The notes under the pieces were generated by a model. The model did no database searches. It had not been told where the DNA came from and saw nothing but the letters and a program-made list of their open reading frames with translations. A program made the position numbers and the translations under genes. From the NCBI RefSeq assembly GCF_024448715.1, contig NZ_JAMOHZ010000002.1, positions 496,001-560,000 on the forward strand: 64,000 nucleotides of DNA, given 5' to 3'. The stretch is from Stutzerimonas stutzeri (GTDB lineage: Bacteria > Pseudomonadota > Gammaproteobacteria > Pseudomonadales > Pseudomonadaceae). Every line of letters starts with the position of its first letter. Position 1 is the first letter of the stretch. Below, piece by piece: positions 1-64,000 of this stretch.

Positions 1-1805
1 CCGAGGCTTTGGCCGGTGCCGTCGAGGCCGCCGGTTATACCCAGCCTACACCAGTGCAACAGCGGGCCATTCCCGCCGTGTTGCAGGGACGCGACCTGAT
101 GGTCGCCGCACAGACGGGAACCGGTAAGACCGGTGGCTTTGCCCTCCCCGTGCTGGAAATTCTTTTCCCGGGCGGCCACCCCGACCGTGAGCATCGCCAT
201 GGCCCTCGCCAGCCGCGTGTCCTGGTGCTGACGCCGACTCGTGAGCTCGCCGCCCAGGTCCACGACAGCTTCAAGGTCTATGCCCGCGATCTGCCGCTCA
301 AAAGCGCGGTGATCTTCGGTGGTGTGGGCATGAACCCACAGGTCCAGGCCATCGCCAAGGGTCTCGACATACTCGTCGCCTGCCCTGGCCGCCTGCTTGA
401 TCTGGCCAACCAGAAGGCCGTCGATCTGTCCCACGTGGAAATTCTGGTCCTCGACGAAGCCGACCGCATGCTCGACATGGGCTTCATCCATGACGTCAAG
501 AAGGTCCTCGCCAAGCTGCCGACCAAGCGCCAGAACCTGCTGTTCTCGGCGACCTTCTCCAAGGACATCACCGATCTCGCCAGCAAGCTGCTACACGAGC
601 CGGAGAAGATTCAGGTCACGCCGCCAAACACCACGGTCGAGCGCATCGAGCAACGCGTATTTCGCTTGGCTGCCTCACATAAGCGCGCTCTACTGGCTCA
701 CCTGATCACTCAGGGCGCCTGGGAACAGGTGCTGGTTTTCACCCGCACCAAGCATGGCGCCAACCGCCTCGCCGAGTATCTCGACAAGCACGGCCTGCCG
801 GCTGTCGCGATTCACGGCAACAAAAGCCAGAACGCTCGCACCAAGGCGTTGGCCGACTTCAAGGCGAACGCCGTACGTATCCTGGTTGCCACCGACATTG
901 CTGCCCGCGGCTTGGATATTGATCAGCTGCCGCATGTGGTCAACTTCGAGCTACCGAATGTCGAGGAAGATTACGTCCACCGCATCGGCCGTACCGGCCG
1001 TGCCGGACGCAGCGGCGAAGCGATTTCGCTGGTGGCGCCCGACGAGGAGAAGCTGCTAAAGGGCATCGAGCGGATGACCAAGCAGAAAATTCCGGACGGC
1101 GATCTGATGGGCTTCGACGCCAGCACCATTGAGGCGGAGAAGCCCGAAGTGCGCGAGCCACGGCAGCCGCGCCCTGCTCGCAACGGCGAGCGTAAGCCAC
1201 GCGCCGAACGCGCCGCGAAAACGACTGAATCGAGCAGTGAACCCAAAGAGCGCGATCGTAACCGCCGCAGCCGCAACAAGCCGCGCAGTGCAAATGCCAG
1301 CCAGGGTTCGACGACACAAGGAGCGGCGGCTGCACCGGTCAGCCGCCCGCCTCGCCTGCCCAGCGACCGGGACCCGGAAGTGTTCCTCGATGACGATCTG
1401 GACAACTTCGGTAATCGGGTTGATTACGTCAGTCCATACCAGAACAAGCAGGGCCGTGGTCGTCGTCCCGGAGCCCCCGCTCAGCCTGGATCCACTCAGC
1501 CGCGCGGCGCAGGCCAGCGCGGGGGCGGCGCCGCCTCGACAAGCGGCGCTGCTCAGGGCAAAGGCAAACGTCAAGGCCAAGGCCAGTCAACTCGCGGCGG
1601 CCAGTCACGGCGCAAGAACGAAGGCCGTCGGATCGATAATGAGGGCGGGGCTCGTCAGGACATTGCTGCCAAGCCGAAGGAAAAGCAGCCATTGATCATC
1701 CACAAGGAATCGAAGATCGATCGGCTGCCCAGCGCTGAGCAACTGGATCAGCTGCCAACAAAACCACGCGGCGAAAAGCCAGCATTGCTAACCCGCAATC
1801 GCTGA
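1..1805 (+). CDS. rhlE: DEAD-box ATP-dependent RNA helicase RhlE (5' end outside window)
   Basis: ATP-dependent RNA helicase that remodels RNA duplexes in ribosome assembly and RNA decay. The reading frame is open to the left edge, so the true start lies outside the window. Counting from the TTG at position 9, a Q motif lies near residues 9-20, Walker A GTGKT near 37-41, DEAD near 149-152, an SAT motif, and [11 protein letters not shown] in the second RecA-like domain. From about residue 380 the protein becomes a long basic, low-complexity tail rich in R, G, Q and P, typical of RhlE-type C-terminal RNA-binding extensions. A strong terminator follows directly, and the next gene (oprM) converges on it. 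Family assignment is firm; which RhlE paralogue it is cannot be settled from the fragment. Confidence 0.93.
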
Positions 1806-1820
1806 TTCGAGACGCAAACA

Positions 1821-1850
1821 AAAAACGCCGCCTTCAAGGGCGGCGTTTTT
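1821..1850. terminator. Rho-independent terminator after rhlE
   Basis: An A-run, then the stem ACGCCGCC / GGCGGCGT around loop TTCAAG, then a T-run. With A on one side and T on the other it can work in both directions, serving rhlE and the converging efflux operon. Confidence 0.85.
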
Positions 1851-1900
1851 GTTGGTGCTGCTGATCGAGAAAGTTGGATTACAGCCAGCGACGACCAATC

Positions 1901-3331
1901 CTAGCCTTCGCTAGGCACCGGATCGGCCTCCGCATCCCAACCGCCACCCAAGGCCTTGAACAGATTGACTTCGCTAACCATCTGCGCCAACCGGTCGCTA
2001 ATGAACTGCTGCTGCACGTCGAACAGCTGCCGCTGGGCATCGAGCAGCACCAGATAGCTGTCGACACCGGTCCGGTAACGCCGCTCAGCGAGACGGTAAT
2101 AGTCTTCACTGGTTTCCAGCAGGTCACGCTGCGCTTGAACTTGACGGATGTAGGTCGCCTGTGCGGCCAGACCATCGGCCACTTCGCGGAATGCGGTCTG
2201 GATAGTTGACTCGTACTGCGCAACCTGAATATTGCGGCTGATTTCGGCATAGTCGAGATTGGCTCGCAGTTGGCCGGCATTGAAGATCGGCACACTGATG
2301 CTCGGCGAGAAGTTCCAATAGCTGGAACCACCATCGAACAGGCCGGACAATTCGCTGCTCGCCGTACCCACCGCGCCGGTCAGACTGATACGCGGAAAAA
2401 ATGCCGCTCTGGCCGCACCAATGTTCGCGTTGGCAGCGCGCAGCTGGTATTCGGCCTGAATGATGTCGGGGCGCTTGTAGAGCAAGTCGGAAGGCAGGCC
2501 GACCGGCAATGTCGCCAGCAGATCACGCTTCAACCGGTCGTCGGTCGGCATGGAGACCGGAATGTTCTGTCCGAGCAGCAGCGTCAACGCGTTGCGATCC
2601 TGCGCCACCTGACGGGTATAACGCTCGATGCCCACCCGGGCGGTATCGGTCGCGCTGCGCGCCTGGCTCAACTCCAGAGCCGAGGCGACACCTACGTCGA
2701 AGCTGCGCTGGGTGAGTTCGAGGCTTTCCTCGAACGCCTTCAGCGTGTCGCGACTGACCTGTAGCAGCGCCTGGTCGGCCTGCAAGGTCAACCAGGCATT
2801 AGCGACACTGGCGATCAGGCTGATGCGCGTGCTGCGCTGCGCTGCCTCGGTGGCAAAATATTCCTGCAGCGCCTGCTCGCGAAGGCTACCCAGCCGGCCG
2901 AACAGGTCCAGTTCCCATGCCACCCCGAGCGTCGCACTGTACTGGCTGCTGATACCGTCCTGCCCGGTCTGGTTGAGATCGCCAGGAGTACGAGTGCGGC
3001 TGCCGGAGCCGTCGGCGCTCACTGCAGGTAATAGGTCGGCGCGCTGGACGCGATACAACGCCCGATAAGCATCGACATTAAGCGCCGCTGCGCGCAGGTC
3101 TCGGTTGTTTTCCAGCGCCACACCGATCAGCTGGCGCAGCGCGGGGTCGCGGAAGAACTCCTCCCACGCCAGATCCATCTGCTGCCCTTGAGCCCCGTTG
3201 ACGGCGCTGGTGTAGGCTTCGCCTTCGGGCCAGCTCGTAGCGGTCGGCGCATCCGGGCGCTGGTATTCGGGAATCAGGGAGCAGCCGCTCAGCGCTGCCA
3301 TCAGCGCCAGGCTCAATACGGACTTGTTCAT
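1901..3331 (-). CDS. oprM: Outer-membrane efflux channel, OprM/TtgC type
   Basis: TolC-family outer-membrane factor that forms the exit duct of a tripartite multidrug pump with MexA and MexB. The 476-residue protein begins with a lipoprotein signal ending LSGC (Cys17), so it should be acylated and anchored in the outer membrane. Two repeated coiled-coil efflux domains follow, as the family requires. I chose the ATG at 3331, not the far-upstream extension of the frame, because it gives the lipobox, has an AGGGAG ribosome site, and its ATG overlaps the mexB stop (ATGA), indicating translational coupling. A 6-bp hairpin (1900-1915) covers the stop codon. The name rests on operon context and similarity; TtgC would be an equally valid label. 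Confidence 0.92.
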
Positions 3332-6300
3332 TGTGCATCTCCCTTTGGCTCTTCGACAGCCGTCTTCCTGCGATCGCCAAGCGAAGACACCAGAACATAG
3401 AACAACGGTACCCAAAAGATCACTAGCACGGTTGCCGTCAGCATGCCGCCGATTACGCCGGTTCCGATAGCATGCGAGCTGCCTGCACCAGCGCCGCTCG
3501 CGAGGGCCAGCGGAACCACGCCGAGGGTAAAGGCCAGCGATGTCATGACGATCGGCCGCAAGCGCATACGGCACGCCTGTACCGCCGCATCGAAGCGACT
3601 CACGCCCTGTTCGTGCAAATCCTTGGCGAACTCGACGATAAGAATAGCGTTCTTCGCGGTCAAACCGATGGTGGTCAACAAGCCGACCTGGAAGAACACA
3701 TCATTGGACAGCCCCCGTCCCATGGTCGCCAGCAGCGCACCAATGACGCCCAACGGCACCACCAGCATTACCGCAAACGGGATGGACCAGCTTTCATACA
3801 GTGCGGCCAAGCAAAGGAATACCACCAGAAGCGATAGCGCATAGAGTGCTGGCGCCTGGTCACCTGATAGACGTTCCTCGTAGGACAGGCCAGTCCAGGA
3901 GATGCCAACCCCTTCCGGTAGTTGCTGGGCAATCTCTTCAACTGCCGCCATGGCATCGCCGGAACTGTAACCCGGTGCGGCCTGACCCATGATTTCCATC
4001 GCGGACACCCCATCGTAGCGAGACAGCTTGGGAGATCCATAAACCCATTCGCCACTGGCGAAGGCGCTAAATGGCACCATTTCGCCTTCGTCGTTGCGTA
4101 CGAACCATTTATCCAGGTCTTCGGGATTCATCCGTGCGCTGGCCTCGCCTTGCACATATACCTTCTTCACCCGCCCGCGGTCGATAAAGTCATTGATATA
4201 ACTTGAACCCCAGCCAATCGATAGCGTGTCGTTGATCGCACCGAGCGATACGCCCAGCACCCGAGCCTTTTCATCATCGATCAACAACTGATATTGAGGT
4301 TCGTCGTTCAAACCGTTGGGTCGTACAGCTGTCAACGCCGGATTCTGCGCAGCCAGGCCCAGGAACTGATTGCGCGCCTCCATGAGCACGTCATGACCAA
4401 CGCCAGCACGGTCTTGCAGATAAAAGTTAAAGCCGGTCGCGTTGCCCAACTCCATGACCGCCGGCGGTGCAAAGGCGAACACCATGGCGTCACGAAGAGT
4501 ATTGAAATGCGCCTGCGCCCGCTTAGCTACCGCGGATACGCTCAGTTCAGGGTCAGCGCGCTCATCCCACGGACGCAGCCCGATGAATGCCATACCCGAA
4601 TTCTGCCCACGGCCAGCGAAATTGAAACCCGTAACGGTGAACACGGATTGCACCGCTTCTGATTCTTCGCGCAACAGATATTCACGCATTGCGTCGACGG
4701 TCTGCTGAGTCCGCTCGGCTGTGGACCCGGCTGGAGTCTGCACCTGAGCAAAGAGCACGCCTTGGTCTTCTTCCGGCAGGAACGAGCTGGGAATCCGGGT
4801 GAAAAGAACAGCCATTATCACGACGATAATGACATAGAGCAGCAAAAAGGGGATTTTTCGACGCAGTATCGTTATCACGCCTCGCTCATAACCACCGACG
4901 CCGCGATCAAAGGTGCGATTGAACCAGCCAAAGAAGCCCCGTTTCTCTTCGTGATGACCTTTAGGAATAGGCTTTAGCAAGGTGACACAAAGCGCAGGCG
5001 TGAAGACCAGCGCCACCAGCACCGATAGCGCCATCGCGGAGGCGATAGTGATTGAAAATTGTCGGTAGATGACGCCGGTGGATCCGCCGAAGAACGCCAT
5101 CGGCAAAAATACAGCTGACAGCACGAGGCCAATGCCAACTAATGCGCCTTGGATTTGCGTCATGGATTTGCGCGTGGCCTCGAGCGGGGAAAGGCCTTCT
5201 TCGGCCATTACCCGCTCGACGTTTTCGACCACCACGATGGCATCATCCACCAGCAATCCGATAGCCAGAACCATCGCAAACATTGTCAGCGTGTTTATGC
5301 TGAAGCCAAACGCCGCGAGAATGCCAAACGTACCCAGCAACACCACAGGCACCGCCAATGTCGGAATTAGCGTGGCGCGAAAGTTCTGAAGAAACAGGTA
5401 CATCACCAGGAAGACCAGAACGATGGCCTCAAGCAGCGTATGCACTACGCCGGTAATCGAAGCTGATACCACTGGTGAAGTATCGTAGGGATAGACCACC
5501 TCCATCCCCTCGGGGAAGAAGGGCTCCAATTCGGAAATCGTCGCGCGAATTGCCTTCGCCGTATCCAGTGCGTTGGCACCGGTGGCCAGCTTGAGCGCGA
5601 TGCCTGAAGCCGGCTTGCCGTTATAAAGCACACTAATGGCGGCGTTCTGCTCGCCCAGCTCAACGCGGGCGACATCGCCCAGGCGGACCTGCGAGCCGTC
5701 GCCATTGACCTTAAGCAGGATTTCACGGAACTGCTCAGGCGTTTGCAGGCGAGTCTTACCTATTATGGTGGCGCTCAGCTGTTGCCCAGGCACCGCTGGC
5801 AAGCCACCGAATTGTCCGGCCGAAACCTGGACGTTCTGCTCGCGAATCGCATTGCCCACGTCAACCGGGGTAAGACTGAAATTATTCAACTTGGCTGGGT
5901 CAAGCCAGATGCGCATGGCATATTGCGACCCGAACACTTGGAAATCGCCAACGCCAGGCGTTCTTGAGATCGGGTCTTGAATGTTGGACACGATGTAGTC
6001 CGATAGGTCGGCCCGATTCATGCTGCCATCGGTCGATACCAGACCGACAACCATCAGAAAGTTCCTGACTGCCTTCGTTACCCGAATGCCCTGCTGCTGG
6101 ACTTCCTGCGGCAATAGCGGCGTGGCTAGCTGCAGCTTGTTTTGCACCTGAACCTGTGCGATGTCCGGATTGGTGCCCTGCTCGAAGGTCACGGTGATGC
6201 TCATACTGCCGTCGGAGTTGCTTTCCGAAGACATGTAGCGCAAACCGTCGATACCGTTGAGCTGTTGCTCGATGACCTGGACTACGGTGTCTTGCACGGT

Positions 6301-6465
6301 CTGGGCGGAAGCGCCCGGATAGGCGACCTGAATACCCACTGCAGGCGGTGCGATACTCGGGTATTGGTTGACTGGCAGCCCGAGAATGGACAGCCCGCCG
6401 GCAAGCATGATCACTAGAGCGATCACCCAGGCGAAAATTGGCCGATCGATAAAAAATCTAGACAT
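3328..6465 (-). CDS. mexB: RND multidrug efflux pump, inner-membrane subunit MexB/TtgB
   Basis: Proton-driven resistance-nodulation-division transporter of the hydrophobe/amphiphile efflux family. It captures drugs from the periplasm and inner membrane and passes them to OprM. Its 1045 residues match MexB length, with the N-terminal [15 protein letters not shown] signature. The proton-relay pair DD is seen in [18 protein letters not shown] (TM4) and the relay lysine in [13 protein letters not shown] (TM10). Two large periplasmic loops are present. It lies 25 bases after mexA and overlaps oprM by 4 bases, so the three genes should share one transcript. Nothing suggests truncation. Confidence 0.95.
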
Positions 6466-6490
6466 TAGGTGATTATCCTTGGCTCAGCCT

Positions 6491-7615
6491 TTACTGGACC
6501 TGTGGCTGGGCAGCGGCAACGTTGGTAGCAGGCACGGGCTCGACTTCGACGCCTGGGCGAATGAACTGTAGGCCTTCGGTGATCAAGCGGTCGCCGGCAT
6601 TGAGCCCCTCGCTGACCAGCCACCGATTGCCAACGGCGCGCGATGCAGTAATCTGACGCACCTCGACTTTGTTGTCGGCATTGACCACCAATGCAGTCGC
6701 CTGACCGCTCGGCGTCCGGGTGACGCCCTGCTGCGGTGCGAGAATAGCTTCGCTCTTGACTCCTGCGACCAGTTGCGCATGGACGAACATGCCTGGCATC
6801 AATATCTTGTCCGGATTCGGGAAAACCGCACGCAGCACAACCGAGCCCGTTCCGGCGTCTACTGACACCTCGGAAAATTCGAGCTTGCCCTCATGCGCGT
6901 ATGTGCTTCCGTCCTCAAGCATCAGGGTCGCTTTTGCAGCGTTTTCACCGGCTTTTTGTAGCCGCCCTTCGGCCAGATCGCGACGCAGATTGAGTAGGTC
7001 CCGTGCTGGCTGGGTGACATCGACGTAGATCGGGTCGAGCTGTTGAATGATTGCCAGCTCTTGGGCCTGGCCTGCGGTGACCAGCGCGCCCTCGGTAACG
7101 GCCGAGCGGCCGATACGTCCGGAAATGGGCGCGAGCACCTTGGTATAACGCACATTAATTTTCGCGCGCTCCAGATCCGCCTCGGCCTGCAAGTTGGCAG
7201 CGCGAGCCTCGTCATAAGCCTGTTTGCTTACCGCCTGCTCTTCAACCAGCAATGCGTAGCGATCAGCGAGGGACTTGGTCGATGCGAGGCTGGCCTGAGC
7301 ACTCTTATACGTGGCCTGATAGATCGCATCGTCGATTTGATAGAGCTGCTGGCCAGCCTTGACCTCGCTGCCCTCGGTAAACAGACGCTTCTGAATGATG
7401 CCATCGACCTGCGGGCGCACCTCGGCGATACGAAACGGCTGTGCCCGCCCCGGAAGTTCCGTGGTAAGCGCAAACGGCTCGGCTTCAAGTGCTACGAAGC
7501 CGACTTTGGGAATTTGCTGGGCGGCGGGCGCAGCGGCCTCTTCCTGACAACCGACGAGCAGAGAAGCAGCAGCGAAGATGGTGATCAGAGCAGCACTGGC
7601 TGGCTTGATTGACAT
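6491..7615 (-). CDS. mexA: RND efflux periplasmic adaptor, MexA/TtgA type
   Basis: Membrane-fusion (adaptor) lipoprotein that bridges MexB and OprM across the periplasm. The 374-residue product starts with MSIKPASAALITIFAAASLL and a lipobox LVGC with Cys23 as the acylation site. The usual split lipoyl domain, alpha-helical hairpin and beta-barrel regions follow. The frame stays open 228 bases further upstream, but that extension would run through the operator and promoter and lacks a signal peptide, so the start at 7615 (GAGG about 9 bases upstream) is preferred. It is the first gene of the pump operon and sits behind the palindromic operator at 7691-7718. Confidence 0.93.
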   Translation of the reverse strand: MSIKPASAALITIFAAASLLVGCQEEAAAPAAQQIPKVGFVALEAEPFALTTELPGRAQPFRIAEVRPQVDGIIQKRLFTEGSEVKAGQQLYQIDDAIYQATYKSAQASLASTKSLADRYALLVEEQAVSKQAYDEARAANLQAEADLERAKINVRYTKVLAPISGRIGRSAVTEGALVTAGQAQELAIIQQLDPIYVDVTQPARDLLNLRRDLAEGRLQKAGENAAKATLMLEDGSTYAHEGKLEFSEVSVDAGTGSVVLRAVFPNPDKILMPGMFVHAQLVAGVKSEAILAPQQGVTRTPSGQATALVVNADNKVEVRQITASRAVGNRWLVSEGLNAGDRLITEGLQFIRPGVEVEPVPATNVAAAQPQVQ

Positions 7616-7690
7616 GGAGAGAGACCTCGTTGAACAGACAGAGCCGGAGCAGAACAGCCCTGGCAGACTCGAATGGCAGAATGCGATTAA

Positions 7691-7718
7691 TATACTTACA
7701 TTCATGAATGTCTGTAAA
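7691..7718 (-). promoter_or_regulatory. TtgR/NalD-like operator overlapping the mexA promoter
   Basis: A perfect 14-bp palindrome ACATTCATGAATGT (7698-7711) lies between TTTACA (candidate -35) and TATATT (candidate -10, 18-bp spacer) when read on the minus strand toward mexA. The combination of TTTACA, CATGAATGTAAGTATATT and spacing closely resembles the TtgR operator of Pseudomonas putida ttgABC as I remember it. A TetR-family repressor bound here would block the promoter. No such repressor gene lies next to it in this window. Confidence 0.7.
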
Positions 7719-7807
7719 CAAGCGATCACAATGTAAATGCCGTGAATCAAGCGATTCCAGAGCCATCCGCCAGCATTATGGGCGTGACCGCATGATCGTA
7801 TAAAGCA

Positions 7808-7833
7808 GAACGCCGGCGTCAGAGCCGGCGTTC
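7808..7833 (-). terminator. Hairpin between the yceI-like gene and mexA
   Basis: Perfect 10-bp stem GAACGCCGGC / GCCGGCGTTC with loop GTCAGA, 23 bases past the stop codon of the upstream minus-strand gene. The T-tract is weak. It probably separates that transcript from the pump promoter. Confidence 0.6.
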
Positions 7834-7855
7834 CACAGTGCAATGCCCGTCGTGC

Positions 7856-8428
7856 TTACTGACGAACACCTTCTACCGAGATGATCAGATCCACGGTCTG
7901 CGAAGCTGGGCCGAGGTCCATCTTGATGTCAAAATCTTTCAATTTTAGCGTTGTGGTGCCTTCGAAGCCGGCGCGGTAGCCGCCCCACGGGTCCTTGCCT
8001 TCGCCGATGAATTTAGCCGCAATCACGACTGGTTTGGTCACGCCGTTGAGCGTCAGGTCCCCGGTAATATCAGCCGTACCCTCACCGGTGGATTTTACCG
8101 AGGTGGATTCAAAGGTAGCGGTTGGGTGCTCGGAGACGTTGAGAAAGTCATCACTGCGCAGATGCTTGTCACGCTCGGCATGGTTCGAATCGATGCTGGC
8201 GGTCTGCAGCGTGACGTTGACTTTGCTCGCTTCCGGCTGCTCGGCATCGAAACTGAAGTTACCGTCGAACTCCTTGAATGTGCCCCACAGCCAGCTGTAG
8301 CCAAGATGACTGATCTTGAAATTGACGAAGGCGTGTTGGCCCTTCGTATCGATCGCATAATCGGCGGCAACGGCCTGCCCTGCGAGAATCATCGAACCAA
8401 GAGCAAGTGCAGCGAAGGTTTTCTTCAT
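7856..8428 (-). CDS. Periplasmic YceI-family lipid-binding protein
   Basis: Small secreted protein of the YceI family, whose lipocalin-like beta-barrel binds isoprenoid or other amphiphilic lipids. The 190-residue product has a classic signal peptide ([21 protein letters not shown]) and the family pattern of a [23 protein letters not shown] start and a [11 protein letters not shown] segment. An AGGAGAA ribosome site precedes the ATG. The cytochrome b561 gene lies 21 bases upstream on the same strand, a frequent pairing for this family that suggests co-transcription. In P. aeruginosa a YceI gene also sits at this place beside mexR (from memory). Its physiological ligand cannot be told from sequence. 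Confidence 0.85.
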
Positions 8429-8449
8429 GGAGTTCTCCTTTGAGTGCTA

Positions 8450-9004
8450 TCAGGCATCGGCGCGGCCGAACATCCGTTTAAGGGTCGGATCGCGATCGAT
8501 GAAGTGGTGCTTCAGTGCCGCGAGGGCATGCAAGCCGGAGAAAATCACCAGCCCCCAGGCGAGGTATTCGTGGATCAGGCCGGCGATGTCCTCCTGGTTC
8601 GGGATCGATGTGATCAATGCAGGCACCTCGAACCAGTCGAACACGCTGATTGCACGCCCATCAGCGGTGGAAATCAGGTAACCGGAAATCATCAGGACAA
8701 ACAGGCCAAGATAAAGAATCCCGTGCCCTGCCTTGGTTGCAAGGCGCGTAGTACGTCCATGGCTAGCCAGCGGAGCTGGGCCGCTACTGAAAAATCGCCA
8801 GATGACCCGTATCACCATCAGCCCGAGGAGAAGCAGCCCGACGCTCTTGTGAATATCCGGCGCAGTGCGATACCAGCTGCTGTAATAGGTTAGGCCCACC
8901 ATCCAGTAACCCAGCGCGAAAAGCCCAATCACAGCAATCGCCACCAACCAGTGCATGACGATGCTGACCAAGCCGTAGTTGCTGGATGAGTTTCGCCATT
9001 GCAT
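8450..9004 (-). CDS. Cytochrome b561 family protein
   Basis: Inner-membrane di-haem cytochrome b561, a quinol-linked electron carrier. The 184-residue protein has four hydrophobic helices and well-placed candidate haem ligands: MHW near residue 17, HKSVG in helix 2, HGILYLG in helix 3 and GLHALAALKHH near the end. I use the ATG at 9004 (MQWRNSSSNYG), since the further upstream part of the frame is not cytochrome-like. Its ribosome site is weak (GGGG). It forms an operon with the YceI gene downstream. A weak Fur-like dyad lies upstream (see rejected items). Confidence 0.85.
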   Translation of the reverse strand: MQWRNSSSNYGLVSIVMHWLVAIAVIGLFALGYWMVGLTYYSSWYRTAPDIHKSVGLLLLGLMVIRVIWRFFSSGPAPLASHGRTTRLATKAGHGILYLGLFVLMISGYLISTADGRAISVFDWFEVPALITSIPNQEDIAGLIHEYLAWGLVIFSGLHALAALKHHFIDRDPTLKRMFGRADA

Positions 9005-9171
9005 CGGTAAGCCCCGGATTTGAGATGCGATAAGCCTAACGACTAACCGATCGAAATGAATCTCATTTTTCGTTTCAAAATATCGAGCATGCAGATAGAT
9101 CAATTGAATGGCCAGGCCGATAGACCGCTTTCTGCTAGGCTGCGCCGATTTCACCCGCGTAAGGAGCGACG

Positions 9172-10578
9172 ATGAGCCTGAACGACAGCTGGATGCAGCG
9201 CGACCTATCCGTACTCTGGCATCCCTGCACCCAGATGAAAGATCACGAGCAGCTTCCGCTGATTCCGATTCGTCGTGGCGAGGGTGTCTGGCTCGAAGAT
9301 TTCGACGGCAAACGCTACCTCGACGCGGTCAGCTCCTGGTGGGTGAACGTATTCGGCCATGCGAATCCGCGAATCAATCAGCGCATCAAGGATCAGCTCG
9401 ACCAGCTCGAACACGTGATGCTCGCCGGCTTCAGCCATCAGCCGGTGGTCGAGCTCTCCGAGCGGCTGGTAAAGATTACGCCGCCCGGCCTCGACCGGGT
9501 GTTCTACACCGACAACGGCTCGACCGGCATCGAGGTCGCGCTGAAGATGAGCTTCCACTACTGGCGCAACAGTGATCAGCCGAACAAGCAGCGCTTCGTC
9601 ACCCTTACCAACAGCTACCACGGCGAAACCGTCGCGGCGATGTCGGTTGGCGACGTGGCTTTATTTACCGACACCTATAAGCCGTTGCTGTTGGACACCC
9701 TCAAGGTGCCCAGCCCGGATTGCTTCATGCGCCCCGACGGTATGAGCTGGGAAGACCATTCGCGCAACATGTTCGCTCATATGGAGCAGACCTTGGCTGA
9801 GCATCACGCGGAGATTGCGGCGGTGATCGTCGAGCCGCTGATCCAAGGCGCCGGCGGCATGCGCATGTACCATCCGGTTTACCTCTCGTTGCTGCGTGAC
9901 GCTTGCGATCGCTACCAGGTGCACCTGATCCTCGACGAGATCGCCGTTGGCTTCGGCCGCACCGGAACCATGTTTGCCTGCGAGCAGGCGAACGTTACGC
10001 CCGACTTCCTCTGCCTGTCGAAGGCACTAACCGGGGGCTATCTACCGATGGCTGCGGTCCTGACGACCGACAAGGTGTATCAGACGTTCTACGCTGACTA
10101 CTCGACGCTGCGCGCATTCCTGCACTCTCACACCTATACCGGCAACCCGCTGGCCTGTGCCGCCGCTCTGGCGACGCTCGACATTTTCGAGCAAGACCAT
10201 GTGATCGAAGCCAACAAGGCACTCGCCGCGCGCATGAACAAGGCCACCGCTCATTTGCGCGACCATCCGCAGGTCGGCGAAGTACGGCAGACCGGCATGG
10301 CGGTGGCCATCGAAATGGTTCAAGACAAGATTAGCAAGACCTCATATCCCTGGCAGGAACGGCGCGGGCTCAAGGTTTACCAGCATGCGCTGCAGCGCGG
10401 CGCCCTGCTACGCCCCCTTGGCAGCGTTGTGTACTTTTTGCCGCCTTATACCATCACAGAAGAGCAGATCGACTTTCTTGCAGAGGTCGCTACCGAAGGC
10501 ATCGATATCGCGACGCGAGCAACTGTAAGCGTCTCGGTGGTGCCGGGCGCGCCCAGCGAGTTTCGCGACCCGGGCTGA
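9172..10578 (+). CDS. bioA: Adenosylmethionine-8-amino-7-oxononanoate aminotransferase
   Basis: PLP-dependent class III aminotransferase of biotin synthesis; it converts 7-keto-8-aminopelargonate to 7,8-diaminopelargonate using S-adenosylmethionine as amino donor. The family start LWHPCTQMKDHEQLPLIPI is present, as are the substrate-pocket SSWWVN, the PLP phosphate-binding DNGSTGIEVA, ILDEIAVGFGRTG, and the Schiff-base lysine in LSKALTGGYLP. At 468 residues it is slightly longer than the usual 420-450 because of a short C-terminal tail. An AAGGAGCGACG ribosome site precedes the ATG. It stands apart from other bio genes. Confidence 0.94.
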   Translation: MSLNDSWMQRDLSVLWHPCTQMKDHEQLPLIPIRRGEGVWLEDFDGKRYLDAVSSWWVNVFGHANPRINQRIKDQLDQLEHVMLAGFSHQPVVELSERLVKITPPGLDRVFYTDNGSTGIEVALKMSFHYWRNSDQPNKQRFVTLTNSYHGETVAAMSVGDVALFTDTYKPLLLDTLKVPSPDCFMRPDGMSWEDHSRNMFAHMEQTLAEHHAEIAAVIVEPLIQGAGGMRMYHPVYLSLLRDACDRYQVHLILDEIAVGFGRTGTMFACEQANVTPDFLCLSKALTGGYLPMAAVLTTDKVYQTFYADYSTLRAFLHSHTYTGNPLACAAALATLDIFEQDHVIEANKALAARMNKATAHLRDHPQVGEVRQTGMAVAIEMVQDKISKTSYPWQERRGLKVYQHALQRGALLRPLGSVVYFLPPYTITEEQIDFLAEVATEGIDIATRATVSVSVVPGAPSEFRDPG

Positions 10579-10672
10579 TAGCGGCGGCAAGCTTCAAGCA
10601 GCCAAGAACTGCAAGCCGGACGGTCGATGCTTTAAACTTGCCGATTCCAACTTGCCGTTTGCAGCTGCTCTT
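10579..10672. repeat. CAAGCTTCAA-containing leader repeat between bioA and rsmE
   Basis: Intergenic stretch with CGGCAAG (10585-10591) complementary to two copies of CTTGCCG (10637-10643 and 10651-10657), plus CAAGCTTCAA at 10588-10597. The same 10-mer, on the opposite strand, recurs in the leaders of the tonB-like and algH genes. No Shine-Dalgarno sequence is visible before the rsmE start. Confidence 0.55.
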
Positions 10673-11389
10673 ATGCGCCTTTCCCGCTTCTTTATCGATG
10701 CCCCGCTTTCTCTCGGTATTCATGCGCTTCCCGAAGCCTCTGCACACTATATAAGTCGCGTGCTGCGGCTATCGGCAGGTGCGGCCGTGCAGCTATTCGA
10801 TGGCAGCGGCGACGAATACCGCGGCGAGTTGGCAGAAGTAGGCAAAAAGCACGTCAATGTCGAACTTCGCGAGCAGCTTCGCGGATTGCCGGAGCCAATG
10901 CTACGGATTCACCTTGGCCAAGGTTTATCTCGTGGAGAGCGGATGGATTGGGCGATCCAGAAAGCGACGGAACTGGGCGCCACAGAGATTACGCCGGTCG
11001 TCAGTGAACGCTGTGAGGTACGTTTGAAGGATGAAAGGGCTGACAAGCGCCTTGCCCATTGGCGTCAGATCGCCATAAGCGCATGCGAGCAATGCGGTCG
11101 CTCCATCATTCCGATTATCCATCCACCGACGCCACTGCATGAGTGGCTGGCCATCGAAGCGGAGCTGAAGCTGGTCCTGCATCCGGTGGCCGAACCGCTG
11201 TCAGCTCACCAACCGCCAGCCACACTGGCGTTTCTGATCGGCCCCGAAGGCGGACTGACTGACGCGGAAGTCGAACAAGCACGACTCTCTGGATTCCGGC
11301 CTGCTCGCCTTGGCCCGCGTGTCTTGCGTACAGAAACCGCACCGGTGGTGGCGTTGAGCCTGGCCCAGCAACTCTGGGGCGATTTTTAA
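10673..11389 (+). CDS. rsmE: 16S rRNA (uracil-1498-N3)-methyltransferase
   Basis: SPOUT-class methyltransferase that modifies U1498 of 16S rRNA using S-adenosylmethionine. The 238-residue product starts MRLSRFFIDAPL, has the PUA-like N-terminal domain (HYISRVLRL), then LGQGLSRGERMDWAIQKATELG, and ends with the trefoil-knot cofactor loops LIGPEGGLTD and LGPRVLRTETAPV. I chose the ATG at 10673 because conserved sequence begins there; an upstream TTG at 10652 would add seven unconserved residues. The leader is repeat-derived and has no evident ribosome site. bioA upstream and rsmE have the same order in P. aeruginosa, from memory. Confidence 0.92.
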   Translation: MRLSRFFIDAPLSLGIHALPEASAHYISRVLRLSAGAAVQLFDGSGDEYRGELAEVGKKHVNVELREQLRGLPEPMLRIHLGQGLSRGERMDWAIQKATELGATEITPVVSERCEVRLKDERADKRLAHWRQIAISACEQCGRSIIPIIHPPTPLHEWLAIEAELKLVLHPVAEPLSAHQPPATLAFLIGPEGGLTDAEVEQARLSGFRPARLGPRVLRTETAPVVALSLAQQLWGDF

Positions 11390-11420
11390 CCTGCAAGCAA
11401 ATCAGGGCAGTGGCTGGCGC

Positions 11421-11442
11421 CGAAAGCCGGTCAGGCCTTTCG
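11421..11442. terminator. Hairpin between converging rsmE and chpC
   Basis: CGAAAGCC / GGCCTTTCG with loop GGTCA and one bulged base; there is no clear T-run. It lies in the 88-base gap between the two converging genes and may end both transcripts. Confidence 0.45.
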
Positions 11443-11477
11443 CTTGCATTTGAGTCCTGCGGCTGCCTTTATCATCG

Positions 11478-11948
11478 TCAGATCAGCCCGGCGTCTGCCA
11501 GCTTCTGCTCCAGCGCGACCATATCCGGAATTCGCGCCTCGACGTCGCCTAGATTGACCGCTTCCAGCTCCAGCGGCGCCAGCGCGACATCTGACCGAGC
11601 CAGGCTTGGATCGACCTTGATTGAGCGGGGAATGCCCTGAACCAACAACGCGATGAATTTCACATGATCGCGGCCGCCCAAGGCGTTCAGAACCGCCACT
11701 CGTGCTCCCGGACCCGTTTCGGGATGACCATCGGACGCCGCCTCGAATGACAGCAGCGGCAACGTGAGGTCTCGCCACGGTACCTGGCCAAGAAACCAGG
11801 ACGGCGTTCCCTGAGCAGGCTGCGGCGCGCGGTAGGGGATCAGCTCCGCAACGGCGACGTTGGGTAGCAGCAGCGTGCGATCGGCTAATGGAACCAGCAG
11901 GCCGGTAATGCTCGCTGGGGCTTCCTGAGTAACAACAGATTGGCTCAT
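11478..11948 (-). CDS. chpC: CheW-like protein ChpC
   Basis: CheW-fold coupling protein of the Pil-Chp chemosensory system, thought to link receptors to the ChpA kinase. The 156-residue product (MSQSVVTQEAP start) shows CheW-type segments LLVPLADRTLLLPNVAVAEL and PSWFLGQVPWRDLTLPLLSFE. Its start ATG overlaps the chpB stop (ATGA), so translation is coupled; that settles the choice against the 12-codon longer frame. It is the last gene of the operon. In P. aeruginosa I recall chpD and chpE after it; here rsmE follows in the opposite direction, so both are missing from this place. Confidence 0.88.
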   Translation of the reverse strand: MSQSVVTQEAPASITGLLVPLADRTLLLPNVAVAELIPYRAPQPAQGTPSWFLGQVPWRDLTLPLLSFEAASDGHPETGPGARVAVLNALGGRDHVKFIALLVQGIPRSIKVDPSLARSDVALAPLELEAVNLGDVEARIPDMVALEQKLADAGLI

Positions 11949-12997
11949 GGGGTATCCAGTTGCAGAGCCGCAGCGGGCTGGCAAGCCTGTTGCGTTAGGT
12001 GATTGACCAGGGCTTGGGCCAGTTCGCGCGGGTCCCCACTGAGGGAGCTATAACCGCCTTCGCGAAGGCTATCCGGCATACTCGAGCAGACACAGGACTC
12101 AGCACGCTGGGTCCAGACTTTGCCACCCTGGCGCAACACGTAAGCGGCTGCAGCATTTCCGTCGCTGCCCATGCCGCTGAAGGCAATGACACCACAACGG
12201 CTGCCAAACTGCTGAGCCAGATTGAGCATCATCTGATCGATAGATGGGCTGTAGGGCTCGGGCCAGCTACGTCCGCTAAGCAGCATGGTGCCATCCTTGC
12301 CGAACCCCATCTCTTGGCCGATGGGCGCGATCACGACTTCCCCACAGCGAATCGCGTCGTTCTCGCGGCTCTGATTGACGCTCCATTGGCTGTGACGACC
12401 CACCACTTGCGATAACGCCGACTCGAAGCTTGCCTCGATATGCTGTGCATATACGAAGCCAAGCGGCAGTCCGCTTGGCAACGCATCGAGAAATGCTTTC
12501 ACTGCCTCGGGACCACCCAGAGATGCGGCCAGCAACCAGACCTCACGAGCCGGTTCGCCAACTACCGAACTGGCGTTTACTAGGCTGCTCGGCAGCTCCA
12601 GGCGCGCGGGGCGGTGCTCTTCGTCTCGCAGAACCTCGAGGCGTGGACCAACGACCCGGGAGGGATCACCTACAAGTCGCTTCAGTTTGCCGAACAAACG
12701 CCGCTCCCAGCGCGGATAATGCTCGGAGTGACGCTCCGGGGCATGCCCCTCGCCGAACAGCACCGGGCAGTGGTCGCGTTCGAGCAGCGCGTTGACCAGT
12801 GGCGAATCCTCAGTCTGCGCCAGATCGACGAGCCACAGGTCGGCTTCGAGCGCTTCCAAGTCCGCTTCCTGCAGCCGTGCAGGATCGCTGTTGAGAACTA
12901 CCTGATAGCCATTGGCGCTCAATGCCTGCTGCAGGACATGTCGTTGCAGCGAGGTGTCGGCGATAACGCCGATGCGTGCCGCAGCCATCTCACTCAT
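11945..12997 (-). CDS. chpB: CheB-like methylesterase ChpB
   Basis: Predicted protein-glutamate methylesterase that demethylates the PilJ receptor in adaptation, opposing PilK. The C-terminal CheB domain holds the catalytic triad in the expected order: Ser in LLAASLGG, His in YAQHIEA and Asp in SGMGSDG. The N-terminal ~110 residues look like a worn receiver domain: VDLAQ could carry the Asp, but the usual acidic pocket and lysine are not evident, so phospho-control as in classic CheB is doubtful. The gene is 350 codons, overlaps chpA by 8 bases and chpC by 4. Identification is by motif and operon position. Confidence 0.9.
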   Translation of the reverse strand: MSEMAAARIGVIADTSLQRHVLQQALSANGYQVVLNSDPARLQEADLEALEADLWLVDLAQTEDSPLVNALLERDHCPVLFGEGHAPERHSEHYPRWERRLFGKLKRLVGDPSRVVGPRLEVLRDEEHRPARLELPSSLVNASSVVGEPAREVWLLAASLGGPEAVKAFLDALPSGLPLGFVYAQHIEASFESALSQVVGRHSQWSVNQSRENDAIRCGEVVIAPIGQEMGFGKDGTMLLSGRSWPEPYSPSIDQMMLNLAQQFGSRCGVIAFSGMGSDGNAAAAYVLRQGGKVWTQRAESCVCSSMPDSLREGGYSSLSGDPRELAQALVNHLTQQACQPAAALQLDTP

Positions 12998-15900
12998 GGC
13001 TCTTGACCAATTGTTGAATGGTCTCGAGCAGCAGGGATTCCTGATACGGCTTGCCGAGATATTCGTTCACACCGATAGCCATTGCTCTATCCCTGTGCTT
13101 TTCGCCGGTTCGCGATGTGATCATGATGATCGGCAGATCTTTGAGATGCTCATCGTGACGCACCAGTGTTGCCACCTCAAAACCGTCCATACGTGGCATC
13201 TCGATATCCAGCAGCATGACGTCCGGCTTACGCTCTTGCAGCTGGGTGATGGCGTCGACACCATCCTTGGCGGTCAGCACGTTCATGCCGTTCCGCTCGA
13301 GAAGACGGCTGGTTACCTTACGCACGGTAACGGAATCGTCCACCACCATGACCAGCATAGGCCGATCGACCTCCACCTCGCCCGGTTCGTCTTCACCAAG
13401 CAGGCGCAGCGGTTGCTGCTGCGTGAGCAGATGTGCATGCAGCACACGAATTGTCGCGAGCAGATCCAGAATCACCACCACGCGACCGTCGCCCAGGATA
13501 GTTGCACCGGAGATGCCCGGTACAGTAGCGAACTGCGGACCCAAGCCCTTAACCACGATTTCGCGCGAGCCGGCGAGGCTGTCGACCTGCACCGCCACGC
13601 TGTGCTCGTTCGAACGCACCAGAATCACCGGTAGGGGCAGACTCTGGCCGACCAGTTTCGGCCGTTGACCGTTGTTCAGCAGCTCTCCCAGATAACGCAA
13701 CTCGTAAGTCTGCCCAGCGTATTCGAAGCGGGAGGCGCCCGGCTGGTAGTAAGCTTCCAACTCATAAGGCGACACACGCACGATACCTTCGATGGTATTC
13801 AGCGGAATCGCGTAGAGGTCTTCACCTGAATACACCATCAGCGCACGGTTGACCGATACGGTAAATGGCAGACGGATCAGGAAGCGCGTGCCACTGCCGA
13901 GCTTCGACTCGATGCTCATCGAACCGCCGAGCTGTTTTACCTCCGAGTGCACCACATCCATACCGACGCCGCGGCCTGATATCTGGGTTACTTGTTCGGC
14001 GGTGGAGAAACCTGCCTCAAGAATGAATTGCAAAACCTCATGGTCCGACAGGTCTCCGCCGGGAACCGTCAGGCCGCGTTCAATTGCCTTGCGACGCACT
14101 GCGTCAAGATTGATGCCCGCTCCATCGTCGCTTAGTGCAAGGACGATGTCCCCACCTTCGCGCGTCAGATCCAAGCGGATGTTGCCCTGCTCAGGTTTAC
14201 CTGCGGCGGCACGCTTGGCAACGGCTTCGATACCGTGATCCACGGCATTGCGAAGCATGTGCTCGAGCGGCGCGACGATACGCTCAAGTACGCTGCGATC
14301 CATTTCGCCCGTTGCGTTGCCAACATGGAATTCGACCTGTTTGCCCAGCTCGCCGGCAACCTGACGGACAATGCGGCGCAACCGCGGCACCAGCCGATCG
14401 AAGGGCACCATGCGCGTGCGCATGAGACCTTCCTGAAGCTCCGTATTGACCCTAGCCTGCTGCAACAGCAAGGTTTCAGCATCGCGGTTGCGCGCGGCCA
14501 GGGTTTCTTTCAAATCAAGCAGGTCGGAGGCCGACTCGAACAGAGCGCGGGACAACTGTTGGAGTTGCGAGTGGCGGTCCATTTCCAGCGGATCGAAGTC
14601 ATCGTATCCAGCACGCTCGGCTTCGGCCTGATAGCGGCTGAGAATCTGCGCCTGGGTTTCGGTGTCCAGTCGTCGCAACTGATCACGAACCCGCTCGATG
14701 GTGGCTTCCATCTCGCCCAGCGTGAAACCGACATCACTGACCTGCTGCTCGACCCGACCGCGGAAAATCGAGGTTTCACCCGCCAGGTTAACCAATCCTT
14801 CCAACAGATCGGCAGGTACCTTGACCAGCTCCTGCGGCGCACGACGTGACGCGGCGTCCAGCGCAGCCTGCTCGGCGCGACGTATGAAAGGCAACACCTT
14901 AGCCGAAGCGTTGGCCGTTGGCGCCTGGGCGCTGGCGGCAACGATCGGGGTTTCGAGAATGATTATCGGCGAGTCGGATTGCGGCTCCGGGAGACTCATT
15001 GGCGAATGCCCGGCTGAGCTCGCATCAGATTCGCTCGCCAACCGGGAGCGCATCGATTCGACTTCCTTAAGCAACGCGTCATAACCGCGTTGTACATCCA
15101 CAAACAAACTGTCCGTCCAGGGTGCGCCCTGCTGCTGGGCATCGCTAAGGCGCTGCTCGAGGTCATGCGCCATATCGCCCAGGCAGCCTTGAGCCGCCAG
15201 GCGTGCACCGCCCTTGAGCGTATGCAAAATGCGCATCATGTCGACCAGTGGAGCGGCGCTGTCACGCGAGGCCTCCCAGCGACCCAGCGCGGATTCCATT
15301 TCCTCCAGAAGGTCATCCGCTTCTTCTACGAAAATGTCCAGAATCTCGACTTCAGCGGCGTCCTGAGCAGCATCTTGCGCCGCCCTCAGCGCGACGCTAC
15401 TCGGCATGCTCAACTGCTCTTCGGGATTCGCCCGAAAGCGCCGAATGGTTTCGATCAGGTCCAGACCGCTCGGCAGCTCGCGATAGGAGCGCACCGCATC
15501 GAGCATCGCCGCCAACCGGTCGTGACAAGTCTGCAACAGGGTGAAAAGCGTCGGGCTCGCCCGGTAATTGCCGGCACACAATCCCTCGTACAGATACTCC
15601 AATTCATGCGCAAGATCGCCAATCTCACGAATGTCCGCCATCCGCGCACCGCCTTTAAGGGTGTGCAGATCACGCTGCAGTGCTTCGACTTCAAAGGTAT
15701 TGTCAACATCATCCATCCAGCGCTGCAACGACATACCGGCACGCTCGACGATGTCGAAGCCTTCTTCGAGAAATATCTCTACCAGTTCGGGATCACGATC
15801 CTCCCAGCTTCCGGCACCCACGTTGGCTGACTCCGCTACCGCTGGCGGCGCCTGGATATCGAAATGCTCAGACTCCTCTGCCTCAGCGCCGCACTCTTCA

Positions 15901-18900
15901 ACCGGCTCCGCGCCCTCTTCCGAAATTTCTGGTTCGGAGATCAAGGCATCGCCTAATCGCTGTTCGGCTTCAGCCTGATCGGCATCGGCATCGGCATCGG
16001 CTGAATTTGCATCGACTTGACCAGCCATCCCTTCGGTCACGAGCCCGTCATGATCGGTCGAGCCTGGCAATTCCGATGCGCCGGGTTCACCGGCGAACGG
16101 TTCGACGCCCTGCGCTACGACGCCGGCAGTTATTGTTTCATCGGGCATCGAAACATCACTTTCGAAAGGCGGAGTGACGCCTTGACGATAGGCACGAATG
16201 CGCTCGGTGAGCTCGGCCGCGCCATCCATTGGCTTGTGTGCCTGAAGTTGCTCCAGCTGCACCGCAAGCTGATCGTGGCTGCGAAGCAGCAGCGTGGCGA
16301 GATCGCTGGTATGAACGTAACGACCGTCTGAAAGACCTTCATAGAGCGTTTCGAGCTCATGCGCCAAATCGCCGATCGGACGGATTTCAGCCATCCGTGC
16401 ACCACCCTTGAGGGTGTGCAGATCACGTAGCAGTGCAGAGAGAGCCAGCTGGTTGGCAGGGTCGCCCAGCCAGCGTTCTAGCGCGCCACTGGCGCTTTCA
16501 AGCAGGTCAACGGCTTCGTCGAGGAAAATCTCGACCATTTCCTCGTCCTGCTCGTCGTGCTCCGGCTCGGACGCGGCAGGCCAGGCTTCGGCTTCGGCTT
16601 CGGCTTCGGCTTCGAGAGCACCTTGCGAAAACTCATCAACCGCAGCAACGGTAGGATCTTCCTGATATGCGTCGGTGCCCGGTAGCTCGTATGTCAGGGG
16701 GTTGATTGCCTGGGCAAGCAGATCCTCGAGGCGAGCGACCAGCTCAGGCTGGCCAGTGACCTGCAGCCCAGCGGCGACCTGATCCATCATGCCAACCAGC
16801 GCTTCATGACCTTGCTCGACGTCATCGAAGAAACGTGCGCTGACCGCAAGGCGGCCGTCCTGTACTACGGCATACAAATCGAGCAACACCTGGCAGAGCG
16901 CGTCGATCTGCGGCAGATCGGCCATTTGCGCACCGAGTCCGAGAGTCGTCAGCTCCTCCAGCAATGCAGTCAACTCCTGGCGCTCGGCCGGGTGCTCACG
17001 CCAGCTGCGCAAAAGATCTTCAGCGTCCAGCAGGATGTTCATGCCTTCCGACAGAAACAGTGCGATCATGCCAGGGTCGCGTGGCTCGCCGTGTTCGTTC
17101 TCGCCACGCTCGCCCGCCAGGCGAGTCTGATGCAGTGCATGCACTTGCGCGATGAAGTCATCGGCGCCCTCGATGGGTGCCAGCGCTTCACGTTCGAGGT
17201 TCTCCAGTCCTCGACGCAGCAGTTGTTCTGCAGCATGCAGAAGTTCCGCCTCGGCCAGATTCATTGGAATCAGATTGGCCTTGAACTCCTTGACCATCTT
17301 TTCGAGCGGTGTGGCAATTTCTGCGACCGGCAGAATTCCGGCCATATGTGCGCTTCCCTTGAGGGTATGCAGAGCACGCTGCAATGCATCGGTCACCGGC
17401 TGTGGAAGGCGCTGCGTGCAGTCGGCTAGAAAGTCGACCAAAGTGGTGAGATGGGACTCCGCCTCGTTGCGGAAAATTTCTAGCAGCTGTGGATCCAGCA
17501 CATCATCGGCAGGGGGGTGCTCCTGCATCGCCAGCGAATTGACTTTGACGCCGCCCTGCGGATCAGGATCTATAGGTTGCCCTTTGGCCAGTGCATGGGC
17601 GTCGGCCGCCAACCGATCGACGTCGTCGCGCTGACGCTGTGCCTTGGCAGCAAATTCCTCAACCAATGCCGGCATGAGCGCGACGACGTCGGCGATTAGT
17701 TTCTTTACCGGCTCGCTTGCATCAATGCTGCGGTCGAGGACGCGGTTGAGCAAGTTTTCAACAGACCAGGCCAGCTCGCCGATAATCAGCGCACGCACCA
17801 TGCGGCCGCTGCCCTTGAGCGTGTGGAAAGCTCGCCGTACTTCGCCTAGCGCATCCTTGTCAGAAGTGTCGGCGCACCATCGGGGCAGGTATTCGCCGAT
17901 GGTTTCGAGTACCTCGGCGGCTTCCTCAATGAAGACTTCGAGCAGGTCGTCATCGACCGGCTCCTCCCCCTCAGGAGGTGGCAACAAACTCGGCGGAACA
18001 TTCTGCGCGGGCGGATTGATCGCGACGATCGGGGCAGCCATGACGTCGTCCAAGCTCATCGCGGGTTCGGCGGCAGCTGGCTGCTCCGCCAGCTCCGGCA
18101 GCACGACCTCAGGCATATTCAGCTCGGCCATTTCAGCCTCGCTCCACTCCACCGAGTAGCCGAGCGATTCATCGGCACCCTGGTCGTCGGATACCACCGT
18201 CAGGTCATTAATTTCGGTGGCGGTCGTTTGCGAAAACGATGCCTCGGATAGCTCGAACACATCGTCCGGCGAGGCGGATCGTTCGTGATGTTGTTCGTCG
18301 GTACCGCCGTCTTGCTCGACACTCCAATCCACACCCAATCCCGAGTCGGTCGACGGCTCTGCATCGGATGGAACGCTCGACTCGAGCTCAAGATTGTCCT
18401 GATCCAAGCGCTTAGTGCCCAGAGAGTCCAACGCTGGCTCCGGCAACAGAACCTCTATCTCATTCAGCGGATCGGACAGCTCGACGTCCGCAGCGGAACC
18501 GACCTCTTCGCTACCGACAGTCGATGGTTGCTCACGTAGTGGGTAGCCCAGCGCCTGCAGGCTCTCTTCGGCCACATCGAGAATCAGATCACCCTGCGAG
18601 CCGCAGTCTTCGCTTAGGCGCTCAAGATAATATTCAACACTGGTTATCGCATCGGCGAGCGTATCTAGGCTTTGCCAATCAGGGATCGCCTGTTGCGCGA
18701 GCAGTTGCTCCTGAATATAGCGGTTGCAAGCGTCCAGTAACGCCGCGGCCCGCGCGAGCGGTATCATCGCAAGCCCGCCACGCGATTGAGTCAGCAGCTC
18801 GGGCACGCGCGCCAGATGCTGATGATTCCATTGCGAGGCAATGAACTCGATAATGGCGTCCTTAGCCTGCTCAAGGCCCGTTCGCGCTTCACGAATGACC

Positions 18901-20216
18901 AGTTGATGGATCTGCGCAACATCAGTAGTCGGAAGGTGGCTCTCTTCGCCTTGCTCGTCAGACGTGCCACCAACCATGCCGGCCAGTGTCGCCTCGACAT
19001 ACAACAGTGCACCTGCCACATCCATCAGAGCAGCATCATCGGGCTGCTGTTGCCCTTGCGCCAGAGCTTCGACCACACCAATCTGATCGAGAACGATCCT
19101 GCGGGGCTGGCCGAAGCCCAAAACTGCAAGCGTATCGGCGATCTGCTTGAGCGGTGCCCGTAGCGCACTCAGGTCGGCCAATCCCTTTCGATCGCTGCGT
19201 ACAAACAGATCCAGGCTGTCCTTTACCCGAACCAGTTCTTCACACAATGCAGCTACAACCGAGCGCATGGCCCCGCGATCCGGGCCCGCCAGCTGGGCTC
19301 GCTCCTCGTCGACCACGGTGCTGTCGGGTAGTGCGTCGTCCAGGCTGTACTTGGCCTTCAAGGCCTGGATCCGCGAAGATTGTGCGGGCGCCTTGGCGAT
19401 GTAAAACAGAAGGTTCTTGATCAACTCGTCAGGCGCAGCCTGGTTGATACCGTCCGCACCCTGCGCGACGAGACGCTTGAGCTCCTTATCCACCTGGCGC
19501 AACAAGGTACGGACCGAGGGGCTGTTAACGACGCCACCGCTGGCTAATCCCTCGATTATGCCCGACGCAATCTGCCACAACGCGCCTAATGGCGCGTCTT
19601 TGCAGAGCATTTCCAGGCGAGCGAAAACTCGCGCCATGTAGCCCAGGTTGGTTGGCATATCCTGATTGCGGATAACCCCGACCAACGCAACTTGCAGCAT
19701 CTGTCGTAACTTGCGTAACAAGCTTGGAAGATCAGCCGTTTGCCGCTGAGCCAGAAATTCGGTCGAAAGTGCCGGAAGACGAGCGGACATGTTAGGCGAG
19801 AACAGACTGGTCTCCGAGAGCAGCTTCTCGCCACGCGCGGCACGTAGGTCATTGAGCAACGGCAGCACGACCATAGGCAGATCGCGGCGAGCACTCTGGA
19901 TGCGATCCAGATACACCGGCATTTGCAGAATCGCCTGCATGAGCACTTCAAGCGCTTCTGCCTGGCTGGCGACACGCTCGTCCAGCAGAGCACGGGCAAG
20001 CTGCTCCATTTCTTCGGCAAGCAGTGCGGCGCCGTAGAATTCAACCATCTGCAAGGTGCCATGCACCTGATGCACGTAGGTCAGGCAGAAGCGCATCCGC
20101 GTCGAGTCTTGCGGGTTTTCGACGAACGCTTCCAAAGCCTGCCGCGCCTGCTTTAGCGTTTCGGCAATCTCGCCTTTCACCCACTCCAGGGCGACATAAT
20201 CGTGCCGATCACCCAT
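12990..20216 (-). CDS. chpA: Chemotaxis-like histidine kinase/Hpt/response regulator hybrid ChpA
   Basis: Giant CheA-type kinase that drives type IV pilus motility and surface sensing. Its 2408 residues compare with about 2470 in P. aeruginosa. From the N-terminus: HQVHG in a first Hpt-like domain, then five further Hpt signatures (AFHTLKGSGRMV, ALHTLKGSAHMAG, DLHTLKGGARMAEI, DLHTLKGGARMADI, ILHTLKGGARLAA) joined by acidic, low-complexity linkers. Next come the CheA dimerisation and ATPase core (EHMLRNAVDHGIE, LSDDGAGIN, QISGRGVGMDVV), a CheW domain, and a C-terminal receiver (VVDDSVTVRK, LLDIEMPRMDG, GKPYQ). I favour the start MGDRHDY at 20216, with GGAG six bases upstream; an ATG at 20231 overlaps the pilK stop and would add five residues. 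Confidence 0.94.
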   Translation of the reverse strand: MGDRHDYVALEWVKGEIAETLKQARQALEAFVENPQDSTRMRFCLTYVHQVHGTLQMVEFYGAALLAEEMEQLARALLDERVASQAEALEVLMQAILQMPVYLDRIQSARRDLPMVVLPLLNDLRAARGEKLLSETSLFSPNMSARLPALSTEFLAQRQTADLPSLLRKLRQMLQVALVGVIRNQDMPTNLGYMARVFARLEMLCKDAPLGALWQIASGIIEGLASGGVVNSPSVRTLLRQVDKELKRLVAQGADGINQAAPDELIKNLLFYIAKAPAQSSRIQALKAKYSLDDALPDSTVVDEERAQLAGPDRGAMRSVVAALCEELVRVKDSLDLFVRSDRKGLADLSALRAPLKQIADTLAVLGFGQPRRIVLDQIGVVEALAQGQQQPDDAALMDVAGALLYVEATLAGMVGGTSDEQGEESHLPTTDVAQIHQLVIREARTGLEQAKDAIIEFIASQWNHQHLARVPELLTQSRGGLAMIPLARAAALLDACNRYIQEQLLAQQAIPDWQSLDTLADAITSVEYYLERLSEDCGSQGDLILDVAEESLQALGYPLREQPSTVGSEEVGSAADVELSDPLNEIEVLLPEPALDSLGTKRLDQDNLELESSVPSDAEPSTDSGLGVDWSVEQDGGTDEQHHERSASPDDVFELSEASFSQTTATEINDLTVVSDDQGADESLGYSVEWSEAEMAELNMPEVVLPELAEQPAAAEPAMSLDDVMAAPIVAINPPAQNVPPSLLPPPEGEEPVDDDLLEVFIEEAAEVLETIGEYLPRWCADTSDKDALGEVRRAFHTLKGSGRMVRALIIGELAWSVENLLNRVLDRSIDASEPVKKLIADVVALMPALVEEFAAKAQRQRDDVDRLAADAHALAKGQPIDPDPQGGVKVNSLAMQEHPPADDVLDPQLLEIFRNEAESHLTTLVDFLADCTQRLPQPVTDALQRALHTLKGSAHMAGILPVAEIATPLEKMVKEFKANLIPMNLAEAELLHAAEQLLRRGLENLEREALAPIEGADDFIAQVHALHQTRLAGERGENEHGEPRDPGMIALFLSEGMNILLDAEDLLRSWREHPAERQELTALLEELTTLGLGAQMADLPQIDALCQVLLDLYAVVQDGRLAVSARFFDDVEQGHEALVGMMDQVAAGLQVTGQPELVARLEDLLAQAINPLTYELPGTDAYQEDPTVAAVDEFSQGALEAEAEAEAEAWPAASEPEHDEQDEEMVEIFLDEAVDLLESASGALERWLGDPANQLALSALLRDLHTLKGGARMAEIRPIGDLAHELETLYEGLSDGRYVHTSDLATLLLRSHDQLAVQLEQLQAHKPMDGAAELTERIRAYRQGVTPPFESDVSMPDETITAGVVAQGVEPFAGEPGASELPGSTDHDGLVTEGMAGQVDANSADADADADQAEAEQRLGDALISEPEISEEGAEPVEECGAEAEESEHFDIQAPPAVAESANVGAGSWEDRDPELVEIFLEEGFDIVERAGMSLQRWMDDVDNTFEVEALQRDLHTLKGGARMADIREIGDLAHELEYLYEGLCAGNYRASPTLFTLLQTCHDRLAAMLDAVRSYRELPSGLDLIETIRRFRANPEEQLSMPSSVALRAAQDAAQDAAEVEILDIFVEEADDLLEEMESALGRWEASRDSAAPLVDMMRILHTLKGGARLAAQGCLGDMAHDLEQRLSDAQQQGAPWTDSLFVDVQRGYDALLKEVESMRSRLASESDASSAGHSPMSLPEPQSDSPIIILETPIVAASAQAPTANASAKVLPFIRRAEQAALDAASRRAPQELVKVPADLLEGLVNLAGETSIFRGRVEQQVSDVGFTLGEMEATIERVRDQLRRLDTETQAQILSRYQAEAERAGYDDFDPLEMDRHSQLQQLSRALFESASDLLDLKETLAARNRDAETLLLQQARVNTELQEGLMRTRMVPFDRLVPRLRRIVRQVAGELGKQVEFHVGNATGEMDRSVLERIVAPLEHMLRNAVDHGIEAVAKRAAAGKPEQGNIRLDLTREGGDIVLALSDDGAGINLDAVRRKAIERGLTVPGGDLSDHEVLQFILEAGFSTAEQVTQISGRGVGMDVVHSEVKQLGGSMSIESKLGSGTRFLIRLPFTVSVNRALMVYSGEDLYAIPLNTIEGIVRVSPYELEAYYQPGASRFEYAGQTYELRYLGELLNNGQRPKLVGQSLPLPVILVRSNEHSVAVQVDSLAGSREIVVKGLGPQFATVPGISGATILGDGRVVVILDLLATIRVLHAHLLTQQQPLRLLGEDEPGEVEVDRPMLVMVVDDSVTVRKVTSRLLERNGMNVLTAKDGVDAITQLQERKPDVMLLDIEMPRMDGFEVATLVRHDEHLKDLPIIMITSRTGEKHRDRAMAIGVNEYLGKPYQESLLLETIQQLVKSHE
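15978..16001. repeat. Four copies of hexamer ATCGGC inside chpA
   Basis: Perfect tandem hexanucleotide run encoding an alternating Asp/Ala linker between two Hpt domains. A six-base unit keeps the frame, so copy change would alter linker length only. Confidence 0.85.
16585..16614. repeat. Five copies of hexamer GCTTCG inside chpA
   Basis: Perfect tandem run encoding (Glu-Ala)5 in an acidic inter-Hpt linker. Like the ATCGGC run it is in frame and could vary in copy number by slippage. Confidence 0.85.
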
Positions 20217-20227
20217 AGCGACTCCGC

Positions 20228-21112
20228 TCATAAACTTTTCCGGGTAAAGGCCAAAACCTGACTATCAGCTACCGGCACCAAGTCCGGATGCTGCCAGCCG
20301 ACCACCTCGCCTGCACCAATAACCAACAATCCTCCAGGAGCCAGGCGCTCGACAAGGCGACTGAGGATTTCGCGGCGACGCCAGCGACGGAAGTAGATCA
20401 ACAGGTTTTGACAAAAAATGACGTCCATATCGGACATTGGCGCGCCGGCCAGCTCCAGCACATTGAGTCTGGCAAAGCACACACGCGCTGCCAGGCTGGG
20501 TATCACTTGAAATCGATCATCCGGCAGCGGCTGAAAATACCGCCTTTGCAGTTCAGGCTCCACCTGTTCGAGCCGGCGTTGGCTATAGATGCCCTCCCGC
20601 GACTTGCCCAGCGCACTTAGGCTGATATCGGTACCGATCACACCGTAACGCGCGCCGCCACCGTTATATGTCAGTGCCTCGGCAGCGCAAATCGCCAACG
20701 AATAGGTTTCTTCACCGCTTGAACACCCCACGCTCCATAGCGACCATGGAAGCGCATCATCACGCAACTGGCGACGCCGCTGCATATAGGCTGAAAGGAG
20801 TGCGAACGAAGGGGGATGCCGAAAGAAGCGAGTCTCCTGCACCGTTAACCGATCCATCAAAGTCGACCATTCCACCGCGCCTCGAGGGCCGGCTGTGACC
20901 TGGCGATAGTAGCTGGTGTAATCAGCCACACCGACCTCACGCATGCGGGTACTCAGGTTCGCCTGCAGAAATGACCGCCGTTGCTCGGACACGACCATGC
21001 CGGAACGCTCTTCGAGCAATGCCTGCCAGTCATGGAACTCCGCGGACGACATATCGGCCAAGGGTCTCAGTGACCATTCAACGCTTGGCTGCATGTCCTG
21101 CCCCTTACTCAT
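20228..21112 (-). CDS. pilK: CheR-type methyltransferase PilK
   Basis: S-adenosylmethionine-dependent methyltransferase of the CheR family, expected to methylate glutamates of PilJ. At 294 residues it has the N-terminal helical CheR domain (RSGMVVSEQRRSFLQANLSTRM), the VQETRFFRHPPSF substrate motif, WSVGCSSGEETYSLA for cofactor binding, VIGTDISLSAL, and DVIFCQNLLIYF. It lies 40 bases after pilJ, and its TGA overlaps a possible chpA ATG. An in-frame ATG six codons downstream (MQPSVEW) is an alternative start. Confidence 0.92.
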   Translation of the reverse strand: MSKGQDMQPSVEWSLRPLADMSSAEFHDWQALLEERSGMVVSEQRRSFLQANLSTRMREVGVADYTSYYRQVTAGPRGAVEWSTLMDRLTVQETRFFRHPPSFALLSAYMQRRRQLRDDALPWSLWSVGCSSGEETYSLAICAAEALTYNGGGARYGVIGTDISLSALGKSREGIYSQRRLEQVEPELQRRYFQPLPDDRFQVIPSLAARVCFARLNVLELAGAPMSDMDVIFCQNLLIYFRRWRRREILSRLVERLAPGGLLVIGAGEVVGWQHPDLVPVADSQVLAFTRKSL

Positions 21113-21152
21113 GAACTTTCACAGCAGCCGTTGCCGGCCGCCGTGCTCTCAG

Positions 21153-23201
21153 TCAGGCCTGATCCTGAGTTTCCGGCAATGTGAAGCCGGATACCGAATG
21201 GCGCATCTCGTTAGCCATCTTCGCGAGGTTACCGATGCTCTTCGCGGTAGCAGTGGTGCCCGAAGATGTCTGCGAGGTAATTTCCTGAATGACGTTCATG
21301 GTGTTGGAGATATGACCGGCCGACGAAGCCTGCTGGCGTGCAGCGTTGGAGATATTCTGGATTAGCGCCGCGAGGCTCTTGGATACCTTCTCGATCTCTT
21401 CGAGTGCGACACCCGCGTCCTGGGCCAGGCGAGCACCTCGCACTACCTCGGAGGTGGTCTGTTCCATGGAGATAACGGCTTCGTTTGTATCGGTCTGAAT
21501 AGTCTTGACCAACGCTTCGATCTGCTTCGTAGCAGCTGAGGAACGCTCCGCAAGGCGTTGTACTTCGTCCGCAACAACCGCAAAGCCTCGACCTGCGTCG
21601 CCGGCCATGGAGGCTTGAATGGCTGCGTTCAACGCGAGGATGTTGGTCTGGTCAGCAATGTCGTTAATCAGGCTTACGATGTCACCGATCTCCTGAGACG
21701 ACTCACCGAGGCGCTTGATCCGCTTGGAGGTGTCCTGGATCTGCTCACGGATGTTATCCATGCCAGTGATGGTGTTGTGCACCACCTCGTTACCTTTGTT
21801 GGCGATGGCTACGGAGCGCTCCGCTACAGCCGATGATTCGGCGGCGTTCGCCGATACTTGGTCAATCGATACCGCCATTTCGTTGATCGCCGCCGACGCG
21901 CCGGCAATCTCCTGAGCTTGATGCTCGGAAGCCTCAGCCAGATGCATCGCGGTTGCCTGTGTCTCTTGGGCCGCGCCTGACACCTGAACCGCCGTCTGGT
22001 TGATCGTTTCGACTAGGTCGCGCAACTGGTCGATGGAATAGTTGATCGAGTCAGCGATGGCACCGGTGAAATCCTCAGTAACTGTCGCAGCCACCGTCAG
22101 GTCACCGTCGGCAAGATCGCCGATCTCGTCCAGCAGACGCAGAATTGCCGTCTGGTTACGCTCATTCTTTTCGGCGGTTTCACTCAAGCGGCGACGCGTT
22201 TCCTGAACCATGACCAGACCGATCAACATGATCGAGGCCAGGGCCAGGGCACCGAGTACGTACCCCGCGAAAGTATTGACGTAACGAGCATCGGCACGAC
22301 CCTGGAGTCCTTGGGTCAAGGTCGAAGTCTTGTCGAGTAGGGTCTGCGAAACCTCGAAGATGCTGTTGGATGACTCACGCACCTGGAACAGTTCCGGTGA
22401 AGTTTCAAGAATCTCGTCCACAGAGCCGGAAACGAACTGGAAAAGTTCCGAAATTGCCGCCAGACGATCCAGCGCTTCGACATCGCTGACGCGGGTAATG
22501 CCCATGGCCTCATTGCCCTCAAGCATCGCGCTGAGTACCCGACCAAAAAGGCTTGCATCACGACCGAACATGTCAGCGGCCTGAACTGAGTCCTGGTCAC
22601 CGGAAAGCACCTTGTTCACCGAGCCAAGAATACGTTCAGCGAGCAAGGACTGGCGCTGAGCCACAGAAACCTGAGCGGCCGGCGCGCCACTTTCGAGAAG
22701 AATGTCGACGACCTCTTCGTACTCGACCTGCAACTGCGGAATGGTTTCGGCGAGCGTTGCAGCTACCTGATGCAGGGAAAGAACGGTCTGTTCGCTGGAG
22801 AGAATCGCGTCAGTGTTCTGCCGCAGCGTATCCCAGTCTTGTTGTACCGCAGCGACCTCAGCTTGCAGCGACTGCGGGACGGCAGGCAGACCGATTCGCT
22901 CGTCACCCTCGGACAAATACCCCCAACGCTGGCTGAAGTCATTTCGTGCATCTTTCAACGAGCCGAACGCTTCCGGAGTACCGGCTGCCGCTTCCACCGC
23001 GTTTTTTGCGATGCGCTGGGAGAGAACTCGCAGCTCACCTGCGTGTCCAATATATTCATTGTCATAGTCGGCCTGAGTATTGATGTACGCGAAATTCACG
23101 AACAACAACACCATCGACACGATAAGAAGGATAAACAGCCCGGCGATCAACGTATTGCTACGTATCCCTGCCAGCAATGCATTTGCGTTCATTTTTTTCA
23201 T
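21153..23201 (-). CDS. pilJ: Type IV pilus methyl-accepting chemotaxis protein PilJ
   Basis: Inner-membrane chemoreceptor of the Pil-Chp system, which senses pilus or surface contact and feeds ChpA. The 682 residues (same as P. aeruginosa) begin [20 protein letters not shown] with a first membrane helix, then a periplasmic PilJ domain with [16 protein letters not shown] and a second copy-like helical module. A second membrane helix follows ([20 protein letters not shown] near 340-360), then HAMP and the cytoplasmic hairpin with the highly conserved tip [19 protein letters not shown] chose 23201, not the extended frame, by conserved start; the ribosome site is GGAAAA. An internal ATG at 23192 is less likely. 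Confidence 0.95.
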
Positions 23202-23278
23202 TTTTCCGGCCCCCGCCTGGACCACCCGTACGTTTCCTTCCAAGAACCAAAAGGCCGGCATCAGCCGACCCACCTAAA

Positions 23279-23815
23279 TCAATACGCCACGTCCAGGAAT
23301 GTCTGATGCGCGGCAAGCGCATGCGGACTAAATACCAACCAGGGCTGCTCGCGCTGAAAGACGCCATGAATGAAAGGTTGAATCGATGCCTCGACCGGCG
23401 GCAGCTGCTCGGAAAAAGCATCTACCGGGAAATGTTGCATGCCGAACACCTCATCGACGGTAAGCCCCGCAAACACTTCTTTATGATCGACTATCAGTAC
23501 TCGCCGCTGCTTGCGCAGCGGCGAGAGTTCAAGACCGAAATAGCCGCAGAGATCCATGACCGGCAGCAACCTGCCACGAACGTTGGCTACCCCCTTGACC
23601 CAGGGCTTTACGCCCGGCAAAAGCGTATAGCGCGGCTCATGCAGTATCTCGCCGACCTCTCCCATCGGTGCGACAAACAGGCGCCCTCCCATCCGAAAAC
23701 CAATACCGGCCCAGGTCTGGATAGCTTCCTGCTGAGATGGCAGACCAGCAGCCAGCATTCGACACCGAACATCAATTTCCAGGAGTCGCTGAAACGGCGT
23801 TGGCAAATCCGACAT
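23279..23815 (-). CDS. pilI: Type IV pilus CheW-like coupling protein PilI
   Basis: CheW homologue that connects PilJ with ChpA. The 178-residue protein carries the CheW fold hallmarks GIGFRMGGRLFVAPMGEVGEI, WVKGVANVRGRLLPVMDL and RVLIVDHKEVFAGLTVDEVFGM. It lies between pilH (41 bases upstream) and pilJ (77 bases downstream) in the conserved pilGHIJK order. It differs from ChpC, the second CheW-like protein of the operon, in keeping the canonical ANVRG segment. Confidence 0.93.
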   Translation of the reverse strand: MSDLPTPFQRLLEIDVRCRMLAAGLPSQQEAIQTWAGIGFRMGGRLFVAPMGEVGEILHEPRYTLLPGVKPWVKGVANVRGRLLPVMDLCGYFGLELSPLRKQRRVLIVDHKEVFAGLTVDEVFGMQHFPVDAFSEQLPPVEASIQPFIHGVFQREQPWLVFSPHALAAHQTFLDVAY

Positions 23816-23856
23816 GCTGGCAACATCCCTTTGTCCGAATTACGAATCCGCCGAAA

Positions 23857-24222
23857 TCAACCGGCAAGTACGGCGTTCAGGGTCTTAAGCAGTGTCGCTT
23901 CATCCACTGGTTTGGTCAGGTAATCCTTAGCACCCTGACGCTTGCCCCAGACCTTATCGGTTTCCTGATCCTTGGTGGTCACAATGATCACAGGAATGTG
24001 ACTGGTTTCAGCATCTTTGGTCAGCTGGCGAGTAGCCTGAAAACCATTCAGGCCCGGCATGACGATATCCATCAAGACGGCGTCAGGTTTCTCCTGGCGG
24101 GCAAGCGCTACGCCATCCGCGCCATTTTCGGCTTTGAGAACGACATGCCCATGCTTTTCCAGCATGGCTGTCAGCTTGTACATCTCGGTCGGCGAGTCAT
24201 CAACAATCAGAACGCGAGCCAT
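23857..24222 (-). CDS. pilH: Response regulator PilH
   Basis: Single-domain CheY-like receiver, 121 residues, phosphorylated by ChpA; in P. aeruginosa it is linked to pilus retraction and to damping of the pathway. Acidic pocket VDDSP, phospho-acceptor Asp in VLMDIVMPGLNG, Thr in IIVTTKD and Lys in LTKPVDE are all present, so it should be a functional receiver. It lies 44 bases after pilG. No output domain. Confidence 0.94.
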   Translation of the reverse strand: MARVLIVDDSPTEMYKLTAMLEKHGHVVLKAENGADGVALARQEKPDAVLMDIVMPGLNGFQATRQLTKDAETSHIPVIIVTTKDQETDKVWGKRQGAKDYLTKPVDEATLLKTLNAVLAG

Positions 24223-24266
24223 GATTTCTCCGTGGGAAAGGCTTCAGCGGCACACAGGGCCGAACT

Positions 24267-24674
24267 TCAGGATACTTGCTCTACCGGTGCAAAATCAGGC
24301 ACGTGCGCCTTGATTGCACCAAGCAACTCTTCTTTGCTGAAAGGCTTGGTGAGGTACTGGTCCGACCCCACGATCCGCCCCTTGGCCTTGTCGAACAGGC
24401 CATCCTTGGAGGACAGCATGATTACAGGGGTGGACTTGAAAGAACTGTTGTTCTTGATCAGCGCACAGGTCTGATAACCATCAAGTCGGGGCATCATGAT
24501 ATCGACGAAAATTATGCGCGGGTGTGTATCCGCTATTTTGGCGAGCGCATCGAAGCCATCCACCGCCGTGATCACATCACAACCTACCTTCTTCAGCAGC
24601 GTTTCGGCGGTGCGACGAATCGTTTTCGAATCGTCGATCACCATGACCTTCAAGCCCTCGGAGTGCTGTTCCAT
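24267..24674 (-). CDS. pilG: Response regulator PilG
   Basis: First gene of the Pil-Chp operon. It encodes a 135-residue CheY-like receiver that in P. aeruginosa promotes pilus extension and adenylate cyclase activation. Receiver residues are complete: VIDDSKTIRRTAE, FVDIMMPRLDG with the phospho-Asp, IMLSSKDG and LTKPFSKEE. The 236-base gap upstream, shared with divergent gshB, must hold the operon promoter. A TAAACT hexamer reading toward pilG is a possible -10, but I see no convincing -35. Confidence 0.94.
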   Translation of the reverse strand: MEQHSEGLKVMVIDDSKTIRRTAETLLKKVGCDVITAVDGFDALAKIADTHPRIIFVDIMMPRLDGYQTCALIKNNSSFKSTPVIMLSSKDGLFDKAKGRIVGSDQYLTKPFSKEELLGAIKAHVPDFAPVEQVS

Positions 24675-24910
24675 TTCGCCCTACCATCGCCTCGGTGAGT
24701 CGTAGTTTATCGTTATGTCAGTGCACCGGAGGCCCTGCCATCGATGGGCTGCACCCAATCGCCGGACCTTTTTAGCACACTCCTCATGCGCAAGCCATCT
24801 ACTGCCAGGGCAGCGGGATTTTCCTTGACCCAACGCACAACCGCCGCCAATCTGCGTCGACATTTCAGGCCACGGCAGCTTCGTTCTGCCCCCTCGTTGG
24901 AGATCATCAC

Positions 24911-25861
24911 ATGACTGTTCGCGTCGGGATCATCATGGACCCAATCGCGCAGATCGCCTTCAAGAAGGACAGCTCTCTCGCCATGCTGCTGGCAGCCCAG
25001 GCTCGCAGCTGGACGATCTATTACATGGAGCAGCGCGATCTCTATCAGCTCGGCGGCGAAGCGCGGGCCCGCATGCGCTCGATACAAGTCTTCAACGACC
25101 CCCTGCGTTGGTACGAGGCAGGAGAAGAGATCGACAGCGCATTATCCGAGCTCGACGTCATCCTGATGCGCAAGGACCCGCCTTTCAACAGCGAGTATGT
25201 GTACGCAACCTATCTACTTGAGCTTGCCGAACAGGCCGGTACGCTGGTGGTAAACCGTCCGCAAAGCCTGCGCGATTGCAACGAGAAGTTCTTCGCCACT
25301 CAATTTCCACAGTGCACGCCACCGACGCTTGTCAGCCGACGGTCCGACATTTTGCGGGAGTTCGCCCGCGAGCAGCGTGACATTATTCTCAAACCGCTGG
25401 ATGAAATGGGTGGCGCCTCGATTTTTCGTCATCGCGAAGGAGATCCGAATCTTTCGGTGATTCTTGAGGTGCTGACCGAACATGGCAGCCGACAAATCAT
25501 GGCGCAGCGCTATATCCCGGCCATCAAGGACGGTGACAAGCGAATTCTGATGATTGATGGCGAGCCAGTGCCTTACTGCCTGGCTCGCATTCCTGCTGCT
25601 GGGGAAACCCGCGGAAACCTCGCCGCTGGCGGGCGCGGCGTTGCGCAACCACTTTCCGATCGCGACAGAGAGATTGCCGCCATCGTAGGGCCTGAGTTGC
25701 GCAAGCGTGGGCTGTTGTTCGTTGGGCTGGATGTAATCGGTGATTACCTCACCGAAATTAACATCACCAGCCCGACCTGCATTCGCGAGATCGATAATGC
25801 CTTCGACACGCATATTGGCGAACGACTAATGGACGCGATTGTCGGGAAGCTGAAGCGCTAG
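24911..25861 (+). CDS. gshB: Glutathione synthetase
   Basis: ATP-grasp ligase that joins gamma-glutamylcysteine and glycine to give glutathione. The 316-residue product has the usual start VGIIMDPIAQIAFKKDSS, the DPPF motif, the ATP-binding loop IILKPLDEMGGASIFR, and the C-terminal catalytic segments GLDVIGDYLTEINITSPTC. TTGGAGATC supplies a ribosome site. It is divergent from pilG, as I recall for P. aeruginosa. Its stop codon forms the left edge of a large nested inverted repeat. Confidence 0.96.
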   Translation: MTVRVGIIMDPIAQIAFKKDSSLAMLLAAQARSWTIYYMEQRDLYQLGGEARARMRSIQVFNDPLRWYEAGEEIDSALSELDVILMRKDPPFNSEYVYATYLLELAEQAGTLVVNRPQSLRDCNEKFFATQFPQCTPPTLVSRRSDILREFAREQRDIILKPLDEMGGASIFRHREGDPNLSVILEVLTEHGSRQIMAQRYIPAIKDGDKRILMIDGEPVPYCLARIPAAGETRGNLAAGGRGVAQPLSDRDREIAAIVGPELRKRGLLFVGLDVIGDYLTEINITSPTCIREIDNAFDTHIGERLMDAIVGKLKR

Positions 25862-25990
25862 AAGCCGCAAGCTAATAAAAGAGGTGGCTGACGCGGAAAG
25901 CCTTTCCGCTCTCGCACCTAGCTTGTGCTTGTGTCTCGCAACCGCTTTTATGACCGACCTAACAGCTTTGAACTTGAAGCTTGCGGCTTC
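25861..25990. repeat. 130-base nested inverted-repeat element between gshB and tonB3
   Basis: Outer arms GAAGCCGCAAGCT (25861-25873) and AGCTTGCGGCTTC (25978-25990) are exact complements over 13 bases. Inside are ATAAAAG (25875-25881) with CTTTTAT (25945-25951), AGGTG (25882-25886) with CACCT (25915-25919), and a perfect central hairpin GCGGAAA-GCC-TTTCCGC (25893-25909). The right arm contains TTGAAGCTTG (25974-25983), shared with the leaders of rsmE and algH. Confidence 0.75.
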
Positions 25991-26038
25991 ACGTTCAAAG
26001 TCTGCAGACTGCGCGCACTTCGAGCCGACTGAAATGCG

Positions 26039-26935
26039 ATGAACGCCGCTACACGCCAACCTATTCCTGCCAGCTCCGGCGTCCGCCCGGCGGACCGCCT
26101 CGGTTTTACGATATTTCTTGCCGCCGCGCTGCATGCCGCCCTGATCCTGGGTCTCGGCTTTACCCTGGCCGAACCGAATCAGATCAGCAAGACGCTCGAA
26201 ATCACGCTGTCCACCTTCAAGAGCGAAGACAAGCCCAAAGAGGCCGACTTCCTAGCCCAGGACAACCAACAGGGCAGCGGTACGCTGGAGCACAAGGCAT
26301 CGCCGAAAACGACCGAGCAGGCGCCCTTTCAAGATACCCAGGTACGCAAGGTGACTCCGGCTTCCTCGCCGCCACCTAGCAGCCGCAGCGAGGCGCCTAA
26401 AACCGCCGTCGCGACCCGCGCGCCACAGCCGGACAAGACACCGGAAAAGTCCCAGAAGAACAAGCCACAACCACAGACGCAACCGGCACCTGTTTATGAC
26501 AGCTCGCAGCTGAGCGCAGAAATTGCCAGCCTCGAAGCGGAACTTGCGCAAGAGCGACAGGAATACGCCAAGCGTCCGCGCGTCAGCCGTCAGAACAGCG
26601 CCGCCACCATGCGCGACGTCAGTGCCTGGTACCGTGACGAGTGGCGCAAGAAGGTCGAGCGCATTGGCAATCTCAATTACCCCGGCGAAGCCCGCCGCCA
26701 ACAGATCTACGGCAGCCTGCGAATGCTGGTGGTTATAGACCGCAACGGCACCGTGCGGGAGCTTCGGGTACTCGAATCCTCCGGCCAACCAGTGCTCGAC
26801 GAGGCCGCCATGCGCATCGTTAGACTCGCGGCCCCTTTCGCCCCGTTCTCGGGCGAGCTGGCGCAAAAGTTCGACCAGGTAGAGATCATCAGAACCTGGC
26901 GCTTCGAGCGCGGCGATCGGCTATCGAGCCAATAA
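26039..26935 (+). CDS. tonB3: TonB-family energy transducer, TonB3-like
   Basis: TonB family protein: N-terminal membrane anchor (FTIFLAAALHAALILGLGF, about residues 24-42), a Pro/Lys/Gln-rich periplasmic spacer (about 65-160), and a C-terminal TonB domain with YPGEARRQQIYGSLRMLVVIDRNG and a closing RTWRFERGD. The conserved anchor histidine is present in LHAAL. Position next to gshB and pilG matches P. aeruginosa PA0406 (tonB3), which is linked to twitching motility; the name is transferred by context. No exbB or exbD lies nearby. There is no ribosome site, and an ATG six bases upstream is closed by a stop, leaving 26039 as the start. Confidence 0.85.
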   Translation: MNAATRQPIPASSGVRPADRLGFTIFLAAALHAALILGLGFTLAEPNQISKTLEITLSTFKSEDKPKEADFLAQDNQQGSGTLEHKASPKTTEQAPFQDTQVRKVTPASSPPPSSRSEAPKTAVATRAPQPDKTPEKSQKNKPQPQTQPAPVYDSSQLSAEIASLEAELAQERQEYAKRPRVSRQNSAATMRDVSAWYRDEWRKKVERIGNLNYPGEARRQQIYGSLRMLVVIDRNGTVRELRVLESSGQPVLDEAAMRIVRLAAPFAPFSGELAQKFDQVEIIRTWRFERGDRLSSQ

Positions 26936-26940
26936 AGCCG

Positions 26941-27058
26941 CCGTCTTGCACCGGAATGCCGCCAAGCTGTTTCGCTTTTCCTTTTACGCTTGTGGCTTGC
27001 AGCTTGCCGCCGCTTTTTGAAGCTTGAAGCCGCCACGCCGAAGCCCGAAACTAGCCGC
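26941..27058. repeat. TTGAAGCTTG leader repeat before algH
   Basis: Intergenic stretch with CAAGCTG (26963-26969) complementary to CAGCTTG (27000-27006) and a run of related words (GGCTTGCAGCTTGCCGCC, then TTGAAGCTTG at 27017-27026, then GAAGCCGCC). Similar in words and position to the leaders of rsmE and tonB3. No Shine-Dalgarno before the algH ATG. Confidence 0.6.
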
Positions 27059-27628
27059 ATGAAAATCGCCACGACGTCCTATCTCAAGCATCACTTCCTG
27101 ATTGCCATGCCGCATATGGCAGACCCCAATTTTGCCCAGGCCCTGATTTACCTGGTGGAGCACAACAGGGATGGCGCAATGGGCCTCATCGTCAATCGCC
27201 CAAATGGGCTGAATCTGACCGACATACTTGAACAACTGCGCCCAGACGAACCCGTTACTCTCGCTAGCCAATATCTGCCGATTCTCTCCGGCGGGCCGGT
27301 ACAGACCGACAGAGGGTTCGTGCTGCACCCTGCCGACATCCATTTTCAGGCGACTCTCGACTTGGGTCAGTTGGGCATGACCACCTCACAGGATGTGCTT
27401 TTTGCTATTGCCGACGGTTACGGCCCCAAACGACACCTTATTGCCCTGGGCTATGCAGGTTGGGAGCCGGGTCAGCTTGAGGCGGAGCTGATCGACAATG
27501 TCTGGCTGAGTTGCCCGGCACAGCCAGACATACTCTTCGACGTTCCGCACGATCAACGCATCAATGCCGCCGCCGCATCCCTGGGGGTCGATCTTAGGCT
27601 GCTCAGCAGCCAGGTCGGGCACGCATGA
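27059..27628 (+). CDS. algH: YqgE/AlgH family protein
   Basis: Conserved protein of unknown biochemical role (DUF179); AlgH was first named as a regulator of alginate in P. aeruginosa. The 189-residue product shows the signature HHFLIAMPHMADPNF, NRDGAMGLIVNRP, SGGPVQTDRGFVLH and DGYGPKRHLIALGYAGWEPGQLE. The start is set by the conserved MKIATTSYLKHHF; the longer frame would translate the repeat leader. The stop overlaps the ruvX ATG (ATGA), a widely conserved yqgE-yqgF pairing. Confidence 0.9.
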   Translation: MKIATTSYLKHHFLIAMPHMADPNFAQALIYLVEHNRDGAMGLIVNRPNGLNLTDILEQLRPDEPVTLASQYLPILSGGPVQTDRGFVLHPADIHFQATLDLGQLGMTTSQDVLFAIADGYGPKRHLIALGYAGWEPGQLEAELIDNVWLSCPAQPDILFDVPHDQRINAAAASLGVDLRLLSSQVGHA

Positions 27629-28074
27629 GCGCTTTGCGTCTGTTACTCGGCTTTGACTACGGCACCAAGCAGATCGGCGTCGCCGTCGGCCAGATGATTA
27701 CCGGCCAAGCCCGCGAGCTTTGCGTACTGAAAGCACAGAATGGCGTGCCCGACTGGTCACAAATCGAGGCATTGCTGCGTGAATGGCAGCCGGACGCACT
27801 GGTGGTAGGTTTGCCGCTGAACATGGACGGCAGTCCCAGCGAGATGAGCGCACGGGCAGAAAAGTTTGCCCGTCGTCTTAATGGCCGCTTCAACCTTCCG
27901 GTACATACCCACGACGAGCGACTGACCACGTACGAAGCAAAGGGTGAGCGCCTTCGCGGCGGCCAGCAAGGCGGCTATCGCGAGCGACCGGTGGACGCGC
28001 TTGCAGCGGCCCTTTTGCTCGAAGGCTGGCTGGCTGCACGACTGTCTGATGACGTGGCCTTCAAGGAGAAATGA
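27625..28074 (+). CDS. ruvX: Holliday junction resolvase-like protein RuvX/YqgF
   Basis: RNase H-fold nuclease of the YqgF family, implicated in pre-16S rRNA processing and Holliday-junction resolution. The 149-residue product has the fold-defining acidic motif [28 protein letters not shown] and the catalytic-region DERLTTYEA. It overlaps algH by 4 bases and pyrR by 4 bases, so the run algH-ruvX-pyrR-pyrB-pyrC' is very probably one transcript. Confidence 0.93.
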
Positions 28075-28586
28075 TGACCCTGCCCAACCCCGAACAGCTG
28101 CTTCCAGAAATGGCCGCCGCACTGGACCAGCACCTGAGCAGCCACGGCGTCGCCGAGCCGAAATTCATTGGCATCCGCACCGGTGGCGTGTGGGTGGCCC
28201 AGGCGTTGCTGACATTGCGCGACAAAGACGAATCGCTGGGCGTGCTGGACGTCTCTTTCTACCGCGACGACTTCACCCAGAACGGCTTGCATCCGCAGGT
28301 TCGCCCGTCAGAATTACCGTTCGAGATTGAAGGCCAGCATCTGGTTGTGATCGATGACGTCCTGATGAGCGGCCGCACCATCCGTGCCGCTCTCAACGAA
28401 CTGTTCGACTATGGCCGTCCCGCCAGTGTCAGTTTGGTCTGCCTGCTCGACCTCAACGCTCGCGAACTGCCAATCAGGCCGGACGTGGTCGGTGCAACGC
28501 TTTCGCTTGCACCTGAGCAGCGCGTCAAGCTGATCGGCCCGGCACCGCTCGCGCTCGAGTATCAGACCCTCGCTTCCGCCAATTGA
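28071..28586 (+). CDS. pyrR: Bifunctional pyr operon regulator/uracil phosphoribosyltransferase PyrR
   Basis: Type I phosphoribosyltransferase fold; it makes UMP from uracil and PRPP and, in some bacteria, regulates pyr genes. The PRPP loop [17 protein letters not shown] is intact, and [11 protein letters not shown] and SFYRDDF match the family. I see no PyrR-binding anti-antiterminator structure before pyrB: the gap is only 10 bases, so transcriptional attenuation inside this operon is unlikely. Two overlapping ATGs (28071, 28074) are possible starts. Confidence 0.9.
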
Positions 28587-28596
28587 GATCCTTGCG

Positions 28597-29613
28597 ATGA
28601 CGCCCACCGACGCCAAGCGCCCGCTGCAGTTGAACGACAACGGTCAGCTGCGCCATTTCCTATCATTGGATGGCCTGCCCCGCGAACTGCTTACCGAAAT
28701 CCTCGACACCGCCGACTCCTTTCTCGAGGTCGGGGCCAGGGCGGTTAAGAAGGTCCCGCTATTGCGCGGCAAAACTGTCTGCAACGTGTTTTTCGAGAAC
28801 TCCACGCGCACGCGCACCACCTTCGAACTGGCAGCCAAGCGGTTGTCGGCGGACGTGATCACGCTGAACGTCTCGACTTCGTCTACCAGCAAGGGCGAAA
28901 CGCTTACCGACACGCTTCGCAACCTCGAAGCCATGGCTGCAGACATGTTCGTCGTGCGCCACGCCGATTCGGGTGCGGCGCATTTCATTGCCGAACACGT
29001 CTGCCCCGACGTGGCAGTAATCAACGGCGGAGACGGACGCCATGCGCACCCAACCCAGGGCATGCTCGATATGCTCACCATCCGCCGACACAAAGGTGAT
29101 TTCACAAAATTATCGGTCGCCATCGTTGGCGATATCCTGCACTCGCGCGTAGCGCGTTCCAACATGCTTGCGCTAAAGACACTAGGCTGTCCGGATATTC
29201 GCCTTATTGGCCCAAAGACCCTGCTACCGGTAGGCCTGGAGCAATATGGCGTCAGCATCTACAACGACATGGATGAAGGCCTGCGCGATGTAGACGTGGT
29301 CATCATGCTGCGCCTGCAACGCGAGCGCATGCAGGGTGGGCTACTGCCCAGCGAGGGCGAGTTCTACCGCCTCTATGGTCTGACCACTCAGCGCATGGCG
29401 CTGGCCAAGCCGGACGCCATCGTTATGCATCCGGGACCGATCAACCGCGGCGTAGAAATAGAATCGGCCGTGGCAGATGGTATCCAGTCCGTCATTCTCA
29501 ATCAGGTGACCTACGGTATTGCGGTTCGCATGGCTGTGCTTTCCATGGCCATGAGCGGCCAAACCGCACAACGACAAATAGAAAACGAAAACGCCGCCGA
29601 GGAGCAGAACTGA
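28597..29613 (+). CDS. pyrB: Aspartate carbamoyltransferase catalytic chain
   Basis: Catalyses carbamoyl phosphate plus aspartate to carbamoyl aspartate, the committed step of pyrimidine synthesis. The 338-residue product has the carbamoyl-phosphate loop [13 protein letters not shown], the lid [15 protein letters not shown] and VMLRLQRER, with HPGPINRG near the end. Pseudomonas-type PyrB is longer at its N-terminus than the Escherichia coli chain and works only with PyrC' (family knowledge). pyrC' follows with a TGATG overlap, fitting a fixed stoichiometry. Confidence 0.96.
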
Positions 29614-30884
29614 TGCCAACCCAGATCCTCGGTGCTCGCCTGATTGATCCTTCCACCGGCCGCGATGAAGTCACCGATCTTTATTGTCAGGACGGCAAGA
29701 TATCCGCCATTGGTCAGGCACCTGCTGGCTTCAGCGCAGTACATACCATAGATGCCCAAGGCTTGGTTGCAGCGCCGGGCCTGGTCGACCTTGCGGTCGC
29801 GCTACGCGAGCCGGGTTACAGCCGCAAGGGCACTATCGCCAGCGAGACACTGGCCGCCACCGCTGGCGGCATCACCAGCCTGTGCTGCCCGCCGCAAACC
29901 AAACCGGTGCTGGATACCGCCGCGGTCGCAGAACTGATTCTCGACCGAGCACGCGAATCCGGCCACGCCAAGGTCTTTCCGATCGGCGCGCTGACGCGCA
30001 ATCTGGCTGGCGAACAACTGTCGGAACTAGTCGCGCTACGCGATGCGGGTTGCGTAGCCTTCGGCAATGGCCTGGCCAATTTCACCAGCAATCGCAACCT
30101 GGGCCGCGCGTTGGAATACGCAGCGACTTTCAACCTCACTGTTGTGATCCATTCCCAAGACAGCGACCTTGCCGAAGGCGGTCTCGCCCACGAAGGCCCG
30201 TCGGCAGCCTTCCTCGGCCTCGCCGGAATTCCCGAGACCGCAGAAACTGTTGCACTCGCCCGCAACCTGTTGCTGGTGGAGCAAGCAGGCGTGCGAGCAC
30301 ATTTCAGCCAGCTCACCACCGCCCGCGGTGCGCAGATGATCGCCGACGCCCAGGCACGCGGCCTGCCGGTCACAGCTGACGTCGCGATGTATCAACTGAT
30401 TCTGACCGACGAAGCACTGCACGGATTTTCCAGTCTCTACCACGTACAACCGCCGCTACGCAGCGCTGCGGACCGTGACGGCCTGCGCGAAGCGGTCAGG
30501 ACCGGGGTCATTTCGGCGATTTCCAGTCATCATCAGCCTCACGAGGCGGATGCCAAGTTGGCGCCTTTCGGGGAAACCGAGCCCGGCATCAGTAGTGCGG
30601 AAATCTTGCTGCCGCTGGCTCTGACGCTAGTGGAGGATGGTCTTCTGGATCTACCGGCCCTGCTTGCACGCCTGAGCAGCGGTCCGGCTGCGGCGCTGCA
30701 GTTACCGGTCGGGCGCCTGGCGGTCGGCGAAGCCGCGGACCTGGTTCTGTTCGACCCGCGCAGTTCGACCCTGGCTGGCGAAGCCTGGCATTCGAAAGGC
30801 CGCAATTGTCCCTTCATTGGTCACTGCCTGCCAGGCGCGGTGCGCTATACGCTTGTCGACGGCCGAGTCGCTTTTCAGAGCTGA
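29613..30884 (+). CDS. pyrC': Dihydroorotase-like PyrC' (PyrX), catalytically dead subunit
   Basis: Structural partner of PyrB, needed for aspartate carbamoyltransferase holoenzyme assembly. It has the amidohydrolase scaffold (APGLVDLAVALREPG, ETLAATAGGITSLCCPP), but the zinc-binding His-x-His expected after the conserved Asp reads Ala-Val-Ala, so dihydroorotase activity should be lost. This matches what is known of PyrC' in Pseudomonas. The 423-residue protein starts one base before the pyrB frame ends (TGATG). A separate active pyrC should exist elsewhere in the genome. Confidence 0.92.
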   Translation: MPTQILGARLIDPSTGRDEVTDLYCQDGKISAIGQAPAGFSAVHTIDAQGLVAAPGLVDLAVALREPGYSRKGTIASETLAATAGGITSLCCPPQTKPVLDTAAVAELILDRARESGHAKVFPIGALTRNLAGEQLSELVALRDAGCVAFGNGLANFTSNRNLGRALEYAATFNLTVVIHSQDSDLAEGGLAHEGPSAAFLGLAGIPETAETVALARNLLLVEQAGVRAHFSQLTTARGAQMIADAQARGLPVTADVAMYQLILTDEALHGFSSLYHVQPPLRSAADRDGLREAVRTGVISAISSHHQPHEADAKLAPFGETEPGISSAEILLPLALTLVEDGLLDLPALLARLSSGPAAALQLPVGRLAVGEAADLVLFDPRSSTLAGEAWHSKGRNCPFIGHCLPGAVRYTLVDGRVAFQS

Positions 30885-30905
30885 GCATTAATCAGCGGCC
30901 CAGAC

Positions 30906-30926
30906 CGACCAGAACCACGCTGGTCG
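30906..30926. terminator. Hairpin after pyrC'
   Basis: Stem CGACCAG / CTGGTCG, loop AACCACG, in the 59-base gap between converging pyrC' and the TM2 gene. No T-run, so only a possible terminator. Confidence 0.4.
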
Positions 30927-30943
30927 AATCTGCGCCGCTTACG

Positions 30944-31339
30944 TCAACGCTTTTCTAGGTTGCGCATCGACACTTGGCTGTTCAGTGTCCAGAAGTCATA
31001 CAAGACGCCTATAAAAAACAGCCCGCCCGTGCAGAGATAAATCAGTCCGGTGATCCACTTGCCCTGGTACATCCGGTGCACGCCAAAAATCCCTAGAAAG
31101 GTCAGCAGAATCCAGGCGACTGTGTAATCAATCGGGCCAGGTTGAAAGCGCAGGTCGGCCTCGCGATCCATGGAGGGGATTAGAAACAGATCGATGATCC
31201 AGCCAATAAAAAACAGGCCGAGCGTAAAGAACCAGATGGTGCCGGTGATCGGCTTGCCGTAGTAGAAGCGGTGCGAACCGAGGAATCCAAAAATCCACAG
31301 GAGATATCCGATCAACTTGCTATGGGTGTTCTGCCGCAT
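30944..31339 (-). CDS. TM2-domain membrane protein
   Basis: Small inner-membrane protein of 131 residues with two tandem TM2 modules: LLWIFGFLGSHRFYYGKPITG with a following helix pair, then LLTFLGIFGVHRMYQGKWITG. Each module has the typical Gly-x-His-Arg-Phe/Met-Tyr segment between two hydrophobic stretches. The function of TM2 proteins in bacteria is not established. It is divergent from the SOS-boxed radical SAM gene, with 137 bases between the starts, so the LexA site might affect both, though it lies much nearer the other gene. Confidence 0.8.
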   Translation of the reverse strand: MRQNTHSKLIGYLLWIFGFLGSHRFYYGKPITGTIWFFTLGLFFIGWIIDLFLIPSMDREADLRFQPGPIDYTVAWILLTFLGIFGVHRMYQGKWITGLIYLCTGGLFFIGVLYDFWTLNSQVSMRNLEKR

Positions 31340-31420
31340 CTGAGCCTCTCTATCTGTTTTGGCGTTGCGTCGTTCAGCTTATCTGAATTCCTGCGGCTCA
31401 GACCTTCTGCCGAGTGGACG

Positions 31421-31469
31421 TTGCTCCATGAAACAGTCGTGATACTGTATGCACAAACAGTATCACGAC
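31421..31469 (+). promoter_or_regulatory. Promoter with LexA (SOS) box before the radical SAM gene
   Basis: CTGTATGCACAAACAG (31445-31460) fits the LexA consensus CTGT-N8-ACAG exactly at both half-sites. It is the core of a larger palindrome whose 13-base arms GTCGTGATACTGT (31436-31448) and ACAGTATCACGAC (31457-31469) are perfect complements around 8 bases. TTGCTC (31421-31426) and TACTGT (31443-31448), 16 bases apart, make a plausible sigma-70 promoter with the SOS box over the -10. The palindrome ends 7 bases before the ATG. Confidence 0.85.
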
Positions 31470-31476
31470 AGCCGAT

Positions 31477-32688
31477 ATGCAACTAATCGATAAACTTAGC
31501 GTACTCGCCGATGCTGCTAAATACGACGTGTCCTGCGCTAGCAGCGGCGCGCCAAAGCGCAGTTCAAAAGGCCGGAGCGGATTGGGCGCCACGGATGGCA
31601 TGGGCATCTGCCACAGCTTTACACCTGACGGCCGCTGCGTGGCGCTGCTGAAAATTCTACTGACCAACTTCTGCCTGTACGACTGCCAGTACTGCGTGAA
31701 CCGACGATCGAGCGACGTGCCTCGCGCCCGTTTCACGCCCGAAGAAGTAGTCACGCTGACCCTGGACTTCTACCGCCGCAACTGCATCAGCGGCCTGTTT
31801 CTCAGTTCCGGGATCATTCGCTCGGCGGACTACACCATGGAGCAGCTGATCCGCGTGGCCAAGCTGTTGCGCGAGGAGCACGAGTTTCGGGGCTACATCC
31901 ATCTGAAGACCATTCCCGACGCTGATCCGCAGCTTATTGCAGAAGCCGGCCGTTACGCCGACCGCCTCAGCGTCAATATCGAACTACCTACCGAAAGCAG
32001 CCTGATCCGCCTGGCGCCGGAAAAGCAGGTCGTGACCATCAAGCAGGCCATGCAGTCGATCCACCAGGGCGAGACCGAAGCCAATGCAGAAAAAAGCGCG
32101 CCGCGTTTCGCTCCTGCCGGGCAAAGCACGCAGATGATCATCGGTGCCGACGCTACCGACGACAGCACCATCCTGCATACCGCACAGGCGTTATATGGTG
32201 ATTTCCGCCTGCGCCGCGTCTATTACTCGGCGTTCAGCCCCATCCCACACAGTCCCAAGACCGTTCCCTTCGAGGCGCCGCCACTGTTGCGTGAGCATCG
32301 GTTGTATCAGGCCGACTTTCTCATGCGCGGCTACGGCTTCAAGGCCGGCGAACTGCTCACAGGGCCAGGGAATCTGGCGCTCGATATAGACCCGAAACTC
32401 GCCTGGGCGCTTTTCAACCGCGAGCATTTTCCTGTCGACCTGAACCGGGCCGAGCCGGCGCTGATTGCGCGCATCCCCGGAATTGGAATACTCAGCGCCA
32501 AACGCCTAGTCGCCCTGCGCCGGCAAAAGCGCATCCGCTTCGAAGACCTGACACGCCTTCGCTGCTCGCTGGAAAAAGCCAAACCTTTCGTCATCACCCA
32601 AGACTACCGACCGAGCCTGGCGAACCTGGAATCCGCCGCCTTACGCCATCAGTTCAGCGAAGGTCCTGTGCAGATGGGGCTATGGTGA
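31477..32688 (+). CDS. Putative DNA modification/repair radical SAM protein with C-terminal HhH
   Basis: Radical SAM enzyme of the family associated with DNA repair and uracil-DNA glycosylase-like partners (TIGR03916 type, from memory). The [4Fe-4S] motif is CLYDCQYC (Cx3Cx2C) near residue 67. The barrel continues with LSSGIIRSADYTMEQ, HLKTIPDADPQLI and LSVNIELPTE. The C-terminal part holds a helix-hairpin-helix, LIARIPGIGILSAKRLVALRR (DNA-binding type). No Shine-Dalgarno is visible: the LexA palindrome occupies that place. The stop overlaps the DUF4130 start (TGATG), so the two proteins are likely made together. Substrate and reaction are unknown; this is not HemW or spore photoproduct lyase by motif layout. 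Confidence 0.85.
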   Translation: MQLIDKLSVLADAAKYDVSCASSGAPKRSSKGRSGLGATDGMGICHSFTPDGRCVALLKILLTNFCLYDCQYCVNRRSSDVPRARFTPEEVVTLTLDFYRRNCISGLFLSSGIIRSADYTMEQLIRVAKLLREEHEFRGYIHLKTIPDADPQLIAEAGRYADRLSVNIELPTESSLIRLAPEKQVVTIKQAMQSIHQGETEANAEKSAPRFAPAGQSTQMIIGADATDDSTILHTAQALYGDFRLRRVYYSAFSPIPHSPKTVPFEAPPLLREHRLYQADFLMRGYGFKAGELLTGPGNLALDIDPKLAWALFNREHFPVDLNRAEPALIARIPGIGILSAKRLVALRRQKRIRFEDLTRLRCSLEKAKPFVITQDYRPSLANLESAALRHQFSEGPVQMGLW

Positions 32689-33512
32689 TGCGTCAGATAA
32701 GCTTCGACGGCAGCTTCGCTGGCTGGCGCGACGCCGCGCGTGATCTGCTCCGCTGCGGGGTCGCGCCCCACCAGGCAGAGTGGCTTGGCGGTAGCGATGC
32801 CGGCGGCCTGTTCGACGAGCCCGATGCGCTCGAACCGATCGAGCCGGCGCCACCGGTACGCATCCCGCGGCAATTGGTCGTCGAGCTGGAAAACGCGGCG
32901 CGCTTCCGCATCGATGACCGCTGGAGCTTGCTGTATCGCATCCTCTGGCGGGTCGCCAAAGGCGATCAAACGGCTCGGCTAGTCGGCGATATCGATGGCA
33001 GCGAACTGCATTCGCGAATCAAGGCGGTACGCCGCGAAGCGCATCATATGCATGCCTTTCTACGCTTCAGCCCGGCAAGCTCCGAGAGCGCTCCGGACTA
33101 TGTGGCCTGGTTCGAGCCTGCGCACGACATTCTGTGCAGTGCGGCACCGCACTTCGCCGAACGGATGGGGCTACATTCCTGGCTGATTGCAACGCCGAAT
33201 GATGCAGTGCTATGGGATGGACAGGACATGCATTACGCCAATCCTTGTCCGCCCGCTTGGCGACAGCTGGCGCAGACAGCAAAAGATCCTGGCGTAGAAC
33301 TGTGGAAGACCTACTACGAAAGCACCTTTAATCCGGCTCGACTCAATCGCGGCGTGATGCAGAGCAATCTGCCAGTGCGCTTCTGGAAGAATCTGCCGGA
33401 AGGAATGCTGATTCCTCAACTCATGAGTCGCGCGCGAGCCGGGGCACAATGTGACGGCCAAGCTGACAGCGTGACCAATAAGGCCGGCAAGCGTATCGGC
33501 CGGCCTCGTTAG
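32688..33512 (+). CDS. DUF4130/TIGR03915-type putative DNA metabolism protein, no UDG domain
   Basis: Second gene of the SOS-boxed pair, 274 residues from the ATG at 32688 (an ATG at 32682 would add two). Recognisable family segments are RIDDRWSLLYRILWRVAKGD, RIKAVRREAHHMHAFLRF, YVAWFEPAHDILCSAAPHF and YYESTFNPARLN...MPVRFW-like NLPVRFWKNLPE. In many bacteria, as I recall, this domain is fused to a uracil-DNA glycosylase-like (UdgX) domain; here the protein ends soon after, with a 29-residue basic tail. Its biochemical role is not known to me. Co-translation with the radical SAM protein suggests a shared DNA-repair task. Confidence 0.82.
   Translation: MRQISFDGSFAGWRDAARDLLRCGVAPHQAEWLGGSDAGGLFDEPDALEPIEPAPPVRIPRQLVVELENAARFRIDDRWSLLYRILWRVAKGDQTARLVGDIDGSELHSRIKAVRREAHHMHAFLRFSPASSESAPDYVAWFEPAHDILCSAAPHFAERMGLHSWLIATPNDAVLWDGQDMHYANPCPPAWRQLAQTAKDPGVELWKTYYESTFNPARLNRGVMQSNLPVRFWKNLPEGMLIPQLMSRARAGAQCDGQADSVTNKAGKRIGRPR
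33481..33506. terminator. Hairpin at the end of the DUF4130 gene
   Basis: Stem AGGCCGG (33481-33487) / CCGGCCT (33500-33506) lies within the last codons, followed by CGTT only. The gene converges on pilU with 8 bases between stops, so a terminator inside the coding end is plausible. Confidence 0.45.
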
Positions 33513-33520
33513 CGCAACGA

Positions 33521-34669
33521 CTAGCGAAAGCTGCGCCCCGGATCGTCATTGCTGACCTCCAGCGTCAGCCCCTGGGAGACGCTACTCAGGTGCTCACCGT
33601 CGGTTTCCGAGCCCAGCTTGATCATCAGGCGCAGGTCGTTGGACGAGTCAGCGTGCAGCAAGGCGTCTTCGTAGGTGATTTCACCTTGCACGTAGAGGTT
33701 GTATAGCGCCTGGTCGAAAGTCTGCATGCCAAGGTCGGTCGAGCGTTTCATCAGCGACTTGAGTTCATGGACTTCGCCCTTGCGGATGAGGTCGGCTGCC
33801 AGCGGGGTATTGATCAGCACCTCGATGACCGCGCGACGTCCCTTGCCGTCGGGCGTTGGAATCAGTTGCTGGGCAACGATAGCCTTGAGGTTCAGCGACA
33901 GGTCCATCCAGACCTGCTGATGCCGGTCGGCGGGGAAGAAGTTGATGATCCGGTCCAGCGCCTGGTTGGCGTTGTTCGCGTGCAAGGTCGCCAGGCAAAG
34001 ATGCCCGGTCTCGGCGAACGCGACCGCGTAGTCCATGGTCTCGCGGGTCCGCACCTCACCGATGAGAATCACGTCGGGCGCCTGTCGCAGGGTGTTCTTC
34101 AGCGCTACATCGAAGGAATCGGTGTCAATGCCAACTTCGCGTTGGGTGACGATACAGCTTTGGTGCTGATGGATGAACTCGATAGGGTCTTCGATGGAGA
34201 TGATGTGCCCGCTGGAATTCTTGTTGCGGTAACCGATCATCGCCGCCAACGAGGTCGACTTGCCGGTACCGGTCGCACCGACGAACAGCACCAGCCCGCG
34301 TTTGGTCATGGCGAGCTTCTTCAGTACGTCCGGCAGTTTGAGATCTTCGAGCGTCGGGATATTGGTCTCGATGCGCCGCAGCACCATGCCGGCGAGATTG
34401 CGCTGGTAAAACGCACTGACACGAAAACGGCCGATGCCCCGCGCGCTGATGGCGAAGTTGCATTCGTGGTTTTCAGCGAACTCCCGGCGCTGTTGCTCGT
34501 TCATGACCGCGTGCACGGTTTCGCGAGTCATCTCCGGCGACATCGGCGTTTTGTTCACCGGCATGATCTTGCCGTTGACCTTCATCGACGGCGGCACACC
34601 AGCGGTAATGAACAGATCGGAGCCGCCCTTTTCCACCATCAGGCGCAACAGTTTCTCGAATTCCATCAT
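33521..34669 (-). CDS. pilU: Type IV pilus twitching ATPase PilU
   Basis: Hexameric secretion-type ATPase that assists PilT in pilus retraction. At 382 residues, it has Walker A VGATGTGKST, the Asp box ISIEDPIEFIHQ, Walker B region DVILIGEVRTRET and His box ATLHANNANQALDR. The protein is longer than PilT by a C-terminal tail (from about residue 345), typical of PilU. It lies 78 bases after pilT on the same strand, as in other pseudomonads, so the two are probably co-transcribed. Confidence 0.95.
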   Translation of the reverse strand: MMEFEKLLRLMVEKGGSDLFITAGVPPSMKVNGKIMPVNKTPMSPEMTRETVHAVMNEQQRREFAENHECNFAISARGIGRFRVSAFYQRNLAGMVLRRIETNIPTLEDLKLPDVLKKLAMTKRGLVLFVGATGTGKSTSLAAMIGYRNKNSSGHIISIEDPIEFIHQHQSCIVTQREVGIDTDSFDVALKNTLRQAPDVILIGEVRTRETMDYAVAFAETGHLCLATLHANNANQALDRIINFFPADRHQQVWMDLSLNLKAIVAQQLIPTPDGKGRRAVIEVLINTPLAADLIRKGEVHELKSLMKRSTDLGMQTFDQALYNLYVQGEITYEDALLHADSSNDLRLMIKLGSETDGEHLSSVSQGLTLEVSNDDPGRSFR

Positions 34670-34747
34670 CGTTCTCGTAGTCTGGCAAAGCCGCGTTGAA
34701 GCGAAACGGAGGCGCTGGCGATCGCGCAGCCAGGCTTCCTGCTGAGG

Positions 34748-35782
34748 TTAGAAGTTTTCCGGCTGCTTGGCTTTTTCCTTGGCGCTATCTCGAGAGACAA
34801 GACCCTTGGCAAGTAAACCCTTGAGGCATGAATCGAGCGTCTGCATGCCCAGCGAACCACCGGTCTGAATCGCCGAATACATCTGCGCCACCTTGTCCTC
34901 GCGGATCAGGTTACGGATCGCCGGAGTACCGATCATGATTTCGTGGGCCGCCACCCGGCCGCCGCCGACCTTCTTCAGCAAGGTCTGGGAAATCACCGCC
35001 TGCAGCGACTCGGAAAGCATCGAGCGGACCATGGATTTTTCTTCCGCTGGGAACACGTCGACTACACGGTCGATGGTCTTGGCAGCCGAGGTGGTGTGCA
35101 GGGTACCGAACACTAGGTGCCCGGTTTCCGCCGCGGTGAGCGCCAGGCGGATGGTTTCCAGGTCGCGCATCTCACCGACGAGGATGATGTCCGGGTCTTC
35201 CCGCAGCGCCGAGCGCAGCGCTTCGGAAAAGCCCAGGGTGTCGCGATGCACCTCGCGCTGGTTAACCAGGCACTTCTTCGACTCATGAACGAATTCGATC
35301 GGGTCTTCGATAGTGAGAATGTGGTGATATTTGGTGTTGTTCAGGTAGTCGAGCATCGCCGCCAGGGTGGTCGACTTGCCCGAACCGGTAGGGCCGGTCA
35401 CCAGCACCAGGCCGCGCGGCACATCGGTAATCTTGCGGAAAACCTCACCCATGCCGAGATCCTCCATGGTCAGGACCTTGGACGGAATGGTCCGGAACAC
35501 CGCGCCGGCACCGCGGTTCTGGTTGAACGCGTTGACCCGGAAACGCGCCACGCCAGGCACTTCAAAGGAAAAGTCGGTCTCGAGGAACTCTTCGAAATCC
35601 TTGCGCTGCTTGTCGTTCATGATGTCGTAGATCAGCGCGTGTACCTGCTTGTGATCCATCGCCGGAAGGTTGATCCGGCGAACATCGCCGTCAACGCGGA
35701 TCATTGGCGGCAAGCCGGACGAAAGGTGCAGGTCAGACGCACCCTGCTTGGCACTGAAGGCCAGCAGCTCTGTGATATCCAT
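34748..35782 (-). CDS. pilT: Type IV pilus retraction ATPase PilT
   Basis: Motor ATPase for pilus retraction, twitching motility and DNA uptake. The 344-residue length equals P. aeruginosa PilT. Motifs: Walker A TGPTGSGKST, Asp box LTIEDPIEFVHE, Walker B DIILVGEMRDLET, His box FGTLHTTSAAKTIDR, and the C-terminal AIRNLIRE retraction motif. The start MDITELLAFSAKQ at 35782 is preferred over an in-frame ATG four codons upstream, by conserved sequence. The divergent YggS gene begins only 66 bases away, so both promoters share a small region. Confidence 0.96.
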   Translation of the reverse strand: MDITELLAFSAKQGASDLHLSSGLPPMIRVDGDVRRINLPAMDHKQVHALIYDIMNDKQRKDFEEFLETDFSFEVPGVARFRVNAFNQNRGAGAVFRTIPSKVLTMEDLGMGEVFRKITDVPRGLVLVTGPTGSGKSTTLAAMLDYLNNTKYHHILTIEDPIEFVHESKKCLVNQREVHRDTLGFSEALRSALREDPDIILVGEMRDLETIRLALTAAETGHLVFGTLHTTSAAKTIDRVVDVFPAEEKSMVRSMLSESLQAVISQTLLKKVGGGRVAAHEIMIGTPAIRNLIREDKVAQMYSAIQTGGSLGMQTLDSCLKGLLAKGLVSRDSAKEKAKQPENF

Positions 35783-35848
35783 GGGACTCCCCAATTACAA
35801 GCAAGCAGGTAGAATGCCGCGCAGACCCTAAGGTGGCAGGCGCAGGTA

Positions 35849-36562
35849 ATGTCCACGATAGAGAGCAATATTGCAAAGGTCACAGCGCGCATCCGTGAGG
35901 CGGCGCAAGCTGTAGCGCGCGATCCCGACGAGGTGCGCCTGTTGGCGGTAAGCAAGACGCAATCGGCCGACGCCATTCGCCAGGCTTGCGACGCCGGCGT
36001 GCACGATTTCGGCGAGAACTACTTGCAGGAAGCGCTCGAAAAACAGGCCGATCTCTCCAACCTCCCTCTTGTCTGGCATTTCATTGGCCCCATTCAGTCG
36101 AACAAGACCAAGTCGATCGCCGAGCACTTCGACTGGGTTCACTCAGTTGATCGCCTGAAGATCGCCCAGCGCCTATCCGATCAGCGGCCTGCCGAATTGC
36201 CGGCACTCAACATCTGTCTACAGGTCAACGTCAGCGGCGAGGCCAGCAAGTCGGGCTGCGAGCCGCAGGACGTGCCCGTGCTAGCCCGCGCAATTGCCAC
36301 GCTGCCTCGTCTGCGGCTGCGCGGGCTGATGGCAATTCCCGAACCGACCGAAGACCTCGCCGAGCAACGCGCCGCGTTCGCCCGCTTGCGTCAGTTGCAA
36401 AGCGAACTCGGCCTCGGTCTCGATACACTTTCCATGGGCATGAGCCAGGACCTGGAGGCCGCCATCGCCGAAGGTGCCACCTGGGTCCGCATCGGCACTG
36501 CCCTGTTCGGCGCCCGCGCTTATCCGTCGCAGACAGATACGGTCGCCCCTCCGCATGATTAA
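35849..36562 (+). CDS. YggS-family pyridoxal phosphate homeostasis protein
   Basis: PLP-binding protein (PLPBP/YggS) without known enzyme activity that buffers free PLP and affects amino-acid metabolism. The 237-residue alanine racemase-like N-terminal barrel has the PLP lysine at LLAVSKTQ (Lys36), then FGENYLQEALEK, WHFIGPIQSNK, GLMAIPEP, LSMGMSQDLEAAI and VRIGTALFG. It is followed 12 bases later by proC, the conserved yggS-proC-yggT order, suggesting one transcript. Confidence 0.93.
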   Translation: MSTIESNIAKVTARIREAAQAVARDPDEVRLLAVSKTQSADAIRQACDAGVHDFGENYLQEALEKQADLSNLPLVWHFIGPIQSNKTKSIAEHFDWVHSVDRLKIAQRLSDQRPAELPALNICLQVNVSGEASKSGCEPQDVPVLARAIATLPRLRLRGLMAIPEPTEDLAEQRAAFARLRQLQSELGLGLDTLSMGMSQDLEAAIAEGATWVRIGTALFGARAYPSQTDTVAPPHD

Positions 36563-36574
36563 AGGAACTCACGC

Positions 36575-37402
36575 ATGAGCACTCCCCGTATCGCCTTCAT
36601 TGGCGGCGGCAATATGGCCGCGAGCCTGATCGGCGGGCTGCGAGCCCAAGGCATTCCAGCCAGGTCCATCTGCGCCAGCGATCCCGGTGCAGACAAGCGC
36701 GCCGAGCTTGAAACCACCCACGGAATCGAGACCTTTGACAACAACGGCCAGGCGATAGCCAACGCCGACGTTGTGGTGCTGGCGATAAAACCGCAGGTAA
36801 TGCAAACGGTCTGCCGGGACCTGGCTGGTCACCTGCAGTCGAATCAGCTGATCGTTTCGATCGCTGCCGGCATCAACTGCGCGAGCCTTCAGTACTGGCT
36901 GGGCGAGCAAGCGCCGCGGGCAATCGTGCGCTGCATGCCGAACACGCCTTCACTGCTGCGTCAGGGTGTCAGCGGGCTCTACGCCAACGCCCAGGTCAGC
37001 GACACGCAAAAGCAGCAGGCTGAGCAGTTGCTGTCGGCGGTCGGCGTGGCGCTGTGGCTCGATGAGGAAAGCCTGATCGACGCCGTTACCGCCGTATCCG
37101 GCAGTGGACCGGCGTATTTCTTTTTGATGATCGAAGCCATGACGGCGGCTGGCGAACAGCTCGGTTTGCCGCGCGCCACTGCCGCTCAACTGACGTTGCA
37201 GACCGCGCTGGGCGCGGCGCGGATGGCCTGTGAGAATGATCTAGAAGCAGCGGAACTACGGCGCCGGGTTACGTCACCGAACGGAACCACCGAAGCGGCG
37301 ATCAAAGCCTTTCAGGCAGGCGGCTTCGAGACCCTGGTACAACAGGCGGTAAACGCAGCCGCGCAACGCTCGGCCGAACTCGCCGAACAATTGGGCAAAT
37401 AA
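36575..37402 (+). CDS. proC: Pyrroline-5-carboxylate reductase
   Basis: Last enzyme of proline synthesis; reduces pyrroline-5-carboxylate with NAD(P)H. The 275-residue product opens with the Rossmann motif FIGGGNMAASLIGGL, then VVLAIKPQVM, RCMPNTPSLLRQGVSGLYAN, and the C-terminal dimer domain AVSGSGPAYFFLMIEAM and RRRVTSPNGTTEAAI. AAAGGAACTC gives a ribosome site. It lies between yggS and yggT with short gaps. Confidence 0.95.
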   Translation: MSTPRIAFIGGGNMAASLIGGLRAQGIPARSICASDPGADKRAELETTHGIETFDNNGQAIANADVVVLAIKPQVMQTVCRDLAGHLQSNQLIVSIAAGINCASLQYWLGEQAPRAIVRCMPNTPSLLRQGVSGLYANAQVSDTQKQQAEQLLSAVGVALWLDEESLIDAVTAVSGSGPAYFFLMIEAMTAAGEQLGLPRATAAQLTLQTALGAARMACENDLEAAELRRRVTSPNGTTEAAIKAFQAGGFETLVQQAVNAAAQRSAELAEQLGK

Positions 37403-37411
37403 GGAATCTTC

Positions 37412-38002
37412 ATGTCGCAACTCTCGCAAGCCCTGATCCTGATCATCCAGACGCTCGGCAGCCTTTACCTGCTGATCGTGCTGCTGCGCTTCATCCTGCA
37501 ATTGGTCCGTGCCGACTTCTACAACCCGCTGAGTCAGTTCATCGTGCGTGCCACTCACCCATTGCTACGGCCGTTGCGCCGGGTGATTCCCAGCATCGGC
37601 GGGCTCGACCTGTCGTCATTGGTACTGGCAATCATTGTGCAGATACTGCTGATGGCGGCGATCCTGATGATCGCTTACGGCACTATCGGCAATCCGCTAC
37701 AGCTGCTGGTCTGGGCCATGATTGGTGTCACCGGCCTGTTCCTCAACATTTTCTTCTACGCGCTGATCATCAGTGTGATTCTGTCTTGGGTTGCGCCCGG
37801 CAGCCACAATCCTGGCGCCCAGTTGGTCAGCCAAATATGCGAGCCGGCGCTAGCGCCCTTTCGCCGCCTGCTGCCTAATCTTGGCGGGCTGGATATATCA
37901 CCGATCTTCGCGTTCCTCGCGATAAAGCTGTTGGATATGTTGGTAATCAACAACCTGGCCATGATGAGCCACATGCCCAACATCCTGCGCTCGCTGATTT
38001 AA
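37412..38002 (+). CDS. yggT: YggT-family membrane protein
   Basis: Integral membrane protein of 196 residues with two repeats of the YGGT domain. Each has a hydrophobic helix, an amphipathic loop of the form NPLSQFIVRATHPLLRPLRRVIPSIGGLDLS or NPGAQLVSQICEPALAPFRRLLPNLGGLDIS, and a second helix. Family members are tied to membrane homeostasis, osmotic stress and division-site proteins, but no reaction is known. It ends the yggS-proC-yggT run and is followed by a strong hairpin. Confidence 0.9.
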   Translation: MSQLSQALILIIQTLGSLYLLIVLLRFILQLVRADFYNPLSQFIVRATHPLLRPLRRVIPSIGGLDLSSLVLAIIVQILLMAAILMIAYGTIGNPLQLLVWAMIGVTGLFLNIFFYALIISVILSWVAPGSHNPGAQLVSQICEPALAPFRRLLPNLGGLDISPIFAFLAIKLLDMLVINNLAMMSHMPNILRSLI

Positions 38003-38008
38003 AAGTTG

Positions 38009-38046
38009 CTACCGCCCATTCGCCTCATGCAGCGTTTGGGCGGTAG
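38009..38046 (+). terminator. Hairpin after yggT
   Basis: Ten-base stem CTACCGCCCA / TGGGCGGTAG around an 18-base loop, 7 bases after the stop. No T-run follows, so it is a terminator candidate or an RNA-stabilising structure. Confidence 0.5.
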
Positions 38047-38122
38047 TTCACAGCAGCTTGATTGACCCACACAAGGCGACTGGGATAATCGCCCGATTAC
38101 GCCTATCAGGAACATCACGATC

Positions 38123-40084
38123 ATGGAACGACTCGACCGGCAGGTGGATGCCTATGTCGCCTGGAAACGCGACCTGATTCGTGAAATCACCCGCTACCGC
38201 AGCTGGCTAGCGCATAACCGCCTGACCTCCGACGCGGTCGATGCAAGACTGGAACGCGCGCTGAAGTTGCTGCGCACCGATCACATTACCCTGGCGTTCG
38301 TCGGCGAGTTTTCACGCGGCAAGACCGAGCTGATCAACAGCCTATTCTTTTCTAGCTACGGCCAGCGCATTCTGCCCTCGCGGGCGGGTCGCACCACCAT
38401 GTGCCCCACCGAACTATTCTTCGATCCGCGCGCGGAACGCTCTTATATTCGCCTGCTACCCATCGAATCGCGTCTGGAAGACACCAGCATCGCTCAGCTC
38501 AAACGCACTCCACATTTCTGGCGGAACATTTCGCTGGAGCCGGGCAATCCGGACAACATGGTCGAAGCCTTCACTCAGGTTGCCGCCACCAAGTCGATGC
38601 CGGCGGAGCAAGCCATTCAGCTCGGCTTTCACCCCGACTCACTGGAGAGCTCGGATATCGGCGGCGAAGTGCTGGTGCCGGCCTGGCGGCATGCCATGGT
38701 CAACTTCGATCACCCACTGTTGCGTCAGGGCCTGCGCATCCTCGATACACCCGGTCTCAACGCGCTGGGTAGCGAGCCGGAACTCACCCTTTCGATGCTG
38801 CCGAATGCCCAGGCGATAATTTTTCTACTGTCGGCCGATGCCGGCGTTAGCGCCAGCGACATGGATATTTGGCAACAACACATCCGCCAGCTCGACGATG
38901 GCAACCGGAACCGTCTGTTCGCCGTGCTGAACAAGATCGACGTGCTCTGGGATGACGTCTCAGGCGATGCATTCGTCCAGGCCGCGATTCAACAGATGCA
39001 GACCAGCACAGCACAGCAGCTTGGCATCGCTGTTGAAGACGTGCTTCCCCTGTCGGCCAAACAGGCGCTGCTGGCCAAGATCCGCGGCGACCAGGCGCTG
39101 CTGGAACGCAGCCAACTGGCAGCACTGGAGCAGCTGCTTTGTGATCGCATCCTGGCGCAGAAAGAGCGTCTTCTGGAACAACAAGTGGTGCGTCAGGTAA
39201 TCGCGCTCTTGCAGAACAGTCAGCACATCCTGAACCAGCGCCTGAACAAGGTGCGCGAGCAAAGCGAGCTGCTCGACAGCCATCGTCAGGATAGCGGCCA
39301 AATGCTGGTGGAGCTTACCGCCCGCACCCGCCACGATCACAATCAGCACCACAAGCGCCTGCTGCAGCTGAAAACCAACCAGCGCCTGCTGCAACGCCAG
39401 GGCGAACTATTACGTGGGACGGTGCGTGCCGAACGCCTGGATGAGCACCTGACACGCCTGCGTCGCAGCCTGACTGGCAGCCTGACGACACTGGGCATCA
39501 ATCTCAGCATTCTGCACTTCTTCCGCTCGGTCGAGCAGGATCTGGGCGCGCTCGAGAATGAAGCGGCACTGGCGAACAAGATAGTGTCGGCGATTTACCG
39601 GCGCCACAACGAAGAGAACCCCTTGCACGGCGTGGACTCGCCGCTGTTCCGCCTTGCGCCCTACCAGAAGGAGTTGAAGGGCTTGCAGAACAAGGCCGAT
39701 CAGTTCCGTCTGCAGCTCAAGACCTTGCTCACAGAGCAGCGCACCCTGACCCGACGTTTCTTCGCCACCTTGGTGCAGGAAGTGATCGGAATGCACCAGC
39801 GTCTGCGTCAGGAAGCCGAACAGTGGGCCGGCGAAGCCCTGATGCCACTAATGCAGCATTCGCTGGAGCACAAACAGCAGCTCGAAGCGCACATGCTGCG
39901 CCTCAAGAGCCTGGCGCAGAACAGCCAGCAAAGCAGTCAGCGCGGCCGCCTGCTGGCGCGCTACAGCCTTGAGCTGGAAGAGCAACTGGCGCAGGCCGGC
40001 GAAATGCTACGGCTGCTGCGCCGCCCGGCACCGATCCGACGCCAAGGCAAAGTCGTCAGCCTCACCAGCGCCAGCGTAGGCTGA
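38123..40084 (+). CDS. Bacterial dynamin-like GTPase
   Basis: Large dynamin-superfamily GTPase, 653 residues. G motifs: G1 FVGEFSRGKTELIN (about 59-72), G2 Thr in RTTMCPTE, G3 LDTPGLNALG, G4 NKIDVLWDD. After the GTPase domain comes a long, Gln/Leu/Arg-rich helical stalk (about 350-640) with heptad-like pattern. LTGSLTTLGINLSILHFF near residue 450 is the only moderately hydrophobic segment and could be a membrane-touching paddle. Bacterial dynamins remodel membranes or act in stress and phage responses, but no function can be assigned here. It stands alone: 120 bases from yggT, 80 from metX. Confidence 0.85.
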   Translation: MERLDRQVDAYVAWKRDLIREITRYRSWLAHNRLTSDAVDARLERALKLLRTDHITLAFVGEFSRGKTELINSLFFSSYGQRILPSRAGRTTMCPTELFFDPRAERSYIRLLPIESRLEDTSIAQLKRTPHFWRNISLEPGNPDNMVEAFTQVAATKSMPAEQAIQLGFHPDSLESSDIGGEVLVPAWRHAMVNFDHPLLRQGLRILDTPGLNALGSEPELTLSMLPNAQAIIFLLSADAGVSASDMDIWQQHIRQLDDGNRNRLFAVLNKIDVLWDDVSGDAFVQAAIQQMQTSTAQQLGIAVEDVLPLSAKQALLAKIRGDQALLERSQLAALEQLLCDRILAQKERLLEQQVVRQVIALLQNSQHILNQRLNKVREQSELLDSHRQDSGQMLVELTARTRHDHNQHHKRLLQLKTNQRLLQRQGELLRGTVRAERLDEHLTRLRRSLTGSLTTLGINLSILHFFRSVEQDLGALENEAALANKIVSAIYRRHNEENPLHGVDSPLFRLAPYQKELKGLQNKADQFRLQLKTLLTEQRTLTRRFFATLVQEVIGMHQRLRQEAEQWAGEALMPLMQHSLEHKQQLEAHMLRLKSLAQNSQQSSQRGRLLARYSLELEEQLAQAGEMLRLLRRPAPIRRQGKVVSLTSASVG

Positions 40085-40164
40085 CTGGCTTGCGATTTAA
40101 GGATGAATTGGCGCGCGCTAACCTTTAGACTTTGCCGCCTTCTTCCAGCACGAGCTCAGGGTCG

Positions 40165-41304
40165 ATGCCCACTGCTATTCCAGCCGATTCCGTTGGTCTG
40201 GTGAGTCCGAAGGTCGCGCATTTCGCCGAGCCGCTGGCACTCGCCTGCGGCCGCACGCTCAACGACTACCAGTTGATCTATGAAACCTACGGTGAACTGA
40301 ACGCCGCGCGCAGCAACGCCGTGCTGATCTGCCATGCCCTGTCCGGCCATCACCATGCCGCCGGTTTCCATGACCTGGACGAGCGTAAACCCGGCTGGTG
40401 GGACAGCTGCATCGGGCCGGGCAAAGCGATCGACACCAACCGCTTCTTCGTTGTTAGCCTGAACAACCTCGGCGGCTGCAACGGCTCGACCGGCCCCAGC
40501 AGTATCAATCCAGCGACAGACAAGCCTTACGGCGCGGACTTCCCGGTGGTCACGGTGGAAGACTGGGTCAACAGCCAGGCGCGACTAGCCGATGTGCTAG
40601 GAATCGAGCAATGGGCGGCGGTGGTCGGCGGCAGCCTGGGCGGCATGCAGGCGATGCAATGGACCATGAGCCACCCTGAGCGCGTCCGCCACTGCGTGGC
40701 CATCGCCTCGGCGCCCAAATTGTCGGCGCAGAACATTGCCTTCAACGAAGTGGCACGTCAGGCGATCTTGTCCGACCCGGAGTTTCATGGCGGTCACTTT
40801 CAGGAGCAGAACGTGATTCCCAAGCGTGGGCTGATGCTGGCACGGATGGTCGGGCACATCACCTATCTTTCCGATGACGCCATGGGTACCAAGTTCGGCC
40901 GAGGCCTGAAGAGCGAGAAGCTCAATTACGACTTCAACAGTGTCGAATTCCAGGTTGAGAGCTATCTGCGTTATCAGGGCGAAGAATTTTCAAGTCGCTT
41001 CGATGCGAATACTTATCTGCTGATGACCAAGGCACTGGATTATTTCGACCCGGCCGCGGCCTATGACGACGATCTGGCCAGAGCCTTGTCGACTGCCAAG
41101 GCGGATTTCTGCGTGATCTCTTTCACCACTGATTGGCGTTTCTCGCCGGAGCGCTCGCGTGAGATCGTCGACGCGCTGATGGCGGCACGCAAGAACGTCT
41201 GCTATCTGGAAGTCGACGCGCCCCAGGGCCACGATGCGTTCCTGATCCCGATCCCCCGCTATCTACAAGCCTTTCGCGGTTACATGAACCGCATCGCCGT
41301 ATAA
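40165..41304 (+). CDS. metX: Homoserine O-succinyl/acetyltransferase MetX
   Basis: Alpha/beta-hydrolase-fold acyltransferase that activates homoserine for methionine synthesis; in Pseudomonas it acts as a succinyltransferase, from family knowledge. The 379-residue product has the nucleophile motif [38 protein letters not shown] (Asp) and [10 protein letters not shown] (His) for the triad. The start [15 protein letters not shown] at 40165 replaces an upstream TTG at 40132 because the conserved N-terminus begins there. metW follows after 9 bases. Confidence 0.94.
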
Positions 41305-41313
41305 GGAACCCAC

Positions 41314-41913
41314 ATGCGCGCCGATCTGGAAATCATCCAAGACTGGATACCGGCGGGTAGCCGTGTGCTCGACCTCGGTTGCGGCAACGGCGATTTGCTG
41401 GCCTGGCTGCGAGACAACAAGCAGGTCAGTGGCTACGGCCTGGAAATCGATCCTGACAACATCGCGGCCTGTATCGAAAAGGGCGTCAACGTCATCGAGC
41501 AGGACCTCGACAAGGGCCTGGGCAACTTCGCCAGCGACAGCTTCGACATGGTGGTCATGACCCAGGCCCTGCAGGCGGTTCATTACCCCGATGAGTTGCT
41601 CAAGGAAATGCTCCGAGTCGGCCGCGAATGCATTATTACTTTTCCTAACTTCGGTCACTGGCGTTGCCGCTGGTACCTGGCCAGCAAGGGCCGCATGCCG
41701 GTGTCAGAGTTTCTCCCCTACACGTGGTACAACACGCCAAATATTCACTTCTGTACCTTCGAGGATTTCGAAAGGCTGTGCCGGGAGCGCGGTGCCCGCG
41801 TACTCGAACGCCTCGCCGTTGACCGGCATCACAAGCATGGTTTGGCGAGCCGCATATGGCCCAACCTGATTGGGGAAATCGGCATCTATCGCGTCACCGG
41901 GCCCGCCCGCTGA
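41314..41913 (+). CDS. metW: Methionine biosynthesis protein MetW
   Basis: Methyltransferase-fold protein of the MetW family that accompanies and activates MetX in many proteobacteria. The 199-residue product has SAM-site motif [16 protein letters not shown], then [28 protein letters not shown] and [23 protein letters not shown] is the ribosome site. Close spacing to metX supports co-expression. Confidence 0.93.
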
Positions 41914-41937
41914 CCTGCTTCATATGGAGGACTATTC

Positions 41938-42360
41938 TTGAAACGCAGCCTGATCTACCTGCTCACCCTACTGTTCGCCTTGCCTGCGCTGGCCGAACGC
42001 AAACACAGCGTCGGTCAACACGACGTGCATTACATCGCCTTCAATTCGAGCTTCTTGCAGCCCGACATCGCCGCTGCCGCCGGACTGGTGCGCAGCAAGG
42101 CCCAGGGCGTGGTCAACGTCTCGGTGCTCAAGGCTGGCAAGCCAGTGGCTGCGCAGGTCAGCGGCACGGTGAAGAACCTGCTGGGCCAGGATTACCCACT
42201 GACCTTCAAGCAGCTCAAGGAAGGCGACGAAGCCATCTACTACCTCGCTCAGTTCCCGTTCGAATCGCGCGAGACGCTGCGCTTCAACCTGAACGTTCAG
42301 CCGACGGGCGCCGCCCCGATCAACTTCGACTTCACCCAAGAATTCTTCCCGGACGAATGA
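41938..42360 (+). CDS. Secreted DUF4426 protein, TTG start
   Basis: Exported protein of 140 residues with signal peptide [19 protein letters not shown] and a DUF4426-like body ([34 protein letters not shown], ending FTQEFFPDE). The start must be TTG: GGAGG sits 7 bases before it, and no ATG or GTG in frame gives a signal peptide. The family is commonly found between metW and rdgB in pseudomonads; function unknown. Its stop overlaps the rdgB ATG. Confidence 0.83.
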
Positions 42361-42953
42361 TGCCTTTTAAAGAACTGGTGCTGGCCAGTCATAACGCCGG
42401 CAAGCTCAAGGAACTACAGGCCATGCTGGGCGACGCGGTGCACGTGCGCTCGATTGGCGAATTCAGTGATGTAGAGCCGGAAGAAACCGGTCTGTCCTTC
42501 GTCGAGAACGCCATTCTCAAGGCGCGAAACGCGACGCGAATATCCGGATTGCCGGCGCTCGCCGACGATTCGGGACTAGCCGTGGACCACCTCGGCGGCG
42601 CGCCGGGCATTTACTCGGCGCGCTACGCAAACGGCCAGGGCGATGCGGCGAACAACGCCAAGCTGCTGGATGCACTGAAAAACGTGCCGGATGCAGAGCG
42701 TGGCGCTCAGTTCGTCTGTGCACTCGCGCTGCTCCGACATGCCGACGACCCGTTGCCGATCATCTGCGAAGGCCTGTGGCATGGCCGTATTCTCCATGCG
42801 GCCCAGGGTGAACATGGCTTCGGCTACGACCCGCTGTTCTGGGTACCGGAGCGCGACTGCTCCAGCGCCGAGATGGTTCCGTCGGACAAAAACCAGCTCA
42901 GCCACCGCGCCCGGGCCATGAGGTTGCTGAAAGCGCGGTTGGGGATCGCTTGA
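42357..42953 (+). CDS. rdgB: XTP/dITP diphosphatase (Ham1/RdgB)
   Basis: House-cleaning nucleotidase that hydrolyses dITP, dXTP and ITP to monophosphates, keeping deaminated purines out of DNA. The 198-residue product starts [20 protein letters not shown] and has [53 protein letters not shown] and [12 protein letters not shown]. Two consecutive ATGs are possible starts (42357 or 42360). It overlaps the DUF4426 gene and hemW by 4 bases each. Confidence 0.95.
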
Positions 42954-44179
42954 AAACCGCTAAAGACCCAAGGCTGAATGCTGGACGAAAAAGCGACACC
43001 CTCGTTCAGCCTCTAGCGTCCAGCGAAGACCAGGCACAAGCGATCGAGCTGCCGCCTCTAGCGGCCTACATCCATATCCCCTGGTGCGTGCGCAAGTGCC
43101 CGTACTGCGACTTCAACTCACACGCCGCTGGCCCGGAGCTGCCTGAAGACGCCTATATCGCTGCGCTGCTCGCCGATCTTGAATGCGAACTGGATCAGGT
43201 GCAGGGCCGCAGGCTTACCTCGATCTTCTTCGGCGGCGGCACCCCGAGCCTGTTTTCCGCCGAGGTACTGGGCCGGATTCTCGATGGGCTGGAGCAGCGG
43301 GTAGGATTTGCCGACGGAATCGAGATTACCCTGGAGGCCAACCCAGGCACCTTCGAACAGACGAAATTCCGCGACTACCGCAGCCTCGGAATCAATCGTC
43401 TGTCGATTGGCGTCCAAAGCTTTCAAGCCGCCAAGCTAAAAGCGCTGGGCCGCATCCACGACGGCGACGAAGCCATTCGTGCCGCGGATATGGCGCGCGC
43501 AGCCGGCTTCGATAATTTCAACCTCGACCTGATGCACGGGCTGCCTGAGCAGAGCCTGGACGATGCGCTGAGCGATTTGCGCATTGCCATTGCACAGCAA
43601 CCGACGCACCTGTCCTGGTACCAGCTCACCGTCGAGCCGAACACCGAGTTCTGGAGCAAACCACCCAAGCTGCCAGAAGACGAAACGCTATGGGATATTC
43701 AGGAAGCCGGCCAGGCATTACTGGCGGGGCACGGCTACGGTCAGTATGAGACGTCCGCCTACGCACAACCCGGACGCCAGGCGCGGCACAACCTGAACTA
43801 CTGGACCTTCGGCGATTTCCTCGGCCTCGGCGCTGGGGCGCACGGCAAGTCGACCCGGCCCGACGGGCAGATTCGGCGCAACTGGAAGACTCGCCTGCCC
43901 CGGGATTATCTCGATCCGGCAAAGCGCTTTCGTGCTGGCGACAAACGCCTCCAGCAGAACGAATTACCGTTCGAATTCCTGATGAATGTGCTGCGCCTCA
44001 CTGACGGTGTCCCTACGCTGTTGTTCACTCAGCGCACCGGTCTGCCGCTGGATTTGCTAGCCGAAGCCCGGCGCAAAGCCGAAGCCCGAGGCCTGTTGGC
44101 AAGCGATCCGGAACGACTGGTCGCCACAGCCAAAGGCCAGTTGTTTCTGAACGACCTGCTGCAACTTTTCCTGCCCTAA
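42950..44179 (+). CDS. hemW: Haem chaperone HemW, radical SAM, TTG start with repeat-derived N-terminus
   Basis: Radical SAM-family haem chaperone (formerly called oxygen-independent coproporphyrinogen oxidase-like). Motif [16 protein letters not shown] supplies Cx3Cx2C plus the downstream Phe; [22 protein letters not shown] and [13 protein letters not shown] follow, with the HemN C-terminal domain. True coproporphyrinogen oxidases carry a longer N-terminus and an extra Cys (family knowledge), so HemW is favoured. The only in-frame start I find is TTG at 42950, overlapping the rdgB stop. It adds about 34 residues before the conserved [11 protein letters not shown], and part of this is encoded by an inverted-repeat segment (42971-43024). 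Confidence 0.9.
42971..43024. repeat. Interleaved inverted repeat in the 5' end of hemW
   Basis: AGGCTGAA (42971-42978) is complementary to TTCAGCCT (43005-43012), and GCTGGACG (42980-42987) to CGTCCAGC (43017-43024). The arms interleave (1-2-1'-2'), so only one pair can form at a time as a simple hairpin, or both as a pseudoknot. It lies within the unconserved N-terminal codons. Confidence 0.7.
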
Positions 44180-44188
44180 GGACCCTGC

Positions 44189-44512
44189 ATGGATCTTGTA
44201 CTCGACCTCATCGCCACCCTGTCGCGCTGGAGCCGTCACCACCTGTTCGACATTTCCCTGGCAATCATGGCCACGCTCTTCGTGCTATTCGGCCCGGCGC
44301 TGAACGCCTGGGTACAGAAGAACATTGGCGGACTGAACTTCGTTCTGCGCACGCTGGCCTTCGTGGTGTTCTGCGCACTGGTCTACGGCCTCGGGATCAT
44401 CTATCTCAGCCCTTGGCTAGCCAAAGGCCTGGCTCAGTTCAACAACTACACCCTTGCACCGGTGCTGCTGTTGGTGCTGTTTATCATTGGCGTGGTCGCC
44501 GACCGCAACTGA
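44189..44512 (+). CDS. DUF3392 membrane protein
   Basis: Small membrane protein, 107 residues, with three predicted helices (about 20-40, 53-75 and 88-105) and the family-like segment LFGPALNAWVQKNIGGLNFVLRTLAFV. It follows hemW by 9 bases and closes the met-rdgB-hemW run, ahead of a strong terminator. Function unknown. Confidence 0.8.
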   Translation: MDLVLDLIATLSRWSRHHLFDISLAIMATLFVLFGPALNAWVQKNIGGLNFVLRTLAFVVFCALVYGLGIIYLSPWLAKGLAQFNNYTLAPVLLLVLFIIGVVADRN

Positions 44513-44530
44513 CCGCACCCCTGACATAAA

Positions 44531-44570
44531 AAAACCGCCTGAACAGTCTGTGAACAGGCGGTTTTCTTTT
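44531..44570. terminator. Rho-independent terminator, bidirectional
   Basis: A-run, stem ACCGCCTG / CAGGCGGT, loop of about 13 bases, then TTTTCTTTT. It lies between converging DUF3392 and DUF1329 genes and should serve both. Confidence 0.85.
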
Positions 44571-44586
44571 GGCATGCACCAATCGC

Positions 44587-45924
44587 TTAGTTGGCGCCCC
44601 GACGTAGCGCTGCCGGCGAGAAGTCTCGTGGCCCCATTTTGGCGTTGAAGTCGTACATCGGCTCGTTGTTGTCGAGTCCGTCGACGAAATAGTTGTCATC
44701 CTTCAGGTGGTACAGCGTCTCTAGCGTGCTGCCAAACATTGGCACCTCGTAATAGCTGATCGGATGGCTTTCCTGCAGGCCGATCAGCTCGTTGTTCTCG
44801 TCGTACAGATCGACCGCCAGAATCTGCCAGCTGTCTTCGTCAATGTAGAACCGGCGCATGTCGTAAGGATGGCTGAAGCCCTTGCGCAGCGTAGCCTCGA
44901 CGATCCAGACGCGATGCTGTTCATAGCGCAGCAGTTCGGGGTTCAGCGTGCGTGGGCCGACGATCGATTCGTAAGGGATGCCCTGCTGATGAACCGCGTA
45001 GCTGTTGTAGGGCACCAGCATTTCGCGCTTGCCGACCAGCTTCCATTCATAGCGATCCGGGGCGCCATTGAAGGAGTCGACCACGTCAGCCGTGGCCAGC
45101 CCGCTGGTGTCCGGCTGCAGCGAGTCGTAGGCCAGCGAAGGCAAACGCCTCACACGTCGGTCGCTCGGGCTGTAGCGCCAAGCCTTGCGGATCGCCAGCA
45201 CCTGATCCATGGGGTCCTGCACGACCAGCGAGGTGCCGGAGAGCTTCGCCGGTGCGGTGACCCGGTACTTGTAATAAAGAAGGGTGTTGTCCAGCTGCGC
45301 TTTGTCCATTCCCTCACGGTTGTAGACGTAATAGATATGCCGGTCCCGCTTGATCAGGTTGGCCCTGCCGTTGATCACCACGGCCTGGTTGTTGATCATG
45401 TGGGTCTGCTCACCCTTGTAATGAAGGATGTGGTTCCAGATCACTTCCATGCCGTCTTGCGGTAGCGGAAACGGAATGCCGGCGACAGCGCCCTTGATTC
45501 CGTTGCCGTTGGCAATCAGTTCGGCAGACACGGCGTTGGTGCGCGTCTCGTCATAGATGCGCTGTGGGGCCGCGGCGCTGCGGCGTGACGGAAATACGCG
45601 TAGATGAAAGTCCGAATGCCGCTCGATCAGCGCCCGCAGGCCTTCGGGCAGGAGCGCGGCGTATTGCGCGACATTGCTGCTGTCGACCCGATAAAGCACC
45701 GGATCGGCCGCGTACGGGTCCGGATGATGCATTCCGACCGAGTAGCTGGCCGGCGGCTGTACCCCACCAGTCCAGGCCGGGATGCTACCGCTGGCGTTGG
45801 CCGACCGCTCGGCCCCCAGCGGGGTCAGGTCCTGCCCCAGGCGCGCAGCCTGGGTTTCATCCACCTTGGCCTGTGCCTGACTGGCGCAGGCCGCCAGTAG
45901 CAGAATTCCAAACTTTCTAAACAT
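44587..45924 (-). CDS. DUF1329 family secreted protein
   Basis: Exported protein of 445 residues: signal MFRKFGILLLAACASQAQA, then a DUF1329 body with LGQDLTPLGAERSANASGSIPAWTGG near the start and repeated Tyr/Trp-rich strands (WNHILHYKGEQ, YKYRVTAPAKLSGT, YEWKLVGKREMLVPYNSY, WIVEATLRKG). The fold is related to outer-membrane lipoprotein-sorting LolB/LolA-like proteins, and these proteins often accompany BNR-repeat or RND-type exporters; none is adjacent here. A possible lipobox LLAAC ends at Cys13, so lipidation is an alternative. Start chosen at 45924 (GGAGCAAAA upstream). Confidence 0.82.
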   Translation of the reverse strand: MFRKFGILLLAACASQAQAKVDETQAARLGQDLTPLGAERSANASGSIPAWTGGVQPPASYSVGMHHPDPYAADPVLYRVDSSNVAQYAALLPEGLRALIERHSDFHLRVFPSRRSAAAPQRIYDETRTNAVSAELIANGNGIKGAVAGIPFPLPQDGMEVIWNHILHYKGEQTHMINNQAVVINGRANLIKRDRHIYYVYNREGMDKAQLDNTLLYYKYRVTAPAKLSGTSLVVQDPMDQVLAIRKAWRYSPSDRRVRRLPSLAYDSLQPDTSGLATADVVDSFNGAPDRYEWKLVGKREMLVPYNSYAVHQQGIPYESIVGPRTLNPELLRYEQHRVWIVEATLRKGFSHPYDMRRFYIDEDSWQILAVDLYDENNELIGLQESHPISYYEVPMFGSTLETLYHLKDDNYFVDGLDNNEPMYDFNAKMGPRDFSPAALRRGAN

Positions 45925-46099
45925 TTTTGCTCCTTTGCAGCGCAACGGGCACGCCGCACGTAACGACCGCTGCCAGCAGGCAGGGCTCTCTTGAGGCGTT
46001 GGGGAGGTTGTGCCGTCCTGGCATTCGTTGTTTTCAGATCTTCCTTGGGCCGCGTGAAACGGCTCTAGCGGGCGCAGCTATGGCACCCACGCTTGCTAG

Positions 46100-46810
46100 T
46101 CAGTCGATGCGTTCGAACTTCAGATCCCAGACCCCGTGGCCCAGGCGCTCACCGCGGCGCTCGAACTTGGTCGTCGGGCGCTCCTGCGGACGTTCAATGT
46201 ACTGCCCGCTTGCAGCCTGGTTGCGATAACCAGGCGCGACGCTCATGACGTCGAGCATGTACTCGGCATAGGGCTCCCAATCGGTCGCCATATGCAGCAC
46301 ACCACCAATTTTCAGTTTCTGTCGCACCAGTTCGGCGAATGCCGGCTGGACGATGCGCCGCTTGTGGTGGCGACTTTTGTGCCAGGGGTCGGGGAAAAAC
46401 AGCAAGACCCGGTCCAGGCTGGCGTCGGGGACGCATTCACGCAGCACTTCAAGCGCATCGCAACTGTAGACCCGCACGTTATCGAGATTTTGTGACAGAA
46501 GTCCGCTCAGCAGCGCACCCACTCCTGGCGAATGCACTTCCACGCCGATGAAATCCTGCTCAGGCGCTGCCGCGGCCATTTCCAATGTGGAATGACCCAT
46601 ACCGAAGCCGATTTCGAATGTCCGCGGCGCCTGCCGGCCAAACACCTGGTCGAAGTCGCGCAGGCCATCACTCAATTCGAGGCCGAACCGCGGCCAGCCT
46701 TGATCCAGGCCGCGCTGCTGACCTTCGGTCATGCGTCCTACACGCATCACGAAACTTTTGATGGTGCGCATGCGCCGTTGGCCATCGGCCGGGATGGAAG
46801 TGTCACTCAT
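46100..46810 (-). CDS. trmB: tRNA (guanine-N7-)-methyltransferase
   Basis: Makes m7G46 in tRNA variable loops with S-adenosylmethionine. The 236-residue product has the cofactor motif [28 protein letters not shown], the substrate-site [17 protein letters not shown] and the C-terminal [11 protein letters not shown] and [17 protein letters not shown]. It lies downstream of thiS and thiG on the same strand with a 68-base gap, the order I recall in P. aeruginosa. Confidence 0.95.
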
Positions 46811-46878
46811 GAACGAACCTGCAAAATAACAATGACCAGCCGCGCGATTGGATGAGCGCGCGGCTAGGAAGGGAGAAA

Positions 46879-47673
46879 TTAGCGGATCAGGCCTTCCAGA
46901 GGCGAAGAGGCGCTGGCATAGAGTTTCTTCGGCATACGCCCCGCCAGATAGGCTAGACGTCCAGCATCGATGGCGTACTTCATGGCCTCGGCCATCAACA
47001 CCGGATTCTGCGCGTGGGCGATGGCGCTGTTCATCAGCACCGCCTCACAGCCCAGCTCCATCGCGATGGTCGCGTCGGACGCCGTGCCCACACCCGCGTC
47101 GACGAGCACTGGCACCTTGGCTTCTTCAAGGATGATGCGCAGGTTGTAAGGATTACAGATGCCCAAGCCGGTGCCGATCAAACCGGCCAGCGGCATCACC
47201 GCGATACAACCCATGTCGGCCAGCTGGCGCGCGATGATCGGATCATCGCTGGTGTAGACCATCACATCGAAACCGTCCTTGACCAGCACTTCAGCGGCCT
47301 TGAGGGTTTCGATCACGTTGGGAAATAGGGTTTTCTGGTCGGCCAGCACTTCCAGCTTGACCAACTTGTGCCCGTCGAGCAGCTCGCGGGCGAGACGACA
47401 GGTACGGACGGCCTCGTCGGCGTCATAGCAGCCGGCGGTATTAGGGAGAATGGTGTAGCGGTCCGGCGAGATGACGTCGAGCAGATTCGGCTCGCCCGGA
47501 TTTTGACCGATATTGGTGCGGCGCACGGCTACGGTGACGATCTCGGCGCCCGAGGCTTCGATCGCCGTGCGGGTTTCTTCGAGATCCTTGTACTTGCCAG
47601 TGCCCACCAGCAGACGCGACTGATAAGTGCGGCCAGCGAGTGTAAAGGGTTTGTCGTGCGGAACTGGGCTCAT
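46879..47673 (-). CDS. thiG: Thiazole synthase
   Basis: TIM-barrel enzyme that builds the thiazole ring of thiamine from deoxyxylulose phosphate, dehydroglycine and ThiS thiocarboxylate. The 264-residue product begins [20 protein letters not shown] and has [39 protein letters not shown] (Schiff-base Lys) and [17 protein letters not shown]. Start at 47673 is chosen by the conserved N-terminus. It follows thiS by 89 bases. That gap holds an 8-bp inverted repeat TACGCCGC / GCGGCGTA of unknown use. Confidence 0.95.
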
Positions 47674-47762
47674 GGGACCATCCTGTTCAGACGTTATAAA
47701 GCGAGAAGTACGCCGCCGCACGGAGCGGCATCCGGAAAAAATATGCGATGCGGCGTAGACCG

Positions 47763-47963
47763 CTAACCACCACCAATGGCATGCACGACTTCGATCTGGT
47801 CGCCTTCGACCAGCACGGTCAAGGCATGTTGGCTGCGTGGAACGATGTCGCGGTTAAGTTCGACCGCCAGCCGGCGCCCAGTCAGTTCCAGGCGTTGCAG
47901 CAGATCGGCCACCGACTGACCGTCAGGGAGCTCATAGCGCTCGCCGTTCAACTGAATGTGCAT
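47763..47963 (-). CDS. thiS: Sulfur carrier protein ThiS
   Basis: Ubiquitin-like sulfur carrier, 66 residues, whose C-terminal Gly-Gly is thiocarboxylated to donate sulfur to ThiG. Sequence runs from [12 protein letters not shown] through [17 protein letters not shown] to VVHAIGGG, with the required terminal glycines. The ATG at 47963 is preferred over an upstream GTG-type extension. A good promoter lies upstream and no TPP riboswitch is visible. Confidence 0.93.
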
Positions 47964-47993
47964 AGTGATCGCCACCATTGCGAAGGGGTCAGC

Positions 47994-48022
47994 ATTCTAG
48001 CCCGATCAACCCGGACCACCAA
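47994..48022 (-). promoter_or_regulatory. Sigma-70 promoter for thiS
   Basis: Read on the minus strand: TTGGTG (48017-48022), 17-base spacer, TAGAAT (47994-47999), about 30 bases before the thiS start. Confidence 0.6.
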
Positions 48023-48069
48023 GGCGGCGAGCGTCGCCATTCATCCGTGTATCGCCGGCGTCGCTGTGG

Positions 48070-48444
48070 TCAGCCTCGAAGATTCCACGCCGCTAACATC
48101 AGACAGATCCAGCCCGCCAGAAAAGCCGTGCCGCCGATTGGGGTGATGATGCCGAGCTTGCCCACACCCGTCAGGGTGAGCAGGTAAAGACTGCCAGAGA
48201 ACAGCAGGACGCCCAGCGCGAATAGGCAACCTGCCGCAACCAGCAGACGGCTCGGCGCGTGCAGTGCGAGCAGGGCCACACCAAACAGCGCCAGCGCATG
48301 GATCAACTGATACTGCACGCCCGTTTGAAACACCGCGAGATAGTCGGCGCCGAGGCGGCTTTTCAGGCCATGGGCGGCGAAGGCGCCCAGAGCAACGCCG
48401 GTCAGCCCGAAAAATGCGGCAAGCAGAAGAAAGGAACGAATCAT
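48070..48444 (-). CDS. DUF423 membrane protein (YgdD family)
   Basis: Small inner-membrane protein, 124 residues with four helices. Family marks are GVALGAFAAHGLKSRL near the start, QTGVQYQLIHALALFGVALL, LFSGSLYLLTLTG and ITPIGGTAFLAGW. Function unknown. It is divergent from mtgA, 70 bases apart. Confidence 0.88.
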   Translation of the reverse strand: MIRSFLLLAAFFGLTGVALGAFAAHGLKSRLGADYLAVFQTGVQYQLIHALALFGVALLALHAPSRLLVAAGCLFALGVLLFSGSLYLLTLTGVGKLGIITPIGGTAFLAGWICLMLAAWNLRG

Positions 48445-48478
48445 TCGGTAGTGTCCGGTCAGGGAGTTTGAGCGCCGT

Positions 48479-48484
48479 TATAAT
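48479..48484 (+). promoter_or_regulatory. -10 element for mtgA
   Basis: Consensus TATAAT 30 bases before the mtgA ATG; no good -35 hexamer at the usual distance. Confidence 0.5.
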
Positions 48485-48514
48485 GCCCGTTCTCCCTGGC
48501 TGCGACCACGACCC

Positions 48515-49231
48515 ATGTTCCGAGCCCTGCTGCGTCGCCTTTCTAAATTGCTGCTATGGCTGGCCGCGCTTTCCGTGCTGCTGGTATTGGTGCTGCGCTG
48601 GGTTCCGCCGCCCTTCACCGCACTTATGGTCGAGCGCAAATTGGAATCCTGGAGCAGCGGCGAAAGCATCGACCTTCAGCGCACCTGGCGACCATGGAAG
48701 GAATTGCCAGACAACCTGAAAATGTCGGTCATTGCCGCCGAAGATCAAAAATTTGCCGACCATTGGGGCTTCGATATCGCTGCCATTCGCGCCGCGTTAG
48801 CCCATAACGAACGCGGTGGCTCGCTGCGGGGCGCCAGTACCCTGAGCCAACAAGTGGCGAAGAACCTGTTTCTCTGGTCCGGGCGCAGTTGGGTGCGAAA
48901 AGGGCTCGAGGTCTGGTTCACTGGCTGGATCGAGCTCCTGTGGCCGAAACAACGCATCCTTGAGGTCTACCTGAACAGTGTCGAATGGGGCAGCGGAATT
49001 TTCGGCGCAGAGGCGGCGGCGCGGCATCATTTCAGTGTCGGCGCGCCCTATCTTTCAGCCGCTCAGGCCAGCCAGCTAGCCGCCGTGCTGCCCAATCCGC
49101 GCGAGTGGAATGCCGGCCGGCCTGGCCCGCATGTTCGCCACCGCGCCGCCTGGATTCGCCAGCAGGTACGGCAGCTGGGCGGTAGCCATTATCTGAACAG
49201 CATGCGGAAATCCACAGCCAGACGAAACTGA
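48515..49231 (+). CDS. mtgA: Monofunctional biosynthetic peptidoglycan transglycosylase
   Basis: Glycosyltransferase family 51 enzyme that polymerises lipid II into glycan strands. The 238-residue product has a signal-anchor helix (about 10-28) and the GT51 motifs VIAAEDQKFADHWGFD (catalytic Glu), GASTLSQQVAKNLFLW, RKGLEVWFTGWIELLW and ILEVYLNSVEWG. No transpeptidase domain follows, which sets it apart from class A penicillin-binding proteins. Confidence 0.94.
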   Translation: MFRALLRRLSKLLLWLAALSVLLVLVLRWVPPPFTALMVERKLESWSSGESIDLQRTWRPWKELPDNLKMSVIAAEDQKFADHWGFDIAAIRAALAHNERGGSLRGASTLSQQVAKNLFLWSGRSWVRKGLEVWFTGWIELLWPKQRILEVYLNSVEWGSGIFGAEAAARHHFSVGAPYLSAAQASQLAAVLPNPREWNAGRPGPHVRHRAAWIRQQVRQLGGSHYLNSMRKSTARRN

Positions 49232-49418
49232 GCGACGCCAGCGATACCGGCGCGGCCTGACGGAGCGTTATGGCAGTAAGCCATCTCAACGAGTAAGCTG
49301 AAACTCACATGTTGCGAGATGCGCGGCACTTCCCCCGCACGCAGAAAGGCCGCCGGGGCAGACGGACCAATGCCGTAATTTCTCGCCCATTCGCCACTGA
49401 ACGCATGGCAGCGAAAGC

Positions 49419-51983
49419 ATGAGCGAAACCGTGACCGAACACAGCGCACCCCTAAACAAGGTGCGGCAACTCTTCAACTGGCGTAACAGCATCGCCTGGC
49501 TCGTCCTGGCTTTCACATTGCTGGTGCAGTTGATCATCCTTAAGCAACTGGAGCTGAAGGAAGATCGCGCCGCAGGCCAGCAATTCGAGTTTCTGGTAGA
49601 AAAAACCACCGAAGCCATCGGCAAGCGCATGATCAACCATGAGCAGGTTTTACTTGGCGCAACAGGATTGTTCGACGTCAGCGGTGAGGTCTCGCGTGAA
49701 CAGTGGCGCGCCTATAACGAGCGTCTGCAACTGGCCGAGCGCTACCCCGGAATTCAGGGAGTCGGATTCGCCAAGGCCGTACGCCCCGAAGGTCTTGCGG
49801 CCCACATCCAGAGCGTCCGCGGCGAAGGATTCGCAGATTACGACGTTCATCCACTCGATAGGGATCGCGCGCTCTATACGCCCATCGTCTACCTTGAGCC
49901 GTTCCGTGAACGCAACCTCGCCGCTTTCGGCTATGACATGTTCGCCGAACCGGTGCGCCGGAAAGCCATGCTGCAAGCAGCCGAGTCAGGGCAGACCCGC
50001 ATTACCGGCAAGGTCACGCTCCGACAGGAAACCCACGGAACGGTGCAGGCCGGCGTACTGATGTATGTGCCGCTGTACCAACCTGGCGCGCCGACCGACT
50101 CGCCACAACAGCGTCTGCAGGCGCTCCGAGGCTTCGTCTATAGCCCCTATCGGATGGACGATCTAATGCGTGGAATTCTCGGAGCCACCGACCCGAACCT
50201 CAGCTTGCACATTTATGCCGGCGACCAGGAACGGCCAGAGCATCTCATCTTCGCCAGTCGTGAGCTGCCACGTGCCGAATCTGCCCGGCACAGCGAAGTC
50301 GCACGGCTCGACCTCTACGGGCAGATATGGACCCTGCGGCTGGAGAGCCTGCCGGAGTATGATCGCTTCTTTCATGTCAACAACGAGCTGGTCATCGGCC
50401 TTGGTATTGGCCTGAGCCTGCTGCTGTTCTTCCTGACCTCATCGCTCTCGCTAAGGCGTAGCCGCGCCGAGGCGCTGGCGCAGCAGATGACCGAGCATAT
50501 CCGGGAGAACAAACGCGCCCTTCAGCTCAGTGAGGAGCGTTTGAGTCTTGCGCTGAAAGGCAGTAACGACGGCCTTTGGGATCTGAACCTCGACGCCGCA
50601 ACCTTCTACGCATCGCCGCGCGCCTGGCACATGCTCGGCTACCGCCCCGGCGAGCTGCAGTCGGATCTGAAACTATGGGAACAGGTTCTGGTGCCCGACG
50701 ACCTGCCTCAGGCCAAAAGGCAGTTGGCGCATACCATGCTCTCGACGGTCGATCATTTCACCACCGAACTACGCTTCCAGCATAAAAGCGGAAAGGTGAT
50801 ACCAGCTCTGATCCGCGGCTACATCCAGCGCGATCGGAATGGTCAGCCGCTGCGCATCAGCGGCACCAGCATGGACCTGACCGAGCACAAGCGCATCGAG
50901 CAGATGAAAGACGAATTCGTCTCAACCGTTAGCCATGAATTGCGCACGCCGCTGACCTCGATCAGTGGTGCCCTGGGCCTGGTTACCGGTGGCGCGCTGG
51001 GCGAGGTGCCACCACCCATGCGGCAGATGCTGGAAATTGCTCATCGCAACAGCCTGCGCCTGGGTTATCTGATCAATGACCTGCTGGACATGGAAAAAAT
51101 CGCGGCGGGCAAGATGTCCTTCGATATGCGCGAACATTCGCTCAGCCGACTGCTGGACGAGGCGCTGGCAAGCAACCAAGCCTTCGCCAGCCATCTCGGC
51201 GTGAACTGCCTACTGCGTAACTCTGCCGCAGTCAGCGTTTGGGTCGATGGTCTGCGCCTGCAGCAGGTGCTGAGCAATTTCCTCTCCAATGCCATCAAGT
51301 ACACCCCGGAAGGTGGTGAAGTAACATTGCACTGCAGTCTGCCCGATGCAGGCCATGTGCGCATCAACGTTACCGACCAAGGCCCAGGTATTCCCCAAGG
51401 CTTCCAGGCGCGGGTATTCGAAAAATTCGCTCAGGCAGATGCCTCGGACAGCCGTCAGAAAGGCGGTACCGGCCTGGGATTGGCGATCACCAAGGAGTTC
51501 ATCGAGCGAATGGGCGGGCGGGTCGGCTTCGATACAGCAGAGGGTCAAGGCACGACGTTCTGGTGCGAACTGCCGATAATTGAATCATCCGGCTCTGCGA
51601 CCGACCAGGGCCAGCTACGGCTACTGGTTGTCGAAGACGAGCCGGATACTGGCCGCTTGCTGCACCTGATGCTGCGCGATGCCGGCTACTCGGTCGATCG
51701 CGCGCAGAGCCTGCATGCCGCGCGGGGCAAGCTCGCCAGCGTCCGCTACGAGGCGATGACACTCGATCTGCATTTGCCCGACGGCAGCGGGCAAGAGCTG
51801 ATCGACGAGGTACGCCGCAATCCCGACACGCAAGCATTACCGATTATCGTGATATCAGCCGCTAGCCAGTTCGAGCAGAACGACAGCGATACCAGCATCA
51901 CCTGGCTACATAAACCCATCAGCGCGGCGCAGCTGCTGATCGCACTCACCGATACCCTGGAAAACTCCCGGTCCATTCCTTGA
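49419..51983 (+). CDS. CHASE-PAS hybrid sensor histidine kinase
   Basis: Membrane sensor kinase, 854 residues. A first helix (about 24-42) and a second (about 325-345) bracket an extracytoplasmic CHASE domain with the diagnostic YPGIQGVGFAKAV and FAEPVRRKAMLQAAESG. Then a PAS/PAC module (about 375-490), the HisKA phospho-His in FVSTVSHELRTPLTSISG, HATPase N/G boxes NFLSNAIKYTPEGG, DQGPGIP, GGTGLGLAITKEF, and a C-terminal receiver (VVEDEPDTGR, phospho-Asp in TLDLHLPDGSG, LHKPI). CHASE domains often sense small ligands such as cytokinins or short peptides; the ligand here is unknown. No partner regulator lies nearby. The start has no strong ribosome site. Confidence 0.9.
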   Translation: MSETVTEHSAPLNKVRQLFNWRNSIAWLVLAFTLLVQLIILKQLELKEDRAAGQQFEFLVEKTTEAIGKRMINHEQVLLGATGLFDVSGEVSREQWRAYNERLQLAERYPGIQGVGFAKAVRPEGLAAHIQSVRGEGFADYDVHPLDRDRALYTPIVYLEPFRERNLAAFGYDMFAEPVRRKAMLQAAESGQTRITGKVTLRQETHGTVQAGVLMYVPLYQPGAPTDSPQQRLQALRGFVYSPYRMDDLMRGILGATDPNLSLHIYAGDQERPEHLIFASRELPRAESARHSEVARLDLYGQIWTLRLESLPEYDRFFHVNNELVIGLGIGLSLLLFFLTSSLSLRRSRAEALAQQMTEHIRENKRALQLSEERLSLALKGSNDGLWDLNLDAATFYASPRAWHMLGYRPGELQSDLKLWEQVLVPDDLPQAKRQLAHTMLSTVDHFTTELRFQHKSGKVIPALIRGYIQRDRNGQPLRISGTSMDLTEHKRIEQMKDEFVSTVSHELRTPLTSISGALGLVTGGALGEVPPPMRQMLEIAHRNSLRLGYLINDLLDMEKIAAGKMSFDMREHSLSRLLDEALASNQAFASHLGVNCLLRNSAAVSVWVDGLRLQQVLSNFLSNAIKYTPEGGEVTLHCSLPDAGHVRINVTDQGPGIPQGFQARVFEKFAQADASDSRQKGGTGLGLAITKEFIERMGGRVGFDTAEGQGTTFWCELPIIESSGSATDQGQLRLLVVEDEPDTGRLLHLMLRDAGYSVDRAQSLHAARGKLASVRYEAMTLDLHLPDGSGQELIDEVRRNPDTQALPIIVISAASQFEQNDSDTSITWLHKPISAAQLLIALTDTLENSRSIP

Positions 51984-52035
51984 ACCGCCGGAACGCGGGC
52001 TGCCGACAAGGGCGTGACCTGACAGGTATAAAAAA

Positions 52036-52062
52036 GGCGCTACAGGCAAAACCTGTAGCGCC
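52036..52062. terminator. Terminator between the hybrid kinase gene and rpoH
   Basis: Perfect 11-bp stem GGCGCTACAGG / CCTGTAGCGCC with loop CAAAA, preceded by AAAAAA; on the minus strand this gives a T-run after the stem, so it suits rpoH especially. Confidence 0.85.
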
Positions 52063-52080
52063 CTCTTAGGCTCTGGAAAA

Positions 52081-52935
52081 TCAGGCCTGAATCGAGCCCT
52101 TGAGCTTGTTCATGGCATTCTTTTCCAACTGGCGAATACGCTCTGCAGAGACCCCATATTTGGCGGCGAGGTCATGCAGAGTCGCCTTGTTGTCACTCAG
52201 CCAACGCTGTTGAAGGATATCCCGGCTACGCTCGTCCAGCGTTTCCAGCGCCTCGTGCAGGCTGGAATTGGAATTGTCGCTCCAGTCGGCATCCTCGAGT
52301 TGCCGCGCCGGATCGTAGCGATGATCCTCCAGATAATGCGCAGGCGACTGGAAGGCACTGTCGTCATCGGCGTCGGCCGACGGATCGAACGCCATGTCGT
52401 GCCCCGTCAGACGGCTCTCCATCTCGCGCACTTCACGGGCTTCAACGCCGAGGCTGTCGGCAACCCGCTCGACTTCGTCGTTGTTCAGCCAGGCCAGGCG
52501 TTTCTTCTGGCTGCGCAGATTGAAGAACAGCTTGCGCTGCGCCTTGGTCGTGGCGACCTTGACGATGCGCCAGTTGCGAAGAATGAATTCGTGGATTTCG
52601 GCTTTGATCCAGTGCACCGCAAAAGACACCAGGCGCACACCCATCTCGGGGTTGAAGCGCTTGACAGCCTTCATCAGGCCGACGTTACCTTCCTGGATCA
52701 GGTCGGACTGGGCCAGACCATAACCGGAATAGCTGCGGGCGATGTGTACGACGAAACGCAGGTGGGCAAGCACCATCTGGCGAGCGGCCTCGAGATCCTG
52801 TTTGTAGAACAGGCGCTCAGCCAGCTCGCGTTCCTGCTCGACCGTCAGCAGCGGAATGCTGTTGACCGTCTGCACGTAGGCCTCGAGATTGCCTCCCGGG
52901 ACCAGGGCTTGAACAGGTTGCAGAGAAGTTGTCAT
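52081..52935 (-). CDS. rpoH: RNA polymerase heat-shock sigma factor RpoH (sigma-32)
   Basis: Sigma factor for heat-shock genes, 284 residues. Region 2 shows [31 protein letters not shown] and [10 protein letters not shown]; the RpoH-box QRKLFFNLR is intact; region 4 has [31 protein letters not shown] very strong GGAGGACC ribosome site lies before the ATG. The gene has its own promoter (52964-52991) 110 bases after ftsX, matching the ftsYEX-rpoH order known in many proteobacteria. Confidence 0.97.
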
Positions 52936-52963
52936 GCAGGTCCTCCGATAATGAAGCTGCAGC

Positions 52964-52991
52964 AGTTTAGCATTGCCGGGTGAGACTGCAA
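52964..52991 (-). promoter_or_regulatory. Sigma-70 promoter for rpoH
   Basis: Read on the minus strand: TTGCAG (52986-52991), 16-base spacer, TAAACT (52964-52969), about 30 bases before the start codon. Confidence 0.6.
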
Positions 52992-53045
52992 GCTTGGGGT
53001 AAAATTCCCTTACACCTATTAAATTACTTAAATATCAATGAGTTA

Positions 53046-54056
53046 TCATCGCGGCGCAAGCTCACTCAAATGCCGCGCAACAGCCAGCCAGGCGCCGATA
53101 TAGCCCAGCAGCAAGGCACCGAGAACCAGCGATAGGCCATCTCCGACCGGCACCCCGGCCAGACCGAAGTCACTGCCATACAGGCCGGCCAAGCCAGTCA
53201 CCGCCTCGTTCAACCAGCCCAGCCCGTAAGCCAGCAGCGACCAGGCGATCAGTCCGGCACCCAGACCGTACAGGGCTCCCATATAAAGAAACGGTCGCCG
53301 TACGTAGCCATCGGTTCCACCGACCAGCTTGACCACTTCGATCTCGGTACGGCGGTTCTCAATGTGCAGACGAATGGTGTTGCCGATCACCAGCAATAAC
53401 GTCGCGATAAGCAGCAGGCTGAGGCCGAAGACGAAGCGATCGCCGAGTTTCAGAATCGCCGTCAGCCGCTCGACCCACAGCAGGTCGAGCTGCGCCTGCT
53501 CCACGCCGGGCAACTCGGCCAGGCGCTGGCGCAAGGCTTCGAGGTTGTCTCGGTCGACCTCGCTGGGCGTCACCAAGATCACTCCGGGCAAGGGGTTTTC
53601 TGGCAGCTCGCGCAGCGCCTCGCCCAGTCCCGATAGCTGTTGAAACTCTTCCAGCGCCTCCTCGCGACTGATCCAGTCAGCTTCCGACACATCCGGCATC
53701 GCCAGGATCTGCTCGCGAAGCGCCTGGCCCTCCTGCGCATCCACATCCAACTGCATGAACAGTGAAATCTGCGCCGCACGCTGCCAGGACCCACCGAGCC
53801 GCTCGACGTTGTCCAGCAGCAGCGCCAGGCCCATCGGCAAACTCAGCGCGACGGCCATGACCAGACAGGTGAAGAAGCTGCCGATCGGTTGTTTGATCAG
53901 CCTGCCAACACTATCGACCATGCTGGCACGGTGGCTTTCCAGCCAGGCGTGAAACAGCGTCTTGAAATCCGGCTCGTCGCTTCTGGGCTGCTCAGGCTTG
54001 TTCCGCACGCCACCCGCGCGCTCGGCCGGGTTCGGATTATTCTCGGGTGCGCTCAT
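53046..54056 (-). CDS. ftsX: Cell division protein FtsX
   Basis: Membrane subunit of the ABC-type FtsEX complex that controls peptidoglycan hydrolases at the septum. The 336 residues comprise a long, charged cytoplasmic N-terminus, one helix (GSFFTCLVMAVALSLPMGLALLL), a periplasmic loop (about 95-210) and three more helices near the C-terminus. The ATG overlaps the ftsE stop (ATGA). Confidence 0.93.
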   Translation of the reverse strand: MSAPENNPNPAERAGGVRNKPEQPRSDEPDFKTLFHAWLESHRASMVDSVGRLIKQPIGSFFTCLVMAVALSLPMGLALLLDNVERLGGSWQRAAQISLFMQLDVDAQEGQALREQILAMPDVSEADWISREEALEEFQQLSGLGEALRELPENPLPGVILVTPSEVDRDNLEALRQRLAELPGVEQAQLDLLWVERLTAILKLGDRFVFGLSLLLIATLLLVIGNTIRLHIENRRTEIEVVKLVGGTDGYVRRPFLYMGALYGLGAGLIAWSLLAYGLGWLNEAVTGLAGLYGSDFGLAGVPVGDGLSLVLGALLLGYIGAWLAVARHLSELAPR

Positions 54057-54724
54057 CGTGCCGCCTCCCCGTCGCCAATCAGGCGACCACGCTGCAGGGT
54101 GAGCATGCGATGACGCATGCGGGCGATCAGCGCCAGGTCGTGACTGGCGATCAGCACGGTGGTACCGAGGCGATTGATATCTTCGAAAACACCCATGATT
54201 TCAGCGGCCAGTCGCGGATCGAGGTTGCCAGTTGGTTCGTCGGCGAGCAGCAGAGCCGGCCGATGCACCACTGCGCGGGCGATGCCGACGCGCTGCTGCT
54301 GGCCAGTGGAAAGATCCGAGGGGTACTGCAACGCCTTGTCCTTGAGGCTCACCCGCTCCAGCGCGGTCATGACTCGCTGACCGATCTCGCGCTTGTTCAG
54401 CCCCAGTATCTGCAAAGGCAGCGCGGCATTGTCGAATACGGTGCGATCGAACAGCAGCTGATGATTCTGGAATACCACGCCGATCTGCCGGCGCAGGAAC
54501 GGGATCTGCGCATTGCTAATCCGCGACAGGTCCTGCCCGGCCAGTAGCAGCTTGCCGCTGGTGGGGCGCTCCATCGCCAGCAGCAGACGCAGCAGGGTGC
54601 TCTTGCCTGCGCCGGAGTGGCCGGTAACGAAGAGAAACTCTCCGCGCTGCACATGGAACGACAGCTCGTGCAATCCGGTGTGACCGTTGGGATAACGCTT
54701 GCCGACCTGTTCGAATCGAATCAT
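54053..54724 (-). CDS. ftsE: Cell division ATP-binding protein FtsE
   Basis: ABC ATPase of the FtsEX complex, 223 residues. Walker [11 protein letters not shown]-loop FQNHQLL, signature [16 protein letters not shown] and Walker [14 protein letters not shown] are all present. It overlaps ftsY upstream and ftsX downstream by 4 bases, so ftsY-ftsE-ftsX form one coupled unit. Confidence 0.96.
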
Positions 54725-56034
54725 GACGAGACGTTACCCCCGCTCACCCCTTTCTCGGCAAATAGCGCATTGACGAAAGAGTCCGCTTCGAAAGTACGTA
54801 AATCATCGATGCCTTCGCCAACACCGATATAGCGGATCGGCGTGCCGAACTGCTTGGCCAGCGCGAAGATCACCCCGCCCTTCGCCGTACCGTCTAGCTT
54901 GGTCAGTGCCAGGCCGGTGAGCTCCACGGCCTGATTGAACTGGCGGGTCTGGTTGATGGCGTTCTGGCCAGTGCCGGCGTCGAGCACCAGCAGCACTTCA
55001 TGCGGAGCCGTCTCGTCCAGCTTACCGATGACCCGACGGACCTTCTTCAGCTCTTCCATCAAGTTGTCCTTGGTATGCAGACGACCGGCGGTATCGGCAA
55101 TCAGCACATCGATGCCGCGGGCTTTGGCGGCCTGCACGGCGTCGAAGATCACCGAAGCGGAATCCGCGCCGGTGTGCTGGGCGATCACGGCGATCTTGTT
55201 GCGCTCGCCCCAGACCTGTAGTTGCTCCACGGCGGCCGCCCGGAAGGTGTCGCCGGCAGCGAGCATGACTTTTTTGCCCTCGAGCTGCAGCTTCTTTGCC
55301 AGCTTGCCGATGGTGGTGGTCTTGCCGACGCCGTTGACACCGACCACCAGAATCACGAAAGGCTTTTTGCCGGCTTCGATCACCAGCGGCTGCTCGACCG
55401 GCTTGAGCAGGCTGGCCAACTCTTCCTGCAGCGCCTTGTACAGCGCGCCGCTGTCGGCCAGTTCCTTGCGCGACACCCGGCGCGCGAGGTTCTGCATGAT
55501 TGCCGTGGTTGCCTCGACGCCGACATCGGCTGTCAGCAAGCGGGTCTCCAACTCATCCAGCAGATCGTCGTCGATGGCCTTCTTGCCGAGAAACAGGCTG
55601 GCCATGCCCTCGCCGATACTGGCGCTGGTTTTCGACAAGCCCTGCTTAAGCCGCGCAAAGAAACCGATTTTGGCAGCCGGCTCGGCAGTGGTAACAGGTG
55701 CCGGCTCGACGGCGATCTCGGCGAGCGCCGGTGCCTCGGGAATTTCCTTGGTCTGAACGACTTCTGGGATGGGCTCAGGTTCGGGCTCAGCCTGGAGCAC
55801 TGCTTCCGGTTTGAGCTCCGGTTCGGTTTCCGGCTCGGGCTGAGCATCTGTCGGGCGCGGCTCAGCGGCCGGGATCGCATCGACCTCGTCGGCGAACGGC
55901 TGGCTGTCTTCCAGCGGCTCGGCAGCGGGCGGCTCAGCCGCCGGGGTCTGCGGCTTCTTGCGCAACCAGCCGAACAAGCCTTTCTTTTCGCCAGCCTCGG
56001 CCGGCGCCTTCTTATCGTCGTTGGAACCAAACAT
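54721..56034 (-). CDS. ftsY: Signal recognition particle receptor FtsY
   Basis: SRP-receptor GTPase that docks ribosome-SRP complexes at the inner membrane. The 437-residue protein starts [20 protein letters not shown], followed by a long acidic Pro/Glu/Ala-rich A domain (about 30-125), the N domain, and the G domain with [33 protein letters not shown] and [11 protein letters not shown]. The start is chosen at 56034 by the conserved N-terminus; a longer frame adds 13 unconserved residues. First gene of ftsYEX, divergent from the M16 peptidase genes. Confidence 0.95.
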
Positions 56035-56270
56035 GGAGAAGATTTTCTCAAGAGGGCGAACGCCGGCGGCCACGCCACCGGCCAGACGGGGGCTATCCTA
56101 GCACTGCGCAACCGCCTGCGCTAAGCGCGGGCAGCCACCCGCCACGCGGCGCGATGCATATCCAACGTTCCGCCGCTTTGCCCTGACACCGACGCCCCAG
56201 TACCATGCCCTGTGTGCTCCCGCCTGCCGACGTCACTCGGCGGGATTTATCCCTGAACGAGCCCCTGAAT

Positions 56271-57623
56271 ATGCCCTTGATGCTACGCCGCGCCGCAGCC
56301 CTGTTACTCGGCGCTCTGTACCTGCCATTGGTCGTCGCAGCCGACACCCAACCCACCCACGAATTCTTTCTGGATAACGGCCTCAAGGTGATCGTGCGCG
56401 AGGATCATCGCGCCCCGGTGGTGGTATCCCAGCTCTGGTACAAGGTCGGGTCCAGCTACGAGTCGCCCGGAAAGACCGGGCTTTCCCATGCGCTCGAACA
56501 CATGATGTTCAAGGGCAGCCGCAAGCTTGAAGCAGGCGAGGCGTCGCGCATCCTGCGTGAACTGGGTGCCGAGGAAAATGCCTTCACCAGCGACGACTAC
56601 ACCGCTTATTACCAGGTGCTCGCACGTGATCGTCTGGCCGTTGCCTTCGAATTGGAGGCCGATCGCCTGGCGAGCCTCAAGCTGCCGGCCGACGAATTCG
56701 CTCGTGAGATCGAAGTGATCAAAGAAGAACGGCGGCTGCGCACCGACGACAAACCCAGCGCCCTGGCCTTCGAGCGTTTCAAGGCCATGGCCTACCCCGC
56801 CAGCGGTTACCACACGCCTACGATTGGCTGGATGGCGGATCTTGAGCGCATGACCGTGGAGGAACTGCGCGCCTGGTACAAAGCCTGGTATGCACCCAAC
56901 AACGCTACGCTGGTGGTGGTCGGTGATGTCACGCCGGACGAAGTCCGTAGCCTGGCCGAGCGCTATTTCGGACCTATCGACAAGCAGCCGGTGCCCATTG
57001 CCAAGCGCCCGCTGGAGCTGGATGAGCCAGGCGAGCGCCGCCTGCAGTTACATGTGCAGACGCAGGTGCCCAGCCTGATCATGGCCTTCAATACCCCCGG
57101 CCTCGCCACGAGCGAGAATCCGACGCAAATCCACGCCCTGCGCCTGATCAGCGCGCTGCTCGATGGTGGCTACAGCGCGCGCCTGCCGCAGCAACTCGAG
57201 CGCGGCCAGGAGCTGGTGACCAGCGCCTCGGCCTGGTACAACGCCTACGCTCGCGGCGACAGCCTGTTCGTTCTCAGCGCGGCGCCCAACATACAGAAGG
57301 GCCGAACCCTTGAAGAAGTAGAGGACGGTCTCTGGCAGCAACTCAACCTGCTCAAGCAGACTGCTCCCTCGGCAGAAGAACTCGAACGGGTCCGCGCTCA
57401 GGTTATCGCTGGCCTGGTTTACGAACGTGACTCGATCACACAACAGGCCACCACCATCGGCCAGCTGGAAACCGTGGGACTGTCCTGGCGACTGATGGAC
57501 GATGAACTCAGCGCCCTGGAGGCGGTGACTCCAGAAGACATCCAGCAAGCCGCCCGCACTTATTTCACCCGCTCGCGCCTGAGCGTTGCCCATGTTCTGC
57601 CCGAGGAGACCGGCGATGATTGA
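56271..57623 (+). CDS. M16-family zinc metallopeptidase, catalytic subunit
   Basis: Secreted insulinase/pitrilysin-type peptidase, 450 residues from 56271. The signal peptide MPLMLRRAAALLLGALYLPLVVA supports this start over the longer frame from 56205. The inverted zinc motif HxxEH is present in GLSHALEHMMFKG, and the third ligand Glu lies in EIEVIKEERRLRTDD. Its gene overlaps the next one, which encodes an M16 protein lacking this motif, so an active/inactive heterodimer is likely. In P. aeruginosa a similar pair lies next to ftsY (from memory). Confidence 0.9.
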   Translation: MPLMLRRAAALLLGALYLPLVVAADTQPTHEFFLDNGLKVIVREDHRAPVVVSQLWYKVGSSYESPGKTGLSHALEHMMFKGSRKLEAGEASRILRELGAEENAFTSDDYTAYYQVLARDRLAVAFELEADRLASLKLPADEFAREIEVIKEERRLRTDDKPSALAFERFKAMAYPASGYHTPTIGWMADLERMTVEELRAWYKAWYAPNNATLVVVGDVTPDEVRSLAERYFGPIDKQPVPIAKRPLELDEPGERRLQLHVQTQVPSLIMAFNTPGLATSENPTQIHALRLISALLDGGYSARLPQQLERGQELVTSASAWYNAYARGDSLFVLSAAPNIQKGRTLEEVEDGLWQQLNLLKQTAPSAEELERVRAQVIAGLVYERDSITQQATTIGQLETVGLSWRLMDDELSALEAVTPEDIQQAARTYFTRSRLSVAHVLPEETGDD

Positions 57624-59157
57624 TCGCAACTTGGTGCGTCGCAGCCTGCTTGGCCTGGCGCTGGTGTCCTGCCTGGGGCTGGCCGCCTGCGATGGAAAAA
57701 CCGGCGAAACCGCTGCATCGATTCCCGTACCGACCGAAGAAACAGTTGCCACGCCGGCAGAATCCGGACAAGCCATCGCCAAGGCAGCCGAAGAGGATAA
57801 GTCTCGGCTGGAATCGCTGGACGAGCTTGGCGACCAACCTCTGCCGCGACGTGAGCTGGATATTCAGAGCTGGCAAACCGAAGGCGGCGCCAAGGTGCTG
57901 TTCGTCGAGGCCCATCAGCTCCCGATGTTCGACCTGCGCCTGACCTTTGCCGCCGGCAGCAGCCAGGACGGCGGTGTGCCGGGACTGGCCATGCTCACCA
58001 ACGCCATGCTCAACGAAGGAATCGAAGGCAAGGACGTCACCGCCATCGCCGAGGGTTTCGAAGGGCTCGGCGCCGACTTCGGCAATGGTTCTTACCGCGA
58101 CATGGCGATCGCCAGCCTGCGCAGTCTCAGCACGGCGGACAAACGAGAGCCGGCGTTGCAACTGTTCAGCCAGGTGCTGGGCCAACCGACTTTCCCGGCG
58201 GAATCGCTGCAGCGGATCAAGAACCAGGTACTCGCCGGCTTCGAATTCCAGAAGCAAAACCCCGGCAAGCTGGCAAGCCTCGAACTGTTCGAGCAACTCT
58301 ACCAGGACCATCCCTACGCACACCCCAGCGAAGGCACACCGGAATCGATCCCCGGCATCACTGCCGAGCAGCTGCGCGGATTTCATGCCAAGGCCTACAC
58401 CGCTGGCAATGCCGTGATTGCCCTGGTCGGCGATCTCAGCCGCGAGGAAGCCGAAGCCATCGCCGCTCAGGTTTCCAGTGCGCTGCCGCAAGGGCCGGCA
58501 CTGCCACCACCACCCGTGCCGAACGAGCCCACTGCCGGCAAGCACCACATCGACTTTCCTTCCAACCAGACCCACCTGCTACTCGCGCAACTGGGCATCC
58601 CCCGCGGGCACCCGGACTACGCCGCGCTCTACCTGGGCAACCAGATCCTGGGCGGTGGCGGCTTCGGCACCCGCTTGATGGAAGAAGTCCGGGAGAAGCG
58701 CGGGCTGACCTATGGCGTGTATTCGGGCTTCAGTCCGATGCAGACCAAGGGCCCGTTCATGATCAATCTGCAGACCCGCGCCGAACTCTCCGAAGCGACT
58801 CTCGGGCTGGTGCAACGCCTGGTCGCCGAGTTCCTTGAACAAGGCCCGACGAAGGCCGAACTCGAACGCAGCAAGCGCGAAACCGCTGGTAGCTTTCCCC
58901 TATCCACCGCCAGCAATGCCGATATCGTTGGCCAGCTGGGCAGCATCGGCTTCTATGATTTGCCGCTGACCTACCTCGAAGATTTCATGCAACAGGTCCA
59001 GGCACTGTCGGTCGAAGATGTCAGGACCGCGATGAGCAAGCACCTCAGCGCGGACGGCTTCGTGATCGTCACTGCGGGCCCGCAAGTCGAGCAAAAGCCG
59101 CTGCCGGCACCGAGCGAAAAACCCATTGAGCAACCCAGCAGCGTTCCGGAGCATTGA
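57616..59157 (+). CDS. M16-family peptidase-like lipoprotein, inactive partner
   Basis: Second M16 protein, 513 residues. It has a lipoprotein signal (LLGLALVSCLGLAAC, Cys about residue 24), an unconserved linker, then the M16 body. The position of HxxEH reads GLAMLTNAML, so zinc binding is lost. The substrate-binding pair expected in the C-terminal half is kept: FGTRLMEEVREKRGLTYGVYSGF. By analogy with mitochondrial processing peptidase-type pairs, it should hold the substrate while the upstream protein cuts. Start ATG at 57616 overlaps the first gene by 8 bases. Confidence 0.9.
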   Translation: MIDRNLVRRSLLGLALVSCLGLAACDGKTGETAASIPVPTEETVATPAESGQAIAKAAEEDKSRLESLDELGDQPLPRRELDIQSWQTEGGAKVLFVEAHQLPMFDLRLTFAAGSSQDGGVPGLAMLTNAMLNEGIEGKDVTAIAEGFEGLGADFGNGSYRDMAIASLRSLSTADKREPALQLFSQVLGQPTFPAESLQRIKNQVLAGFEFQKQNPGKLASLELFEQLYQDHPYAHPSEGTPESIPGITAEQLRGFHAKAYTAGNAVIALVGDLSREEAEAIAAQVSSALPQGPALPPPPVPNEPTAGKHHIDFPSNQTHLLLAQLGIPRGHPDYAALYLGNQILGGGGFGTRLMEEVREKRGLTYGVYSGFSPMQTKGPFMINLQTRAELSEATLGLVQRLVAEFLEQGPTKAELERSKRETAGSFPLSTASNADIVGQLGSIGFYDLPLTYLEDFMQQVQALSVEDVRTAMSKHLSADGFVIVTAGPQVEQKPLPAPSEKPIEQPSSVPEH

Positions 59158-59756
59158 TGGCCAACCCACCCATTCGTCCTTCCGCTCATGGTGGTCAGGG
59201 GCAGCTACGCATTATCGGGGGCGAATGGCGCAGCCGGCGCTTCAGTTTTCCCGACGCCGAAGGGTTGCGACCGACACCTGACCGGGTACGCGAAACACTA
59301 TTCAACTGGCTCGCGCCTTATATGTCCGGTGCGCGCGTGCTCGATCCTTTCACCGGTAGCGGTGCGCTGTACCTGGAGGCGCTCTCCCGCGGCGCCAGCA
59401 TGGCCCTGGCGTTGGATGTGAACGCCAACGCCATCGCCAGCCTGCGCAAGCATCTGGACACGCTCAAGTGTGGGCAGGGCCAATTGCTGCAAAGCGATGC
59501 CCTGCGCTACCTGGAAACCCAGACACCAACGCCTTTCGATCTGGTCTTTCTCGACCCCCCATTCAACAAGAACCTGCTGCAACCCGCCTGCCAATTGCTG
59601 GAAACCAACGGCTGGCTGGCCAAACACGCCTGGGTCTATACCGAAAGCGAAGCTGTGCCTTCGAGCCTCGGCCTGCCCGGCAACTGGCGGCTGCACCGGG
59701 AGAAGCAGGCCGGCAAAGTGCACTACGCGCTGTGGGAGCGCAGCGGCGAGTCGTAG
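59157..59756 (+). CDS. rsmD: 16S rRNA (guanine-966-N2)-methyltransferase
   Basis: Methylates G966 of 16S rRNA. The 199-residue product has LRIIGGEWRSRRFSFPDAEGLRPTPDRVRETLFNWL, cofactor motif VLDPFTGSGALYLEALSRGA and the catalytic DLVFLDPPFNKN (DPPF). The ATG at 59157 overlaps the previous stop (TGATG); an upstream TTG codon is in frame but unneeded. Confidence 0.94.
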   Translation: MANPPIRPSAHGGQGQLRIIGGEWRSRRFSFPDAEGLRPTPDRVRETLFNWLAPYMSGARVLDPFTGSGALYLEALSRGASMALALDVNANAIASLRKHLDTLKCGQGQLLQSDALRYLETQTPTPFDLVFLDPPFNKNLLQPACQLLETNGWLAKHAWVYTESEAVPSSLGLPGNWRLHREKQAGKVHYALWERSGES

Positions 59757-59862
59757 CCATTCGCCTGCTTGATGACATCAAGGTGATGAGCACAGCAACC
59801 AGACGTGAACCAACCAGAACCGCGGTACCGACCCGTACCGTAACCAGCAACGGGGCCATTCA

Positions 59863-60888
59863 GTGTCCGTGACCTTTCCTGACATCGCCGCCGAACCTGA
59901 AACGAGCCCGGCCTTCGCACCGGCCTGCTGGCTACCTGGCGGGCACCTGCAGACCCTCTGGAATCCCTTCTGCCGGCGCTCGCCTGCGCTGCCGCGCCGC
60001 CGCGAGCGCCTGTGGCTCACCGACGGGGATTTCATCGATCTCGATTGGCACGGCCCGCACGATCCGGCGACTCCACTGGTACTGGTTCTACATGGGCTGA
60101 CCGGCTCTTCGAGTTCGCACTACGTGCTCGGCCTGCAACAACGACTGGCCGCCACAAACTGGGCCAGCGTGGCGATCAACTGGCGCGGCTGCTCGGGCGA
60201 ACCGAACCTGCTACCGCGCGCCTACCATTCCGGTGCCAGCGATGATCTTGCCGAAGTCATCTCGCATCTGCGCGCCAGCCATCCGCTGGCGCCTCTGTAC
60301 GCGGTGGGCTACTCGCTGGGTGGCAACGTGCTGCTCAAATATCTCGGCGAGACGGGCAACAGCGCACCCTTGCAGAAGGCCGTGGCGGTCTCCGTACCGT
60401 TCCGGCTGGATCAGTGCGCCGACCGCATCGGTCTGGGCTTTTCGCGCGTATACCAGGCGCACTTCATGCGCGAGATGGTGGGCTATGTGAAGGACAAGCA
60501 ACGCTTATTCACCCAGCTGGGTGCCGCGGATCATCTGTCCGCCCTGGAACGGCTCGGCTCGCTGAAAGGCCTGCGCACCTTTTGGGATTTCGACGGCCGC
60601 TTCACCGCCCCGCTGCATGGCTACACCGATGCCAGCGACTACTACCGCCGTGCGTCGAGCCGCTATTTTTTGCCGGATATCCGCATCCCGACGCTACTGA
60701 TCCAGGCGGAAGACGACCCCTTCGTGTTTCGCCACAGCGTGCCCGAACCGGCTGAACTTTCATCGACCACAACGCTGGAGCTGCACCGCAGCGGCGGACA
60801 TGTCGGCTTCGTCGAAGGCTCACCGACCAAGCCGCGCTACTACCTGGAGCGGCGGATACCGGAGTGGCTGGCCGCAGGCAGCGACTGA
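59863..60888 (+). CDS. YheT-family alpha/beta hydrolase, GTG start
   Basis: Predicted esterase-type hydrolase of 341 residues. The N-terminus FAPACWLPGGHLQTLWNPFCRR matches the YheT family; the nucleophile elbow is AVGYSLGGNVLLKYLGE, with an oxyanion loop LVLHGLTGSS, Asp in AEDDPFV and His in SGGHVGFVEG. The start appears to be GTG. The 106-base gap before it holds two small hairpins (TTGAT/ATCAA and CGGTAC/GTACCG) but no gene. Substrate unknown. Confidence 0.87.
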   Translation: MSVTFPDIAAEPETSPAFAPACWLPGGHLQTLWNPFCRRSPALPRRRERLWLTDGDFIDLDWHGPHDPATPLVLVLHGLTGSSSSHYVLGLQQRLAATNWASVAINWRGCSGEPNLLPRAYHSGASDDLAEVISHLRASHPLAPLYAVGYSLGGNVLLKYLGETGNSAPLQKAVAVSVPFRLDQCADRIGLGFSRVYQAHFMREMVGYVKDKQRLFTQLGAADHLSALERLGSLKGLRTFWDFDGRFTAPLHGYTDASDYYRRASSRYFLPDIRIPTLLIQAEDDPFVFRHSVPEPAELSSTTTLELHRSGGHVGFVEGSPTKPRYYLERRIPEWLAAGSD

Positions 60889-60904
60889 GTAACCAAAACC
60901 CAGC

Positions 60905-62275
60905 TCAGCGGCCAAGCATGAAGGTTTCGTACTCAAGATCATCCAGCGAACTGGATAGACGAACCAGCCCAAGCAGCACGCAAGCCAGTACTGAGAGAGT
61001 GAAGCCGTAGCCGAAGAAACTCGGTCCCAGCTGCTGGCTGGCCATGGTCAGCGCGGCATTGAGCAGAACGAAGATCAGGCACAACTCCAGGACGATGCTG
61101 CGCTTGTCGAGATAGAAGAAGACGTTCAACAACGCCATGAACACGACCTGGATGCTGACGCCGATCAGGTCAACGTAAAACAGCGGCAGGTAATAGGCGG
61201 ACATACCCAACCATGCCAGCAACTGCGGGGCGATCAGGAACAGCAACACGACAGTCAGCCCCTGAACCTTGCAGATTTCCAGCAACCCTTGGCGCACGGA
61301 AAGGATCATCTGGTGTTTGAGCTGGCCGATATGCTGCAAGGTCTCGCCACCGCGAATGGCCGAATAGACGCGGTCATACCACTCGGCAAAGTCCGTTTCG
61401 ATGCGCACCAGAAATACCGCCATGCCAGGGATAATCGCCAGATAGGCCAGGAAGATCGGCAGGTCATAAAGCATCGAAGCCCGCAGTGGCCCGATGACTT
61501 GATTGGAAGTGCTGGGATTGAACCAGAACAGAATCTTGTCGATCCAGATACCGAGGTTGTAGCAAAGACCGGTCAGCAACAGGCTGATAAATACCTGCTT
61601 GCGTTTCAGAAAATCGAAAGCCACCAATTGTTTGGCCGGGTATTCCCGCAATATGTCGAACAGGAACATGAAGAACAGGCTGGCGTGCCCTATCAGCAAG
61701 CCCATCAGCAATCCTTCGAGCTTGAGGAACCGTAGCAGGAACGAACACAGCACCATCAGCGAATAGCCTGCCACCATCACTAGCAAGATGCGGTTGTAGG
61801 CCTTCATTCCAGACAGGAAAACGATCGTCAGCCACAGGTTGCAGAGCACCACGAAGTTGGCCAGCATCAGCAACCGGTAGAGGAACGGTTGGTCGAACAG
61901 CACGCTCAGCAGGGCGAAGCCTAGTACTCCCGACGACACGGTAACGACCAGCAGGATGCCCACCAGGTTCGGCAGGATGCGCTCCTCCTGCTTCTCGAAC
62001 AGCCGGTCGGAGATGAAACGGGTGAAGAACAGCTGGGCGCCCCCGGTAATGATCAGCGAGGCCGCCATCAGATAAGTCACGCTGACCAGAAACTGGCGAA
62101 TCAGCAGTTCGGGGATTACTACACCCAAGCTCATAACGCCGATCACCATGACGCTGATGATGGACAACACCCAGGGGCCAGAACTGATCAGCCCTGCGTA
62201 GAGATAGGCTCTAAGCGTTGCGGTGTAGGAATCGCGAGAAAGAATTTTGCGCAGCTCGAATCCGATACCGGCCAT
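60905..62275 (-). CDS. pelG: Pel polysaccharide export membrane protein PelG
   Basis: Polytopic inner-membrane protein, 456 residues with about 12 helices, of the Wzx-like/MOP type. In P. aeruginosa PelG works with PelD, PelE and PelF to make and move Pel polymer. Start MAGIGFELRKIL matches PelG. It begins one base after the pelF stop region and is the last gene of the pel run. Confidence 0.93.
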   Translation of the reverse strand: MAGIGFELRKILSRDSYTATLRAYLYAGLISSGPWVLSIISVMVIGVMSLGVVIPELLIRQFLVSVTYLMAASLIITGGAQLFFTRFISDRLFEKQEERILPNLVGILLVVTVSSGVLGFALLSVLFDQPFLYRLLMLANFVVLCNLWLTIVFLSGMKAYNRILLVMVAGYSLMVLCSFLLRFLKLEGLLMGLLIGHASLFFMFLFDILREYPAKQLVAFDFLKRKQVFISLLLTGLCYNLGIWIDKILFWFNPSTSNQVIGPLRASMLYDLPIFLAYLAIIPGMAVFLVRIETDFAEWYDRVYSAIRGGETLQHIGQLKHQMILSVRQGLLEICKVQGLTVVLLFLIAPQLLAWLGMSAYYLPLFYVDLIGVSIQVVFMALLNVFFYLDKRSIVLELCLIFVLLNAALTMASQQLGPSFFGYGFTLSVLACVLLGLVRLSSSLDDLEYETFMLGR

Positions 62276-62276
62276 G

Positions 62277-63797
62277 TCAGACGGCTCCCATGGCGTTGCG
62301 ATAGAGGGTGCGATAACGCTCGAGCATCAGTGCGTCGGTGTAATAGCGGTTGACGCGTTCCAACCCCACCGCCTGCGCCGCCCGCCAGCGCTCGGAATCG
62401 CTCAGCAGGTCGACGATGGCGCGCGCGGTGGCCTGCGGATCGGCAATGGGTACTACCTCACCGGCGCGCCCCAGTGCGGGTTGTTCGTCCGGCGCTCCTT
62501 CGATCAACTCTCGGCATGAGCCCACGTCGCTGCTGACCACCGGCGTGCCTGCAGCCCAGGCCTCGAGAATGACCAGCGGTTGCGCCTCGCTGATAGATGT
62601 CAGCACCATCAGCCCCAGGCTTGGCAGCAGCTCGTGTATCTGACGAAAGCCGAGAAACTTAACGCGGCCTTCCAGCCCCAAACTGATCACCAGGCTGCGA
62701 CATTCGGCAGCGTATTCCCGATCTTCTTCATCAGGTCCGACTATCCAACCCTCTGCTTCAGGAATGGCGCTGATCACGCCGCGCATGGCGCGGATGAAGG
62801 TTTTCACGTCCTTGATCGGCACCACTCGGCCGACCAGCCCGACAATCGGAGGGATGCCTGGCGGCCGACGTTCCAGCGCATCGACCCAGCCGGACATGGC
62901 GATACCGTTGGGGATGACACGGGTGCGCGCTGGTTCCGCGCCATCGGCGATTTGCCGTTGGCGGTTGCCGTCGTACAGGGCGATGATCGGATCGGCCGAG
63001 CGATAAGTCAGCAAGCCGATCCGCTCGAAAAATCGGATCCAGAGCCGGCGAACATAGCTGAATTCGGCATCCAGGCCCATGCGCAAAGCTTCGTCCGGGC
63101 TGTCGGATATCCAGCTGGCCTGGGCCAGGTCGATCTTGCGCTCCTTGGTATAGATCCCATGCTCGCTAAGCAGATAGGCGCATTGCCAGCGGCGCTGAAG
63201 AACACTCCCTACCAAACCCGCATAGCCAGTGGAAATGGCATGCAGTGCACGCGCTCGCGGCAGCCGTGTGATCGCCTGCGCCAGCATCACCAACGGCGCT
63301 TGCATGGTGCGCAGCGTCCAAAAGTAATTGATGAACGATGGGTCGCTGCAATGCCGCGTATAACCTTCGGTGATCGCATCCCAGCTCGCCCGGCTGTGCA
63401 GTACGTCGTCCAGCGTTAGCCGGCACGAGGCCAGCATCTCGAGAATCGCTTCGCCCTGCTCCGCATCCGGCGGGTCCGGGTGATGGAAAAACTGGTGCAT
63501 CTGGTGCATCGGCTCGCGTGAACCCTCGCGCTTGGCGGCGGCGACCGCATCCCCCGGCCGCCATGCGCTTTCCAGAAAATGTTCCTCGATATGCACCACA
63601 TTCGGCGGGATCTTGTACTGGCGCTTGGGATAGGCCTCTCGCTGTCCGCCAATGAAAAACACCGAAAAGGTGAACTCCGGCAGGCCAAGGATCAACTGAT
63701 TTACCCAGCTGGATACACCGCCACGCACATAGGGCCAGGTGCCCTCGAGCAGCAGGCAGATATCAGCGACAGGGGCTTCGGGTAGATTCTTGGTCAC
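62277..63797 (-). CDS. pelF: Pel polysaccharide glycosyltransferase PelF, GTG start
   Basis: Soluble GT4-type glycosyltransferase that polymerises Pel from UDP-sugars on the cytoplasmic side. The 506-residue product has the PelF N-terminal domain (DICLLLEGTWPYVRGGVSSWVNQL) and the GT-B C-terminal half with VGLVGRVVPIKDVKTFIRAM, KFLGFRQIHELLPSLGLMVL and SISEAQPLVILEAWAAGTPVV (EX7E motif). The start codon is GTG, overlapping the pelE stop by 4 bases (GTGA). Confidence 0.94.
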   Translation of the reverse strand: MTKNLPEAPVADICLLLEGTWPYVRGGVSSWVNQLILGLPEFTFSVFFIGGQREAYPKRQYKIPPNVVHIEEHFLESAWRPGDAVAAAKREGSREPMHQMHQFFHHPDPPDAEQGEAILEMLASCRLTLDDVLHSRASWDAITEGYTRHCSDPSFINYFWTLRTMQAPLVMLAQAITRLPRARALHAISTGYAGLVGSVLQRRWQCAYLLSEHGIYTKERKIDLAQASWISDSPDEALRMGLDAEFSYVRRLWIRFFERIGLLTYRSADPIIALYDGNRQRQIADGAEPARTRVIPNGIAMSGWVDALERRPPGIPPIVGLVGRVVPIKDVKTFIRAMRGVISAIPEAEGWIVGPDEEDREYAAECRSLVISLGLEGRVKFLGFRQIHELLPSLGLMVLTSISEAQPLVILEAWAAGTPVVSSDVGSCRELIEGAPDEQPALGRAGEVVPIADPQATARAIVDLLSDSERWRAAQAVGLERVNRYYTDALMLERYRTLYRNAMGAV

Positions 63798-64000
63798 AAC
63801 CAGTATTTCCCTAAGGCGGCAAATGGTGGGCGGTTCAACACATCCTCCGGCAGCTTTGCCAACTGCTCCGGGACCTCCGCATAGCGCCTCTCGATAAATG
63901 CGATCTCTGCGCGAAAAGGCGCCAGTTGCTGCGCGCCGACGCCCGCGGCCTCGGCATTCGCCAGGTGTGTCTTGGCGGCATCCAGGCGCTTGTGCTCCAG
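63794..64000 (-). CDS. pelE: C-terminal end of PelE (rest outside window)
   Basis: The minus-strand frame is open from the right edge to the TGA that overlaps the pelF GTG. The 68 visible residues are helical and charged, with LEHKRLDAAKTHLANAEAAG, IAFIERRYAEVPEQLAKLP and a final FAALGKYWL. Position before pelF and the TPR-like helical composition fit PelE, an inner-membrane scaffold protein. The assignment rests mainly on synteny. Confidence 0.75.
   Translation of the reverse strand: MEHKRLDAAKTHLANAEAAGVGAQQLAPFRAEIAFIERRYAEVPEQLAKLPEDVLNRPPFAALGKYWL

Follow-up and report, generated by a model that had tools for sequence, protein, structure and literature searches.

A predicted LexA-controlled radical SAM/DUF4130 gene pair of Stutzerimonas stutzeri as a candidate DNA damage operon

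The window, which is the whole 64-kb stretch of DNA analyzed here, contains a pair of overlapping genes behind a predicted LexA operator (Table 1). The product of the first gene belongs to TIGR03916 (543.7 bits; curated cutoff, 343.5), has the CxxxCxxC motif and the linked DUF4130 gene, and also matches PF04055. The second ORF matched TIGR03915 with 200.2 bits (cutoff, 112.25) and PF13566 with 124.5 bits (cutoff, 27). The two ORFs overlap by 7 nt; an alternative ATG for the DUF4130 gene at position 32688 would give a 1-nt overlap (TGATG), as in the relatives L120 to L124. The HHH_3 match of the radical SAM protein (E = 1.2e-05, 25.8 bits) lies just under the Pfam cutoff of 27, and ComEA and RuvA chains were found among the weak matches of the radical SAM profile to solved structures (E = 0.0066 to 0.092). 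Thus, a radical SAM gene with a putative DNA-binding helix-hairpin-helix tail and an overlapping, DUF4130-type second gene, as described in an earlier note on this DNA, are indeed present.

Table 1. Positions of the features at the radical SAM/DUF4130 locus within the window
Feature	Position	Strand	Details
LexA operator (predicted)	31436..31469	.	Core CTGTATGCACAAACAG at 31445-31460 inside inverted repeat; lineage-type boxes before relatives
Radical SAM protein, 403 aa, TIGR03916 (rSAM_link_UDG)	31477..32688	+	Profile match; AF2 model pLDDT 86.0
Cys20 codon, first of three N-terminal invariant cysteines outside the radical SAM motif	31534..31536	+	Cys in 72/72
Cys45 codon, second of three (GICH)	31609..31611	+	Cys in 72/72
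Cys54 codon, third of three (DGRC)	31636..31638	+	Cys in 72/72
CxxxCxxC radical SAM [4Fe-4S] motif, Cys66/Cys70/Cys73	31672..31695	+	72/72
Helix-hairpin-helix region, residues 319-359, DNA-binding type	32431..32553	+	Pfam HHH_3, below cutoff
DUF4130 protein, 276 aa, TIGR03915, no UDG domain	32682..33512	+	Profile matches; AF2 pLDDT 90.6
Pfam DUF4130 part	32916-33401	+	PF13566

Six columns of the radical SAM family hold cysteine in all 72 sequences, and no further Cys is conserved; these counts refer to the HMM-found set, since the patterns used to find the named loci themselves contain Cys45 and Cys66. The alignments took in 24 of 72 (A1), 53 of 81 (A2), and 49 of 79 (A3) sequences, and A3 includes a few rows that are short, such as L183. 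The three invariant cysteines outside the motif, spaced C-x24-C-x8-C, suggest a second metal (iron-sulfur) cluster; the stretch that partly holds them has a pLDDT of <50 in the AF2 model (positions 21 to 31 and 33 to 42). Lipoyl synthase, HydE, and biotin synthase were among the leading fold matches listed for this model (Z = 17 to 18), the best listed being 8tsk_A (Z = 18.1; rmsd, 3.3; 225 aligned) and 7o1o (Z = 18.0; rmsd, 2.5; 217 aligned), together with 8vcw (Z = 17.1). Lipoyl synthase topped the VIA fold list, and MiaB was at Foldseek rank 14. The modeled fold of the window protein resembles that of the lipoyl synthase/HydE/biotin synthase class (9 to 16% sequence identity in these rows), but the protein has an added helix-hairpin-helix region and a cysteine spacing other than that of LipA. 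The nearest radical SAM profiles (best 25 of 53 families) included ThiH, MoaA, HydE, CofG/CofH, MqnE, and others; the SPL family was neither among these 25 nor among the best 50 fold rows, which does not exclude SPL.

By sequence, the window DUF4130 protein matched no solved structure, and all matches of the DUF4130 alignment profile to solved structures started at profile position 275 or later, in the UDG part. Many of the best fold matches of the DUF4130 model in two libraries were RecJ/DHH proteins, with weak scores for the DHH/DHHA1 fold (VIA best Z of 7.5; Foldseek probability of at most 0.94 and E of at least 0.04). This weak likeness to the RecJ/DHH-DHHA1 phosphoesterases has no counterpart in sequence: hhalign comparison with a RecJ profile (built from the 18 of 30 RecJ loci that passed a filter of 500 to 900 aa) gave an E value of 0.28 versus 0.31 for an unrelated control, no DHHA1 match was listed across 49 DUF4130 members, and the string DHH is absent from the translated window protein. 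Kinship to RecJ by sequence was therefore not supported, on the control-level hhalign score and the lack of DHHA1 in the 49 members.

The core box CTGTATGCACAAACAG is the sole CTGT-N8-ACAG in the 64-kb window; the LexA box reported earlier before the gene pair is in fact there. It lies 16 bases upstream of the radical SAM gene and within an inverted repeat whose two 16-nt arms (31436-31451 and 31454-31469) are 94% complementary. The core pattern alone is near chance: 0.59 sites are expected per window, at least one occurred in 44 of 100 shuffles, and the genome has 29 sites versus 21 for a reversed-pattern control. In its extended form, TACTGT-N8-ACAGTA, the box occurs twice without mismatch in the genome, once before the window pair and once upstream of an imuA gene, and seven times with at most one mismatch (control, four). 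The box stands beyond chance because it is conserved before relatives. A survey of LexA boxes upstream of TIGR03916-type genes, proposed in the earlier note, found an exact lineage-type box at 49/49 loci labeled "same phylum" (outside the window's class; these are the "alpha-type" loci of the survey, whose class label is not given) and at 14/22 same-class loci, versus 14/2,185 and 4/940 control windows, respectively (0.4 to 0.6% of windows). Five further same-class loci had a box with one mismatch, and 58 of 63 exact boxes start between -60 and -15. At -60 to -5, a one-mismatch box was present at 17/22 same-class loci versus 48/4,458 control windows of 56 bases; in longer control windows of 280 bases, the count was 56/892. 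No recognized box was found upstream of 3/71 loci (L048, L079, and L080), and 24 of the 80 named loci lacked an exact box, 13 of which also lacked the one-mismatch gamma form. Xanthomonas-type loci carry TCTCA-N5-TGAGA in place of the LexA box, and this element also lies upstream of recA, uvrA, and helicase genes there. The operator sequence thus supports LexA-type control of the pair, with a lineage-type box before the start that is conserved in relatives, as in members of a LexA (SOS) regulon, and the pair is probably switched on by DNA damage. That the box covers the -10 of a promoter was not borne out, since a strict sigma-70 scan returned no promoters (0.8 in shuffles).

Elsewhere in the genome, 19 of the 29 box sites were inspected; 9 lie before damage-type genes (the window pair, recA, lexA, two imuA genes, dnaE2/SRAP, a topB-like, a FAN1-like, and a PA0069-family gene), and 10 have no evident damage gene. 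Two SRAP-family genes adjoin LexA boxes in this genome, and a gene for a FAN1-type nuclease also has one. Of 151 fetched loci, 19 encode DnaE2 and/or ImuB within the stretch that was fetched.

The earlier note had tentatively named a homologue of the radical SAM gene, PA0069, in P. aeruginosa. NF033668 ("PA0069 family radical SAM protein") matches another gene of the same genome, L001 (502.4 bits; cutoff, 360), which has its own LexA box. The window radical SAM protein matched TIGR03916 as the sole family at E = 0.001, NF033668 was missing from its 10 matches at E = 10, and BLASTP against the L001 protein gave nothing significant (E = 0.29). PA0069 homology was therefore rejected; the PA0069 family likewise combines radical SAM with a LexA box, but it is a separate family. 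PA0069 is said to be present in P. aeruginosa LexA lists; if so, these lists concern the other gene, that of the L001 family. A search for "PA0069" with "LexA" found no paper in open PMC full text. In this genome, the PA0069-family gene may be the better candidate for the SplB-like SOS gene. The correction separates two SOS radical SAM genes that could be confused.

Across genomes, pairing of the radical SAM gene with DUF4130 was evident from profile matches: 72 of the 72 genomes over the TIGR03916 cutoff were also over the TIGR03915 cutoff. Caulobacter vibrioides, included as a control genome, scored for both families. The two are not strictly codependent, since three genomes have DUF4130 alone, with the LexA-type box kept. 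A C-terminal UdgX, a glycosylase that excises uracil and cross-links itself, is fused to DUF4130 at 54 of the 71 fetched loci. The R-loop His is present in 54/54 fused copies, and one fused domain matched 6iod (5.8e-48) in an alignment that pairs GEQPG and the KRRLH-type loop. The fused domain of the relatives resembles UdgX of Mycobacterium (PDB 6ail/6iod and others) and has the UdgX motifs (GEQPG, R-loop His, and HPS), but the window has none: its 276-aa DUF4130 ORF gave no UDG match, and no UdgX was over the cutoff anywhere in the genome. On a tree that left out 4 of 152 rows (UDG state unknown), 102 of 148 rows were fused, with at least 13 changes, which do not equal clean losses because frameshifts in metagenome bins could mimic loss. 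The versions seen are therefore radical SAM plus DUF4130 (the window), radical SAM plus DUF4130-UdgX (most fetched loci), and, at a few loci, DUF4130 with or without UdgX and without radical SAM. Clustering of 1,500 neighboring ORFs, in which some clusters are antisense shadows from ORF calling, gave no third operon gene common to many families. A reading as a defense system was rejected, since there was no PADLOC match.

The gene pair has a wide distribution and had been recognized earlier by computer analysis. SOS control has been in print as a prediction since 2013, with CAC3343-CAC3344 of C. acetobutylicum, which share with the window pair the family by name, the two-gene layout, and predicted LexA control. 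We take COG4277 to be TIGR03916, and CAC3343-CAC3344 and the COG4277 gene of the literature are probably the TIGR03916/TIGR03915 pair. In a 2013 paper, DUF4130 is labeled a predicted mutagenesis-related enzyme and "SplB-like radical SAM photolyases" are linked to it (PMC3765255). A 2021 paper (PMC8565304) assigns COG1573-COG4277 to the SOS network of Bacteroidetes, citing Verrucomicrobia and Alphaproteobacteria, and describes it as a uracil-DNA glycosylase system, whereas the window pair is without a UDG module. "Undescribed," as the pair had been called, is thus too strong, since predicted LexA control has been published for both Clostridium and Bacteroidetes; the statement that no reaction is known agrees with the papers searched (open PMC full text), in which no reaction was found. 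No paper with both "UdgX" and "radical SAM" was found in open PMC full text, and the pair is not named in the searched passages of a P. stutzeri RCH2 fitness paper. New here are the 72/72 co-occurrence, the UdgX fusion pattern, the six invariant cysteines, and the weak RecJ/DHH resemblance.

Our tentatively preferred reading is that the pair quite possibly forms a LexA-repressed DNA damage operon in which a radical SAM enzyme reverses or trims the damaged nucleotide of lesion DNA presented to it by DUF4130, with UdgX as an accessory. A DNA context is supported by the helix-hairpin-helix match, the UdgX fusion, and the DnaE2/ImuB neighbors. After LexA cleavage, both proteins would be coproduced. 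DUF4130 would be the hub that handles DNA or the lesion and presents the damaged nucleotide, since it is the sole part common to all versions seen. The radical SAM enzyme, with a LipA/BioB/HydE-type barrel, a C-terminal helix-hairpin-helix, and a likely second iron-sulfur cluster, would then apply 5'-deoxyadenosyl radical chemistry to this nucleotide, and after its reversal or trimming synthesis could continue. Fused UdgX, by excising uracil and covalently capturing the abasic site, would add a way to find or hold the lesion; it appears accessory because it is missing in several branches that retain radical SAM and DUF4130. The most likely substrate, guessed from the UdgX link, would be a uracil-derived or abasic-type nucleotide, a guess weakened by the lack of UdgX in the window. 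A rather unlikely elaboration takes DUF4130 as a shrunken RecJ/DHH-type protein that lost its nuclease center, kept its DNA-binding half, and became an exchangeable hub for a radical SAM enzyme that carries two iron-sulfur clusters and for a self-cross-linking uracil glycosylase. If this is true, an SOS enzyme would use radical chemistry to process a lesion derived from uracil or an abasic site, which would be unlike any repair pathway known to us.

The same observations can be read in other ways. The pair could be a mutagenesis accessory that alters lesions or the polymerase environment and aids ImuA-ImuB-DnaE2 translesion synthesis with no repair; the 19/151 stretches with DnaE2 and/or ImuB, the LexA boxes common to the pair and the imuA/dnaE2 genes, and the label "mutagenesis-related enzyme" in PMC3765255 point that way, but 132/151 loci have no such neighbor in the stretch, and we regard this as unlikely. 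Somewhat less probable still is release of abasic-site cross-links, with the radical enzyme acting on deoxyribose, including sites held by UdgX or SRAP, and freeing or trimming protein-DNA or interstrand cross-links. The invariant R-loop His and the LexA-boxed SRAP-family and FAN1-type genes of this genome are consistent with it; UdgX is missing, however, in the window and several branches, and release by radical SAM cannot be obligatory because DUF4130-UdgX also occurs without it.

The chance is small that the enzyme is an SplB-like lyase that directly reverses a thymine photoproduct as spore photoproduct lyase does. The CxxxCxxC motif and the DNA context are compatible with such a lyase, and PMC3765255 links "SplB-like" photolyases to DUF4130, but no SPL appeared among the best 25 of 53 profiles, the best 50 fold rows were LipA/HydE/BioB-like, the three extra cysteines speak against it, and in this genome the role of the SplB-like SOS gene may fall to the PA0069-family gene. 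Equally doubtful is sulfur insertion or another LipA/MiaB-like modification of base or backbone, in which the second cluster would be sacrificed as the sulfur source. Lipoyl synthase carries its auxiliary cluster on three N-terminal cysteines, CX4CX5C; the rank of lipoyl synthase and MiaB among the fold matches and the three invariant extra cysteines argue for this reading, but C-x24-C-x8-C is unlike that motif, and it is difficult to see why a modification would be induced by damage alone. A chance origin of the LexA box, with the pair playing no part in the DNA damage response, is very improbable: the core pattern is near chance in window and genome, but lineage-type boxes precede relatives far above the control rate, and their starts cluster close to the gene.

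To our knowledge, spore photoproduct lyase and its relatives are the only radical SAM enzymes known to act directly on DNA lesions. Another such enzyme, apparently unrelated to them and kept in damage gene sets by different operators in different lineages, could mean a new repair reaction, and the results on the cysteines, the hub, and UdgX make this reaction specifically testable.

The two overlapping genes that the earlier note had read as a radical SAM/DUF4130 pair are confirmed by family profiles. Both products scored well over the NCBIfam cut-offs for TIGR03916 and TIGR03915, names that serve as annotation, and Pfam matched Radical_SAM, DUF4130 and, below threshold, HHH_3. The closest of 80 named loci, a set that may exclude the host genome of the window and its nearest kin, belongs to Stutzerimonas stutzeri (93% identity). 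A gene for a TM2-domain membrane protein diverges from the pair, with roughly 106 bases between its start and the LexA box; the operator of the pair could be common to both.

Features of the pair locus in the window (G000:C2:496001-560000 of the 4.6-Mb host genome) and of related loci
Feature	Location	Strand	Remarks
TM2-domain membrane protein gene	window 30944-31339	-	divergent to the pair
LexA-type box CTGTATGCACAAACAG	window 31445-31460		CTGT-N8-ACAG
Radical SAM ORF, 403 aa	window 31477-32688	+	TIGR03916, 543.7 bits (cut-off 343.5), NCBIfam
DUF4130 ORF, 276 aa	window 32682-33512	+	TIGR03915, 200.2 bits (cut-off 112.25), NCBIfam; overlaps radical SAM ORF
PA0069-family radical SAM gene	L001:1501-2593 (G000:C4, ~59.8 kb)		NF033668, 502 bits
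Second DUF4130-UDG copy of G268	L240:3165-4009 (G268:C5)		sub-threshold
TCTCA-N5-TGAGA	-38 of the pair in L079, L080, L164, L165, L167		candidate operator

The box is the sole CTGT-N8-ACAG within the window and sits inside an inverted repeat with arms of 16 nt. Since at least one such core occurred in 44 of 100 shuffles of the window, and the genome holds 29 sites versus 21 for the reversed pattern, the core box alone proves little. The longer form TACTGT-N8-ACAGTA is perfect at two genome sites, one of them the window box, but is only modestly enriched (7 sites with at most one mismatch versus 4 in the control). No sigma-70 site was found in the box region by a strict promoter scan. We inspected 19 of the 29 core sites, some with adjoining ORFs cut off by the fetched stretch. 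Nine precede damage-type genes: the window pair, recA, lexA, two imuA, dnaE2, and genes for a topoisomerase III-like protein, a FAN1-like nuclease and a PA0069-family protein. On the opposite side of the dnaE2 site lies a divergent SRAP gene, and on that of one imuA site a SRAP-like gene. At the other ten, where the ORFs are unannotated, no evident damage gene was seen. Across three loci of this genome (L003, L230, L016), two imuA genes carry LexA boxes and two SRAP-family genes adjoin such boxes, the first divergent from dnaE2, the second next to an imuA; a mutagenesis cassette may have been duplicated here. The PA0069-family gene starts 3 bases after a LexA box, CTGTATCTATATACAG. The earlier note had named PA0069 as homologous; this did not hold for the window's radical SAM gene, as NF033668 matches this other gene, which is of a separate family and has its own LexA box in the same genome.

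Relatives gave a clearer answer. Of 299 Pseudomonadota genomes surveyed, 72 had TIGR03916 over cut-off, and the 71 other loci were fetched and scanned between -250 and +30. All 49 loci classed as "same phylum" carry the direct repeat GAAC-N7-GAAC or GTTC-N7-GTTC (14 of 2,185 control windows), and CTGT-N8-ACAG is absent from that region in every one of these loci. The repeat is listed for Alphaproteobacteria in a passage of PMC8565304. CTGT-N8-ACAG is present in 14/22 same-class loci versus 4/940 control windows; five more have a one-mismatch form at -31 to -33, and neither form was found in L048, L079 and L080. With one mismatch allowed, 17 of the 22 have a site at -60 to -5, versus 48 of 4,458 control windows of equal length. 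Among 63 exact boxes, 58 begin at -60 to -15, 29 of these at -25 to -28. A second set, the 80 named loci, whose species overlap with the first, gave CTGT-N8-ACAG in 14/28 Gammaproteobacteria and 15/19 Betaproteobacteria (control, 8/3,047) and the direct repeat in 25/29 Alphaproteobacteria (control, 22/3,047). Among the 47 loci of the first two classes, another 11 have a one-mismatch form; one of these, at -127, is probably chance. Three Verrucomicrobia and one planctomycete yielded a scanned motif of any type in 1/4. Judged by sequence, the box, where present, matches the lineage's own LexA motif, and chance is no explanation. The LexA-type control proposed in the earlier note is supported by the lineage-type boxes, and the operon is very probably SOS controlled.

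In the Xanthomonas-type lineage the pair seems to be kept in a DNA-damage gene set by another operator. Three loci from Xanthomonas and two from family f13, which group together in the tree of radical SAM proteins, lack a LexA-type box and have TCTCA-N5-TGAGA at exactly -38. This motif occurs in 5 of 6,623 windows of the pair loci, and sites preceding the pair are those of these five loci only. Four such genomes contain 9, 8, 5 and 3 copies versus 0, 0, 0 and 1 of the reversed pattern, and 38/40 genomes of that family have it. In 42 loci around the motif (L243-L284; several ORFs cut off by the fetched stretch), it precedes the radical SAM gene in five (three in genomes of its first sighting), uvrA in two, recA in two, a TIGR03817-type DEAH-box helicase in seven (five by profile, two by BLAST) and an Lhr-type helicase in one; none of these genes was seen in the view examined of the remaining 25. 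The motif, which takes the place of the LexA box before the pair and also stands before recA, uvrA and helicase genes, is a candidate DNA-damage operator.

The two genes travel together. Each of the 72 genomes that pass the TIGR03916 cut-off also passes that of TIGR03915, and DUF4130 is present in the fetched stretch at 71/71 loci. Three genomes (G174, G185, G233) exceed only the TIGR03915 cut-off, and G071 has a broken, sub-threshold DUF4130 remnant. G268, which also has a full pair, contains a second DUF4130-UDG copy that retains CTGTATGGATATACAG upstream. No radical SAM gene was found in the stretches around this copy or the DUF4130 genes of the three genomes, and a LexA-type box is kept before all four. 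In 54/71 fetched loci DUF4130 is fused to a UDG domain that is UdgX-like by sequence. Its loop His, which we take to be the residue forming the covalent bond, is present in 54/54 and the motif-A Glu in 53/54. For one example the best solved match was 6iod (E 5.8e-48), with GEQPG and a KRRLH loop aligned; KRRIH and GEQPG are given as marks of UdgX, together with covalent bonding to abasic DNA, in the abstract of PMC10359453. In a tree of 148 radical SAM proteins, 102 are UDG fused and 46 are not, with at least 13 changes, a count to which metagenome frameshifts may add and which does not distinguish gain from loss. The fusion is missing in Pseudomonadaceae and Halomonadaceae-type rows except L108 (G054, Pseudomonadaceae), whose R-loop is altered (Lys lost, His kept) and whose HPS motif reads HPA; its UdgX may be decaying. 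TIGR03914 did not reach its cut-off in the window's genome (best 30 of 190 bits). In our reading the radical SAM protein and DUF4130 form the core, to which UdgX is an accessory. The uracil-glycosylase base excision reading in the relevant passage of PMC8565304 does not cover the UDG-less form in the window.

Among neighboring genes, named by eye from their sequences, DnaE2 and/or ImuB were present within the fetched stretch at 19/151 loci (L067, L068, L064, L175, L182 and L192 among them) and a LigD-like cluster at 4. In L241 (CAKLQH020000003.1), recorded as "Acinetobacter phage MD-2021a", the pair adjoins glyS, glyQ and aroE, and the stretch therefore looks like a bacterial chromosome filed as phage.

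Six Cys columns are invariant across all 72 TIGR03916 sequences, which share no further conserved Cys: C66, C70 and C73 of the radical SAM motif and, N-terminal to it, C20, C45 and C54. His46, Asp51 and Arg53, adjoining the extra cysteines, are likewise invariant. We infer that a second cluster is bound by these three additional cysteines. The AF2 model (pLDDT 86.0, pTM 0.85) is below 50 at residues 21-31 and 33-42; metal loops are often of low confidence in models when the metal is missing. Its leading fold matches were human lipoyl synthase, at Z 18.1 with rmsd 3.3 over 225 aligned residues, and HydE, at Z 18.0 with rmsd 2.5 over 217, the latter ranked first by Foldseek. MqnE and biotin synthase scored no more than about 1 Z unit lower; 53 members gave weak profile matches to ThiH, MoaA, HydE, CofG/CofH, MqnE and LipS1. 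The DUF4130 model is confident (pLDDT 90.6). RecJ, Cdc45 and other DHH proteins were among its best Foldseek rows against the PDB (E at least 0.04, probability score up to 0.94), and DHH-type phosphohydrolases were again among the top rows of a second structure library (E at least 0.037). With VIA, RecJ reached Z 6.9 at most, aligned over residues 1-201, and the top row was 8a8k at Z 7.5; according to the tool, models that lack a clear match often score at this level. Profile comparison with RecJ gave no support (hhalign E 0.28 versus 0.31 for the control), 49 DUF4130 members had no DHHA1 match and the window protein no DHH motif. A RecJ/DHH-like fold is thus a lead from modeled structure.

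The most likely mechanism, which goes beyond what is directly established (operator, gene pair, co-occurrence, UdgX fusion or absence, cysteine pattern), would start with LexA release and production of both proteins. DUF4130 would bind or present the lesion, and the radical SAM protein, with a second cluster on its three extra cysteines, would generate a 5'-deoxyadenosyl radical by which the lesion is removed or trimmed; UdgX would be a further entry route via uracil and abasic sites. The earlier note had called the pair a candidate undescribed system. No reaction was found for it in open-access PMC full text, but its control is in print: LexA control of the family has been predicted for C. 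acetobutylicum (PMC3828012) and for Bacteroidetes, in a paper that also cites Verrucomicrobia and Alphaproteobacteria (PMC8565304). A 2013 figure legend mentions DUF4130 in connection with UDG and SplB-like radical SAM proteins (PMC3765255), and a gene bearing the same name is described as increasing when Acinetobacter sp. Tol 5 dries (PMC13130816). The pair is a real, conserved operon of a known, uncharacterized family, in a UDG-less variant. The family was already in print as an SOS gene; new are the split into core and accessory, the six-cysteine pattern, the apparent exchange of operators within the Xanthomonas lineage and, tentatively, the fold of DUF4130.
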